Shown here piece by piece: positions 1 through 64,000 of a stretch of 64,000 nt of DNA. A program made the position numbers and the translations under genes. This DNA comes from Siphonodentalium dalli (Eukaryota; Mollusca; Scaphopoda; Gadilida; Siphonodentaliidae). The stretch's first letter is position 1, and each line of letters starts with the position of its first letter. The DNA is taken from the NCBI GenBank assembly GCA_032622095.1, contig CP136064.1, positions 277,287,614-277,351,613 on the forward strand, read 5' to 3'. The notes under the pieces were generated by a model. It made no database searches, had not been told where the DNA came from, and saw only the letters and a program-made list of their open reading frames with translations.

Positions 1-1730
1 AATCTGAATACAATTGTCCAATTTATTAATTCAACTACAAATTAACTTTAAAATAAATATATGTGGTAATAAATGTTTTAAACAAATATTTATGGCTAAT
101 TGCACTTGTTTCGTATGGTATAAAACGCCAGCGTTTATATATTGATGTATGTCTAAAACACCAGCGTTTATGACTACGCGCGAGCGACTTCCCCGACATG
201 TATCATGCTGTGATTTGTCTATCAAATAGTCTGCTGGGTGTAATACAATACCATTGCTATGGTAGACTTAGGTGACTTTTGGATGGAATAACATCTGTGC
301 TAAGTTACCACGCATGGAAAGCCAGTTAATTTTGGCCTCATTTAAATCACACTCTGCATTGTGTCTGTTTACTGTATCTATTTGTCTGTGATATTTATAA
401 CTCAATGTTCAATCAATTCTTCATAGAATAACAGTCTTCTTTGGATTTTGTGGTATCGTGAAATTGAGGTAAGTTTATATCTATGGTATTAGCAAGAACT
501 AATGCAGATATAATCGATCTATATCGAAATGAAAAGGATATATTGTATATGTGCATGTCATCTGAAATGGATAGGGTGACACTATCTAAATCTCAAACTC
601 TCTCAGTTACGCGTGTATCTTTTTGAGTTGCAAGAATATAGAATCCGTTTTGGGGGCTAGTCTCACCAGTGGTAAAACAAAATTTAAAGCGGCACATAAG
701 TTTCAAACCCTTTATTCTAAGATCATTATTACTGACCGTATATTATGTATCTGTCTTGCACGTACGGGTTGGTGAATGTCCAAGCTCGCGATTGCATGAT
801 TTAAGAGACTTTGGTGAGCGATTTTGATTTGCGTCTCTTACAATGATGAAAATTTCCCGTGTATTAATCAATTCAATGGTCCCTGCATTAGTTTTTAATA
901 TTATAAAGTTCCCTGTCAACACAAGTCAGAATATCAACAAGTATCCGTATTAAACGGTTTATAATATGACCGCTATATATATACGAATGATCTAAGTTGC
1001 TGTTTGCTTTTCAGATATTTTCACTAAAGTTTAATTAATTAATTTTAAATCTTCATTGTTTCAGGATTCTGAATGACCAGGCAATATTACAGGAGACGGA
1101 AAAGTTAAGGAACTGGCGAGATATTACGCAGTTAGTGTACACAAATGGAGGACTGACGGAGTACACGAGTTGTATAACGGCACGAGCTGATATTTGAAAC
1201 CATGATTTAAATATTATGAAGAGCATGCAGTGATAAACGGAAACACAAGCTTTCCGTGCACAGAGATTCCATCAGTGATCTGATGATCAGTCATCTTGTA
1301 CTCAAAACAGAGCCAGAAGATTAAACTACCACTTCTCTCCAAAACCTCGGAGATGGTCCCAAATATGGGACTCAGAGCCATTATACGGGATATACATGGA
1401 TTCTACATACGACGAAATATAGGATATATATATATATAGAAGTTCAACATACAATATGGTCTATAGACTATACCGTATAACTAGATATACAGTATATGGA
1501 ACTGCACGGCATTGGACTACACATAAAGAATCACTGGATTATATCAGGAACTATATACACATGATTTATCAGAACATGTTTTAATTCACAGCATTGGATT
1601 AAAAAAAAACACGTGACTTTTAATATTCTCACAATGGATTTATCAGTAACCACGTGACTTTAAATATTATAATATGGATTTACAAGAAACCAAAGACTCG
1701 TACCATTATACGACATTTGAGTCAGTTATG
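1..1730. other. AT-rich stretch without recognised gene
   Basis: No ORF with family features, splice-coherent exon or clear repeat array was recognised here. Short AT-rich runs and low-complexity TA tracts occur around 1,420-1,500. I cannot say whether it is intergenic or the intron of a gene lying outside the window. Confidence 0.5.
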
Positions 1731-1734
1731 GTTT

Positions 1735-1985
1735 TTACCCTAATTCCATGACTGGAGCTTCCTGAAGTTTTGCGAAAACCATATTCCAATGCATTCTCTT
1801 ATATATGCGAGTCTCCCATAGAGAGCCTCGCATATACAAGATAATACATTGGTCAATCAATATTGATCTTGTAAGCCAGTGCATTATCTTATATATGCGA
1901 TGCTCCCCGTGAGAGACTCGCATAAGTAAGTGAATCAATGGCACATGATATTTAATGCTGCAACAGCGCAGCTCCCGTCATGAAA
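1735..1985. repeat. Old copy of the ATGCATTCTCTTATATATGCGAG palindrome family
   Basis: Two diverged hairpins read as a CCAATGCATTCTCTTATATA arm, a short loop and the returning arm, at about 1,787-1,855 and 1,877-1,945. They resemble the palindromic modules at 16.2, 26.0, 46.7, 61.8 and 62.6 kb but carry many substitutions, so this copy looks older. The flank at 1,745-1,785 (GACTGGAGCTTCCTGAAG) recurs inverted near 26,250-26,280 beside CAP exon 8. Confidence 0.7.
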
Positions 1986-2319
1986 GTGTTAAGAAACAAG
2001 GTGGATTCAAAAATGACAATTAATAATAATTATAGTCAAATATAAAATAAATATCAATCTCCGCAAACAAATCCATCTTTAATTATAAATGTATATAATA
2101 TTCTACATTCATTCAACGTCGACCAGTTATTTGCACGAGGATCACATCGAACTAGTTCGAAACAACCTAGTTCCATGAGTTTAAGAACATTTTGTGTTCT
2201 TATCAAATTGACGACCAATCGAAACACTAGTTAACCAATGAAAATTTTGAAGATGATGTTGAACAATTTGTTGAATTGTACCGAAATTTGTTTTTGAGAA
2301 TAAAATATTTATAAACACA

Positions 2320-2670
2320 TCGGGTGTTTTATTTTCATAATAATAAACACGTCATAGTGTTTATAAAGTGTGTCTGGAAAATCAACACGTTGTGTGTTTA
2401 TTATAAAACGCTATGACATGTTTTAATATAAACACTAGTGTTTATTCATAAGCGGATAGAGTGTTGATTTTAAAACACTATGACGTGTTTTTATATAAAC
2501 ACTGGTATTTATTCATAATTGGATGGAGTGCTTATTATAAAACTCTGTGACATGTTTTTATATAAACACTGGTGCTTTAATTATAAAACACGTGTGTTTT
2601 TACTAAAACAGACCACATGTCTTATAAGTGTGTCTCTCAGGTGTTTTTAATCAAACGCGTTTATAGGAAA
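2320..2670. repeat. Degenerate tandem/inverted array of ACACGTCATAGTGTTTATAA units
   Basis: Four to six imperfect units of about 60 bases alternate between AAACACTATGACGTGTTT and TATAAACACTGGTGTTTATT. Each unit is close to palindromic, so both strands look alike. No coding content was recognised. Confidence 0.65.
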
Positions 2671-2879
2671 TTATTTTTTGCAGTGTATATTTGTGCGAAT
2701 GTCTGTCTGGCAGTGTTCTATTTAACTTCACGAGGACCATCCAGATGGCACCAAACTTGGTCTAACAGGGATAACATTTTACAAGGAAGTTAATGGTGGG
2801 GATTAACACTTTCTAAAGTGACGCTGTTGTTGTCGGGGGGGGGGTAGAAAGCGGGAGGGCAGCAAAATGATGAAATATA

Positions 2880-3480
2880 TTTGTCGCCTATTTCCACCAA
2901 AGATAAACATAATCATCTCCACGAAATGCCGCCGATCGAATCAAGGGTACATGTAGGGGAGAGGGGAACATTGCTAAAACGAACTAATTGTAGCGCCAAT
3001 ACCCCCACATTGATAAACATTCTTCTTCATGATGCGAGTACTCTAATCGTGTTATTTAAAGACGCCAAAATGTGCGGCAATTTGGTGAGAGATGGGGGTA
3101 CTACATTTAATAAGAATTTGTTCAGTTGCCGATTGCCACCACACTTATACATAATCAGCTCCATTATATCAGGAGTATAATGGACGTGGTTCAAATATGT
3201 TAAAAGTGGCGCCGTTCGAGTCATGAAGGGATGGGGTAACACAGCTGATGCAAATATGTTTAGCACTAATTTCCACCAAATCCATACACGTTCTTCTCCA
3301 ACGATACGAGGAATCAAATCATCTGGGTTAAAGACGCCACATTTGTTGCCATTTGGGTCAGGGATGGAGAGAGTGGAGGGACACTAACATTGATAAGAAG
3401 TTATATATAGACATCTCCATAATTCGTTCTAATGAGTGTTTGACGTTCAAATTCACAACAGCGACAATGGTAAGCGAATT
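2880..3480. repeat. Diverged tandem repeat, partly shared with 50.75-50.89 kb
   Basis: Imperfect units contain TTTCCACCAAA, GATAAACAT.CTTCTCCA and GGGAGAG.GGGA. The stretch 3,345-3,480 (GGGACACTAACATTGAT, then CTCCATAATTCGTTCTAA) resembles 50,755-50,890 in the same orientation. ORFs on both strands here have no recognisable family and follow the repeat, so I do not call genes. Confidence 0.5.
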
Positions 3481-3599
3481 AAGTTACTTGAACAATTATC
3501 ATGATATCTTCTCATCTGTCATATTTATATTGGGACTGGAATCAGGATATTCATATAGTGAGCTAGCAAAACAGATACATCGAAGAAAGCAATAAAAGT

Positions 3600-4350
3600 A
3601 TATTTATCGTTCTATTTAAGAGTTTAATAGATATATTCTTGCAAAATGAGGGACCTTGAACCGTCAGAGGATGGCATGTTAGAATGGATCATGTATTATA
3701 ACACAATGGAGTCTGTCTCATTCAAGATATTTTCCCCAAAAAAATAATATAATTTATCAACAGAGATGGAAATGTATAGAAGGTCTGTTCAAAATGGTGG
3801 TAATAATTTGCAGTCAAATATAATTTATTCTGATATAAGAGAAAACACAGTCAGTAACACGTGACTTTTCGGGATCCACCAAAAACTTTAGTTTGGCACG
3901 TCCGATTTAAACAAAATTGTGTGCATATCCTTTCTCACCAAGCACATACTATACACATATACACAAAAATTACATATAACAACTATATATACATAGTCAT
4001 TACCTATATAAACATTGTTCACATTCACTACATTAAAGCTCCAATATATTTTATATATGCCTAATAATTTGATCTAGATGTCGGTACCATTTCTGACTAT
4101 GGTTTTCTTGTTGCTATAGTGTGATTCTATGAAATTCTATGAAATGGCAATAAAATTATAATTGGAAAAAACCCAACTCTCACAATCGATGCCCCAGACA
4201 CTCACAGCTCAGCGACAAATGCGCGTTAAACTATAAACAGCGGCTGACGCAGGCTGACGATTGCATTTCTAAGAAATTGCTTTAGTTCTATATTTAGATC
4301 CTGCTGTAAAACACGCGGTGATTTCCCGTGGATAATACACGGGGATTTCC
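3600..4350. other. Upstream region of the GIMAP gene, no gene seen
   Basis: AT-rich sequence without recognised coding or repeat structure. Its last 50 bases contain a small imperfect repeat (ATTTCCCGTGGAT, then GGGGATTTCCCCCAC) just upstream of the TATA-like run, which could be a promoter-proximal element. That role is inference. Confidence 0.4.
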
Positions 4351-4360
4351 CCCACGAACA

Positions 4361-4371
4361 TATATATATAA
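4361..4371 (+). promoter_or_regulatory. TATA-like core promoter of the GIMAP gene
   Basis: A TATATATATAA run lies about 135 bases upstream of the proposed ATG at 4,505. Transcription would then start near 4,390-4,400 and leave a ~110-base leader. This is inferred from position only, since TA runs are common in this window. Confidence 0.4.
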
Positions 4372-4504
4372 TCTGTGCATGTCAATATTCGGATTCATTC
4401 GCGCTCTAATCTTTTATTTCCGTAGTCGTGTAACGAGAACACGCTGCGTAATAGATAACAAGTAGGAAAAGTGCAACGAAGATAAACACGAGGAAACAGA
4501 TACA

Positions 4505-4514
4505 ATGGCGTCAG
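4505..4514 (+). CDS. GIMAP-like GTPase, coding part of exon 1 (M-A-S plus one base)
   Basis: ATGGCGTCAG is followed directly by a strong donor, GTGAGT. The exon gives Met-Ala-Ser plus one base (phase 1). The exon at 11,790 starts after TTGACAG and needs exactly one base to complete its first codon, giving Val. Together they read M-A-S-V-Y-P-S-D-K-Q and then the GTPase P-loop. The large exon's frame has no ATG upstream of the P-loop other than the Met at residue 11. That makes this small first exon the best start, though RNA data have not been seen. Confidence 0.7.
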
Positions 4515-4752
4515 GTGAGTGCTTATATATATATTATACTGATGAGTAATAATACACATATAAATACATTCTTTCTGAACATTCAAGTTTTATGTTACCG
4601 TCGAATTAAGGAAGAACAGCCGGACGATGTTACACACTATGTTTATTAACTCATAATCAGTCAGATTTACCTGCCTCATTCAACTTATTGAAGTCACAAT
4701 CGTGTTTCTCAATTGCGTTCAATAAGCGACATCTTAAAGGCCCACGTTCTAA

Positions 4753-5485
4753 ACCCCCAGATTACATTATATAAAATATAGTATATACCATCGAACCCCC
4801 AGATTACATTATATAAAATATATGATATACCATCGAACCCCCAGATTACATTATATAAAATATAGTATATACCATCGAACCCCCAGATTACATTATATAA
4901 AATATATGATATACCATCGAACCCCCAGATTACATTATATAAAATATATTATATACCATCGAACCCCCAGATTACATTATATAAAATATATTATATACCA
5001 TCGAACCCCCAGATTACATTATATAAAATATATTATATACCATCGAACCCCCAGATTACATTATATAAAATATATTATATACCATCGAACCCCCAGATTA
5101 CATTATATAAAATATATTATATACCATCGAACCCCCAGATTACATTATATAAAATATATTATATACCATCGAACCCCCAGATTACATTATATAAAATATA
5201 GTATATACCATCGAACCCCCAGATTACATTATATAAAATATATGATATACCATCGAACCCCCAGATTACATTATATAAAATATATTATATACCATCGAAC
5301 CCCCAGATTACATTATATAAAATATATTATATACCATCGAACCCCCAGATTACATTATATAAAATATATTATATACCATCGAACCCCCAGATTACATTAT
5401 ATAAAATATATTATATACCATCGAACCCCCAGATTACATTATATAAAATATATTATATACCATCGAACCCCCAGATTACATTATT
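4753..5485 (+). repeat. 42-bp minisatellite, about 17 units
   Basis: Units of CCATCGAACCCCCAGATTAC followed by ATTATATAAAATATATTATATA repeat with very few differences; TATAGTATATA and TATATGATATA are variants. An open frame across the array exists only because 42 is divisible by three, so it is not a gene. The array stops inside a unit (TTACATTAT) exactly where the next element begins. Confidence 0.95.
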
Positions 5486-8431
5486 AGCTCAACTTACTTG
5501 TAAGTTTGAGCTATTGCCATGGTTTGGCGTCCGTCGTCCGTGTGTCCGTGTGTGCGTGTGTGCGTGTGTCCATCAACAATTTCCTTTGGCGCGGGCTACA
5601 GGTTGTACCTTTGGTCTGATCTTCATGAAATTTGTCATGAATGTTGACATTGACATGTAGATGGGAACGAGTCATTTTTGGGTCATTCGGCCAAAAAACA
5701 TGGCCGCTGGCAGCCATCTTGGATTTCAAGATTCAATCCATTGGCGCGGCCTACAGGTCGTACTGTTCATCTGATCATCATGAAATTTGTCACTGATGTT
5801 AATAATGACATGTAGATGGGAACGAGTGATTTTGGGGTCGTTCGGCCAAAAAACATGGCCGCCAGCAGCCATCTTGGATTTTACTCTTTGCATGACTAAA
5901 TCCTTTGGCGCGGGCTACAGGTCATTGTTTTGGTCGGAAGTTTATGAAATTTGTCATGGATGTTAACACTGTCATGTAGATGGGAACGAGTGATTTTGGA
6001 GTTGTTCGGCCAAAAAACATGGCCGCCAGCAGCCATCTTGGATTTTACTCTTTGCATGACTAAATCCTTTGGCGCGGTCTACAGGTTGTACCTTTGGTCT
6101 AATCTTTATGAAATTTGTCATGAATGTTGACATTGACATGTAGATGGGAACGAATCAATGTGGGGTCATTCGGCCAAAAAACATGGCCGCTGGCGGCCAT
6201 CTTAGATTTCAAAATTCAATCCATTGGCGCGGGCTACAGGTCGTACTGTTCGTCTGATCATCATGAAATTTGTCATGGATGTTAATATTGACATGTAGAT
6301 GGGAACGAGTCATTTTGGGGTTGTTCGGCCAATAAACATGGCCACCAGCAGCCATCTTGGATTTTACTCTTTGCATGACTAAATCCTTTGGCGCGGGCTA
6401 CAGGTCGTAGCTTCGATCGGAACATCATGAAATTGGTCATGGATGTTAACAATGACATGTAGATGGGAACGAGTGATTTTGGGGTCGTTCGGCCGAAAAA
6501 CATGGCCGCCAGCTGGATTTTACTCTTTGCATGACTAAATCCTTTGGCCCGGGCTACAGGTCGTACCTTTGGTCTGATCTTTATGAAATTTGTCATGAAT
6601 GTTGACATTGACATGTAGATGGGAACGAGTCATTTTGGGGTCATTCTGCCAAAAAACATGGCCGCTGGCAGCCATCTTGGATTTCAAGATTCAATCCATT
6701 GGCGCGGGCTACAGGTCGTACTGTTCGTCTGATCATCATGAAATTTGTCATGGATGTTAATATTGACATGTAGATGGGAACGAGTCATTTTGGGGTTGTT
6801 CGGCCTATAAACATGGCCACCAGCAGCCATCTTGGATTTTACTCTTTGCATGACTAAATCCTTTGGCGCGGGCTACAGGTCGTAGCTTCGATCGGAACAT
6901 CATGAAATTTGTCATGGATGTTAACAATGACATGTAGATGGGAACGAGTGATTTTGGGGTCGTTCGGCCGAAAAACATGGCCGCCAGCAGCCATCTTGGA
7001 TTTTACTCTTTGCATGACTAAATCCTTTGGCCCGGGCTACAGGTCGTACCTTTGGTCTGATCTTTATGAAATTTGTCATGAATGTTGACATTGACATGTA
7101 GATGGGAACGAGTCATTTTGGGGTCATTCGGCCTAAAAACATGGCCGCTGGCAGCCATCTTGGATTTCAAGATTCAATCCATTGGCGCGGGCTACAGGTC
7201 GTACTGTTCGCCTGATCATCATGAAATTTGTCATTGATGTTAATAATGACATGTAGATGGGAACGAGTGATTTTGGGGTCGTTCGGCCAAAAAACATGGC
7301 TGCCAGCAGCCATCTTGGATTTTACTCTTTGCATGACTAAATCCTTTGGCGCGGGCTACAGGTCGTTGTGTTGGTCGAAAGTTTATGAAATTTGTCATGG
7401 ATGTTAACACTGACATGTAGATGGGAACGAGTGATTTTGGAGTCGTTCGGCCAAAAAACATGGCCGCCAGCAGCCATCTTGGATTTTACTCTTTGCATGA
7501 CTAAATCCTTTGGCGCGGGCTATAGGTTGCCTTTGGTCTAATCTTTATAAAATTTGTCATGAACGTTGACATTGACATGTAGATGGGAACGAATCATTGT
7601 CGGGTCATTCGGCCAAAAAACATGGCTGCTGGCGGCCATCTTGGATTTCAAAATTCAATCCATTGGCGCGGGCTACAGGTCGTACTGTTCGTCTGATCAT
7701 CATGAAATTTGTCATGAATGATAACAATGACATGTAGATGGGATCGAGTCGTTTTGGGGTCATTTGGTAAAAAAACATGGCCGCCAGCAGCCATCTTGGA
7801 TTTTACTCTTTGCATGACTAAATCCTTTGGTGCGGGCTACAGGTCGTAGCTTTGGTCAGATGGTCAGATGGTCATGAAATTTGTCATGAATTATAACAAT
7901 GACATGTAGATGGGAACGAGTCGTTTTGGGGTCATTCGGTCAAAAAACATTGCCACCAGCATTTTACTTTTTGCATGACTAAATCCTTTGGCGTGGGCTA
8001 CAGGTCATACCTTTGGTCTGATCTTTATTAAATTTGTCATGAATGTTGACATTGACATGTAGATGAGAACGAATCATTGTGGGGTCATTTGGCCAAAAAA
8101 CATGGCTGCCAGGGGCCATCTTGGATTTCAAAATACAATCCATTGGCGCGGTCTACAGGTCGTACTGTTCGTCTGATCATCATGAAATTTGTATGTCGTG
8201 GCTTTGGTCAGATCTTCATAAAATTTGTCATGGATGTTAACAATTATACGTAGATGGGAACGAGTTCTTTTGGGGTCAATTGGCCAAAAGAAATGGCCAC
8301 CAGCAGCCATCTTGTATTTTAATCTTTGCATCACTAAATCCTTTGGCGCATGTTAGACATTTCAATTAGCACCTTTCCTATTCCTCCATTTACTGTCAAC
8401 CATTAAATTATTCCCCTACCTAAGTTGAGCT
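5486..8431. mobile_element. AGCTCAACTT-ended element made of ~160-bp repeats
   Basis: Starts AGCTCAACTTAC and ends with the inverse, AAGTTGAGCT. The interior is about 17 imperfect units of ~160 bases. Each holds GGCGCGGGCTACAGGTCGTA, ATGAAATTTGTCATG, ACATGTAGATGGGAACGAGT, CGGCCAAAAAACATGGCCGC and AGCCATCTTGGATTT. Units alternate in type, and the pattern recurs at about 480-485 bases (for example CCTTTGGCCCGGG at 6,541 and 7,024), which indicates a three-unit higher-order repeat. Elements of this style are frequent in bivalve genomes. No transposase was seen, so it is non-autonomous. It interrupts the 42/48-bp minisatellite. Confidence 0.8.
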
Positions 8432-8453
8432 ACAGTGTCATTGACACTTTCAT

Positions 8454-9100
8454 ATAAAATATATTATATACCATGAACCCCCAGATCACATTATATAAAA
8501 TATATGCCATATTATATACCATGAACCCCCAGATCACATTATATAAAATATATGCTATATTATATACCATCGAACCCCCAGATTACATTATATAAAATAT
8601 ATGCCATAATATACACCATGAAACCCCAGATCGCATTATATAAACTATATGCCATATTATATACCATGAACCCCCAGATCACATTTATATAAACTATATG
8701 CCATATTATATATCATGAACCCCCAGATTACATTATATAAAATATATGCCATATTATATACCATGAACCCCCAGCTCACATTATATAAAATATGCCATAT
8801 TATATACCATGAACCCCCAGATCACATTATATAAACTACATGCCATATTATATACCATGAACCCCCAGATTACATTATATAAAATATATGCCATATTATA
8901 TACCAGGAACCCCCAGATTACATTATATAAAATATATGCCATATTATATACCATGAACCCCCAGATTACATTATATAAAATATATGCCATATTATATACC
9001 ATGAACCCCCAGATCACATTATTTAAAATATATGCCATATTATATACCATGAACCCCCAGATCACATATATAAAATATATGCCATATTATATACCATATG
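8454..9100 (+). repeat. 48-bp minisatellite, about 13 units
   Basis: Units of CCATGAACCCCCAGATCACA then TTATATAAAATATATGCCATATTATATA. It is a longer relative of the 42-bp unit at 4,753-5,485, with an added GCCATATTATATA. Open frames on both strands follow the 48-base period and are not genes. Confidence 0.9.
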
Positions 9101-9520
9101 AAAGAGGAAGCTCCAGAACATTGTATTATCAGCTTATCCAGTGTAATAAACTGAGGAGATGTTGTTTTTGTTGAGTTGCCAACGCGTTTTGTCATCCGGA
9201 TTGCAGTAAAAGGCAGTATTATTTTCAATGCAGGGGGAATAACTCTATATATTAAAGATAGAGTTCTTCCGCGTCCATTGAAAACGTTTGAATTCTGTTG
9301 CATTCTGGGATCTAAAGAGGGGAAGTCATTCTTTGATTTCAGCAGTTTTCTATTTCTCTGTGGGCATCTTCTGAGACACAGATATTTCAAATAGTGATGA
9401 ATTATAGTATTTTAATCATATTTTATGGCATATATTGTTATTAAAACCGTATATCAAGTCACTATAAACAAAAATAATCGGCGACCCGAAAATGAAGTGG
9501 GCCTTTCAGCTGGGCCTTTA

Positions 9521-10925
9521 AGTATTTGTGTTTGAATGCGTTGCATTCCATAATGAAGATAGGCATTTCAAATTCGACACACCGTTTGTCACGCATGAAA
9601 CACAGTCGATTTTCTATATAACAGTAGTATAGGTTGTTGTTGATATATATATATATATATATATATTATAATTGTCTGTCTGTTTCTATTTCTAATTACA
9701 TTTGGTTTTCCCACGCGTAATCTTAAAAACATCCGCCGCGAGAAATTTGTGATCGTGTATTAAAATGACATGACGTACGAATGACATATGGCTTAATTTT
9801 GTATTCATCTTTAAAGTTCGTAGTATGTTTTTCCCGGTCGGTCTATCGCTGTTGCATGTATCGTTGCGAAACAATTCCATGTGTTTTAATGTCAATCTGT
9901 TATAGTCTGTATCTTATTTCATGCACCCTGATCTGGTTTTGGCCGGCGATATTGACTTTAATCATGGACGTAAATGAGATATATACTATATATACATCGC
10001 TGCTTTAATGTTATAACGCGACAACATGAGTGTGTGTGTGCATGAGCCAGGTTGGAGGTAATTCACAATTCAGCGATTCTTTATTGCATGCGAATAAAAT
10101 ATTAACCCTTTTAACTCTTGACAGTTTAACCATGTGTATGTGGGTTTACTATATATAGCACAAACTATAGGTAATTTTTGAATTTTCACCAAAGTTATGG
10201 CCCTTTTTGCACTCAATTTTCCTGCACGGGTGATACTTTATTAAGTCTGAACTGAATTAAATTTGGTATGTGAATTTTCTTGCCCAAAATACAGATCAAA
10301 TTCGAATTTGGGTTCTGCCCGCTATTATTCTCCAAAGGTATGGCCCTCTGTCGTATTTTGTCACACCCTATAGCGATGGTCTTATTTTATTTAATGAGGG
10401 TCGTCGGTTATAAATCATTATGCATCCTGAGACACCGAGCTGTCCGTATTCATTTGAGCATTAATTAGATAAAATCAGAATGAATTGTAACTGACAAAAC
10501 TCTTAAATAAAAACATATATCATTTAATTGCTTATATATACGTGGTGGCAGCGGTCAGACCAGTGTAGCGAGGCGACTGAACTATGACAGTGTAGTTTGG
10601 AAGAAAACAAAGAGTCCCTGTTTTATTCAGCGAAAATTTATCAGTATACGCCCCGTGGTTCACAACTCGGAAATCGGGAGTAAATACTGAAGGTATATAT
10701 AACCAAGGCACTCACAACGGGTGAATGTGAAAAAATATATAAAAAATATCAAATTCGTTTCATAAAATCTTATATCCCAAAATACCTCGTTGGAGATCCT
10801 CTATACATGTAATCCTATATAAGAATGGCCTGCTTTGCCTCGCCTGTCCAGTTTTGGGGTTTCATGATTGTTCTTAATGAACCTCTTACATCCCTTATTT
10901 TTAGCAATTAGCTGCAGCACTTGAC
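9521..10925. other. GIMAP intron 1, single-copy part
   Basis: AT-rich intron sequence with a short TA dinucleotide run at about 9,640-9,665. No coding exon or transposon ends were recognised. Confidence 0.5.
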
Positions 10926-10926
10926 A

Positions 10927-11165
10927 GGGGTGGGTGGGTAAGACATGTGCGAACAGGAGCACTACATGGAACACAATCTTGACCATGGATGGGTGGGTAA
11001 GACATGTGCGAACAGGAGCACTATACATGGAACACAATCTTGACCAGGGATGGGTGGGTAAGACATGTGCGAACAGGAGCACTACATGGAACACAATCTT
11101 GAACAGGGATGGGTGGGTAAGACATGTGCGAACAGGAGCACCACATGGAACGCAGTCTTGGGCTA
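10927..11165 (+). repeat. 60-bp tandem repeat, 4 units
   Basis: Four units of GGGTGGGTAAGACATGTGCG, AACAGGAGCACTACATGGAA and CACAATCTTGACCAGGGAT. They are nearly identical, so the expansion is young. The array lies in GIMAP intron 1, about 620 bases before the main exon. Confidence 0.9.
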
Positions 11166-11789
11166 ACTAGGTACAATATCGCTTGTTTCCATTGGTTAAG
11201 ATATACCATGATCTCCAAATCTCAAGCGATATGATGAGATGCCTTATAGGTTGTTAGCTTTAAATGTCTCATCTGCTTCAAATGATCAGGGGCGTGGTTA
11301 GATGGTCTTCGTTGGATTTTTCCAACTTGTTTACCTGAAATTCTCTGAAAATGTCATAACTTAACACCTCCATTCAATTTAATTCCTGCATGCTGTTTAC
11401 AATTTCAGTCATAATCATTTGACCGAAAGAATAAAAAAAATATATTCTAACGTTTGGTCTGAAAACATAAAATTTCACACTAAATACTGGTTGGAGTCTA
11501 TCAGCCGGGGTCGTCCCGTTTTGCAGACACCTATTATTTTCCCAACTAAATATTGTGTCAGGCATTAAATTTCAAATTGTTGGTAAAACTCCCGGATATC
11601 CTGGATACGGTAACCACTTTACCGTTTTGTTTAAAGATCTTGGGTAATTAGCATTTCGAATATCGTGGGTACAGTAACCATAGCAACGTTTTTGGAGATC
11701 ACGGGTACTATAATAATCAGAGACATGCGAACTCGACCGATTCAGTTGTACTGTTATTGTCTAAAACATACTATTTTTTTTATTGACAG

Positions 11790-12679
11790 TCTACCCATCA
11801 GATAAGCAGATGAGAATTGTATTATTGGGCAAGACGGGAGTCGGAAAAAGTGCCACAGGAAATACCATCTTGGGCGAAAAAGCTTTCGAATCGAGAACAA
11901 GCGGGACTTCGGTGACGTCATTCTGTCGTGTTGGATCCCATTCAGCGGTCCGAGTTATAGACACCCCTGGATTCTTTGACAATCGTATGTCCAACAACAC
12001 CATTAGGAAGGAGATAGTCAAGTGCATAGCCATGTCAGCTCCCGGTCCTCACGCTTTCATCATTGTTGTCAAACCAGACCGATTCACACAAGAAGAGATT
12101 GACACTGTTAATCTGATAAAGGAAACATTCGGCCAAGAAGTTATGCGACACATGCTTGTCCTGTTCGTGAGGAAAGATGATCTCCATGCCGATGAAATAT
12201 CAATTGAGGATTTTATTAAGACAGTTCCAGACTCTCTCAAAAATGTGCTCAGAGATTGTGAGAACAAGTACATTGCATTTAATAATCGAGCAGGCGCCGA
12301 AGAGAAAAAACAGCAGTCACGTGCTCTCATTGACCTTGTACATGGTCTCGTGGAACGTAATGGCGGGAAATATTATTCACACGAGATTTACATTGCTGCC
12401 GAGAAGGCTATGCGCGCAGAGGAGGATAAACGCTTACACGAGATGGAAGAAAAGAAAAACAAGGAAATCGAAGCCATCAAAAAGAGTATTTTACAAGCTA
12501 ATCAGTCCAAAGAGAAGGAATATCAAGACAGAATAACGAAATTGGAAAGGGATGTTGCTCAACAGAAGCGTGACGTTCGTAGTGAGGTTGTGAAAGACGT
12601 TGGTAACGATAAATTCAATATTTTTGAGACGATCGGTCAGTTTGTGGAAAAAACCGTTAAGAAATGTTCGATCATGTGA
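11790..12679 (+). CDS. GIMAP/AIG1-type GTPase, main exon
   Basis: With exon 1 this gives a 299-residue protein. G1/P-loop GKTGVGKS is at 17-24 and G3 DTPGFFD at 61-67. The GIMAP-specific stretch HAFIIVVKPDRFTQEE follows, with RKDD (G4 position) at 131-134. A charged helical region, probably coiled coil, covers about 204-275. The C-terminus is C-S-I-M, a CaaX-type prenylation signal; Met at the last position usually favours farnesylation. GIMAPs are guanine-nucleotide switches on internal membranes that affect immune-cell survival in vertebrates, and the family is greatly expanded in bivalves, often linked to immune responses. The AIG1 domain lies in one exon, preceded by acceptor TTGACAG at 11,783-11,789. 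The stop TGA ends at 12,679. Reading frame and motifs look intact. Which paralogue it is cannot be decided here. Confidence 0.9.
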
Positions 12680-12771
12680 TTGCATAAGGAATTGCATATG
12701 TCTTGACTACCAAATATGGTCTATCTCTTTAAAACCATAACAAGTTTTATATAGTTTCATGGGTATAAAAT

Positions 12772-12777
12772 AATAAA
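12772..12777 (+). terminator. Poly(A) signal of the GIMAP gene
   Basis: AATAAA lies 93 bases after the GIMAP stop codon and is the first canonical polyadenylation hexamer downstream. Confidence 0.6.
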
Positions 12778-12818
12778 TAGAGGATCTCTATGGAATCACA
12801 ATTATATACGAAATATAT

Positions 12819-12893
12819 TAACCTAGTGCACTAAATTCAATTCGAGCCGAGCTATAGTGGGGCTCGAATCGAATTTAGTGGACGAGGTTAATA
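12819..12893. repeat. Hairpin downstream of GIMAP
   Basis: Arms TTAACCTAGTGCACTAAATT and its imperfect inverse AATTTAGTGGACGAGGTTAA enclose an inner hairpin, CGAGCC..GGCTCG, around GAGCTATAGTG. It starts 40 bases after the poly(A) signal. It looks like a small fold-back element, with no clear target duplication. Confidence 0.7.
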
Positions 12894-12899
12894 AATTTC

Positions 12900-14955
12900 G
12901 AATATCATTGCGACGAATATGAGATCCATTTTATGACATAATAATTTTTTCACAAGGAATTCGAAACAGCTGCAGCTGAAATAAATTAATGTTGATTTAC
13001 TTATCCCAACTAAATAGGAACTAAAGACACCTTCGAGAGAGAAATATATAGTTCATTTCTTTTCTTGTTGACAAAATTGTTCAACCGCCCTTATCACCCA
13101 TGTTTATACCATGACTCCCTATTGTACTGTGTACAAACATGCTATATAATAAATGTGTGCTGTACACACTACTGTGTGTGAACAGGAGTCCGACCGTGGG
13201 TAACACGTTTGAATGGCATTTCAATGGTTAAAGTTTATACCCATAGTAGAACTACATCCGAGTTGACCTTTCATTAACATTCCGTGACCTCGATCAAAAT
13301 GACTCTATTTTTTAAATGTAGCGCATCGCGATGAAAACAATTTGATACTTTCGATTCAATTGAATATTATACTCACTAATGCGATAAAAACGAACAGTTA
13401 ATTCCGTGGAAATCACATCCAGATCAACAAATTGAACATATATTTCAAGAAATAGACGTAAAAAACTCGATCAACAAACGGTGGATTTCAAAATTACTTT
13501 CGTGGTTTCCCGTTGACTGCACGGCGAAGAAAACAAGTTCTCGCAGTGTGTTATATTTATATTCATTAAATTCGTATTCCCATATATATTCATGTTGTTT
13601 ATTTATGGCGGTTTCATTACAGTTAATTGTGAATTGGCTACAATGATACCATATTCGTACAATTGAATGTTGACCTAATTCAATGTATCAATACGCCTGA
13701 TCAGTTGTGATAGTGTACGTCGATGCACGGCCAAGTGTGGGGAACACAACGGGGATGATTGTGAATGGTGCGACAGAATCATCTTAACTGTCTAAGACCT
13801 GTTGGGAAACACAAAATTCAAACTGTTATTGAAATTTTTCAAATTGATATCGAGGCAGTCAGGTCGCGCCAGCGACCGCTGCCGCGGGGGCCTGATGGCT
13901 CATAAAAACAACTCTATATATAAGCGCCCGCGGCTACCACTTTATAGCATCAAGGGTAGACTGAGCAAATCGAGACGGGATGCTGGTCCCGCCAAACTCT
14001 CCAGACGGCATCGACATATCAAAACGCATGCGATTCTCGCCTATCGTATCCGTATTTGGACGAGATTGTAAGACCATAGCCTGGCCAGAGACGCACATAT
14101 GCCTCAGTTAGAAAATGTTACTAGAATGTCATACAATTATTAGACAAATCATACGTTTCTATGGAGCATGTCTATGATTGCTCGGTAAATGTATCAATGT
14201 GACTAGGAACAGTAACTTTCTTCACTTTCTTCGCTCAATGTCATATTGGATTGGCAGAATACCCAGCAGGGAGAGTGAGAGAATCGTGCTGCTTCTCTTA
14301 GGAATGTGTTGCATGTTTTTAATACACATGCGATAAGCTCTTTCTGGCATCTGCATATTAGTTTTTGTCGGATCCAACCACATTGGATTAGGGATTTACA
14401 AGACCCATTGATTGTCAAGGTGGATTAGAATTTATCTTATGGTGCCATATACTACAATACTCTTTGCATGATCTAGATAAAAACAATGGAACTTGAATCA
14501 TAGTAATAAGTCACACAAAACACCACTACGAACAGCATCCTACTCAAACCAGGTTGAATATTTGAGCACGAACTTCGACACAATATATAATGTTTGTTTC
14601 TGCTGACTAATTTAACAATATTGCCCTGGTTAAAGGGCCCATATGCATTCACGCTGTATAAATGTGCAAAGAATATTATAATTAAAAGTCTAAATAAACA
14701 TTATTCATTATTGATAGTTCTCCAATAACAAAAGTTCGCGTGTTTAAATCATTGTTATGTAAACAAAACTGTTACAGTGGTTTATCAACAAACACCGCTA
14801 ATCGTGTACTAAGTCCAAATTTTTTAGTCCGAATATGATTTTCAGAATATTTCGTATAGAAACCAATTAAGCGTGATTTTTCTGTGATCGTCCATCGAAA
14901 TTGCGTAGCTATATTCGATTTACTCGATTACATAGATGGTCGATTTTTTTGTCCA
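12900..14955. other. Region between GIMAP and the next repeats
   Basis: Mostly AT-rich and unremarkable. A GC-rich island at about 13,855-14,050 contains CTCTATATATAAGCGCCCGC, a TATA-like box in GC-rich surroundings, so it may be a promoter. The 89-codon ORF across it has no recognisable family and I do not call it a gene. Confidence 0.4.
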
Positions 14956-15097
14956 TGTATTAAAGGTACTCAATCCGACCAGACGGTCCTCATATCATCA
15001 AGATACAACAGCAACATTTCTTCAAAATACACTTCAGTTATCAGAATCGATTAATTGCAACAAAATAATGCTAACCACTGTCAACTATGGTAATAAA

Positions 15098-15950
15098 TTT
15101 CCCAAAGCACAAGGGGGGGGGGGAGTCTGGAAACAAATTGCACATATAGGGCCCAAAATGTTTTTTCCGACCCCGAGGAACCCACCACCCCAAAACATAT
15201 TTTTTTCCTCCAAAATTTTGGGGACCCACCCCCCTTTCTCATGTTTTTATCAAAATTTCAGAGTTTTTTTTGTTGCCGTTCTTCAAAAACTGTTAACTGC
15301 CTTTCAATCCCATTCCACTATATTTTGTTGGTGCAAACTCTTGCTGTGTACCATTAAGACTCAAGCAATAACATGCGTAATTGGTAAACACAGATCAGAA
15401 AAACAAAAAATAAACTGTATTCCCAGGTGTTTCCTGGTGTTTTCAGTATCTAATAACAATAACAAAGCATTGTGTATGTATACTATATGTCACAAATCTC
15501 CCTAGACCCCATTATATCCTTAATATATCGAGTGTGTTGTGTCCGACAGAGAACAATGGCCAGTGTAAATAGTGGTAAACAGGTCAGGGGTTCCACAATT
15601 ATTTGTGCATGACCAAATAACTCTTTAGTCTTATCCACCGGGGTGGGGTGTGGAGGGGAATTGTTTTTGGTTAGGTATACATAGATATATGGTTATTATA
15701 ATATTATACCCCCCGATATTAGTCGGCGGGTATATAGTTGAGATCTCGAGCCGCCCGTCCGTCCGTCCGTTCATACACATATTTTGCATTATAACTCAAG
15801 AGTCGGTTGTCATATTTTGATGCCCTATGGCATGGTGAAAGACCAGAAATGGGGAACGAATATGCATAATATCACGGGTTGTGACCATCAATGCCTACCA
15901 GAGTTATGGGCCCTGTTCGACTTTATGAAATTAAGTTAAGTGTCGGTTGT
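15098..15950 (+). repeat. Dispersed repeat, inverted partner at 51.95-52.81 kb
   Basis: Runs from AGCACAAGGGGGGGGGGAGT through GGGCCCAAAATGTTTTTTCC, TGCTGTGTACCATTAAGACT and CCCCCCGATATTAGTCGGCG to TTAAGTGTCGGTTGTC. The same order of landmarks appears reverse-complemented at 51,945-52,805. The 189-codon ORF over 14,936-15,505 follows this repeat and has no recognisable domain, so I do not call it. Confidence 0.8.
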
Positions 15951-16164
15951 CGATTTTGATGTGGTTTGGTATGGTGGTAGCCAGAATGATAGCGGAAGGA
16001 TGTTTGCACATATTACTCAGGTTTCGCCTGTCAATGCATACCAGAGTTACCGGTCTTATTCCATCCGTAAACACATTTTGCATTATTATAACTCAACCGT
16101 GGGTTAACAGATTTTGATGTTCTTTGGTACGGGTAATATATAGACCAGCATGAGCGAACGAATA

Positions 16165-16625
16165 TGTGACCCGCCATATCAAATCCAGTCGTAAGTCGGG
16201 ATTTTTTTTACCCTGTGCCAATGCATTCTCTTATATATGCGAGTCGACCATAGGTCGCATCGCATATATAAGAGAATGCATTGGCCTAACAATTTTTTAT
16301 CATTTTTTTAAATAAATGTTTCTTACAATTTTTAGGACATAAAATAAAAAAATTCCATTACCCTGCAGGGAGCCCCACACACATATATAGAAGCATATAG
16401 AAGAGTGTCGTCTGCTCATGTTTGTCTGGGGCTCTGTATGGGTGAAATTATAAAATTGTTAAAGAATACAAGAACAAATTATTAAAATTGTAAAAAATTG
16501 TTAGGCCAATGCATTCTCTTATATATGCGAGGCGACCTATGGTCGACTCGCATATATAAGAGAATGCATTGGCACAGGGTAAAAAAAATCCCGACTTACG
16601 ACTGGATTTGATATGGCGGGTCACA
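16165..16625. mobile_element. Mariner-like MITE (TA target site), copy 1
   Basis: 461 bases with terminal inverted repeats TGTGACCCGCCATATCAAAT ... ATTTGATATGGCGGGTCACA, about 40 bases long, flanked by TA on both sides (16,163-16,164 and 16,626-16,627). The interior is the palindromic module CCCTGTGCC..GGCACAGGG (16,211-16,579) with two ~68-base hairpins. TA duplications are typical of Tc1/mariner; no transposase is encoded. Confidence 0.85.
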
Positions 16626-17742
16626 TATCACAGGTTTCGCCCATCAACGCGTGCCAGAGTAATTGTCCTTTATTGACTTGTGACAATAGGCCAAATATTA
16701 TACTAATTTTGCCTATTGGTACTGATTGGTACATGTAAATGTACAAATGTTTTTGCTGCATTTTCTGATAATCACCATTAATTGTGAGTATCGGCTGTCG
16801 TCAGGGGGCATAGGCCTGAAATGTTATAATTGTTATCGGGAGCGCTTTTCAAAGGATCAGACAGTCACATATTTCTTCCGTTGATCATAAGTTTCCTGAA
16901 CGCTATTACGGTGGTCCACTGTGAAGTGGGTCGGGATCCTGTGAAATCCAGAATGTTGCTAAATCTGAGGCAAAAGAGTAACTATAGCTGCCTATATAGC
17001 CCTATACCAACAAGCATGGTACTAACATGCTTATAAACAACATTACATGCTCAGCACTTGTAAATTGTTTGAAAAAAACCCATTTTGGAAAACAATTTAC
17101 AAGCAAAATTTTGTCGGCCTCTGGACCACCCACCCACCCCGGCCCTATATATACGGAATTTTTTTTGCAGACCCCCCCCCCCCTGCAAAGCATGTTATTT
17201 ATCAACATTTTGTTCAACGAAATATGGCCGTATTATCACTTGAGTATCACGAAATTTGGCCGTATTACCAATTGATTTTAGAGTTATCCATCTTCATCGG
17301 CAAGTTTGTCCGAGACCGTCCGTTTGACGTTTTGCTGGGCCACAAATAAATGCACATCTCGAGAAATAACAAACTTCAAATATCGAGAGAGGCTATGCTT
17401 TCGAATGATATATAATACAAATTGTTTGATTGCGTAAAAGGTATATCTCTGTTCATGTTCTTGTTACTTGGCGTTCCTTGCCAATTATACGCTTATAGTT
17501 CTCAGAAGTAGTGTTTACATGTTGTAATATTCACGAAGGGAAGAGGCCATGCTTTCGAATGATATATAATATGTATTGTTTGATTGCGTAAAACGCGACA
17601 AAATTTAGTTCATATATCTGTTCCTGTTCCTGTAACTGCAAATAGTCATTCCGTTACTCGGAAGCTGTTCCTGTTCCCGATTCCGTTCCTGTTCCACCGA
17701 ATAGTCAATCCTCTTTGGAGAGCATTTGATAACATTGGCAAT

Positions 17743-18544
17743 ATACCTTACTCGTATATAAATTCGCGCAGTACTATTTTTCGCGCACCCGTCGGTGCGC
17801 GAATTTAAACTGAGCTAAAAAAAATACGACTCCTGAGTTTATACCAAAGTACCGGGAAACAAGAAGACTATATATGTTGATGAGTTACGTAACACATGTA
17901 TACAATTTACGGACGGTTGGACCGAATATTAGGCTCGTATGACCATAAATTACATGCGGACAACCAACATCAAAACCATTACTGATATATATGACATCAT
18001 TATATGGCAACAAATTATGGCAACATCATTGATATTGAAATACTTGTCAGAAATACACATATTGCAGACTGGAGATGCACAAAAGCACGCCCCCCCCCCC
18101 CCCCCCCCCCCCACCATTCACAACGCTGGCACTACACCGTGACCAAACAGTCTGAGTTAGTTTTGATATTTTTCTGATGGAAGTTTTCTATACGCGGTTG
18201 TTGTTTCACATCTTTCGAATTCATTTCAATTATGTTATAACTATTTCAGCATCCGATTAATTATATGGAGCGTATAAACACCTGTCTTCACAACACATTG
18301 ATGATGCAGAACTTTATGTTAAATTATACACGATGCATGTAAAGCCGCCATGATGTTGTTTAATATGCACACGTATCTTCATTAACGATTAAGATCTGAA
18401 ACTGTCATAAAATCCAAGCATTTCTCGAAAATATGTCTGTCAGTTTTGAATTCGCGCAGCAAGGTGGTCGAATTCAAAATGCGCGAATTCAAAACTGAGC
18501 GGAAAATAATACTGCGCGAATTTAAATACGAGTATATAAGGTAT
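17743..18544. mobile_element. 0.8-kb inverted-repeat element with ATACCTTACTCGTATATAAA ends
   Basis: The left end ATACCTTACTCGTATATAAA..TTCGCGCAGTA is the inverse of TACTGCGCGAATTTAAA..TACGAGTATATAAGGTAT at the right end. Subterminal GCGCGAATT motifs repeat at both ends. The interior holds a run of about 23 C at 18,091-18,113. No ORF of note. Confidence 0.7.
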
Positions 18545-18746
18545 ATGTAGTAACCAAGTTAGAAATGACAAGACAAATATGTTAGATGCAATTGTATTAT
18601 TTATTCACAGACAAAAGAGATCTGTATTGATTTTTAGAAAAAAATCTTTTTTTGTCAAGTTCTTCGTTTTGTCTTGTTACTTGATCTGCAATGAAAGATA
18701 TCAGTAATATTACAACCCAGTTGCCAATTTAGCCGACGTTTTCATA

Positions 18747-19470
18747 TCGTATACACCCCGGATTAAGTGGTCCTGCTAATTTGCTATGGTGTTGGAGAGT
18801 ACTGCTGAAGTAATATGATGCCGTATACACCCCGGATTAAGTGGTCCTGCTAATTTGCTATGATGTTGGAGAGTACTGCTGAAGTAATATGATGCCGTAT
18901 ACACCCCGGATTAAGTGGTCCTGCTAATTTGCTATGATGTTGGAGAGTCCTGCTGAAGTAATATGATGCCGTATACACCCCGGATTAAGTGGTCCTGCTA
19001 ATTTGCTATGTTGGAGAGTCCTGCTGATGTAATATGATGCCGTATACACCCCGGATTAAGTGGTCCTGCTAATTTGCTATGATGTTGGAGAGTCCTGCTG
19101 AATTAATATGATGCCGTATACACCCCGGATTAAGTGGTCCTGCTAATTTGCTATGATGTTGGAGAGTCCTGCTGAATTAATATGATGCCGTATACACCCC
19201 GAATTAAGTGGTCCTGCTAATTTGTTATGATGTTTATGAGTCCTGCTGAATTGATATGATGTTGGAGAGTCCTGCTGAATTAATATGATGCCGTATACAC
19301 CCCGAATTAAGTGGTCCTGCTAATTTGTTAAGATGTTTATGAGTCCTGCTGAATTGATATGATGCTGGTGAGTCCTGCTGAATTAATATGATGCCGTATA
19401 CACCCCGAATTAAGTGGTCCTACTACTTTGCTATGATGTTGGAGAATCCTACTGAATTAATATGATGCTG
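18747..19470 (+). repeat. 74-bp minisatellite, about 10 units
   Basis: Units contain GTATACACCCCGGATTAAGT, GGTCCTGCTAATTTGCTATG and ATGTTGGAGAGTCCTGCTGA. The last units are rearranged, with extra partial copies of GTCCTGCTGAATT. Non-coding. Confidence 0.9.
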
Positions 19471-19474
19471 GTAG

Positions 19475-20060
19475 GACAAAATTATGTTGTTAATAAAATG
19501 TAGGTTGTTTTTTCTGACAAATTGTCATTTTGAGGTTTTTTACTAAAACGAGCGATTTGATAAAAAATCTAGCATCTGCATGAAACATTCATGCAGAATT
19601 TTTTTCAAATATTTTGATAATGGTTTAATAATGACAGGAATAGTCATAAACATGGTTTACAAAACGACAGGAATAGCCATTTTTATCATGGTCGGTACGC
19701 AACAACCAAAAGTGTAATTATTTAAACATTTTAAAATATGTATGTTTTCAATGTTTTATTGATTAATGGTTTTCCGCCCTCGTTCAGATTAGTCATGAAA
19801 ATTTCCAAGTTTTGAAGAAAAACAGTACATCTTCTTAACAGCATCAGTTTGTCATACCAGCACCATAGCAAAGCCAGCAGGACCCATAAGAATCATAGTA
19901 AATTATCAAGACCATGGAGTCAACCATGGGTGATATACCTACACGTGAATCTTATCATGATAGACAGACTCTGCACATGCATGTAAGGGCTGTCTTTATT
20001 TTTAATCGAGTACGGCTGCCGCCATGTTCTTTGTTCAATAGAAGTCCAAATTAATGTTTT
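19475..20060. other. Non-coding stretch after the 74-bp array
   Basis: AT-rich. The motif ACAGGAATAG.CAT occurs twice around 19,635-19,680. No gene or element ends were recognised. Confidence 0.4.
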
Positions 20061-20505
20061 TAAGGGTACTCAATCCGATTCGATGGTCCCCATATCATCA
20101 GATTCCAACAACAACGACGACGTTTTTAAATTGCCGCTCCAGTTATCAGAATCGATTAATTTCCCAGAGATAATGCTAACCACAGTCAACTATAGTATAA
20201 AATTGCCCAAAACCTATTAATTATCAACATTTTGTTCAACGAAATTTTGCCGATTTGTCAAATATCTGACACAAAAAAGACACCTGATGTTAGAGTTATC
20301 CATCTTCATCCGCAATTTGGTCCGAGACCTTCTCGTCGACCTTTTACTGGGCCACTAAAAGTTATCGGTGGTGAAAAATAACATATTTCAAAAATCGATA
20401 TCTGATCACTCTGAACTTTGATGGGTGGGTTCCTCGACTCGAATCAAATATTTTTTACCCCGAAGCCAAAGAAATAGTAATTTGCGGGCGTTAATTCGGA
20501 TTAAG
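20061..20505. mobile_element. AAGGTACTCAATCCGAT MITE, copy
   Basis: The left end is AAGGGTACTCAATCCGATTC and the right end CGTTAATTCGGATTAAGCAT. Internal landmarks shared with other copies are TAATGCTAACCACAGTCAAC, TTATCCATCTTCATCCGCAA and TTGATGGGTGGGTTCCTCGA. Diverged. Confidence 0.7.
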
Positions 20506-20657
20506 CATTGTAACCTTTTTTACACTAAATGGATTCTCCTACTCAGTTATAAACGTGTACAATGGCATTGTCTATTAGTTATCTGGAAGGGTGTTCAGGA
20601 AAACTTAACAGACGACAGATAACAAAAAATGCAGAAGAAAACATATCTATTGCAGAG

Positions 20658-20708
20658 AAATGTTCAGATAATAATAAGTTCATTTGTTGAACTTATTATC
20701 TGAACATA
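20658..20708. repeat. Perfect hairpin of ATGTTCAGATAATAATAAGT
   Basis: Arms ATGTTCAGATAATAATAAGT..TCA and TGAACTTATTATCTGAACAT enclose a 3-5-base loop. The arm also resembles AATGTTCAGATAATAA at 47,567-47,580, so it may be the fold-back end of a dispersed repeat. Confidence 0.65.
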
Positions 20709-21219
20709 TCATAAGGGTATCATTCATCGATGAGTGATTAGTATAGAAAATGTTAAAGAGAAAATCCTCTGGCGTTTTTAAACACTTGTAAATGCGGGTA
20801 TAGGTCTATTTTTGAAACATTTTGTTCTAACTCTATGATTCTGCATCGATGGATTATTGATAAAACCTCATTTAATATTTCGACATGTCCATTGCATCAG
20901 AAAATTGGTTGAATGTTTAGGTAAATGTTTAACTTTTGGAATCCACATAGTTTACGCCATCTTTTGACTAAATTTGAACTATTGGAACTTATGGCAGTCT
21001 CTGTTACAGTCTGGAATTCGAAATAATCTTTCAGGCATGACATTGACCAATAATATGATCATTTTACTAGGACACAGGATTGTGCAAGGTGATATACACT
21101 AAAGGACCACCCGCCCGGTACTAAGTCTGATTTACTGATAACCACATACAACGCCTAATTGTTCGGTGGAATATACGTTACATTGATTACAACGAATTAT
21201 TATAAAAAAAATAAAGATG

Positions 21220-21655
21220 CATAATCCGAATTAACGCTCCCATATTACAATTTATTTGGCTTCGGGGGGTAAACAATATTTGATTCGAGTCAAAGCTCAG
21301 AGTGATCAGATATAGATTTTTTAAATTTGTTATTTTTCGAGATATGTACTTATTTGTGGCCTGGGAAAAAATCGTCATGGCGACGATCTCGGTCAAAATT
21401 GCGGATGAAAATGGATAACTCTAAATTCAAGTGGTAATAGGGCCAAATTTCGTGATACTCAAGTGATAATACGGCCATATTTCGTTGAATAACATGTTGA
21501 TGAGTAACTCGTTTTGGAAAATGTTATACCATAGTTGACAGTGGTTAGCATTATTTTGTTATAATTAATCAATTTTGATAACTAAAGCGTAGTTTGAAGA
21601 AATGTAGTAACTTGATGATATGGAGATGGTCTGATCGGATTGACTACCCATTTTA
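21220..21655. mobile_element. AAGGTACTCAATCCGAT MITE, diverged copy
   Basis: Reads ATAATCCGAATTAACGCTCC, TTTGATTCGAGTCAAAGCTC, AAATGGATAACTCTAAATTC, CAGTGGTTAGCATTATTTTG and ends CTGATCGGATTGACTACCC. It has the same landmark order as the copy at 25,156-25,582. Confidence 0.7.
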
Positions 21656-22151
21656 TAATAGACCGTACATGCGCATCAGTGAAAGTTTCGATTGCGACAT
21701 TGACATTAATTATAGCAGTATTCACAACAAAGGATTTCTTACGTGTTTTAGTTCTTATGTTTTAGTATTAAAATTGTTTATATCTGGCTCAGTTCATATT
21801 GTTCTTATCAATACCGAAAGAATTACCATTATTGCAAATTAAAAACAAAATATGGTGGTCAAAACAAGATAATATGTGTCTAAATATAGTTCCGCGACGA
21901 TATGTAAAAATAGATTTATCGTCTGCAAAGTACCATCCTTGTGGCAGTGCTATATCGCAGTGATAACGTAGAGGCGCTGTATGGAGTTTGTATTCACAAC
22001 TCAATCACCACACAGTCTGATAAATATCCAGATTCCTTCTCATTACTTTCATATAAGTTGATTGAAATGAAACACGGTCGGATATTTGTTAGACTGGTCA
22101 CCACTTTGGCCGACGTATACATATCGTATATATACTTACATATTAATCTGA

Positions 22152-22288
22152 TCATGATGGACATATTCCGCACGTGAATGGACAGTCAGTGGCCACATTG
22201 GTATACTTCTCGCAGTAGCTACAACCCCAGCTGCCTCCATTACTCGCACACCAACTGGCGTCAGCACGTCCACCACAATCAGCGGCAG
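22152..22288 (-). CDS. CAP gene exon 10: C-terminal ShKT module and stop
   Basis: After acceptor TTTTATACAG it encodes residues 314-357. It contains the ShKT signature D-C, W-C, G-C, then NVATDCPFTCGICPS and TGA. ShKT modules are small Cys-rich folds found at the ends of many secreted invertebrate proteins. The CP-x-TCG-x-C ending is typical. Confidence 0.9.
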
Positions 22289-25200
22289 CTGTATAAAATA
22301 GTTAAAGAGGTACTGTACGCTATTTACAATAAATTACCGGTGATAACAACGATCTAATATCGATACTATATAGAAAACTAAGTAATTTGAGCCGATAAGA
22401 CTATGTGTTCACTCTGTGGTTCTCCCTGGTGGTTTTGGGATATATAGGGACGTGGTAAACAGACAAAGCGAAGTAGTATTTAAAATGTACAATTTATTTA
22501 CACGCAATAATTATACATTATCAACATCACTGGCATTGACCCTTGTATTCAAAGAAATGATGTTAACTCATTGTGTCATGAATAGTGCATCAAGCGGACT
22601 GGGCCACTAGGACATATAGGGTCAAGGTCAATTTATAAGGTCAAGGTCATTATTATTGGACAGATGTCATATTTTGGTCCATTTTTGTATTGATTGACTC
22701 ATATTTCACTACACCTGGTGCCTTAGTCATAAAAAAAATCCCCATCTTAATGCTTAAAAATTAAGGCTCCCATCACAGTGTTCAATTTGATATATGACAC
22801 ACTTGGTATAAGGTGATCAATGTCAAAAATTTCACAACAGTAAATCTTTACACAATCACATTTTAAGTACTGATTTTTATAATATTTGTTGCAATAACAT
22901 ACATTAATGTATACATTACCGTCCAGATACCATCAGACCAAAATAAACACCAGGCTTGTGACTTTGGTGACTAAAGCTCGATACTTCAGACATATGTAGC
23001 TTAGTTATAGTGGAAAATGTTTGGATAGGCATGACCGAATGAGGGGTCATGACTCTGGATATAATATGGTTGCCATGGCAACGGCATCAAATATTTGGAG
23101 ACATATTTGAAAAAGCATACTGTTGGCAGCCCGATGAGCCATGTGTTTGAATAAATGAAGTGAACTCATAGTGACATCAATGGCCCATCAAACGAACTGA
23201 GCAACTAGGGCATATATGATCAAGGTCATTTTCTAAGGTCAAGGTTATTGGGGAAAAATAAGTTGTTAAATTTATTCTTATGAACAAAACATTTAAATAG
23301 CCATATACCATGCATATAAAGCGAATGTGTTTTATTATTATATATTTTTTAGGTTGGATTATTATTTTCCTGATACAAATGATCTTGTTACCATTGCAAC
23401 TGTAATCATAATTGCTGCAAAAAGGACATTTTCGATTGAAAATGATTATATTTTCAAATACCTTCCCCAAGTTTGCCCAGAATGTATTTTAACAACTGGT
23501 CATATACGAGACGTTCATTCACTTTGCAAAAAGGTGGACATGTATAGAATATAATCTACTTTCCATAGCTGCCATTACCACAAATACTGTCCAAATTATC
23601 ATTTTAGTGAATTGTTTGCTCCGTTACTACTATCTCAATTTCGTTCCGAAATATATAATACTAGCTGATGTGCCCGACTTCTGCCGGACAATTTAGGAAT
23701 ATATAGGATTATATAGCTCAGATATAAAACTATGAAATTTATGGCCATCTGAATGACATTCACTACTTAAATTGGAAAACGGAATTCACACGTAAGACAC
23801 CGTTGTCTCTAGTTGTTTGTGAAATATGTACAAATGTAAATTGAACAATAATTTGTCCCAAATGAACATTTTATCAAATGAATTCACCCAACTATTTTAT
23901 TGACAAGGTACCTCCGAAAAGTCTGAGAATAATATGTCATAATACCTTAATATACAACATGACTGGGGTGAGTGAACTCCAATGAAAGTCTCCATGGTTC
24001 TAATATATGGAAATATTACCATTTTTATAATTAAGGCAACTGACAGAGAACACATGTGTGATTTGAAAGATTTTAGAAACATCCCAAACAACTCTGGCGT
24101 ACCTTCCTAACTTATTTTTAACAATCCCCACCATCCCCTCTTTTTAGCTCAACTTACACATACATGCCACTTCCCTCATCTGATACCCATTAACATCTTC
24201 TATGCGGTCTCCGTGGTGAGCTCTGGATTGGATCAATAATGTTTTTCCCCCGAAATTAGTTGAAAAATATGACGCCATTTTGAATTTCACATTTGAATCA
24301 ATCGGCACACTCTGCAGCCAACATTTATTAGAGAAATCTTTACAATTTACTGTCATGTTTAAGTTCATGTTTAGATGTAGGTTATCAAATGTGATCGATT
24401 TGTGAACAAAAACATGGCTGCCGGCAGCCATCTTGAATTTTACTCTTTGCACAACTAAATCCATTGTCACATTTTACAGCCAGCAGTTGTCATCGTATGA
24501 GATTCTAATGTCAAGAGGAAGAGATAATATAACAGTTTTAAAGTTGATTGTCAACTCACTTTTTTGTGTTCCCTCGAACGCACATCCAGTTGGTGATGTG
24601 TATGCTACGTTGTTGCCTGAAATAAAAATTGTTTAGTTGGTTTATAGTTGATGCTATTTATAGTTGATGTTATTTAAAGTTGATGTTATTTGTAGTTGCA
24701 GCCGATCACGTAATATCACGACGTTTATGAGAGATTAGTAAGCAGAATCAGGTCCACAGAGGGTGAATGTAGTGATTCTAGCCAGCTGTGCGGGTTAGCA
24801 TCACTGAATTCACCCACTGGGGACCTCATTCTGCAAATATCCGGGACCATAGTATGAGGCCTGGTGGAGGAATGAAATGATTCACTGTGGTTCATTATTA
24901 CTATATTACTATAGCATACACTCGTTATAGAGGGTAATGATTTTACCCTTCAAATCGATAGTTTGAATTTGAGATGTTTTGAAAATTCACGAATGGGAAT
25001 ACAATATGAAAAAAGACATGTATAATAACTCTTGATGTTTCAGAACGGTGACTTGGAAATTATGTTACCCATCGCATTGTAAATTGCGTGCATATTGTAC
25101 AGGGCATAATACTTCTGTAAGCTCTTCTGTAAATGAGGTCAATAAATAAATAATTAAAGGTACTCAATCCGATTAAGCACCCCTCAATTACTATTTATTT

Positions 25201-28200
25201 GGCTTCGGGGGTAAAACATATTTGATTCGAGTCGAGGAACCTACCCATCAAAGCTCAGAGTGATCAGATATCGATTTTTAAAAGATATTATTTTTCACCA
25301 CCCTGGAATAATTTAGTGGCCCAGTATAAGTCGATGAGAAGATTGTCTCGGACCAAATAGCGGACGAAGATAGATAACTCTAAAATCAAGTAGCATTTTT
25401 CTATCAGATATTTGACAAACAGGCAACATTTCGTTGCACAAAATGTTGATAAATAATAAATGGTTAGCATTATTTTGGACAATTAATCGATTCTGATAAC
25501 TGAAGCGGCATTTAAAAAAAATGTTTTTGTTGGAATCTGATGATATGGGGACCATCGAATCGGATTGAGTACATGTACCTTTAAACAAATATATATTCGC
25601 CAATATGTTGGTCTGCTTATATTTCCTGAAAACCTCACACTATGGATAATAGACAATTCCAATGTTTGCTTGTTTACTTAAATGGGAAACCAATTCAGTG
25701 AATAACGGGTTAACCGTGTCATAACAGGAGCCTTGCTGATTCAGCATTAACAATCTTCTGCCAGTGCATTCTCTAAATATATGCAAGTGTCCCATAGGGA
25801 GCCTCGTCAATACAAGAGAATGCATCGTCTTACAAGGTCAATGTAAATATTGTTTGTCCCATGTATTGTCTTATATATTCGAGGCAACAAAACGGCCAAA
25901 ACCGGCCAAATAAAGCTTCAACAGCCTAAAATATCTTCGGTCTGTCTCAATAGAACCATACAAATATGGATATCATTGGAACCGGCTCCTTGACCACATT
26001 GTGATAGTTACAGTTATGCCCTGTGCAAATGCATTCTCTTATATATGCGAGTCGACCATAGGTCGCCTCGCATATATAAGAGAATGCATTGGCCTAAAAA
26101 AAATCTTTTTTTAACACTTTTTACCATTTTTCTTACATTCTTTAACAATTATATAATTTTTAATGTGTTAAGCCAATGCATTCTCTTGTATATGCGAGGC
26201 GACCTATGGTCGACTCGCATATATAAGAAAATGCATTGGCACAGGGTTTTCGCAATATTTCAGGAAGTTCCAGTCATAGAAGGGTTATTTCTACTAAACT
26301 CACGGCAGCTGCTGTCTTCTGCACACATGATGGGGCACTCTTCTGGGACATTGTCGTACCTTGTGCAGTCAGCTACCATCCATACGGCACCACAGTAATC
26401 CTCCTCCCAGGTGGCACATGTACCCGGAGCTCTCGCCGTCGTAGTCGTTCCTACCACTGTGGATGAACACAATACTTAGCATTATATGTATCAATAAACA
26501 CCATACTTAGCATTACATGTATTGATGAACACCGTACTTAGCATTACATGTATCAACGAACACCGTACTTAGCATTACATGTATTGATGAATACCGTACT
26601 TAGCATTACATGGATCAATAAACACCATACTTAGCATTACATGTATCGATGAACACCGTACTTAGCATTACATGTATTGATGAATACCGTACTTAGCATT
26701 ACATGTATTGATGAACACCGTACTTAGCATTACATGTATTGATGAACACCATACTTAGCATTACATGTATCGATGAACACCATACTTAGCATTACATGTA
26801 TTGATGAACGCCATACTTAGCATTACATGTATCGATGAACACCATACTTAGCAATACATGTATTGATGAACACCATACTTAGCATTACATGTATTGATGA
26901 ATACCGTACTTAGCATTACATGTATTGATGAACACCGTACTTAGCATTACATGTATTGATGAACACCGTACTTAGCATTACATGTATTGCAATATACGCC
27001 TTGTCGCCGAGTTGCGGCCATATTGGGTCCATCCAGCCCCGTTCCGTTTTTTTAGTGCTACAGGTAAACATTCTGGAGTAGCATTCCATGTATGAAATAT
27101 TCAAAAGTTCCATACAGTGAATATAATTATGCAACTTCAGAACTTGGACCTGTAGCACTAAAACCCGGAATGGGGCAGGATGTATCCAATAATGCCGCGA
27201 GTCAGTGACAATGCATATTTGCAAATATCTTCTTCTTCATTGACAACGTTACGATCTTTAAACGGACTATCGTGATTGGGCAAACACATTTTAAGGTTCA
27301 ATGCCATTGGTCCATCGGTGAGCGAACTCATTGATAGTTTTGTAACTAAATACTGAAGCCGCGTTCATACGACATTACAAACGAAAATACTCCACCATTA
27401 AAGGCCCACTTAATTTTGGAATGTCCATAACATTACACACAACATATCTCATATAATATACCATTTGGAAGAGGAATAAAAATATATATATTCCACTCTA
27501 ATACGGAACAGCTATGGCCTAGGAGTGTCCAACAAGTGATAGAGATTCACAGATCATTCCAAGACTGCCCCCGTTGTCAACCCAGAATGCATCAGAATTC
27601 AAACTAAGATATAGAGTTATTCCCCTTCCATTGAGAATAATATACTTTACAGTACAACATTAAGCACAGAACACACCTCGATAACTCGACACAAACATGT
27701 TTCCAGTTTATTCGACCGGATCAGTTGATAATATACTGTTTTGGAGCTTCCTCTTTCAAATGGCATATTATATGGAATATGTTGTACATAATGTGATCTG
27801 GTGATTCGAAAATTAAGTGGGATTTTAACTATTTTCTACAATACATGGTTGATATGTTAGTCAATATGATGATAAACTAGTGTTCGGTCCGAATATTCGA
27901 ATGTTCGAATATTCGAATATTCGCTCGTAAAAATAAATATTCGAATATTCGAATAATTATTTGACTATTCGAATATTCGAGAATAATCTCCGGGTATTTT
28001 CCCTGGTTTGTTATTAGTCTGAGGGTCTGTTAAAAGTATAGTCTATTTTCCACTGACCATAAACGAATTAATATGACATAACTGTAACGTTCTGATTTGA
28101 TTGGCGTCATGGCGTCGAAATAATTTTATTGGCTAGGTGTAAACCAGACCGTGCTTGCATGTGGTCATAGGAAGCGGACATATAAGGCATCGTTTTGTTT

Positions 28201-31200
28201 TGTTTGCGCGTTGTCACTTGTGTGTATGGGCTGGTGTATAATATGGCGTCAAATTCGAAGAAATCAGATACATGGACTCACTTCACGTTGGATGCCAAAA
28301 CTAAAAAGGCAACCTGCAAGCTCAATCCAGATCGTGTTCTTAGTTATTGTGGCACTACGACCAACTTGTGGAACCATGCATGGGACATTGACTACTTGAA
28401 CTTCATAAACAGATAAACTCTTTAGCCAAAAGACTTTTTTCTCTCTCTTTTTTTTGCGTATAGCATGTGCATGGAAACATATGCTATTTCATTAAATAAT
28501 AAATTGGTTCCAAAATATGTTTTCTATATAATTTTATAATTTATCTAAATATTCGAATACTATTCGAATATTCGCTCGTTATTTGAACCGAATATTCGAA
28601 TACCGAAATACCGAACACTATGATAAACCAAGCAAGGTATATTTTTCGCAAAATGGGGAAAACACGCTGTAGGATACATGGATTCGTAAACCAGCCGGTT
28701 GACTGCGTATAGTCTTACAGGTTGTACAGTCGTCGCCACCCCACGGGCCTTCACATTGACATGAGCAGTCAGACAGCTGGAGAGTGCCACCATTTTGACA
28801 AACCTTGTCGTAACAGGCTGAAAATATAAGTACAATCTAGTGAATATAGTATAATTCCCCCTGGTAAATTATATACAGATTAATGCAGGCACAACATAAT
28901 AGATATGACTCAGTGACACCCTTCTAGAAAATATCAAATTTCAGGGACAGTAAAAGATGGCAAAAGGAGCTAGTTCAGAACATAAATTGAACGAAAACGC
29001 TCAGAGCGTACCAAGAAGAACAACTCTATCTTGTTAGCTCCTTAAATCATGGTAAATTTCACTAAGAGATTGCATCGTGCATTACAAGAAATAAATAGAT
29101 GATACCTGGGGTTCTTAAAGATGTACAATCCGATTAAGCGCCCCTTAATTACTATTTATTTGGTTTCGGATGTAAACAATAATTGATTCGAGTCAAAGAA
29201 CCCACATATCAAAGCTCAGAGTTATTATATATCGATTATTATTTTTCACCATCGAGAATTAATAATAGCCCAGCAAACAGCCGACGAGCCGACGGTCTCG
29301 GACCAAATTGCAGATGAAGATGGATAACTCTAAAATCAAGAGGCTTCCTGGTGATGATAATAAGGCCAAATTTCGTCGAACAACATGTTGATAAATAACA
29401 CGTTTCGGGCAATTTTATACTATAGTTGACAGTGCATGGTTAGCATTATTTTAGAACAATTAATCGATTCTGATAACTGAAGCGGTATTTCTAAAAAATG
29501 TTGTTGTTGTTGTTTTTGTTGGAATCTGATTATATGGAGACCATCGAATCGGATTGAGTACCTATAAGTGAATATCGGAATTACCCTTGGAGTGGCTACA
29601 GTGGAATATAACTATTCACACGAGCGGTCTCGGCCGCGAGTACGAATCAGAGACGTAGCGTCCGTGTTGGGGGGGGGGGGGGCGAAGGGTTGCCTTACCC
29701 TACATATTTGGTAAAAATTTTCAACAATTAGAAATTTCATACCTGACACAACAGTAGTTGGAAATTTCACAACAACAATAGGTTGAAAGTGTTCTCGTAG
29801 TTTGATTTTCTAACGAATTATTAGAGGGGAATATTTTTTAGACCAACAGTAATATATTTTTCTGCTTTTGCATACAATCTTGGACTGAAATGGCCATCGG
29901 GTGGAAATTTTCCAAAATTAGGGGGGTTTCAGATCGGAAATTCCAACACCTGAGAGCTAGATGCTAGGATTTTGCAGTTATTAGATTCAGATTTTCTCCC
30001 ACTGGGTTGAGGGGCTCCTAATCCCTCCTCGGTGGCCAGTCAAAAACTGCTAATTCATTTTTTTTTAAATTGTGGCTGGAATTTGCCTGGAGTTACACCC
30101 CTACTGAGATGCTATAGGATTTTGTAGTTTTCACGTTCATATTTCAAAATGTTCTCCCGCTTGGTCAATGGGTCCTAATACATCCCCATTGATCATTGGT
30201 CAGTGAAAAAACTGCTGTTCAATTAAAAATAATCAACGCATCAATTGCCTGGAATTAGACCTCTCGATTTTGCAGTTTTCGGGTTCAGATTTCGATTTCA
30301 AATAGTTCTGCCATGGTGGCCGAGGGATTCTGGTCCCTCTCCGGTGGCCTGTTAAAAACTGTTTATGTATTTTTTTTTAAATCGATGATTCCGGGAGCTA
30401 AACTTAGATGCAATGCTTTTTTAGGTTCAAATTTCAAATTGTTCTCCATGGTCCGTCAAGTGGGACCTCTTCGACCCATCTCCGGTAATCAGTCAAAAGC
30501 TAATAATCATTAAAATAAACTAAAATCAATTAAGGCTGCGAGATGCATGCGAGTTCGGAAATTTCAATCCGAGGGTCGGGTTACAATTGGCATTATGCGG
30601 AGTTGGGAGTTTAGCTAGAACCAAGGGGTGTAGTTGGAAATTCCAAGGTGGACAACCCCCCCCCCCCCCCAACGAAGACCATTTAACCACATCCCTGGTG
30701 AGAATATTTATAATCCAATGTATAGCCGCGGACGAGATAATTCCAGTATTTACACAAGAACCGCAGATATAAACTGAAGTAGAAATTCAGCCCTCGAATC
30801 TCGGTTTTGGTCGATCAGCTGATTGGCGCCTACTGCACTGTGGGGGAACTATTCCTAGAGATTTTGTTCTCTACCGAGCTTCGTGAGCATTTTTAGCGAT
30901 GATTCCGATTCTCTATCGAGCAATCGCGACATAAAACGTAAAAATCAACAGCATTAGAACAGTGTTTCGTGCGTTTCATAGAGCTACCGTGAAATTATAG
31001 TCACTGGCCATCAGTGTGTGTAAAAAAAATTAAATTACCTTTGGAACAGAGGTCCAATGGTTTGATATCCCCGATGCGGCTGGTATTTTTAAATTCATAA
31101 TTCGCGCTTACAGTCACACATCTCGCGCCGCGAGAATTTACGAGAAGTGACCGCAGGACGTCTTTTCCGACAATCATCCGATGACAAGCCGATGCAATGT

Positions 31201-34200
31201 GGTGCAATAATCTCGGTAAATATATTGTTTTGTCAAAACATTATTCGTTCGCTTTATTCAAACAACTATGGTTATAATAAACATAGTTGGCGTTTCTTAA
31301 TTCTAATTTCCAGGACATGATAGTCTCTTCTCCTGGAACTATTTTTATAGTGCGCATGTAGACACCAAGTAAACAACTACGCACTTTCTTTCACAAAATT
31401 TTCTTCCAGGTGCGAAGTCGCATAATTAATTGCTCTACAATATTTTCTCCCACAACCACCCCATCACACCCCTCTCCTCGCTCGGATGTTGAATTTGTTC
31501 TTGTTAACACAGTTTTTCGGATGTCGCTAGGAAATGATGCCTGGATCTATTTAAATTTTATTCGATGCGTAATCTTAAAATTTAATTTTTCATCCCATGA
31601 CACATTTCTTTTGTTCTTACATTCAACTTTTTTACCTTTCTTATTTCGCAAGAACATCCGGTTTTTACTGTGGTTGTATAAACGTTAATTTCCTTTTTAT
31701 TGGCTCTTTTGCCAATGTTTATCGGTTCCTCCTGGTTTAGCAACACACACTTCCTTTAATATTTTGTACCAATCAATTGTCTCACTAACTCGAAGCATTC
31801 ACTTAATGCTAGCTGCTTGCTGTTGCTATACCAGTTGGAACTTACGTGGCGTTAATTGAACCCACTGTTTATGTTTTTATTCTTCGGCTACCTTTTTCTA
31901 ACCACCATTGTTATATCATGTTTTGGATATCACTATATAAAGGTAGTCCTTACTTGCATCAATTGCCACTCATTTTATCTCTTGCCAAGTCGGGGTTATT
32001 AAAACTATTCCCGAAATACACAGAAATTGACCTTTTATTTTCCGATTCCGATTCTCTGCTGAGGACTCCGATTCTCTACCGAGCGCTCGGTTCTCTGCGA
32101 ATAACTCGATTCTCTGCCTTAGGTAAATTAGTATATGCCGTCCGCAAACTTTGCTCGGTAGAGAATGTAAATAAAGCTCGGTAGAGAACCAAATCGCCAG
32201 GAGTAGTTCCCCCACAATGACCTACTGGTGACTCACTGCTACAGTCAGTATGTCCGTCCGTGCGGGCGTCGGATTTGTCTGGATCATAACTTTAACCATA
32301 TTAATCAGCCCCTCAACTTGATTACTATTTATTTGGATTCGAGGGTAAAACAAATATTTGATATATTTACAGCACACTGCTTATAGTGGTGCTTAACATA
32401 CATTCCCAGATGCTTAAAGGTACTCAATCCGAACAGATGGTCCCCATCTCAACAGATTCCAACAACAACAATCCGATCAGAGGGTCCTATATTACTATTT
32501 ATTTGGCCTTGGGGGTAAAAAATATTTGATTCGAGTCGAGGAACCCATCAAACAAAGCTCAGAGTTATTATATATTGATTTTTGAAATTTGTTATTTGCT
32601 CGAGATGAGTACTAATAATTGCCGTCTATTTCGTAACCTGCTCGAGATGTGTACACCAAAACACTATTCAAACAGACAAGGATGGATAACTCTAAAATCA
32701 AGTGGTAATAATAACGCAACTTTAACTGTGTTCTGGGCCAGAAAGTATTCCCGATAATGAAAAATAATAGATTTCTAAAATCGATATCTAACAAATTTGA
32801 GTTTTGATGGGTGACTTCCTCGACTCGAATCAAATATTTTTGACCCCCGAAGCCATTGAAATAGAAATTGAGAGGAGTTTTATCGGATTGAGTACCTTTA
32901 ATATTCACCATTCTTACAACTATGTAAGGTCTATTATTGCACAAATGACACAGAAATATATAGGTGAACAAAAAGAGCATGATCTTCTTATTGATCACTA
33001 AAATGTTTGAAGAAATTGTCTTCATTCGATAGATAAACCAAATGAATGATATATTGTCAAAACATTCAATATCTTTTTTACTAGCAGATCATTATTCTTT
33101 CCTCCATTGGAAAATTTGATAGAACGTTTCTCTTGTTTCAAACTCGGTCGCTGAATCCGGATATATAATAATATAGAATTCTAATTCAGTTTTCGAATTA
33201 AATTAATTCCATCTAGATTTATGTTAAATCTCCTTGTTAAAATTTCCATTTACTATGCCTTGTTAGTCAATATGACTGAGTTTGTTAGTCAAATGACTAA
33301 GCCAAAAGTTAGTAAATTTGACTAACATAAGTAAGTTAATCTGAGACAAGGACTTAGTTAGTCACGCTGACTAAGCAATTTCTTACAAGTTACTGTCCCG
33401 TTCACTTACCGCCTGCACAAAGTCCATTCTCTTCGTTACCAGGGCAGGCTGATCCTCTACCGCCCCCGATTGCGAATGGTGTCTCAGCTTCAGATGTTAA
33501 TTGCCTGCAACGAAACACACTGAATATAATCGTTCATAGCTTCACGTATGATACTGTGTATTCTGGTGTATTCTGTTTATTATATGCACCTTATTACAGC
33601 TCGAAGTTGCTTTTACTTTTAATAGTCCACCAATTTGAACAATACTCGGTAAAATACTTCCTATTAATCATAAGTGCACACTCACCTAGATAAAGCAACA
33701 ATACTCGCCCTATTAATCATAAGTGCACACTCACCTAGATAAAGCAACAATACTCACTGACCGAGGCGATGGATAACACTGACCGATGGGATGGATAACA
33801 CTGACCGAGTCGATGGATTACACTGACCGAGGGGATGGATTACACTGACCGAGTCGATGGATTACACCTACATCCACATATACATTACATCCACATATAC
33901 CCTACATCCACATATACCCTACACCCACATATACCCTACATCCACATATACCATACTGCACATATACATGCACATATACCCTACATGCACAACCCTACTC
34001 GATACTTAAGGCCTATATAGCCATAAAAAGAAATAGACAAGTATTCGAGCATCGGTAAAGGGACACTGTAATAATAATTAATGCTGTTGTCTGGTGAATA
34101 TTAAGGGGTCTTTGATAAAATTACATATTTTCTTTGTTCATGAGAAGGTATTGGGGTTCAGTAGTATCTTTAGGTTGTTAGTATTTCACTTCCTGAATTA

Positions 34201-37200
34201 TGTCACACTTTCTTCTAAAATGTTTCTACATGGGGCGATAGAATATGTTATGTAAAATATATATCTCACCCTATACAGTAATTGCAGAAGTAGAATCGTG
34301 CATATTTGGAGGTAGGGTAGGTTATGTAACATATATCTCACACTAGATTAGGTATATGAGAAAGTTAATTCTCCAGGAAAAACACCAGTAAAAAACTAAT
34401 TATTAAAAACTTTTTATTATATATCTCACAATATCCAATAATTGCAGTAGAAGAATCGTGAATATTTGGAGGTAGGGTAGGTTATGTAACATATAAATAT
34501 CACCCTATCCAGTAATTGCAGTGGTAGAATCGTGAATATTTGGAGGTAGGGTAGGTTATGCGACAAATATATCACCCTATCCAGTAATTACAGTGGTAGA
34601 ATCATACCTATTTGGAGGTAGGGTATGTTATGCATATTTGGAGGTAGGGTAGAGAAGAATAGGGGGCTCGTTAGAGTCACATCTAAAAATAGAATCTTTG
34701 GGGTCTAAAATTGGTTGTACTAAAATATTCCTAAAATATCAAAAACCCAAAAAAAAAATTTCAAAACTTCAAAAATTTATTTTGTTCCAAAAAATTTCAA
34801 AAACCCTAAAATTAATTTTTTCCACAAAAAAATTCCAAACTTCCAAATTATCAAAAAAAGTAAAAATTTCAAAACCCTCAAAATTATTTCTCTAAAAAAA
34901 AGTTTAAATAAAAAATTTATAACGAGTTTTTCGGTTTCTGATAATCTCGATATTAAAAAATATCGAATGTTAAATTATTTGCTCGTAATATCTTTCGTTA
35001 TTTTTTTGTTCAAATATTTTTCATGAATTTATTAATCGATGTTTAGAAATAGCTTTATTGGACATTGTGACCAACGGTATGAATGCATACATTCCAGTGT
35101 TTAACGGACGCAGTTCATATAATTGTCATACCTGAAAATAGACACCATTACTTTTTACATAAATAATAAAGAGCGTTTATTCTTTACTTATCTCTATATG
35201 AAGTTATTGAGTATATGACAGGCGTGTATTTTCGTCAATTATTGGAAGTATTGAAATGTACTATGTTGAATTACTAACGGTCGAAAATGGTAAGGCGAAA
35301 TTACAACCCTCCAGAATGAATTGTCATATTGAATGAATGATGATTTAATCTCAGCCATTTTTACATGGAACATGAGCGATGTACACTCAATCACACACGC
35401 CACATTGGTGTTAACAATGTGTCTTTCACACCTTTGCTTTACCAAATGAATTCTATTATTTCCCCGGTCACAGCTATATGGTATTCAGAAAACAAATCGA
35501 TTTAATGTCAGAACAAACGGGGTTAGTATCAATTAAGGTTGATAAACTGTGTCATTCACACCATAATTAGTTAGCCAAAAACATGCATACATATTACGTC
35601 AGGTCGTGAGACACTCAATTATGCAAATTGCTTTGATGACATTGTTATAACAACATTACGTAATAACCCCTTATCACTCCAGTCACACTTACGATCATTT
35701 TGTATGCCGAAAACTCCAGGTAGCACCGATGATGTAACATTATATCACTGCTATTGTGCCAATGATAGGTTCAGACATGTTCCATGTTTAGAAAATACAT
35801 AATGTGCAGGTTAAGCCACAACAACAACAACAACAACAACAACAACATCCTGCTTTCATGATCCAATGGCCAATGTCCATGAAGATTTTATTTCCGATGC
35901 AAGTCATATTTCCGACTAACTCCTGAAAAGTTACCTATAATTCTGCTGTGGTTAAGCAGTCCATTATTTAGGGCATACCTGTATGTAGGCCTACCAGTGG
36001 ATGAATAGTCTGCCGGAGAAGTACTGTGTAGACAGGTCTTGTCGGTAAGAGAGTCAGCCGAGAAATGAAGGCTCGGCTATTAAAACATAGTAATGCGATA
36101 GCGAACATCAAACGAGTCTGCGCACGCATATCTGTCAAAGGATACAATGGCAGTCATTGGTCAATTTATCCCCGGTGTCAGCTCAGTACAATAGCAGTCA
36201 TTGGTCAATTTATCCCCGGTGTCAGCTCAGTACACAATCGACACGAAGCCGGAGGTCATAATTACTCTTACGAATGAAGAGCGTTGAACATATACGAAAT
36301 TATTACACGAATGAACTGAAATTTATATTTCACATCTTACCAACAACAGATACAGACATGGTCATAGTGTTATATTATCTTACATGTACCCATGCTATGA
36401 CATACTTAAAGGGGGATAATGCACACACGGAGTGTGGAATGTTAAAGTGACACGAGGTAAGGGACGTTATGTAATATTGGTGTGTGAATATTAAAGGAGC
36501 ATTCTCGCTATACAAACCCCCCTCCCCACTTATAGATATATAACGAAGACGAGAATAACATGTTGATGAAGTTTATTGAAATTTAATCATTGTCTGAATC
36601 TTCGACCGTTAGATTTACTGCTAAGAGTTTCTTGAATTTTCTCATCGCTTCATCTGCAGCCCATTCATTATTATATCCGCGTTTGGTCAGTTTGACCATT
36701 TTCTTCATGATCGTGTTATGTATGGGTGATGTTTTCAATCGATACTGGTATTCTATTAATCGTCTATAACTTTTGAGAAACAGAACAAAATCTGTGTCGA
36801 TGGTATCCTCTTTTCCCGACATGCTCTCATCTCCCGAAATGCTCTCTTCTTCTTTCACATCATTGGTGACGCGTTTCATCATACTTTTGAATGTGTCCAT
36901 CTCGTTGACACATCGCGCAGCTTTCTTAAGACCGAATACCGTTCTACTACCGACGACATTACCATCTTTTGAATCTGATAGCGTTCCCCGTTCATCTTCA
37001 TCTGTATCTTCTCCGAAGAGAGTTGTTTTTGTCTCGGACATAGCTCCGTGTTCATCCGGATCCTCAGTTAATTTTCGTTTTAACTTATTTTCTTGACACC
37101 AGTGTTTTACGTGTCTCTGAACATCATAATGATCTGCGAACAAAAGCCCGCATTCATTACAAGGGTACGACATGTCTTCTTGAATGTCTCTGTTTTGATG

Positions 37201-38128
37201 GTTCTTCTTATTAATTTCATCGAGCTCACCAGGTGGCCGTATGTCGTTAGTATAGTCATTATGTTGACCCTGGGGCGCAATATAATTATATGTTATGCCC
37301 TTCTGCTGACCGGGGAGTTCTCTGTCATCGTATTTCATCGCATTCTGTTGACCCTGGGTCTCAGTGTCTTTTGTATGTTTTTTCATCCCATTCTGTTCAT
37401 CTGGGTGTTCTCTGTCTTTTTGGAGATTATATTTCATGCCATTCCATTCACCCCTATGTTGGTTCGTGTCCTCTTTTAGTACATTCTGTCGCAGACGTAA
37501 TGCGTCCGGTGTTGCGGCTTTTAAATCCACCAGTAGGTAACCGTACGGTTCACTCGTCGCTTCCGAAAACTCTCGAACCATACGCTGAGGACATTCAGGA
37601 TACATCTGTCTTGATAATGTTGAAATTAATCCCTTGTCGATTGGGTTATTGAACAATACCAAATATTGACAATTTCGTCGTTGCGTTGGATCTTTGTTGT
37701 AGTAGAAATTCTGGTTCAAACTTATCAAAGATAAGTTCAAATGGTGACTTCCTTCGGAATGCAAATCATTAACTCTCTGGTCTTTTGATGAAGTTTGCAT
37801 CAAGTCATCGAGTATAACTAGATTTTTATACCGGGGGTTGATAAGCGAATCCAAGTTTGCTGGTATTCCTCGTATAAAGTTGACCTGAGGGGTGACGGTA
37901 TACTTTAATTCGTCATATAGGGGCTGCCAATATTTATAAAACCATATTATTCTGTCAGGTGCGGGTGATATTTTTGAGGCAGACTTTTGTAGTAAGGTTT
38001 TCACGAAGTATGTCTTACCACAAGATGTCGGTCCACTTACACATGCCGTGAATGGATGCTTGAAAATAAAATCTTCATGGACATTGGCCATTGGATCATC
38101 AAAGCAGGATGTTATGTCGCTTGGTGGC

Positions 38129-38189
<61 letters not shown>

Positions 38190-38200
38190 GGTGATGATAC

Positions 38201-38233
<33 letters not shown>

Positions 38234-38681
38234 GGCTGATGATACTGTTGTTGTTGCTGTTGTTGTTGTTGTTCTGAAGGCGTGTGTTTAACTTTGATAT
38301 GACGCTTCAAACTATCTTGCCAAGCATAGACACTTAAGCACTCTTCACATTGATACTTCATTTAACTAGTTCAGGCTGTCGTTCACAACGTCTCTTAGTG
38401 TTGTTTGTACTGGATACAAATTTATCACATTAGCTACAATACAACCTACCTATCCAAATGTCAATGCAATTATGAGTGATTTCAATATGAACACTCTATT
38501 ATATAGATATGTGTAACCTGGTGACTGACATGATGATACAGTTATGCACTAAATAAAGGACTGCTTAACCACAGCAGAATTATAGGTAACTTTTCAGGAG
38601 TTAGTCGGAAATATGGCTTGTTGCCATTCATCGGAAAGCTCTCGCCGCCGGCGGATGTTGTTGGCGGCGGCATTGCGGTGG

Positions 38682-38720
<39 letters not shown>

Positions 38721-38825
38721 GACGCCGGCGGCGGCGGCGGCATTGCAGTATTTTACTGCGGGGGTCCGCCGGCGGCGGACCCCGGCGGCGGCGGCGGCAC
38801 CGCCGCCGCAGTAAAATACCGCAAT

Positions 38826-38859
<34 letters not shown>

Positions 38860-38861
38860 TC

Positions 38862-38900
<39 letters not shown>

Positions 38901-39348
38901 CCACCGCAATGCCGCCGCCAACAACATCCGCCGGCGGCGAGAGCTTTCCGATGAATGGCAACAAGCCATATTTCCGACTAACTCCTGAAAAGTTACCTAT
39001 AATTCTGCTGTGGTTAAGCAGTCCTTTATTTAGTGCATAACTGTATCATCATGTCAGTCACCAGGTTACACATATCTATATAATAGAGTGTTCATATTGA
39101 AATCACTCATAATTGCATTGACATTTGGATAGGTAGGTTGTATTGTAGCTAATGTGATAAATTTGTATCCAGTACAAACAACACTAAGAGACGTTGTGAA
39201 CGACAGCCTGAACTAGTTAAATGAAGTATCAATGTGAAGAGTGCTTAAGTGTCTATGCTTGGCAAGATAGTTTGAAGCGTCATATCAAAGTTAAACACAC
39301 GCCTTCAGAACAACAACAACAACAGCAACAACAACAGTATCATCAGCC

Positions 39349-39381
<33 letters not shown>

Positions 39382-39395
39382 GTATCATCACCCCC

Positions 39396-39441
<46 letters not shown>

Positions 39442-42400
39442 GCCACCAAGCGACATAACATCCTGCTTTGATGATCCAATGGCCAATGTCCATGAAGATT
39501 TTATTTTCAAGCATCCATTCACGGCATGTGTAAGTGGACCGACATCTTGTGGTAAGACATACTTCGTGAAAACCTTACTACAAAAGTCTGCCTCAAAAAT
39601 ATCACCCGCACCTGACAGAATAATATGGTTTTATAAATATTGGCAGCCCCTATATGACGAATTAAAGTATACCGTCACCCCTCAGGTCAACTTTATACGA
39701 GGAATACCAGCAAACTTGGATTCGCTTATCAACCCCCGGTATAAAAATCTAGTTATACTCGATGACTTGATGCAAACTTCATCAAAAGACCAGAGAGTTA
39801 ATGATTTGCATTCCGAAGGAAGTCACCATTTGAACTTATCTTTGATAAGTTTGAACCAGAATTTCTACTACAACAAAGATCCAACGCAACGACGAAATTG
39901 TCAATATTTGGTATTGTTCAATAACCCAATCGACAAGGGATTAATTTCAACATTATCAAGACAGATGTATCCTGAATGTCCTCAGCGTATGGTTCGAGAG
40001 TTTTCGGAAGCGACGAGTGAACCGTACGGTTACCTACTGGTGGATTTAAAAGCCGCAACACCGGACGCATTACGTCTGCGACAGAATGTACTAAAAGAGG
40101 ACACGAACCAACATAGGGGTGAATGGAATGGCATGAAATATAATCTCCAAAAAGACAGAGAACACCCAGATGAACAGAATGGGATGAAAAAACATACAAA
40201 AGACACTGAGACCCAGGGTCAACAGAATGCGATGAAATACGATGACAGAGAACTCCCCGGTCAGCAGAAGGGCATAACATATAATTATATTGCGCCCCAG
40301 GGTCAACATAATGACTATACTAACGACATACGGCCACCTGGTGAGCTCGATGAAATTAATAAGAAGAACCATCAAAACAGAGACATTCAAGAAGACATGT
40401 CGTACCCTTGTAATGAATGCGGGCTTTTGTTCGCAGATCATTATGATGTTCAGAGACACGTAAAAAACTGGTGTCAAGAAAATAAGTTAAAACGAAAATT
40501 AACTGAGGATCCGGATGAACACGGAGCTATGTCCGAGACAAAAACAACTCTCTTCGGAGAAGATACAGATGAAGATGAACGGGGAACGCTATCAGATTCA
40601 AAAGATGGTAATGTCGTCGGTAGTAGAACGGTATTCGGTCTTAAGAAAGCTGCGCGATGTGTCAACGAGATGGACACATTCAAAAGTATGATGAAACGCG
40701 TCACCAATGATGTGAAAGAAGAAGAGAGCATTTCGGGAGATGAGAGCATGTCGGGAAAAGAGGATACCATCGACACAGATTTTGTTCTGTTTCTCAAAAG
40801 TTATAGACGATTAATAGAATACCAGTATCGATTGAAAACATCACCCATACATAACACGATCATGAAGAAAATGGTCAAACTGACCAAACGCGGATATAAT
40901 AATGAATGGGCTGCAGATGAAGCGATGAGAAAATTCAAGAAACTCTTGGCAGTAAATCTAACGGTCGAAGATTCAGACAATGATTAAATTTCAATAAACT
41001 TCATCAACATGTTATTCTCGTCTTCGTTATATATCTATAAGTGGGGAGGGGGGTTTGTATAGCGAGAATGCTCCTTTAATATTCACACACCAATATTACA
41101 TAACGTCCCTTACCTCGTGTCACTTTAACATTCCACACTCCGTGTGTGCATTATCCCCCTTTAAGTATGTCATAGCATGGGTACATGTAAGATAATATAA
41201 CACTATGACCATGTCTGTATCTGTTGTTGGTAAGATGTGAAATATAAATTTCAGTTCATTCGTGTAATAATTTCGTATATGTTCAACGCTCTTCATTCGT
41301 AAGAGTAATTATGACCTCCGGCTTCGTGTCGATTGTGTACTGAGCTGACACCGGGGATAAATTGACCAATGACTGCTATTGTACTGAGCTGACACCGGGG
41401 ATAAATTGACCAATGACTGCCATTGTATCCTTTGACAGATATGCGTGCGCAGACTCGTTTGATGTTCGCTATCGCATTACTATGTTTTAATAGCCGAGCC
41501 TTCATTTCTCGGCTGACTCTCTTACCGACAAGACCTGTCTACACAGTACTTCTCCGGCAGACTATTCATCCACTGGTAGGCCTACATACAGGTATGCCCT
41601 AAATAATGGACTGCTTAACCACAGCAGAATTATAGGTAACTTTTCAGGAGTTAGTCGGAAATATGACTTGCATCGGAAATAAAATCTTCATGGACATTGG
41701 CCATTGGATCATGAAAGCAGGATGTTGTTGTTGTTGTTGTTGTTGTTGTTGTGGCTTAACCTGCACATTATGTATTTTCTAAACATGGAACATGTCTGAA
41801 CCTATCATTGGCACAATAGCAGTGATATAATGTTACATCATCGGTGCTACCTGGAGTTTTCGGCATACAAAATGATCGTAAGTGTGACTGGAGTGATAAG
41901 GGGTTATTACGTAATGTTGTTATAACAATGTCATCAAAGCAATTTGCATAATTGAGTGTCTCACGACCTGACGTAATATGTATGCATGTTTTTGGCTAAC
42001 TAATTATGGTGTGAATGACACAGTTTATCAACCTTAATTGATACTAACCCCGTTTGTTCTGACATTAAATCGATTTGTTTTCTGAATACCATATAGCTGT
42101 GACCGGGGAAATAATAGAATTCATTTGGTAAAGCAAAGGTGTGAAAGACACATTGTTAACACCAATGTGGCGTGTGTGATTGAGTGTACATCGCTCATGT
42201 TCCATGTAAAAATGGCTGAGATTAAATCATCATTCATTCAATATGACAATTCATTCTGGAGGGTTGTAATTTCGCCTTACCATTTTCGACCGTTAGTAAT
42301 TCAACATAGTACATTTCAATACTTCCAATAATTGACGAAAATACACGCCTGTCATATACTCAATAACTTCATATAGAGATAAGTAAAGAATAAACGCTCT

Positions 42401-45400
42401 TTATTATTTATGTAAAAAGTAATGGTGTCTATTTTCAGGTATGACAATTATATGAACTGCGTCCGTTAAACACTGGAATGTATGCATTCATACCGTTGGT
42501 CACAATGTCCAATAAAGCTATTTCTAAACATCGATTAATAAATTCATGAAAAATATTTGAACAAAAAAATAACGAAAGATATTACGAGCAAATAATTTAA
42601 CATTCGATATTTTTTAATATCGAGATTATCAGAAACCGAAAAAACTCGTTATAAATTTTTTATTTAAACTTTTTTTTAGAGAAATAATTTTGAGGGTTTT
42701 GAAATTTTTTCTTTTTTTGATAATTTGGAAGTTTGGAATTTTTTTGTGGAAAAAATTAATTTTAGGGTTTTTGAAATTTTTTGGAACAAAATAAATTTTT
42801 GAAGTTTTGAAATTTTTTTTTTGGGTTTTTGATATTTTAGGAATATTTTAGTACAACCAATTTTAGACCCCAAAGATTCTATTTTTAGATGTGACTCTAA
42901 CGAGCCCCCTATTCTTCTGGGTAGGTTATGTAACATATACATATCACCCTATCCAGTAATTGCAGTGGTAGAATCGTGAATATTTTGAGGTAGGGTAGGT
43001 TATGTAACATATATCTCTCACCCTTTCCAGTAATTGCAGTAGAAGAATCGTGAATATTTGGACGAAGGACAATTCGCAAATCCGCAGCCGACTCTCGTAG
43101 CACTGTGTCCAACCACCTGAAAGACACAAAACATTCAAACATTCGAAGCACTGTGTGTGAACTGAAGCGAACTGAAGGTACATGCACATTGTGGGTTCAG
43201 TCTCTATCACATATATATATATATAGACTATCCGGTTTATAAAATAAACATAGTTGGTGAATAATATGACCATACGCAAGCCTAATTAACGAACCAAAGC
43301 TAAACAATCAAATAGGGGATTCTTAATGTAGTGTTTAAAACAATTCCTGTCAAACTCACTTTATAGATTCCCACCAAATAAGATTCACATGCACTGAAGG
43401 CTTATGTTTGGTGGGGTAATTATAAATAGTTATATTTGTTGTCGAGAGTGCATTGAACTGAAACTAACCATTATATTACTTGGCGTGCTGGGGGAGCTTT
43501 CCGCTTCAGTTACTAGGGATATTCATTTCATTCAAAACAAGTCATTATGTCGATTTCAACGATAGTCGACAAACAACGTCATCGTGTAACTTTCACCATT
43601 GACCGAATTCGCGTGGATCTGAATTTATCTTCTGCTTTGTTCATAAGTATGTGTTTCCATTCTATTCAAGAACATACGATATATATGGATTATCAAATGC
43701 ATGTAAGTATGCAGACTTATAACAATAAAATCCATATTAAATATTATCTTATTTCCTTTCGCACGGTAAAGTCTCTACAGAACCATGCAGTATTGATCAA
43801 CTGATGTGCATCAGTTGGAAAATAAAGCGTTGAGATACACGTAGATCGTGTTGAGTTTTCTGGTGATTTTAGTTTATTTTAAAAAAATGTTGCACGTCGA
43901 CTGATTTGGGTTGGCCTCTTGACAGCCGATTACGACATTAATGCTTTAAGCCCACCGATCTACTGTGAAAGTTCGCGCTCGCGAAATTCAAAACAACAGC
44001 GTCGTATTAGATAATAATTGGTGACGTCACAAAATCAGATATAGTCTATATACGACCCAAAGCGTCCGGCTTTGGTTCGTTATAAAGAGAATAAGCTCAG
44101 AATATACTTTTCGGCGAATTGCGCGATTTGACCTTGAATTGTCCATTTTGAAGGTCAAGGTCAGGTGGGGTAACGATTCGTCCGGGCTGTTTCCCCTCTG
44201 CTTTTCGGCGAATTGCGCGATTTAACAAAAGTAACCTTATGTATGGTGGACCCGACTTCGTGCCTTTCCCCTCTGCTTTTCGGCCAATTGCGTGGTTTGA
44301 CCTTGAATTGTCCATTTTGAAGGTCAAGGTCAGGTGGGGTCACGATTTGACCCGTCCAAAACACTGCCCGGACAAAAGTACCCTACAAAAGTACCCGTCG
44401 ATATCCATCCGGTTTTACCCGATTTGACCTCGAATTGATCATTTTGAAGGTCAAGATCAGGTCGGGGTCACGACTCGACCCGTCTAAAACACCCAGTGGA
44501 CAAAAGTAACCCCACGTATCAAATTCGTCGAAATCGCATCAAAATTCGCGATTTGACCTTGAATTGACCAGATTTCAAGGTCAATGTCACGTCGCACGGG
44601 CAAACGAATAGGCTTACGACACTCCCCATACGAACGTATCCCCAGACACTAATTTTCATCGAAATCCCGTGATACTCGGGCGTTCGACCTTGAAATTATC
44701 CGATGTCAAGGTCACGTCGCACGGGAAAATTAACAGGCCCATGCCAGTCCCCGGCCGAAAGTATCCCACATACAAAGTTTTATCGAAATCGGTTCGCCCG
44801 TTTTCGAGTCCATCGCGAACAGACAGACAGACAGACACACACAGATCTCCCAAAATATATAATAGATATACCTACAGTTTTTGTTTGAATACCGAAATAT
44901 CTCATGCATGAGTGTCTGGAAAGAAATATCGATTTTTTACGAGCGGCTGCAAACAAAAACTCGCGCATAGAAATGAAACAAGGAATCGAAACTAACAAGT
45001 CTCCGTGTCACCACAAATGACATTTTGAAACTCTCTTCGAAATACATATATCTGGATGCGAACAACTTTACAAATGGTAAAAGTTTTAGAAATCACTCGG
45101 CGGCCTCAAACATTGACTTTAAAGGGAAAGCTCACAGAAACCAGCTTTCGTGTTGGTGAAAAAAAAACCGTTAGTTAACTGATTGCTTTCTTATGAAATA
45201 AAACTGCCCTTCGAGACTATATACTATTATTTTATTCTTGAAGAAATTATCATAATTTGATAAATGTTATTTCTAAATTATAACCTACAACGAAGGCCGC
45301 CCGTCCCTTTATGTGTGTGAACGTGTATACAGTGCACGTGTGCTGTACTAAAAAAAAACACGTTCATATCGTCAGTGGCTGTGTTTGCTCCATGACCTTT

Positions 45401-48400
45401 CTATATAACAAGGATTTCGACACAAACTGATCAGATAATACCAGAATCGTGTTCAAATCGGTGCATACAATTATTGGCTATTTTGTCAGCCTTTATCGTT
45501 GTTTTTTTTTTCTCACGGAGACAACTGATGTGAAATACTCCACTGAGGTGTTCCGAACGGAATAATAAATAATCATGCAGAAATAAGTTATTTTCATAAA
45601 TTTGATATCAAAATAGTCAGAAAACGGCGTCATAGTCGTAATGTTTATGCCCAATAATGCGTCTTAAATAAAGTAGTAAATATTTCACGGGTACGTGCGT
45701 GAAATAGTACAGCAATGCCCAAAGTATTTGACCACTTAACCACAGCAGAAATATGGGTAATTTTTCAGGATTTAGTCGGAAATATGGCTTGTTGCCATTC
45801 ATCGGAAAGCTCTCGCCGAATTAGGGATAGTAATTTTCTTTCAACAGTGTTAGTTCTTTGCTGCATTCTTCCAATGGTGATAGTATTTGGATACTAAGTG
45901 ATTGGCTTTATTAAATAAAATAAGTACACAGAAGTATTGTAACCGGGAGTGGGTCTTTCGCATACGAATTGTCTCCGGTTACTCATTAACATGCTATTAA
46001 TAATAGAATAAAATAATTGCCCCTTGTATGTAAATAAGAAACAAATAATACCCAGTCCTTGGTTTTATCTGTATTTTATTCACAAAAATAGGTAAATGTA
46101 GTCTTGAATTCAGATTCATTAAAATTATTTTGTTGTTGTCATTGTGGCCCGGATGAGACACGGTATATTTAAAGGGACACTGTACTCAAATGTTGTTGGT
46201 TTCTATATCGTCTGCTTCACATAATAAGGTATATAACCATCTGATTTCCATTATTTAACAGTCTGCTGAGTACGAAGTGATATTAATGTTACAAACGGCA
46301 GATAATAAGCCGGAATGCAAAAATAGAACGCTCGTCATCGAAATATTTGTTGTACAGTTTTCAGGCAAATGTATCAAATAAATGTTATATTATATGCATA
46401 CTAGTCCCAGATACTCATTAATATTATTGTATAGTCAGTGAGTGGTTTGATTACAAGCCCCATATCAACACATTTTACATGGTGTGTACCGCGCGTTGCC
46501 CAATCCACTATCCGTCAATTAATTTGATCACGCCTTGTACATGGCAATTCGAAATTTAATTTATGTCTGGAGCCATAAAGTACATTTATATTAAATTGTT
46601 AAATTTAATTTTAAGATAACCTGTTAACATAAACGTTTAAAGAAGACTTCATCGACCCCATGCAATTCATCATTGTTCTGTATATTATCGATATTAACCC
46701 TTTACCCAACAGAACGGCCCTGTGCCAATGCATTATCTTATATATGCGAGTCGACCATAGGTCGCCTCGCATATATAAGAGAATGCATTGGCTTAACACA
46801 TATTAACAATGATAAAATTGTCAAAGAATGTAGAAAAATATTATAAAAATTGTTAAAAAATGTAAGAAAATATTATAAAATTGTTAAAGAATGTAAGAAA
46901 AAATGGTAAAAGTGTTAAAAAAAGTTTTTTTTTAGGCCAATGCATTCTCTTATATATGCGAGGCGACCTATGGTCGACTCGCATATATAAGAGAATGCAT
47001 TGGCACAGGGCATAACCGTAACCATCAGAATGTGGTCAATGAACCGGTTCCAATGATATCCATATTTGTATGGTTTTATTGAGACAGACCGAAGATATTT
47101 TAGGCTGTTGAAGCTTTATTTGGCCGGTTTTGGCCGGTTTGTTGGGTAAAGGGTTAAATCGTTGTTATTACCGGGAATTTATTAAAATTAGCGTACAGTC
47201 TCCATTTAAGACGACTCGGTTTATAGTGCGGGGAGTTGAATACTCACCTGTGTAAAATGGCCAATATCTCCGGTTTTGGCGGCATTGTAATTGAAATCCG
47301 ATATCTCGGAGTACCAACCCCGAATAGCTGCATCCCAATCAGCATAACCATATGCCGCATTCTGTCCAGTGAATGAACCATACCCTGCAAATCGTGCATT
47401 AACATTCTATACTGACTTATTTTCTCCCATCCAATTATACAACTACATCGCATACATTGGAACGGTCTATTATTCACCTGAAGGGTTGTTCAAGAAAAAT
47501 GAACAGACGGCAGCCAGAGGAAAAGGTAATACAAGTGCAGAAACATTCATATTTATTGGTGGGAAATGTTCAGATAATAAATAAAAAACTTGGATGAGCT
47601 TTTCATCTTTTATCGTTTTTTATTTACAGCTATTATTTATAGTCATTGTGCATATCACGTGTGCAGAGCCTTTACTCAGGATTAAAATGCACGAGGCAGA
47701 TAACAAATTTGATCCTCTCCAAATTTCAAAGTTTCATAAGTATTTGCTATCACTTTAAGTATTGAGGATTTAAGTTTCATAAGTATTTGATATCACTTTA
47801 TTCATTGAGGATTTAAGTTTCATAAGTATTTGCTATCACTTTATGCATTGAGGATTTAAGTTTCATAAGTATTTGCTATCACTTTAAGTATTGAGGATTT
47901 AAGTTTCATAAGTATTTGCTATCACTGTATTCATTGAGGATTTAAGTTTCATAAGTATTTGCTATCACTTTATGCATTGAGGATTTAAGTTTCATAAGTA
48001 TTTGATACCACTTTATTCATTGAGGATTTAAGTTTCATAAATATTTGCTATCACTTTATGCATTGAGGATTTAAGTTTCATAAGTATTTGCTATCACTTT
48101 ATTAATTGAGGATTTAAGTTTCATAAGTATTTGATATCACTTTATTCATTGAGGATTTAAGTTTCATAAGTATTTGCTATTACTTTATTAATTGAGGATT
48201 TAAGTTTCATAAGTATTTGATATCACTTTATTCATTGAGGATTTAAGTTTCATAAGTATTTGCTATCACTTTATTAATTGAGGATTTAAGTTTCATAAGT
48301 ATTTGATATCACTTTATTCATTGAGGATTTAAGTTTCATAAGTATTTGCTATTACTTTATTAATTGAGGATTTAAGTTTCATAAGTATTTGATATCACTT

Positions 48401-51400
48401 TATTCATTGAGGATTTAAGTTTCATAAGTATTTGCTATTACTTTATTCATTGGAGATTTAAATTTCATAAGTATTTGCTATCACTTTATGCATTGAGGAT
48501 TTAAGTTTCATAAGTATTTGCTATTATGGTGGAGTCTGGTGACAATTGGTCCGTCATAATTCTGTGCCATATCTAGACATGTCGCCCGCTGATTTTCCGC
48601 ACAATGAGTCGACTGGACCAATTAACCATTGCTTTTCACCAAGGTTGATCTCTACTCATTACGTTTTGCTAAATTGTATTCACGACGATATATATAATTA
48701 CACGTTAGATCGTCCAGAATTGTGTTTGACCGTGGCCTGGTGGCAATTCCTCTTTGACTCACATATCATTATTGTGGTACGTTTTTTTTAGATTATCTCA
48801 ATGCATGCATGTTTATCTACTTATATAAATTTCATTAGTAAGAACAATCATGGCTGTTGAGACGGGTTATTCATTAAGTTATCAAATGGACTTGTGTGTT
48901 AGCATCCAAAATGTAACACTGCGCGTTGAGTAAAGATCAACATCGACAAGACATTCAGGTAGATCCTTGAGAGATCGACCGTCGCTGGCAGAGCTTGGTA
49001 GACTCATTGTGCGAATTTGCAGAGGGCGACATGTCTTGCTATGGCATATTAATTATGACAACAAATTGTCACCAAACTCCACCATACTAAACTGTCACAC
49101 CTACTATATGCCATCGCTACTGTGGTACGTGTGTCCGCGGCCAATATTGTCACCTTGGTTAATTCTACGGTAAATTAGCAAATTAAGAGCACAAAATTTT
49201 CAAGGCTGCAAATAGTGTGTCATTTGCAGAATGAGGTCCCCAGAGGGTGAATTTAGTGATGCTATCCCACACAGCGGGCTAGTATAACAAAATTCACCCT
49301 CTGGGAACCTCATGCTGCTTATGACTCATCCTCTTGGAAATATCTATAGTATCAAATTAACATTGGTTTTAGTTACATTTCCCTTCTAGGAACTTTCTAT
49401 ATCACCTAATTTGCAGAAGTTAAAATTCATAATTGATGTGCCCAATGGGTGAACATCACTAACTTCAACTGTGGATCTTCAATCTGATCCTAGGTATGCC
49501 ATATCAGTTGAGGACCTTAGCAGAATGAGGTCCCCAGATGGTAAATTTAGTGACGCTAGCCCGCTATGCGGGATAACTTCACTAAATTCACCCTCTGGGG
49601 ACCTCATTCAGCAAATGACAGACAGGCTTGAAAACTGGTGTTGACCCGTGGAAAAAGCACCATTGGTCTGACCGTTATTATTAATTGCAAGGTGTTGAAC
49701 AGTAAAAACAAATACCACGGTCTGACAGTTACTGGTTACAGTATTCCAGTTACTTTAACTGTTTTGTACCGTGGAATATGTTACAGCACCGTTAAACTGA
49801 CGGGCATGAATCTAACAGTGTAGCTACATATTCTACATATGCATTACATTGTTATTCAATCATGTATACAACCACGAAAATGTCGAGCTCGCCATACGCA
49901 TGCATTGGGATACATCTCTATGTTGTATTTATTTCGATTTAGAACATTGAACTTCGATTAATGGAAATAGATGGGATGAGGTCCAGAGGGTTTGGTCACA
50001 CACGAGTAACAATTTAGTTCATATGATGCACAGATTTTCCAACAGCGACTCATTATTAGAGGTGAGTTTTTGATAGGCTGTGCCTCAGTTGGCTGACAAT
50101 AATATAGCAAAAAGTGAACATGCAAGCATAACCGTACTAGGAAATAGAGCATTGTGAACATTATGAACCGTCTAAAAAGACGTCACCGTGAATGCCAAAT
50201 GTGGGGATAGTTATGGCTGATATAAGCGTCATACTTTGTGCCAAATCCCATTCTCTATAATATAATTGTTTTCATGTTATATTATACAATTTGTTCATTC
50301 CTGCATGTGCATGATTGAGAGAAAATAAACATGTTTACACAAAAATGTTTACACAAAATATCGTATATACATGAGATAACTTTCTTTATTTTATTCTGTT
50401 CATCTTTTGTAAAAAATATTTTGCGTTCTCAATGTTCATATATTGGATCAGAGAATAACGCATATTGTATATTTATAAACTTACATGGGATTGCTCTGTT
50501 ATCACTTTCGTCGTGTCCCGTTATGCAAGTTTCCGCTTTACCCTGAGCAGCAGCGGCAAGATCTTCATCCCATGCCTGGAAAACAAGAAGACTATAAATT
50601 AATTGTTCAAAAACATTTTATTTTACGAGTATTATTGCTAAAGATTGCCATTAAAATTAGGAAAAATATACCATCGGTCAAAATATCTTAAGGAATTTGT
50701 TATCAGTACAACGTATAGCTGTAATCCGTAATAAAGTCAATTGCATTGGACCTTTGGTTCCGTTTGGGTGAGGGGTGGAGAGAGGACGGGCACTAACATT
50801 GATATCCAGCAAAGTTTTATTTATTAATTCTCTATAATTCGTCCTAAGGAGTTTTTGGCGGTCAAATTTCACAACCTCGACAAACGGTCACCGAATGGCT
50901 GCGGACACACGTACCACAGTAGCGATGGCATAGTAGGTGTGACAATTAATTATGGTAGAGTTTGGTGACAATTGGTCAACATAATTTATATGCCATAGGG
51001 AGTCGTGTCGCGCGCCGCATATTCGCACAGTGAGTCGACTGACCAATTAACCCATTGAGTTTCACCAAGGTTGATCTCTACTCATTACGTTTAGCCACGT
51101 TGTATTCTCTACGATACATAAAAGTGCACGACCGATCGTCCAGAATTTTCTTGTGTGTTAGCATTAAAAATATAACATTGCGTATTGAGTAACGATCAAC
51201 GGCGACAAGACATTCGGTTTGATAAATCATTGAGATGTCGATCTCGACGCTGATAGAGCTTGGAAAAGACTCATTGTGTGAATGTGCGGCGGGCGACATG
51301 TCTCGCTATGGCACAGGAATATGACGACCAATTGTCACCAAAATAGCACCATAATTAATTGTCACACCTACTATGCCATCGCTACTGTGATACGTGTGTC

Positions 51401-54400
51401 CGCAGCCAATTATGTCTCTTGAACAATTATATCTTCTCAACTTTCATTTCGCCCTCCGGATGTATTATCAGCTACAGTTTCTTGGTAATCTATGGACGCA
51501 TGTGGGTTTTATTTATAGAACTTGGGATTTTTGGGACGCTTTAAAAGTTGTAGTGCGAACCCAAGACCGAGTCCAGTAAACCGTGTAGTTGGAAATTTCA
51601 ATTTCCTTTATTTTCGTTTACATTATTATTTCATGCAGCGAGCGTCGCTCGAGACATTCTTGATTGTATTTATATAGGGACGGGTATCAGGGCATTCATA
51701 TAGTGAGCTAGCAAAATAGATATATAGAAGAAAGCATTAAATGTATATTTATTATTCTCAGGCTACTTATTAAAGATATAGAGGATCTCCAACGAGTTAT
51801 GGTGGGATATAAGATTTTATGAAACGAGTAAACACATGCACACACGACACATTGGCTGGCGTCACCGACATCGTCCTCTGGAGAACTCATTACGCGCGCC
51901 CCGTGCATGCATACTGTCCTAGAGATTCTAGATCAAAATTCGACAACTGACACTTAACTTATATTGCAAAAACTTTGTACGGACTGAATTTCATAAAGTC
52001 GAACAGGGCCCATAAATCTGGTAGGCATTGATGGTCACAACCCGTGATATTATGCATATTCGTTCCCCATTTCTGGTCTGTCACCATGCCATACGGCATC
52101 AAAATATGACAACCGACTCTTGAGTTATGATGCAAAATGTTTGTACGGACTGACGCACCGACGGCTCGAGACGTCAACTATATACCCGCCGACTAATATC
52201 GGGGGGTATAATAACCATATATCTAGGTGTATACCTAACCAACAACAATTTCCTTCCCCCACCCACCCCGGTGGATAAGACTAAAGAGTTCTTTGGTTAT
52301 GCACAAATAATTGTGGAACCCCTGATCTGTTTACCACTATTTACACTGGCCAGTATTCTGTCAGACACAACACACTCGATATATTAAGGCTATAATGGGG
52401 TCTAGGGCGATTTGTGACATATAGTGTACCTACACAAAGCTTTATTATTGTTGTTAGATACTGAAAACACCTGGAAATACAGTTTATTTTTCGTTTTTCT
52501 GATCTGTGTTTACCAATTAAGCATGTTATTGCTTGAGTCTTAATGGTACACAGCAAGAGTTTGCACCAAAAAAATGATAGCGGAATGGGATTGAAAGGCA
52601 GTTAACACAGTTATTGAAGAACGGCTAAAAAAAACTCTGAAATTTTGATAAAAACAACAATTAAAACATGAGAAAGGGGGTGGGTCCCCAAAATTTTGGA
52701 GGAAAAAAATATTTTGTTTTGCACAAATGGGGTGGTGTGTCCCTCGGGGTCGGAAAAAAACTTTTTGGGCCCTATATGTGCAAATTTTTTCCAGACTCCC
52801 CCCAGTCATGGCTATATATATATGATCTTGAGCGCGTTACCGTTTCTGACATTGGTTTTCTTGTTCGATATGGTCTCATCTGCTATGGGAGACACGTCAA
52901 CATGTGGAACTACAGAGTGTTTACTTCTTACCAGACCTGAGTTAAGTGTGCCTGTCATTTGCAGAATGGGGTCCCCAGAGGGTTAATTTAGTGACGCTAT
53001 CCGGCATAGCGTATCCTGCTTATAGGCTTCATCTGTTATGGGAGATGGCCTCAGATTTAAGTTCCCTGGTGGTGAATATTGCGATTGTGCACCTCAATAA
53101 TGCAATAATATTGCATTATTGAGGTGCACAGTCGCAATATTCACCAATATCCCCAAAGTTGCAGACAACATATTATGTCGTCTGCAAATTTGGGGATATA
53201 GAGAAATTAAATGAAAAAAGAAAATTAGAATCTATAATTTGTGAAGAAGTTTCTAAAGAAACTTGTTAATTTTATAATAAAGATACTTTCCAGTGAAGAT
53301 GAGGCCTAAGCATAATGTCGTACCAAGATGGTGAATTTGGTGATGTCATATATAGTCCGCTATGCGGGGTAGCTTCACTAAATTCACCTTTTGGGAACCT
53401 CATTCTCAGGCCTGGTTGCGGGAAATAGCGGGGAGACAACTCACGAATTTAACAAGATTATTAGGGACTCCTTCCGGTACAGACACAGTTCTTCTCAGTT
53501 CGTTGTGGACGTCAAGAATGGTCTGTATATCAGCAGCCGACACCAAGCTTGAATCACGTGACAGGCAGGCCGAATGGTCCGTGTTATTGTAATCCGCACA
53601 ATCTGAAATAATATTTAATACTAATATGTATACTAATATGTATAATAATGTGTATAATAATATGGATCACATTTATGAGGCTCTGGTTCATAATAGGGAG
53701 CTTTCGCAAAACTCACGTACATAGTTACGACTACGGTTATAGGGTATTACGTCATCAAATCATGCGCACGTTCTCATCAACTTATGCATGCGCACGTTCT
53801 AAATTTATAGCCGTAAACTATACATACGCTCTGGTCGACTTAAAGCACAATTGAGTAGGCGATTTAATCACAATATCCGGTATACTTATTAATTAACCGG
53901 GAATCTTATTAGATAGGTCCTGTTGACATCAGATGTCTTAAAAGGGCAATAATAGTTAATTTAGCTAAATAATTAATGATATACCCAAAATGGTTGCATT
54001 CTGGTGAAAATTGATACATTGGAATAAATTGACCGGTCGAGTGTCATGAAATATGCCGTTGACCTCAGACGACTTAAATTGGCAAATATGAGCAACACAG
54101 AGCATTCCTTGTCAGCATAGACGATACTATGTAGAATAATTGTTGCAGATGGGTCAACCGATCAGGGGATGTCATGGGATAGGCGCCTTTGACATAATAT
54201 GACTTAAAGGTTAACTTATAACTTATATGATCAATAAAGGGCGTTTGTTATCAGCCCATAAATATGTGGGAACATTGGTGCACAAAAGTTAAATTACGCG
54301 TTGAATCTCACGGGATAGGTTCTGTTGACCTCAAATGAATTAAACCGGCACTAATAATTAGCCATACAGAGTTTGTTTTACCAATGTAATTTGCTGTTTA

Positions 54401-54792
54401 CCCCATATGAATAATAATTTTAACTACTTGAAGGGCTGCTAATAAATTACGCATTCTATACCCGAGCAACGCCGGGTACCCCAGCTACTATAATGTAATA
54501 AGTGTTTTTATTTTCTGGAATATAGCTTACCATGAAGAGCCGATGCTCCCACGAATAAGACTGCGAAGATGATAGCCAACATTGTTCTACTATATACTTA
54601 CCATGAAGAGCCGATGCTCCACGAATAAGACTGCGAAGATGATAGCCAACATTGTTCTACTATATACTTACCATGAAGAGCCGATGCTCCACGAATAAGA
54701 CTGCGAGGATGATAGGCAACATAATTGTTCTACTACTTACCATGAAGAGCCGATGCTCCCACGAATAAGACTGCGATGACGATAGCCAACAT
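22152..54792 (-). CDS. Secreted CAP-superfamily protein with EGF and two ShK-type modules (whole gene, 10 coding exons)
   Basis: Joining exons 54,741-54,792, 53,445-53,602, 50,485-50,575, 47,248-47,384, 43,022-43,116, 33,410-33,504, 28,719-28,817, 26,304-26,456, 24,560-24,616 and 22,152-22,288 gives 1,074 bases, 357 residues and one stop. All nine introns are GT..AG and every phase matches. Order: signal peptide 1-16, CAP domain about 40-180, Cys hinge to 209, EGF 211-240, ShK-like 256-293, ShKT 317-355. CAP residues seen are His50 (VHNELR), Glu127 (WYSE) and His143 (GHFTQ). The usual GEN glutamate is Gln (GQN, 107-109) and the Trp after GHFTQVV is Gly. CAP proteins are extracellular and bind sterols or partners in immunity, venoms and reproduction; the role here is unknown. 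Intron 5 holds the 8.3-kb palindrome. No canonical poly(A) signal was found within 300 bases of the stop. Confidence 0.88.
22290..24145. other. CAP intron 9 with dispersed GGTCAAGGTCA repeats
   Basis: Two related stretches (about 22,590-22,700 and 23,165-23,270) share GGGCCACTAGGACATATAGG or ACTAGGGCATATATGATC followed by AAGGTCAAGGTCATT. At 23,665-23,705 the motif CTAGCTGATGTGCCCGACTT resembles the end of a repeat also seen inverted at 54,455-54,490. No gene seen. Confidence 0.5.
24146..24475. mobile_element. Fragment of the AGCTCAACTT element
   Basis: Starts TTTAGCTCAACTTACAC and ends with one unit: CAAAAACATGGCTGCCGGCA, CAGCCATCTTGAATTTTACT, CTTTGCACAACTAAATCC. It is a short, diverged relative of the 2.9-kb element at 5,486-8,431. 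Confidence 0.75.
24560..24616 (-). CDS. CAP gene exon 9: 57-base linker exon
   Basis: Acceptor TTATTTCAG, donor AAAAAA|GTGAGT; residues 295-312, reading NNVAYTSPTGCAFEGTQK. Phase 1 at both ends, like introns 6, 7 and 8, so this exon could be skipped without a frame shift. One Cys lies before the final ShKT module. Confidence 0.8.
24742..24834. mobile_element. 93-bp hairpin element, copy 1
   Basis: Reads GCAGAATCAGGTCCACAGAG to the inverse CTGGGGACCTCATTCTGC, folding into one imperfect hairpin. It has exactly the same length as the copies at 49,226 and 49,520. Too short to encode anything. Confidence 0.8.
25156..25582. mobile_element. AAAGGTACTCAATCCGAT MITE, best-preserved copy
   Basis: Left end AAAGGTACTCAATCCGATTA, right end AATCGGATTGAGTACATGTACCTTT, so the terminal inverted repeats are about 18 bases. 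Landmarks are TTTGGCTTCGGGGGTAAAAC, TCGAGTCGAGGAACCTACCC, GATAACTCTAAAATCAAGTA and GGTTAGCATTATTTTGG. Flanking TTAA is present on both sides, which may be the target duplication or part of the ends. Confidence 0.8.
25745..26250. mobile_element. Palindrome-module element next to CAP exon 8
   Basis: An older hairpin (25,760-25,880) is followed by a piggyBac-type interior (AACGGCCAAAACCGGCCAAA..CTTCAACAGCCTAAAATATC) and the two-hairpin module CCCTGTGC..GGCACAGGG at 26,019-26,246. Unlike the copies at 46.7 and 61.7 kb it lacks TTAA/CCCTTTACCC ends, so it is truncated or rearranged. Confidence 0.7.
26304..26456 (-). CDS. CAP gene exon 8: ShK-like Cys module
   Basis: Acceptor TCATCCACAG and donor GCTGCC|GTGAGT. 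Encodes residues 244-293 with six Cys, including TWEEDYCGAVWMVADC and NVPEECPIMC. The W..DC..V..CP..C order follows the ShKT pattern, although the spacing is not canonical. A Thr-rich start (VGTTTTAR) looks like a linker. A 31-bp minisatellite abuts the acceptor and a palindromic MITE ends about 60 bases past the donor. Confidence 0.85.
26462..26990. repeat. 31-bp minisatellite abutting the exon 8 acceptor
   Basis: About 17 units of GATGAACACCGTACTTAGCA plus TTACATGTATT. On the gene strand each unit ends GTGTTCATC, which is also the sequence just before the exon 8 acceptor (GTGTTCATCCACAG). The array therefore starts at the splice site itself. Confidence 0.9.
27398..27828. mobile_element. TTAAAGGCCCACTTAAT MITE (short form)
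   Basis: Ends TTAAAGGCCCACTTAATTTT and AAAATTAAGTGGGATTTTAA are inverted repeats. The interior has GGAAGAGG near the left end and GGAGCTTCCTCTTTC near the right. It is the unexpanded relative of the compound element at 4,734-9,521. Confidence 0.7.
27878..28620. mobile_element. hAT-type element with perfect 8-bp target duplication
   Basis: 743 bases with ends TAGTGTTCGGT ... ACCGAACACTA and repeated GAATATTCGAATATTCG subterminal motifs. The flanks TGATAAAC at 27,870-27,877 and 28,621-28,628 are identical. An 8-bp duplication is diagnostic of the hAT superfamily. It contains a 57-codon BED-finger-like ORF but no transposase core, so it is a deletion derivative. It lies in CAP intron 7. A fragment of the same end is at 61,221-61,275. 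Confidence 0.9.
28243..28416 (+). pseudogene. BED-finger-like remnant of the hAT transposase
   Basis: 57 codons from ATGGCGTCAAATTCG to TAA. SDTWTHFTLDAKTKKATC followed by TTTNLWNHAW resembles the BED zinc finger at the start of hAT transposases and ZBED proteins. The second Cys of the usual C-x2-C pair appears to be missing (ATCKLNPD), and the final His region diverges (AWDIDY). It probably cannot fold as a normal BED finger. The rest of the transposase is deleted. Confidence 0.65.
28719..28817 (-). CDS. CAP gene exon 7: EGF-like module
   Basis: Acceptor TATTTTCAG, donor ACAACCT|GTAAGA. Residues 211-242 form a complete six-Cys EGF module (C-x4-C-x10-C-x-C-x-C-x8-C) with the usual QNGG turn. 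It is a symmetric phase-1 exon, the classic shuffling type. A hAT element ends about 100 bases beyond its donor. Confidence 0.92.
29117..29566. mobile_element. AAAGGTACTCAATCCGAT MITE, copy
   Basis: Starts TTAAAGATGTACAATCCGAT and ends GAATCGGATTGAGTACCTAT. Internal landmarks are in the same order as the 25,156 copy. A different 1-kb repeat begins about 90 bases further on, the same neighbour as at 58.3-59.6 kb. Confidence 0.75.
29655..30700 (+). repeat. ~1-kb dispersed repeat, partner at 58.59-59.62 kb
   Basis: Shared order of landmarks: poly-G, AAAATTTTCAACA.TT, GAAATTTCATACCTGACACA, AGTTGGAAATTTCACA, CAGTCAAAAACTGCTA, and at the end GAAGACCATTTAACCACATC (GGAGACCATCTAGCCACGTC in the partner). 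The interior is built of diverged ~200-base units. No coding potential seen. Confidence 0.7.
30836..32219. mobile_element. hAT-like inverted-repeat element, 1.38 kb
   Basis: About 45-base inverted ends: CACTGTGGGGGAACTATTCC..TTCTCTACCGAGCT and AGCTCGGTAGAGAA..GGAGTAGTTCCCCCACAATG. Flanks are GCCTACTG on the left and ACCTACTG on the right, an 8-bp duplication with one mismatch. Subterminal GATTCTCTACCGAG motifs repeat. No transposase ORF, so it is non-autonomous. Confidence 0.8.
32416..32900. mobile_element. AAAGGTACTCAATCCGAT MITE, rearranged copy
   Basis: Begins TTAAAGGTACTCAATCCGAA and ends ATCGGATTGAGTACCTTTAA. Inside, parts of the family appear in both orientations (TTTGATTCGAGTCGAGGAAC and TTCCTCGACTCGAATCAAAT), so this copy is a fold-back of one half. 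Confidence 0.75.
33410..33504 (-). CDS. CAP gene exon 6: Cys hinge after the CAP domain
   Basis: Acceptor CGTTGCAG, donor GCAGGCG|GTAAGT. Residues 179-209, including PFAIGGGRGSACPGNEENGLC, resemble the loop and hinge that follow the CAP core in CRISP-like proteins. The phase-2 start fits exon 5 (GG plus G gives Gly178). Confidence 0.85.
33640..34000. repeat. Three short tandem arrays in CAP intron 5
   Basis: A ~53-bp duplication (CTATTAATCATAAGTGCACA..AACAATACTC), then a ~22-bp unit (CTGACCGAG.CGATGGATAA, 5 copies), then a ~16-bp unit (CTACATCCACATATAC, about 8 copies). The 61-codon ORF here is only the repeat period. Confidence 0.85.
34250..34652. repeat. Exon-5-derived ~73-bp minisatellite, left part
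   Basis: Four to five units of TATATCACCCTATCCAGTAA, TTGCAGTGGTAGAATCGTGA, ATATTTGGAGGTAGGGTAGG, TTATGTAACA. On the gene strand each unit holds a diverged copy of the last ~35 coding bases of CAP exon 5 (CAAATATTCACGATTCT..TGCAATTACTGG) and a changed donor. The array is cut by the palindromic element at a GGTAGGGTAG motif and resumes at 42,919. Confidence 0.85.
34647..34652. repeat. Target-site duplication GGGTAG, left
   Basis: GGGTAG directly before the first AG of the palindrome. The identical hexamer follows the last CT at 42,919-42,924. Joining the flanks with one hexamer removed restores a normal minisatellite unit (GGAGGTAGGGTAGGTTATG). Confidence 0.9.
35818..35990 (+). repeat. Nested, inverted fragment of the ATPase gene and central spacer (left arm)
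   Basis: A CAACAACAA tract, then ATCCTGCTTTCATGATCCAA and GGCCAATGTCCATGAAGATT, copies the region just after the poly-Gln tract of the ORF. It then jumps to ATTTCCGACTAACTCCTGAA..AAGCAGTCC, which belongs to the element's centre (38,970-39,030). Its orientation is opposite to the ORF in the same arm. The mirror copy is at 41,581-41,753. Confidence 0.85.
36583..38361 (-). CDS. Zinc finger / A32-like packaging-type ATPase, left-arm copy (592 aa)
   Basis: Intronless and intact. C2H2 finger at 5-26 (C-x2-C-x12-H-x4-H), poly-Gln/His tract to about 78, ATPase domain from about 85 to 300 with Walker A GPTSCGKT near 111-118, Walker B NLVILDD near 171-177, and a conserved EATSEPYGYLLVDLKAATPD end. A second finger-like motif (YPCNECGLLFADHYDVQRHV) lies near 400. 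A basic/acidic tail ends DSDND. The ATPase resembles Polinton and poxvirus A32-type FtsK/HerA-like motors, which drive DNA into capsids. That is a family resemblance, not proof of packaging here. Start: first ATG, just after TTTAACTAGTTC on the antisense side. Nothing indicates whether the host expresses it. Confidence 0.8.
38640..38945. repeat. Palindrome centre: GCC/GGC and CAA/TTG microsatellites
   Basis: Left to right: GCCGCCGGCGGATGTTGTTG, GGCGGCGGCATTGCGGTGGT, a TTG run, GACGCCGGCGG, GCAGTATTTTACTGCGGGGG, then TCCGCCGGCGGCGGACC at the symmetry point, and the mirror. Cys-, Gly-, Ala- and Thr-run ORFs on both strands here are products of the microsatellites, not genes. Unequal repeat numbers make this the only part where the arms differ in structure. 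Confidence 0.85.
39221..40987 (+). CDS. Zinc finger / A32-like packaging-type ATPase, right-arm copy (588 aa)
   Basis: Mirror copy of the left-arm ORF, four residues shorter because of a shorter poly-Gln tract. Other visible differences are HHP for HHQ in the tract and Asn for His in the second finger-like motif (HVKNWC here, HVKHWC in the left copy). Walker A, Walker B and the tail are identical. A poly(A) signal AATAAA follows six bases after the stop. The two start codons face away from the shared 860-base centre, so a bidirectional promoter there is likely (inference). Because both copies are open, both are probably recent or still under correction by gene conversion. Confidence 0.8.
40993..40998 (+). 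terminator. Poly(A) signal of the right-arm ATPase gene
   Basis: AATAAA in TTTCAATAAACTTCATC just after the TAA stop. The mirrored signal serves the left copy, with TTTATT at about 36,572-36,577. Confidence 0.7.
41581..41753 (-). repeat. Nested, inverted fragment of the ATPase gene (right arm)
   Basis: Mirror of 35,818-35,990. Contains GAGTTAGTCGGAAATATGAC, AATCTTCATGGACATTGGCC and ATCATGAAAGCAGGATG, followed by a TTG run. Confidence 0.85.
42919..43075. repeat. Exon-5-derived minisatellite, right part, with target duplication GGGTAG at 42,919-42,924
   Basis: One full unit and the junction into the true exon 5. GGGTAGGTTATGTAACATAT is followed by CACCCTATCCAGTAATTGCA, then a second GTAGGGTAGGTTATG and the genuine donor/exon sequence TCTCACCCTTTCCAGTAATTG. 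This shows the ancestral unit: the end of exon 5 plus the first bases of the intron. Confidence 0.85.
43022..43116 (-). CDS. CAP gene exon 5: CAP core after GHFTQ
   Basis: Acceptor TGTCTTTCAG, donor GGAAAGG|GTGAGA. Residues 147-177: VVGHSATRVGCGFANC, then YSRFFYCNYWK. These match the end of CAP motif 1 and CAP motif 2 (xCNY). Two departures are notable: VVG where VVW is usual, and CNYWKG where CNYxPxGN is usual. The second half of this exon and its donor are the source of the ~73-bp minisatellite in the adjoining intron. Confidence 0.9.
44095..44885. repeat. Dispersed repeat with TTGACCTTGAATT..AAGGTCAAGGTCA units
   Basis: Five to six imperfect ~110-130-base units contain GCGATTTGACCTTGAATTG, CATTTTGAAGGTCAAGGTCA, GTCACGA.TCGACCCGTC and CATCGAAATC. 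It ends with ACAGACAGACAGACAGACAC..AAAATATATAATAGATATA, the style of a retroposed 3' end. It lies in CAP intron 4. No ORF of note. Confidence 0.65.
45725..45825 (+). repeat. Solo fragment related to the palindrome centre
   Basis: CTTAACCACAGCAGAAATAT, TTTTTCAGGATTTAGTCGGA and ATATGGCTTGTTGCCATTCA..GGAAAGCTCTCGCCG match the palindrome's central spacer (38,565-38,650), with about one change in ten to fifteen bases, and stop at the GCC-rich core. It is an older relative of the element or of sequence the element captured, in the neighbouring intron of the same gene. Confidence 0.8.
46698..47153. mobile_element. piggyBac-like MITE (TTAA target site), copy 1
   Basis: Ends CCCTTTACCCAACA ... TGTTGGGTAAAGGG, flanked by TTAA at 46,694-46,697 and 47,154-47,157. 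TTAA duplications and CCC-starting ends are piggyBac hallmarks. Interior: the CCCTGTGCC..GGCACAGGG module (46,718-47,010) and GGCTGTTGAAGCTTTATTTG. No transposase. It lies in CAP intron 4, about 95 bases from exon 4. Confidence 0.88.
47248..47384 (-). CDS. CAP gene exon 4: central CAP domain
   Basis: Acceptor GATTTGCAG, donor ACACAG|GTGAGT. Residues 102-146, with SFTGQNAAYG, AIRGWYSEISDFNYN and GDIGHFTQ. These are the conserved GEN/GQN turn, the W-Y-x-E helix and the CAP1 start with its histidine. Confidence 0.93.
47725..48530 (+). repeat. 43-bp minisatellite, about 18 units
   Basis: Units GGATTTAAGTTTCATAAGTA, TTTGCTATCACTTTATGCAT, TGA. Variants (GATATC for GCTATC; TTCATT, TTAATT or TATGCATT endings) alternate in pairs in the second half, suggesting an 86-bp higher-order unit. 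CAP intron 3. Confidence 0.92.
48528..49145. mobile_element. GGCTGCGGACACACGTACCA fold-back element, truncated copy
   Basis: The right end reads ACTGTGGTACGTGTGTCCGC and the left end is cut by the 43-bp array, starting at ATGGTGGAGTCTGGTGACAA. Internal landmarks CACCAAGGTTGATCTCTACT and CGACAAGACATTCAGGT match the full copy at 50,896-51,408. Confidence 0.75.
49226..49318. mobile_element. 93-bp hairpin element, copy 2
   Basis: GCAGAATGAGGTCCCCAGAG to CTGGGAACCTCATGCTGC, one hairpin with AGCGGGCTAG near the loop. Same length as copies 1 and 3. Confidence 0.85.
49520..49612. mobile_element. 93-bp hairpin element, copy 3
   Basis: GCAGAATGAGGTCCCCAGAT to CTGGGGACCTCATTCAGC, loop CCCGCTATGCGGG. 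Only about 200 bases from copy 2 and in the same orientation. Confidence 0.85.
50485..50575 (-). CDS. CAP gene exon 3: CAP helix 2
   Basis: Acceptor GTTTTCCAG, donor ATCCCAT|GTAAGT. Residues 71-100: AWDEDLAAAAQGKAETC, then HDESDNRAIP. It matches the W-x-x-x-LA-x-x-AQ-x-x-A-x-x-C...H pattern of CAP proteins. Confidence 0.92.
50896..51408. mobile_element. GGCTGCGGACACACGTACCA fold-back element, full copy
   Basis: 513 bases. Ends TGGCTGCGGACACACGTACC and TACGTGTGTCCGCAGCCA are inverted repeats. The inverted similarity continues inward through CACAGTAGCGATGGCATAGT and GGTGACAATTGGTC for more than 100 bases. Non-coding. It lies in CAP intron 2, between exons 2 and 3. Confidence 0.8.
51945..52805 (-). 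repeat. Dispersed repeat, inverted partner of 15.1-15.95 kb
   Basis: Same landmarks as the copy at 15,098-15,950 on the opposite strand: GACAACTGACACTTAACTT, CCGCCGACTAATATCGGGGG, AGTCTTAATGGTACACAGCA and GGGCCCTATATGTGCAAATT. Overlapping ORFs have no family features. Confidence 0.8.
52961..53407. mobile_element. Cluster of hairpin elements, incl. two damaged 93-bp copies
   Basis: A truncated 93-bp element (52,961 to about 53,010) and a diverged one (about 53,315-53,407) flank two further hairpins. One is 53,071-53,145 (GGTGAATATTGCGATTGTGC..inverse, 37-base arms with one mismatch). The other is 53,148-53,200 (ATATCCCCAAAGTTGCAGAC..inverse). The cluster ends 38 bases before CAP exon 2's donor side. 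Confidence 0.75.
53445..53602 (-). CDS. CAP gene exon 2: mature N-terminus and first CAP helix
   Basis: Acceptor TATTTCAG, donor AAATTC|GTGAGT. Residues 19-70. DIQTILDVHNELRRTV is the first CAP helix, with its conserved His50. The preceding CADYNNTDHSAC segment is a short Cys-containing N-terminal extension. Confidence 0.9.
53910..54490 (-). repeat. Repeat with CCCGGCGTTGCTCGGGT end
   Basis: On the minus strand it starts AGCTGGGGTACCCGGCGTTG, a motif style widespread at the ends of invertebrate retroposons. It then runs through four diverged ~130-base units (TTTAATTCATTTGAGGTCAA, TTAAGTCATATTATGTCAAA, TTAAGTCGTCTGAGGTCAAC, TTTAAGACATCTGATGTCAA). It fills the intron between signal exons and exon 2. 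Confidence 0.6.
54531..54582 (-). pseudogene. Signal-peptide exon duplicate, copy A (frame intact)
   Basis: 52 bases encode MLAIIFAVLFVGASALH and end at a GTAAG donor, so it keeps the reading frame into exon 2. No acceptor is seen in front of it, so it could be used only with its own transcription start just upstream. Whether it is a spare or an alternative first exon is unknown. Confidence 0.75.
54602..54652 (-). pseudogene. Signal-peptide exon duplicate, copy B (1-bp deletion)
   Basis: 51 bases. One G of GTGGGAGCATCGG is missing (GTGGAGCATCGG), so splicing into exon 2 would be out of frame. The donor is retained. Confidence 0.8.
54672..54722 (-). pseudogene. Signal-peptide exon duplicate, copy C (1-bp deletion)
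   Basis: Same one-base deletion as copy B, plus ATGTTGCCTATC at the start and GATCCTCGCAG further in. Copies B and C therefore probably derive from one another after the deletion. Confidence 0.8.
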
Positions 54793-54804
54793 TGTTCTAT
54801 CAAT
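54741..54804 (-). CDS. CAP gene signal-peptide exon, copy D (proposed functional copy; coding 54,741-54,792)
   Basis: ATG at 54,792 encodes MLAIVIAVLFVGASALH plus one base before donor GTAAG. This is a short hydrophobic signal peptide with likely cleavage after ASA. Only this copy is preceded by an acceptor-like TTGCAG, 12 bases before ATG, so it can be joined to an upstream 5'-UTR exon. Its one-base overhang fits exon 2, giving Asp18. Confidence 0.85.
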
Positions 54805-55134
54805 CTGCAATGGTGATAATAACATTAGGCATAAAGCAATAACAATTTAAAGTAATGTGAAACACTATTCTGCGCCTCACAACGAATAGACTTGTTCGAC
54901 GCAGGTATATCAATACATTTGGCATCAAAATTGCCAGAAAACAACGACATTATCCCATATAAAGTAAATAAAGTGACTCTCGTTGGTGACACCATTCTGT
55001 TTGTTTATCTGTGATTGTGATCAAGGGCTGTTGTATTTACATTTCTGCACATAGTTCAGACGTCATATTCTATGAAAGGGCATGCGAGGCCGATGATTTT
55101 GAATATTGGGACAATAATAGGTTAACGGTGAATT

Positions 55135-56790
55135 CTTAAAATGGTTGTATCATCAAATTCTAACAACAATAACAACAACGACAACATTTCTTTAAATACC
55201 GCTTCGGTTATCACAATCGATTAACTGGCAAAAAATAATGCTAACCACTGTCAACTATAGTATAAAATTGCCCACAACAAATTGTAATATATCAACATTT
55301 TGTTTGACGCAATTTGGTATCGAGAGTATGTCGTCGGCATTCGTCGAATATTTGCCAGGGATCTGTTCTGGGCCCCATTCTCTTTCTCCTATACATAAAT
55401 GACTTTAATGAATACCTAAAACATAGCACCTTACGACTATTTGCAGATGACAGTGTAATCTATCGCTCCATTCTAAATACCAATGACCTGACCAAGCTGC
55501 AAACTGATATCGATAATGCAGCCAAATGAGAGTGACTGGCTGATGGCTTTCCATCCCAGTAAATGTAACTTATTACGTGTAGTAAGAAAACAAACGCCAT
55601 TTGACTCCAAATACCTCCTGAACGGCCACTCACTTGAGAAAATATCATTTGTAAAGTATCTAGGCATTACCATTCAAAGAAATCTGAGATGGGATGAACA
55701 CGTAAAACACACCGCATCCAAAGCCAACAAAATCCTTGGCTTCCTAAAACGTAACCTAAAATCCCAAACCGCACCATCAAAGAACGAGCATACTCAGCAC
55801 TAATAAGACCAATAATGGAATACTCAACCACCATCTGGGACCCACACAATGCATGTTAGAATCGGTACAAAGAAGAGCAGCCAGATACATATTCAATTGC
55901 TACCACTACACCAGCTCAGTAACCAACATGCTCAGTTAAATAAAACTGCAAACACTTGAAGAGCGCCGAACTCAAACCAGATTGACTGTATTCTCTAAAA
56001 TGATCAACAAGGAGCTCTTAACATATCCAACAAAATCCTAATCCCTAAAACCACTACTACATGTACAAGATACAATGATGAACAGAAACTAACATTCCAC
56101 ACAATATCTTCCAACATCGATGCCCACTACTATTCTTTCTTCCCCAGAACCATAGCCGAATTTAACCTATTGCCAGCAGCTTTAACCTTACTACCCAACC
56201 CGAAAATCTTCAAATCTAAACTGACTGCAGACATCATCCAGTCACTGACCGCGAGGCGTAAGCGACGCAAACTTCTCTAAACCACCAATGATTGTAAATA
56301 GTTTTAAACTGATTTTATCCTATACAAAAAAAACAACAAAAATAAAACACAAATCCTGATGGCGCACCAAATTTAAATCATTGACTCATTACCATCTAAC
56401 ATCTGACTAACACCAAAATGGTCATCAGTTTAGACCAACCATGTCCTCCAGGCGGCTTATTATAGTCATCAGGTTAGATCAACCATGTCCTCCAGGCGGC
56501 TTATTATAGTCATCAGGTTAGACCAACCATGTCCTCCGGGTGGCTTATTATAGTCAGACATTGACTGCAAGCCGTAGTCAGAAGAAGAAGAAGAAGAAGA
56601 AGAAGAAGAAGAAGAAGACACAAATATTCGAGGTGGTAAATATAGCCCATTTCAAATCTCGAAATCTAATCACTCTGGCTTTGATGTGTGGGTTCATCGA
56701 CACAACTTTAATATTGTTTACCCCGAAGCCGAATAAATAATAAATTGTGGGCGTTATTATAAATCGGATTATGTATATTTAATATGTCTT
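55135..56790. mobile_element. AAAGGTACTCAATCCGAT MITE interrupted by a LINE fragment
   Basis: The left part at 55,135-55,313 (CATCAAATTCTAACAAC..TAATGCTAACCACTGTCAAC) and the right part at 56,630-56,790 (CGAAATCTAATCACTCTGGC..TTTACCCCGAAGCC..AAATCGGATTATGTA) are the two sides of one MITE. The LINE fragment 55,314-56,625 lies exactly between them. Confidence 0.7.
55314..56625 (+). pseudogene. 5'-truncated, frame-broken LINE (Jockey/CR1-like reverse transcriptase end)
   Basis: The first frame (to 55,529) reads ICQGSVLGPILFLLYINDF, then RLFADDSVIYRS, the reverse-transcriptase catalytic core with the FADD box. Near 55,525 the frame shifts by one base and continues with WLMAFHPSKCNLLRV and KYLGITIQRNLRWDEHV; near 55,790 it shifts again into RAYSALIRPIMEYSTTIWDP. 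These blocks follow the normal order of Jockey/CR1-type elements. The ORF ends around 56,280. The 3' part has three 44-59-bp repeats (CATGTCCTCCAGGCGGCTTA) and a GAA tail at 56,580-56,620. Dead copy; endonuclease and most of the RT are missing. Confidence 0.88.
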
Positions 56791-58300
56791 TAATAGTCTG
56801 GTTTACAAACCCATTCTTCAACTTTTTTCCCATATTGTAAAATAGTTGATGGCGGCATCTTTTCTTCAGATTTCTCATTCTTTTCGAGTATTTGACACCT
56901 TGTTTACTAAATGGGTTCTCACATTCAGTTATAAACGTGTACATAGGAATGGTCTAATATTCGTCTGGATGGATGTTTAGGGAATATAAGCAGACGACAG
57001 ATAATACCATACTGAAGGATTCCCATCCATTGGTGGAATATGTTTAGATAATAAGTTTCCTTCTGAACATTTCCTTAGGAAACTACTCGTCAACGAGTAT
57101 TTGGTAAATTAAGGTTTATACTGTTTTATTAGCAGAGCCATAACTCTTGCGAAAAATGTCATGGCCTGTATTTTGTGCTAGTAAACTCACATACCAAAGT
57201 TCATTCCATTTACTTACTAAAGTGAAAATCCAGAATTGAAAATTGAGTGGAAATTCCAACAAAAAGTGCCATAACTCTTGTTAAAATTGGTGGGTGGAAC
57301 CCGAATTCGAACTTGACCTATATTTTATGCTAATAAACACACAAAACAATTTTCATTTCATTCAGTTCTGACTATGTAAAGTTATCATCCGAAAACCAAA
57401 AGCGAACGGACGGACGCCCGACTCGACAGACGGACGGACAGACCAATATCTAATACGTCCAGTTTTTGTTATAAGCGGACGTTTAAAAGAGATATTAATT
57501 ATTGTCAGTTTAGGAGAATATCCGTCAAAATGTCACAGTGAACACTGGTTTGATAGTCTTAACTATATATATCAGGAAAAAATCGTTTAGTGTCCAAATT
57601 ATGCTAGTATTTGTTACATTGAGGTCTGGTTCCACTGACTAATACAGGTCGATAAATATGCTTATGTTCTTATGCGAATATACGGACTCTCTATGCCTCA
57701 GAAAGACCCACTCAAACGATCGAATTTAGATAGTTATATAGGTATTCACTATTCATAAACGAATAAAGAGCGTCCATTGTTTCATTTCTGTCCGAAAAAT
57801 TCAAAAAAGCTGGAAAATTGTTGTGACCTTGACAAATTATATTTCAGAGCAAATGAAGCCCGTATATCAATGTGTCTTGTATTTATCAACATATCTAATA
57901 CCGCCTGCCAAATTACGAAGACAAACTTTGGATGATCGAATGAGCCATGTCCGTTTCAACCTGTTTTTGATCTGAAATGTCCAACTTGTGTTGTGTTAGA
58001 CATGACTAGCTGTTGAAAATTGTGACCAAAGTGGGGGGGGGTTGAGTCACCACAAACACCTGTCGATATATCCTCGCGTATCAATGACAATGGGTTGAAT
58101 ATGACAATCTACACTATTGAAAGTTTGACAATTTCCACGTCTCATCAATTTCAAAAACGACCGTATATAATGTAATAACTTATAGGTTTTGAAATTACAT
58201 CGTTGTATATATCTGAGAATCTATATGCTTTTGAATTCTGTCCATGCCTTATCAATTTCGAATATGGCCGTATGATCATTTTATAAATCTAATCATACAG
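56790..58300. other. CAP 5' intron, no recognised gene
   Basis: AT-rich. The stretch 57,120-57,440 (GCCATAACTCTTG twice, ending GGACGGACGCCCGACTCGAC) is in the style of dispersed molluscan repeats. Nothing coding was recognised. Confidence 0.45.
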
Positions 58301-58305
58301 CATTT

Positions 58306-58590
58306 AAAGGTACACAATCAGATTAGACGCTCCTAAATTACTATTTCTTTAGCTTCGGGGGTAAAAATATTTGATTCGAGTCGAGGAACCTATACCCATC
58401 AAAGCTCAGAGTGATCAGATATCGATTTTTGAAGTTTATTATTTCTATTCTTTTTGGGTCACAAGTAAGAGGAAGATTGATGTCAAACGGACGGTCTTGT
58501 AGATAAAGGTGGATAACTCTAAAATCAAGTGGTTATTATTACCACTTGATTTTAGAATTATCCATCTTTATCTGCAAGACCGTCCGCACG
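58306..58590. mobile_element. AAAGGTACTCAATCCGAT MITE, fold-back copy
   Basis: The left end TTTAAAGGTACACAATCAGA is followed by the usual landmarks to AGGTGGATAACTCTAAAATC. There the sequence turns back on itself, TAAAGGTGGATAACTC..TTATCCATCTTTATC, as a ~100-base hairpin with ~50-base arms at 58,488-58,588. The right half of the element is missing. Confidence 0.75.
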
Positions 58591-59620
58591 GCGACGGGGG
58601 TTTGGGGGGGGGGTGTCTCACCCCCAACTTTCGTCAAAATTTTCAACAGTTGGAAATTTCATACCTGACACAAGATTAGTTGGAAATTTCACACCAACAA
58701 TAAGTTGAAAATGATCTTGTAGATTGATTTTCAAACAATTTATTGGGGGGAATTTATTGTTTCTGGACCAATATTTGCATATTTTCCAACTTTTTGTCAA
58801 AATTTTGGACTTAAATTTTCCAACCTTATAGGGGGTGGGTGTCAGGTTGGAAATTCCAACACTTGGAAAGCTTGTGTCCTGGTCCCTCCACCGTGGCCAG
58901 TTAAAAACTGCTAGTTAATTTAAGAAAACAATATTGTCCTATATTTGGTCAACATAGTCATTGGAACTGTCATCAGTTGGAAATTTTCCAACCTAAGTGG
59001 GGGCAACAGGTTTGAAATTTCCAACTCTAGGAAGGCTTGAGGCTAGTCCAGATGATAGGAATTTGCTATTTTCTTGTTCAGATTTAAAAAATTTCGCACA
59101 CCGGGCCGAACCATGGTCGGCCCGGTGCGTCATGGTTCCTCCCCTCCTCCGTGGCCAATAAAAAGCTGCTATTTAGTTTAACAAAACAATATTTTACATT
59201 TGGTCAAACTTGTGGACTGAAATTGTCATCAGTTGGAAAAATTTCCAACCTGAGGGGGTATGAGGTTTGAAATTTCCAATACCAGGAAAGCTTCAGTTGA
59301 GGCCAGTCTAGATCCTAGGATTTGCGATTTTCTTGTTTAGTTTTCAAAATTTTTTCAAACCGGGCCGAACAACCATGGTCAGCCCGGTGTGTCCTGGTCC
59401 ATTGTCCGTAGCCGTGGGCATTTGTCTGGAGTTAGACCACAAGATGTTAGGATTTATGCAATTTTTCAGGTTAAAATATCCGAATGTTCTCATACCTGGA
59501 ATATAGAACCATGGTTTATGAATATATAGGATATTAGGCCTGGGCACTGTGGTGCAATGGGGTGCAGTTGAATTTCCCAATGTTGACATCCCCCTAACGG
59601 AGACCATCTAGCCACGTCCC
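58591..59620 (+). repeat. ~1-kb dispersed repeat, partner of 29.66-30.70 kb
   Basis: Landmarks match the other copy in the same orientation. It contains two extra hairpins, ACCGGGCCGAACCATGGTC..GGCCCGGT at about 59,101-59,130 and 59,359-59,389, one in each of two ~260-base units. Confidence 0.7.
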
Positions 59621-61690
59621 TGTATCCCTGTGAAAAGAGACCACGACGTGACAGCTGTCTCAAAAGTTAAAACCCCAGGTCTGTGGATTGTGGATTGATG
59701 GGTATGATTTTTGCGATTTTAATTGCCTGAGAGTGGATCTCAGGCCTGCTTTATGCCTTGTTTGGGACTTATTGAACATAGGAACACTATCAACATACAC
59801 GATGCGTGTGTATCTGTATATATAGAGAGATTATCACCACACAATCATGTTATAGGGGTGTGGCTACTGTTTACAAAAACCAGGCTTGCTATAGGTTGGG
59901 TGTACTGGCTACCTCCAGACAATGAGATGTAGTCGTCACAATACAAGTATACCGGTATAACGGCGGTATTATGGGTAACATTCTTATAAAACGTTGGTGA
60001 CATCAATTTCGTACCAAGTTTATAGCCAAAATCATGAAAATGCGGTATGTGAATAATAAAATACACACTTAAGCCTAAAGTAAGTTTGATCTTTTATTCA
60101 ATCTTAATGCATATTAATTTACACTGTGTTGTTCAAGTAATACTTTCCCCACAACACGAGTTGGCATTTTATGTCACTTCGGTCGAGGTAGTTCAATATT
60201 TCTGCAGTTGTATAAAAATATATAAAAAAAAAAATTAAATGTCCCTACCTACCTACCCTAATTTTTTCGCTCCTTAGCGGAAACATACAATCTTTTTTTG
60301 TTGTGCCTAATTAGCTTGAAAATATCTGCACAACTCGTGACCGTTCATCGCTCTAATAACGTTATATTATAAGCGTTAAAACAGTCAAACCTAATAAGAT
60401 GTAATTCCACAATTTATAATTCAAAAGTGTGGACATGGAAATCCATGTCTTATATACCAAAAAGCATAGCAGCATTGAACAATGGTTCTAAAGATATGCA
60501 ATAGACTTACCGATGTGGATCCAGAATGTTGAATACCTCATCACCGATCCCCATTCCCGTTTTATAGAAAGCTATATCGGTCATGAATATTCCGAGAAGT
60601 CTTCATATATTCAAAATCAGCTCCGGTTCAACCTGAAACAACATGCTCCGGGGTAAGGAAAGCATCCGTTTGTGCAAACTGTAAACAAAAACGTCACCAG
60701 TAACGGTCGTCTAGCACGCAGCTGTTCTGTATGAAAACATTTTAGGAAAATTTGAAAACTTAAAAAAATCTATATCTTGTTGATATGGATACGAATCTAT
60801 TGATCTCTATACCTAACGCGTCTTGTTCAAATATAGATCGATACTTTCCAAATGTTCACTTTCCCAGTTGGAGACTTCGTCGCGTGACTCTGCATTAATT
60901 CTATTACAATTTCAATCTCTGAAATGATTCATTGTAAGGGTGCGTTCATATACTTGCAAGTTTCACGGTATTTTTTGTACGCATTTCGTCATAGAAAAGC
61001 ATACATTCCAAGTAAACAGCTCCAAATTTGGTTACCAGAGAACCAAATACCAACATAGAACCAACATAGAACTGCTTTGGTTCCGTCTGAAACCAAATCC
61101 TAAGTTTGGTTCTTCAAAGAACCCACCGAATTCAAGGTTTTTGTGGTAACACGACATTTAAGTGTCCTCGTCTAAAATGTTAAAATAGTTCAACGCGTTT
61201 GGTTTTAAGATGATATGGGGTAGTGTTCGGTCCGAATATTCGAATATTCGAATATTCGCTCGTAAAAATAAATATTGACAACACACACCGTCATTCTTAT
61301 ATATTAATTAAATGCAGTGACTCCAGATGGCGAAATCGTTTTCTTTAGTTTATCGCCGATAGATGCGTCCCGAATCGAGTAGTAAATATTTACAATTGAG
61401 CGTAGTTCAGACGATGTTTTCTATGGAGTGGAACGGTCAATTTGCTTTAGATTTTCGGCAATGTTAGTAGAATGTTACATTCCTTCAGTTTACATAGCGC
61501 CTGGATACTAACTGATCAGTTTAACGCACCAGAAAAAGAACATAATATGTCTTTAAGCCTCCCTAAAAATTCTCCACCAACTCTGGCAGACTAGATTCTA
61601 AGAGCCACCCTTGTACTTGTGACACAGTCCACTGTCTCCAATCCATATAGTAAAGAAGTAAAACTAATGATATAGATGAACGTTTGCCGC
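59620..61690. other. Upstream side of the CAP gene, no further gene recognised
   Basis: AT-rich. Apart from the proposed TATA box and 5'-UTR exon at 60,511-60,566, and a truncated hAT end (TAGTGTTCGGTCCGAATATT) at 61,221-61,275, nothing was recognised. A small direct repeat of AACCAACATAGAACC / GGTTACCAGAGAACC type lies at 61,025-61,100. Confidence 0.45.
60511..60566 (-). promoter_or_regulatory. Proposed CAP promoter (TATAAAA) and 5'-UTR exon
   Basis: On the minus strand CTATAAAACGGG lies at about 60,560-60,567. Roughly 25-30 bases downstream begins a short segment ending CCACATCG|GTAAGTC, a strong donor at 60,505-60,510. It could splice to the acceptor TTGCAG before signal exon D at 54,804, across a 5.7-kb intron. 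Inferred from signals only. Confidence 0.5.
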
Positions 61691-61699
61691 TTCGTTTAA

Positions 61700-62091
61700 C
61701 CCTTTACCCAACAAACCGGCCAAAAACGGCCAAATAAAGCTTCAACAGCCTAAAATATCTTGGGTCTGTCTCAATAAAACCATACAAATATGGATATAAT
61801 TGGAACCGGCTCATTGACCACATTGTGACGGTTACAGTTATACCCTGTGCCAATGCATTCTCTTATATATGCGAGTCGACCATAGGTCGCCTCGCATATA
61901 TAAGAGAATGCATTGGCCTAAAAAAATTCTTTTTTTAACACTTTTTACCATTTTTTCTTACATTCTTTAACAATTTTATAATTTTTAATCTGTTAAGCCA
62001 ATGCATTCTCTTATATATGCGAGGCGACCTATGGTCGACTCGCATATATAAGAGAATGCATTGGCACAGGGCCGCTCTGATGGGTAAAGGG
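61700..62091. mobile_element. piggyBac-like MITE (TTAA target site), copy 2
   Basis: 392 bases, CCCTTTACCCAACA at the left and TGGGTAAAGGG at the right, flanked by TTAA on both sides (61,696-61,699; 62,092-62,095). It holds the CCCTGTGCC..GGCACAGGG module (61,843-62,071) with two nearly perfect 68-base hairpins. Oriented opposite to copy 1. Confidence 0.88.
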
Positions 62092-62516
62092 TTAAAATCA
62101 AAAATAGCACACTGTAACAACGTGTCGCGGTTCGTTGTGGCATATCGCGCCGAATTGTTGGTTCTTAGCGGCCAATCATCGGTTCTTGGCGGCCTGTAAC
62201 ACCAAACCATTGGGTGTTAGAACCAAATGTCATATCGGTTACAAGTCGGTTACAAATCAGTTTTACAGCCAAAAATGCCACGGAGAAACAGTTTATTCCA
62301 AAGAGTGTTTAGAGATTAAATGTAAATAACGTGAGTGCAGTCTTAACCAAAGTTCATTAGTGGGGTCTCCCCGGTGTCGAGTGTTTTGCTTATCGCACAA
62401 CCTTTACGTTCTGCACTGTAGCATAACACGGCCTTTGTTTACTAGCACGGCGTACGATCTTGACGGTAACATTTATGCGATATTTATGATTGGTATAACA
62501 ACAAATTATGTATATA

Positions 62517-62944
62517 TGTGACCCGCCATGTCAAATCCAGTCGTAAGTCGGATTTTTTTACCCTGTGCTAATGCATTCTCTTATATATGCGAGTCGACCA
62601 TAGGTCGCCTCGCATATATAAGAGAATGCATTGGCCTAACAATTTTGTATCATTTTTTTTTAAATAAATGTTTCTTACAATTTTTAGGACATAAAATAAA
62701 AAACATCCATTACCCTGCAGGGAGCCCCACACATATATAGAAGCATATAGAAGAGTGTCGTCTGCTCATGTTTGTCTGGGGCTCTGTATGGGTGAAATTA
62801 TAAAATTGTTAAAGAATACAAGAATATTTTTTTTAAATTGTAAACAATTGTTAGGCCAATACATTCTCTTATATATGCGAGGCGACCTATGGCACAAGGT
62901 AAACAAATCCCGACTTACGACTGGATTTGATATGGCGGGTCACA
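62517..62944. mobile_element. Mariner-like MITE (TA target site), copy 2
   Basis: 428 bases with TGTGACCCGCCATGTCAAAT ... ATTTGATATGGCGGGTCACA ends and TA on both sides. The second internal hairpin has lost its returning arm (GCGAGGCGACCTATGGCACA), a clean deletion of half a palindrome. Confidence 0.85.
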
Positions 62945-62945
62945 T

Positions 62946-64000
62946 ATTTTAATATTCTTAAACTGTTGATGCTGCTTTCATGCAGCGGAGGTGACTATTT
63001 TAACAGCTATAGGTTACACAGGTGTAAATGTTTTCCATAGGTCTCAGTGCTAACGTTTTAGCGTATATTATTGCCAATATAAACATTGGGTCCAAAATTT
63101 TCTTTAAATCTGAAAAATTGACACCAATCAGGGCCCAGTGTCTATTTTATTCTCGCCTATATATTCCTCCCGCATCCGCTAGAGGTCTCTCCGAACCTTA
63201 TTTACACCAGTGTAACCTAAAGCGATAGCCCGCTTTTTCGCGGAATAATTGTAACTCCCTACATTTCTTCAGAATTGCCCATCAATGGAAAAAATGAGTT
63301 CAAAAACAATATCACTTCTGTGGTTCTTTATTTATCACACACAATTTAACCCCGCCCCCTTTAACACATTATTCATCAAAAAAGCACAAATTTCCACCAC
63401 AGGTCATGTTCAGGCCCCATTTTCACACAGTTTTTGGGGTCTGGTGTTGCAAACTTGGCTCCGCCATGGAAGACTGTACAAGATCCTTTCCATGAGAGAA
63501 CTTCTGGTAATGTGAGGTCATTGAGTCCAGATTTGAGCAGATGAGCATGAAGCACATGACTTTATCAGCACATGGAAGACTAAAATATGATATTTTCAGG
63601 TCTGCAAGGGTGATCCGAGATAACTGGATGTGGGTGTGTATTGAATTAGTTGAACAAAAATATGCTCTCTTTGAAGTGCTGAAGCATTTTCTTATATGTG
63701 TCCAAGTTTAAGTGCTATTAACCTTCAAATGACCATACCCACCAGTGGAAATGACTAACTTGTATGATATATATCTGTATATCACTGGCTATAAAATCCA
63801 AAATACTTGTCAGATTAGCTTCTTATAACAAGTGATATGTGTCTCATTGACATGCTCATGTTATGGGTCATTTGCATTATCATGTGACTACTACCAATTT
63901 GAAAACAAATTGAAAATACCTTGAAAAGTCAGGGGGGGGGTCGGAAAAACATTTCAGGCACGTATGGCATTTTTTCCCTTTCGATCATTTTTTGTACCCA
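62946..64000. other. Right end of window, no gene recognised
   Basis: AT-rich with a poly-G run at 63,932-63,940. The 76-codon ORF near 63,285-63,515 has no family features. The final 100 bases (GGGGGTCGGAAAAACATTTC) resemble the G-rich part of the 15.1/52.8-kb repeat and may be its edge. Confidence 0.4.

What the first reader, a model, noticed from the sequence alone, without database searches (positions are those of the whole stretch)
34653..42918. An 8.3-kb near-perfect palindrome that inserted as a palindrome (Polinton-like, 6-bp TSD)
Seen: both arms mirror each other from AGAAGAATAGGG at 34,653 to the exact inverse at 42,918, and GGGTAG flanks both sides. Established: Polintons make 6-bp target duplications and encode A32-like ATPases, but they are normally 15-20 kb with polymerase B and integrase, which this lacks. 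Inference: a head-to-head dimer of one Polinton end plus the ATPase gene was integrated as a unit by an integrase supplied in trans. Such palindromes could arise by fold-back during protein-primed replication. An ATPase-only element with two identical ends would be a minimal, satellite-like derivative.
Basis: partly seen in the sequence, partly recalled or inferred. Interest (0 to 1): 0.95.

Follow-up and report, generated by a model that had tools for sequence, protein, structure and literature searches.

The report
Palindromic Polinton satellite with hairpin centre
The 8.3-kb mirror-image DNA block is real and belongs to a large family of palindromic mobile elements in this 2.2-Gb genome (dozens shown, hundreds estimated); they share their ends with virus-like Polinton transposons, usually carry a packaging-motor-like gene in each half, and seem to be copied through a hairpin.

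Summary
Window 34,653-42,918 is an 8,266-bp palindrome (3 substitutions in 3,299 sites compared) flanked by a 6-bp duplication, GGGTAG. It is not unique and very unlikely to be an assembly fold-back. Counting the window, 13 fully read copies, 19 further midpoints and 12 sampled core sites all show inverted symmetry about a centre (two only partly); one other copy has a single arm. Perfect 6-bp duplications flank 23 of 24 copies checked. The end motif occurs 1,267 times genome-wide (control 0), so hundreds of copies is an estimate. Of 14 elements of 15-19 kb examined, 12 are non-palindromic Polintons with the same 1.16-kb ends, one is a fold-back dimer of the Polinton's polymerase half, one a satellite with an insert. 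The palindromes carry a zinc-finger A32-like ATPase per arm, 31% identical to the Polinton's own. Arms within an element differ by 0.09% on average, arms of different elements by 3.8%, so arms are re-copied along each lineage. In 21 of 32 centres a T-shaped (AAV-ITR-like) hairpin core is intact. Best reading: trans-mobilised Polinton satellites propagated as palindromes, probably through hairpin intermediates. The replication step is inferred, not shown.

The parts
34647..34652 (.). left target-site duplication GGGTAG
   Evidence: empty-site comparison
42919..42924 (.). right target-site duplication GGGTAG
34653..42918 (.). whole palindromic satellite element, 8,266 bp
34653..35811 (+). left terminal repeat (1,159 bp) shared with full-length Polintons
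   Evidence: 94.6-98.1% identity to the ends of L022, L025, L031, L005 and the PolB dimer
41760..42918 (-). right terminal repeat, inverse of the left
36583..38361 (-). ATPase gene, left arm, 592 aa: C2H2 finger, polyQ, Pox_A32 core (GPTSCGKT and LDDLM motifs), second C2H2 finger
39221..40987 (+). ATPase gene, right arm, 588 aa, mirror copy
38700..38870 (.). G+C-rich centre that folds into one long stem with side branches (DNA fold -93.1 kcal/mol, z -12.1; in this length three branches)
38749..38818 (.). 70-nt core TATTTTACTGC-B-C-GCAGTAAAATA (B hairpin about 38760-38783, C hairpin about 38784-38807); 38735-38832 folds as a T
   Evidence: same core in other copies in either orientation

Best explanation
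A non-autonomous, palindromic satellite of a Polinton (Maverick). Shown: two identical Polinton-type ends, two mirror copies of an ATPase gene, a T-shaped hairpin at the centre, precise insertion with a 6-bp duplication, many sister copies, and full-length Polintons with the same ends in the same genome. Inferred: the Polinton's protein-primed polymerase starts at both identical ends and its integrase inserts the product. A displaced single strand of a palindrome folds on itself into a 4.1-kb duplex closed by the T-shaped loop; copying that hairpin from its open end round the loop restores an 8.3-kb palindrome with identical arms. The hairpin copying step thus keeps the element palindromic and homogenises its arms in every cycle. 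The extra ATPase may act in packaging or in competition with the helper; that part is a guess.
For: (1) Palindromy is the state of the family: 13 of 13 fully read 8-9-kb copies, window included; of 19 further midpoints (19 of the 22 other 7-10-kb pairs), 17 are symmetric over at least 729 of 801 bp, one over 479 bp, one as 82-bp arms around a spacer of about 590 bp; 12 of 12 core sites sampled from 31 listed on C1, eleven over at least 767 bp and one over 321 bp. (2) Integrated as units: perfect 6-bp duplications in 12 of 13 plus 2 of 2 more and in 9 of 9 C1 pairs that contain a core. (3) Arms are re-copied: within-element divergence mean 0.09%, between elements mean 3.8%, minimum 0.61%; the two arms are sisters in 13 of 13. 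The terminal 1.1 kb differs by a median 0.09% in 15 palindromes (PolB dimer included) against 0.55% (0.18-9.5%) in 12 Polintons, one-sided Mann-Whitney P 3.9e-5. (4) Fold-back copying occurs in this family: C3:286440216-286455842 is a palindrome of the Polinton's PolB half, arms 99.7% identical over 5.2 kb, with a loop of about 300 nt colinear with the full-length element and the duplication GATCTA. (5) Helper genes present: PolB, rve+chromo integrase, adenain-like protease (weak), ATPase; perfect duplications in 12 of 12 Polintons. (6) Core words plus B hairpin in 21 of 32 copies not chosen by the core, over types A, B and C; T fold in six of six copies tried, all with an intact core. (7) ATPase core pooled pN/pS 0.108; 9 of 13 elements keep a long ORF in both arms.
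Against: Chromosomal gene conversion between arms would also keep them alike. The core is not universal: words plus B are missing in 11 of 32 copies, and of 12 sites chosen by the B hairpin alone only 4 have the flanking words exactly; so the T shape cannot be strictly required. Low fold energies are expected of any inverted repeat, and the shuffles do not control for that. The window's own centre folds with three branches, not a T, when 171 nt are given. The junction of the C3 dimer shows no exact microhomology to the Polinton copy compared. The low pN/pS rests on few changes among related, recombining copies. One copy, L023, has a single arm.
Confidence: 0.7

Rival explanations
1. The palindromes are inherited as ordinary long-inverted-repeat transposons (Foldback-like) and the arms are kept alike after insertion by chromosomal gene conversion between them.
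For: Arms 4 kb long and adjacent are good conversion partners; defects are sometimes shared by both arms (L011 304 and 297 aa, L015 500 and 500 aa).
Against: Some gene-breaking changes lie in one arm only (L014 600 against 405 aa, L017 500 against 583 aa). The C3 PolB dimer looks like direct fold-back copying. Polinton ends in the same genome are less alike, but they are about 14 kb apart, which weakens that control.
Confidence: 0.17
2. Each palindrome was made afresh by fold-back of a non-palindromic element that carries one ATPase arm.
For: Fold-back of this sort did happen for the PolB half.
Against: No non-palindromic donor was seen: 12 of the 14 elements of 15-19 kb examined have PolB at one end and the integrase/ATPase half at the other, none of the 12 has the satellite arm at an end. 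The same complex core lies at the centre in types A, B and C. L023 has one arm but still the whole core and the start of the other arm, so it looks like a truncated palindrome. The search is not exhaustive: of 1,259 ATPase candidates 40 were listed, 22 of them in inverted pairs about 2 kb apart and 18 unpaired in the capped list, of which 4 are known palindromes.
Confidence: 0.08
3. Assembly fold-back artefact.
For: Long palindromes are a known assembly error (general knowledge).
Against: Different flanks with matching 6-bp duplications at both ends in 23 of 24 copies checked; most arms carry private differences.
Confidence: 0.01
4. Decaying Polinton-type deletion derivatives with no function of their own; the ATPase is a passenger.
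For: Some copies have short ATPase ORFs in both arms and yet inserted recently (L011); L024 is a palindrome without the ATPase core.
Against: ATPase core pooled pN/pS 0.108 while the C-terminal part is 0.615; high copy number.
Confidence: 0.15

Closest known systems
Polinton / Maverick elements (PMC8097293, passages read)
   Same: 6-bp target-site duplication, terminal inverted repeats, short tandem repeat at the very end (AGAAGA here; (AG)3 or (AGT)2 reported), A32-like ATPase; the helper here has PolB, integrase, protease-like and ATPase genes.
   Different: The satellite is about 8.3 kb, a complete palindrome, and only an ATPase gene, with zinc fingers, was found in it.
Hairpin plasmid from protein-primed yeast linear plasmids (Kikuchi et al. 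1985 EMBO J; seen only as cited in a passage and the reference list of PMC4443254; full text not held; content recalled)
   Same: Recalled: a hairpin monomer and its palindromic dimer derived from a terminal-protein plasmid; would work alike.
   Different: Cytoplasmic yeast plasmid, not integrated; no T-shaped centre known to me.
AAV / parvovirus inverted terminal repeat (recalled)
   Same: Stem with two side hairpins; a dimer junction with such a core between mirror arms.
   Different: Outer ends are of Polinton type; no sequence relation was tested.
Foldback and Galileo transposons (PMC4079207, PMC3573991, PMC4168063: search listing and abstract starts only)
   Same: Very long inverted repeats making up much of the element.
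   Different: Galileo is filed with the P superfamily there; here the whole element including the gene is mirrored and ends are of Polinton type.
Palindrome class in pangenome insertions (PMC11202377, passages)
   Same: Names insertions whose inverted repeats fill over 90% of the sequence.
   Different: A structural class in a figure legend; in the passages seen it is not linked to Mavericks.

Membership tests
Polinton/Maverick | 6-bp target-site duplication | tested here: met
   23 of 24 satellites, 12 of 12 Polintons, 1 of 1 PolB dimer
Polinton/Maverick | terminal inverted repeats starting with a short tandem repeat | tested here: met
   AGAAGA ends; 1,159-bp terminus shared with full-length copies
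Polinton/Maverick | protein-primed DNA polymerase B in the element | tested here: not met
   no ORF of that size and no DNA similarity to the PolB half outside the terminal repeat; PolB present in the relatives
Polinton/Maverick | retroviral-type integrase in the element | tested here: not met
   no ORF of that size and no DNA similarity to L031 outside the terminal repeat; rve+chromo in L031
Polinton/Maverick | A32-like packaging ATPase | tested here: met
   PF04665 E 1e-5; 31% identity over 206 aa to the Polinton ATPase, E 4e-29 for the single comparison
Polinton/Maverick | capsid genes | tested here: inconclusive
   no capsid-sized ORF besides the ATPase in the satellite; a 420-aa candidate in the helper (L031) had no Pfam or PHROGs match and its model was too poor to use
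Non-autonomous (satellite) derivative of a Polinton | same ends as an autonomous element in the same genome, without its enzymes | tested here: met
   mobilisation in trans itself was not tested
AAV-like terminal hairpin | T-shaped fold with stem and two side arms | tested here: met
   six of six copies folded, all chosen with an intact core; prediction only; three branches in a longer window stretch
AAV-like terminal hairpin | Rep protein and nicking site | tested here: inconclusive
   only the ATPase ORF was scanned with Pfam, with a weak RNA_helicase match (E 0.04, below cut-off) and no Rep match; nicking site not testable
Hairpin-plasmid type replication | hairpin monomer and palindromic dimer as free DNA | not testable with these tools
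   needs DNA from the host
Foldback elements | 9-bp target-site duplication (recalled) | tested here: not met
   6-bp duplication

The most novel reading that the evidence does not exclude
A self-standing class of Polinton satellites with a two-form genome: a 4.1-kb hairpin with a protein-primed open end and an AAV-like T-shaped closed end, which turns into an 8.3-kb palindromic dimer at each replication and is integrated in that form. It swaps terminal repeats with its helper and uses its own packaging-type ATPase to compete for the helper's particles.
Probability: 0.35. Interest if true: 0.93.

Novelty: new variant of a known kind. Interest (0 to 1): 0.84.

Why it matters
Protein-primed replication of Polintons rests, as far as I recall, mainly on analogy. 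Many palindromes whose arms are re-copied in each lineage, beside a fold-back dimer of the polymerase half, are a genomic record of strand-displacement and fold-back copying and make the question testable in one host. A gene-bearing satellite of a Polinton would add a parasite level to these elements. Palindromes of this size in such numbers also matter for genome stability and for repeat annotation.

Tried and rejected
Ungapped arm comparison misled because of indels; replaced by gapped alignment. Two orientations of the central core were considered as parvovirus-type flip/flop and rejected: reversing the whole palindrome gives the same two orientations. One-armed copy L023 was considered as a monomer insertion; no matching 6-bp duplication at its broken side, so it is read as a truncated palindrome. 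A microhomology at the PolB dimer junction suggested by a 6-nt BLAST overlap was not confirmed base by base. pN/pS on the whole ATPase (0.695) is blurred by swapped N-termini and polyQ; split. In one search L011 and L019 were dropped (ORF under 500 aa) and they are not either. The capsid-candidate model (mean pLDDT 29) was not used. In viral contigs single-protein scans gave no relative of the satellite ATPase, the capsid candidate or PolB. PDB and PHROGs gave nothing useful. Papers: nine searches listed 25 of 44, 20 of 33, 15 of 24, 20 of 25, 6 of 6, 25 of 38, 4 of 4, 12 of 24 and 7 of 7 papers; no title or abstract start names a palindromic Polinton. Beyond listings I saw only passages of PMC8097293, PMC4443254, PMC11202377 and PMC12368964. 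Subscription journals are mostly outside that library. After the first check I recounted the cores and refolded the window core; the claim 'most centres' became 21 of 32.
Full report
What is there. Window 34,653-42,918 is an 8,266-bp palindrome with GGGTAG on both sides. Aligned with its own reverse complement it gives 8,210 matches in 8,302 columns; outside repeats and the centre the arms differ by three substitutions and one single-base indel. It sits in a repeat of about 74 bp, and the flanks joined with one GGGTAG match a neighbouring unit across the junction. Each arm has a 1,159-bp terminal repeat and an ATPase gene that reads outward from the centre (592 and 588 aa: C2H2 finger, polyQ, Pox_A32 core, second C2H2 finger).

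It is a family. A 1-kb terminal query gave 40 scored copies of 2,365 candidates, 34 of the 40 in inverted pairs. An end pattern with up to two mismatches found 65 forward and 66 reverse matches, none in the control; of 100 listed, 94 form 47 inverted pairs, 27 of 7-10 kb, 15 of 15-19 kb, 4 shorter and 1 of 11.4 kb, and 6 are unpaired. The general end AGAAGAATAGNNNNCTCGTT has 641 forward and 626 reverse exact matches, control 0. In the first 150 Mb of C1 (94 of the 100 listed ends) there are 44 pairs: 28 of 7-11.1 kb, 10 of 15-17.5 kb, 5 shorter, 1 of 13.5 kb, and 6 unpaired ends. 'Hundreds of copies' is an estimate from these counts.

The short class is palindromic. All 13 copies read in full are palindromes. 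Of 19 further midpoints (19 of the 22 other 7-10-kb pairs), 17 are symmetric over at least 729 of 801 bp, one over 479 bp, and one has 82-bp arms around a spacer of about 590 bp; the midpoint of a 5.3-kb element is not symmetric. Twelve core sites taken from the 31 listed on C1 are all central to an inverted repeat, eleven over at least 767 bp and one over 321 bp. In 13 of the 16 C1 pairs that contain a listed core it lies at 0.498-0.504 of the length; seven of 23 listed cores fall in no listed pair. Perfect 6-bp duplications: 12 of 13 full copies plus L018/L019 and L004/L003 and 9 of 9 C1 pairs with a core; the exception is L026 (4 of 6 bases). The 18-kb C2 element is a satellite palindrome that seems to have an insert in one arm. 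L023 has one arm, the core, and the start of the other arm.

The long class is mainly the helper. L022 with L031 is a 16.3-kb element: terminal repeat, 607-aa ORF, a 916-aa PolB frame, PC4- and TBP-like frames, then protease, capsid candidate, integrase and ATPase. Family matches were run on these or sister copies: PolB PF03175 E 1.7e-51 in the arm of the PolB dimer (L029); PC4 and TBP in L025; adenain-like protease E 6e-4, below the curated cut-off, and rve plus chromo integrase in L031; ATPase in L005; the ATPase frame of L031 itself is shorter (182 against 221 aa). The 420-aa capsid candidate has no match. Of the 15 pairs of this class, 12 have the PolB half at one end and the integrase/ATPase half at the other (ten from 551-bp pieces at both ends; L022/L031 and L005/L008), one is the PolB dimer, one is the satellite with an insert, and one (C8:54459356) was not examined. 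All 12 have perfect duplications.

The satellite is not just a Polinton end. Only the 1,159-bp terminal repeat is shared (94.6-98.1%), and it stops where the Polinton's own two ends stop matching. The satellite ATPase is 31% identical to the Polinton's over 206 aa (E 4e-29) and lies in the opposite direction. Some satellite ends are closest to a Polinton end after their own mate (L021 to the C4 Polinton, 1.5%, with the same CTGG terminal box), and the two ends of a Polinton often have different closest relatives, which suggests that ends are exchanged between helper and satellite.

Arms are re-copied. In 3.3 kb the arms of 13 elements differ by 0-0.18% (mean 0.09%), arms of different elements by 0.61-10.2% (mean 3.8%); arms are sisters in 13 of 13, with weak support (0.551) for L016. 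With 1.1 kb of the ends only, 28 of 30 palindrome ends have their mate as closest relative; the exceptions are one end of L016 and one end of the PolB dimer. If a palindrome had formed once and been copied passively, its arms would differ as much as the elements do. So arms are homogenised along each lineage, by copying or by conversion. Ends of palindromes (n 15, median 0.09%) are more alike than ends of Polintons (n 12, median 0.55%, 0.18-9.5%), one-sided P 3.9e-5; age and distance between ends are not controlled in that test.

A fold-back dimer. C3:286440216-286455842 is a palindrome of the PolB half: 5.2-kb stretches of its arms 99.7% identical, a centre of about 300 nt that is colinear with L022 as far as the PC4 gene and then turns back into a G+C-rich repeat, and the duplication GATCTA. 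No exact microhomology was found. Such a structure is expected if a growing strand folds back on itself.

The centre. Satellites of types A, B and C share a core in which TATTTTACTGC and GCAGTAAAATA enclose two small hairpins. Among the 32 copies not chosen by the core, words plus B hairpin are intact in 21 (9 of 13 and 12 of 19), and the B hairpin alone is present in 23; of 12 sites chosen by the B hairpin only 4 have the words exactly. Both orientations occur, six each among the 12 midpoints with words and B, as expected for a palindrome inserted either way. The core folds as a stem with two arms in six of six copies tried, all with an intact core (z -9.4 to -11.4); the longer window stretch folds with three branches (z -12.1). 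Any inverted repeat would give low z values. A 23-nt hairpin pattern has 335 forward and 336 reverse sites, control 0; the motif is nearly its own inverse, so this is about 336 sites.

The gene. The ATPase core has pooled pN/pS 0.108 over 16 copies and the C-terminal part 0.615; pairs are not independent and changes are few. Nine of 13 elements have a long ORF (566 aa or more) in both arms; L011 and L015 are shortened in both arms, L014 and L017 in one. L011 is a young palindrome with both copies short, and L024 is a palindrome in which no ATPase core was found, so the gene need not act in cis.

Mechanism. Shown: palindromic integration, recurrent homogenisation, a fold-back dimer of the helper, shared ends, helper genes. 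Inferred: protein-primed start at both ends by the helper polymerase, hairpin formation by the displaced strand, turn-around at the T-shaped loop, integration by the helper integrase. Guess: role of the ATPase. Rival with most weight: gene conversion in the chromosome.

Known or new. Ends and duplications are those of Polintons/Mavericks (PMC8097293, passages). A hairpin plasmid derived from protein-primed yeast plasmids is the nearest mechanistic parallel, but I saw it only as cited and recall the rest. In nine paper searches, whose lists were partly capped, no title or abstract start named a palindromic Polinton. The homologue database was off, so relatives elsewhere were searched only in viral contigs, without a hit. 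I rate it a new variant of a known kind.

Noticed in passing
L025:8420-9073 and 9085-9609; same-length ORFs at L022:8361-9014 and 9026-9550: The full-length Polinton encodes a TATA-binding protein (PF00352, E 3e-32) and a PC4-type coactivator (PF02229, E 7e-15) next to each other (ORFs).
   Followed up: partly
window 34663-34666 and mirror; C1 pairs: Bases 11-14 of the terminus vary among elements but agree at both ends in 43 of 44 C1 pairs (about 10% expected), also in three Polintons whose end repeats differ by 3-9.5% (and, for C5). Ends may have to match for integration.
   Followed up: partly
L014, L020, L021, L026, L027, L028 centres: Type-B centres contain an extra copy of terminal-repeat bases 28-234 at about 74-77% identity beside the core.
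   Followed up: no
G000:C5:195010067-195027746 and C1:159746518-159773483: Three 5.3-kb elements with the same ends about 0.9-1 kb apart, and six same-strand ends about 5.4 kb apart: other small derivatives, perhaps tandem arrays; the one midpoint read is not palindromic.
   Followed up: no
window 1785, 1875, 16217, 16505, 26025, 26172, 46724, 46936, 61849, 61997, 62567: Another dispersed repeat (GCCAATGCATTCTCTTATATATGCGAG...), partly in close inverted pairs.
   Followed up: no
G000:C7:204076162-204080397 (L023): One-armed satellite with the whole central core; looks like a truncated palindrome without a matching duplication.
   Followed up: partly
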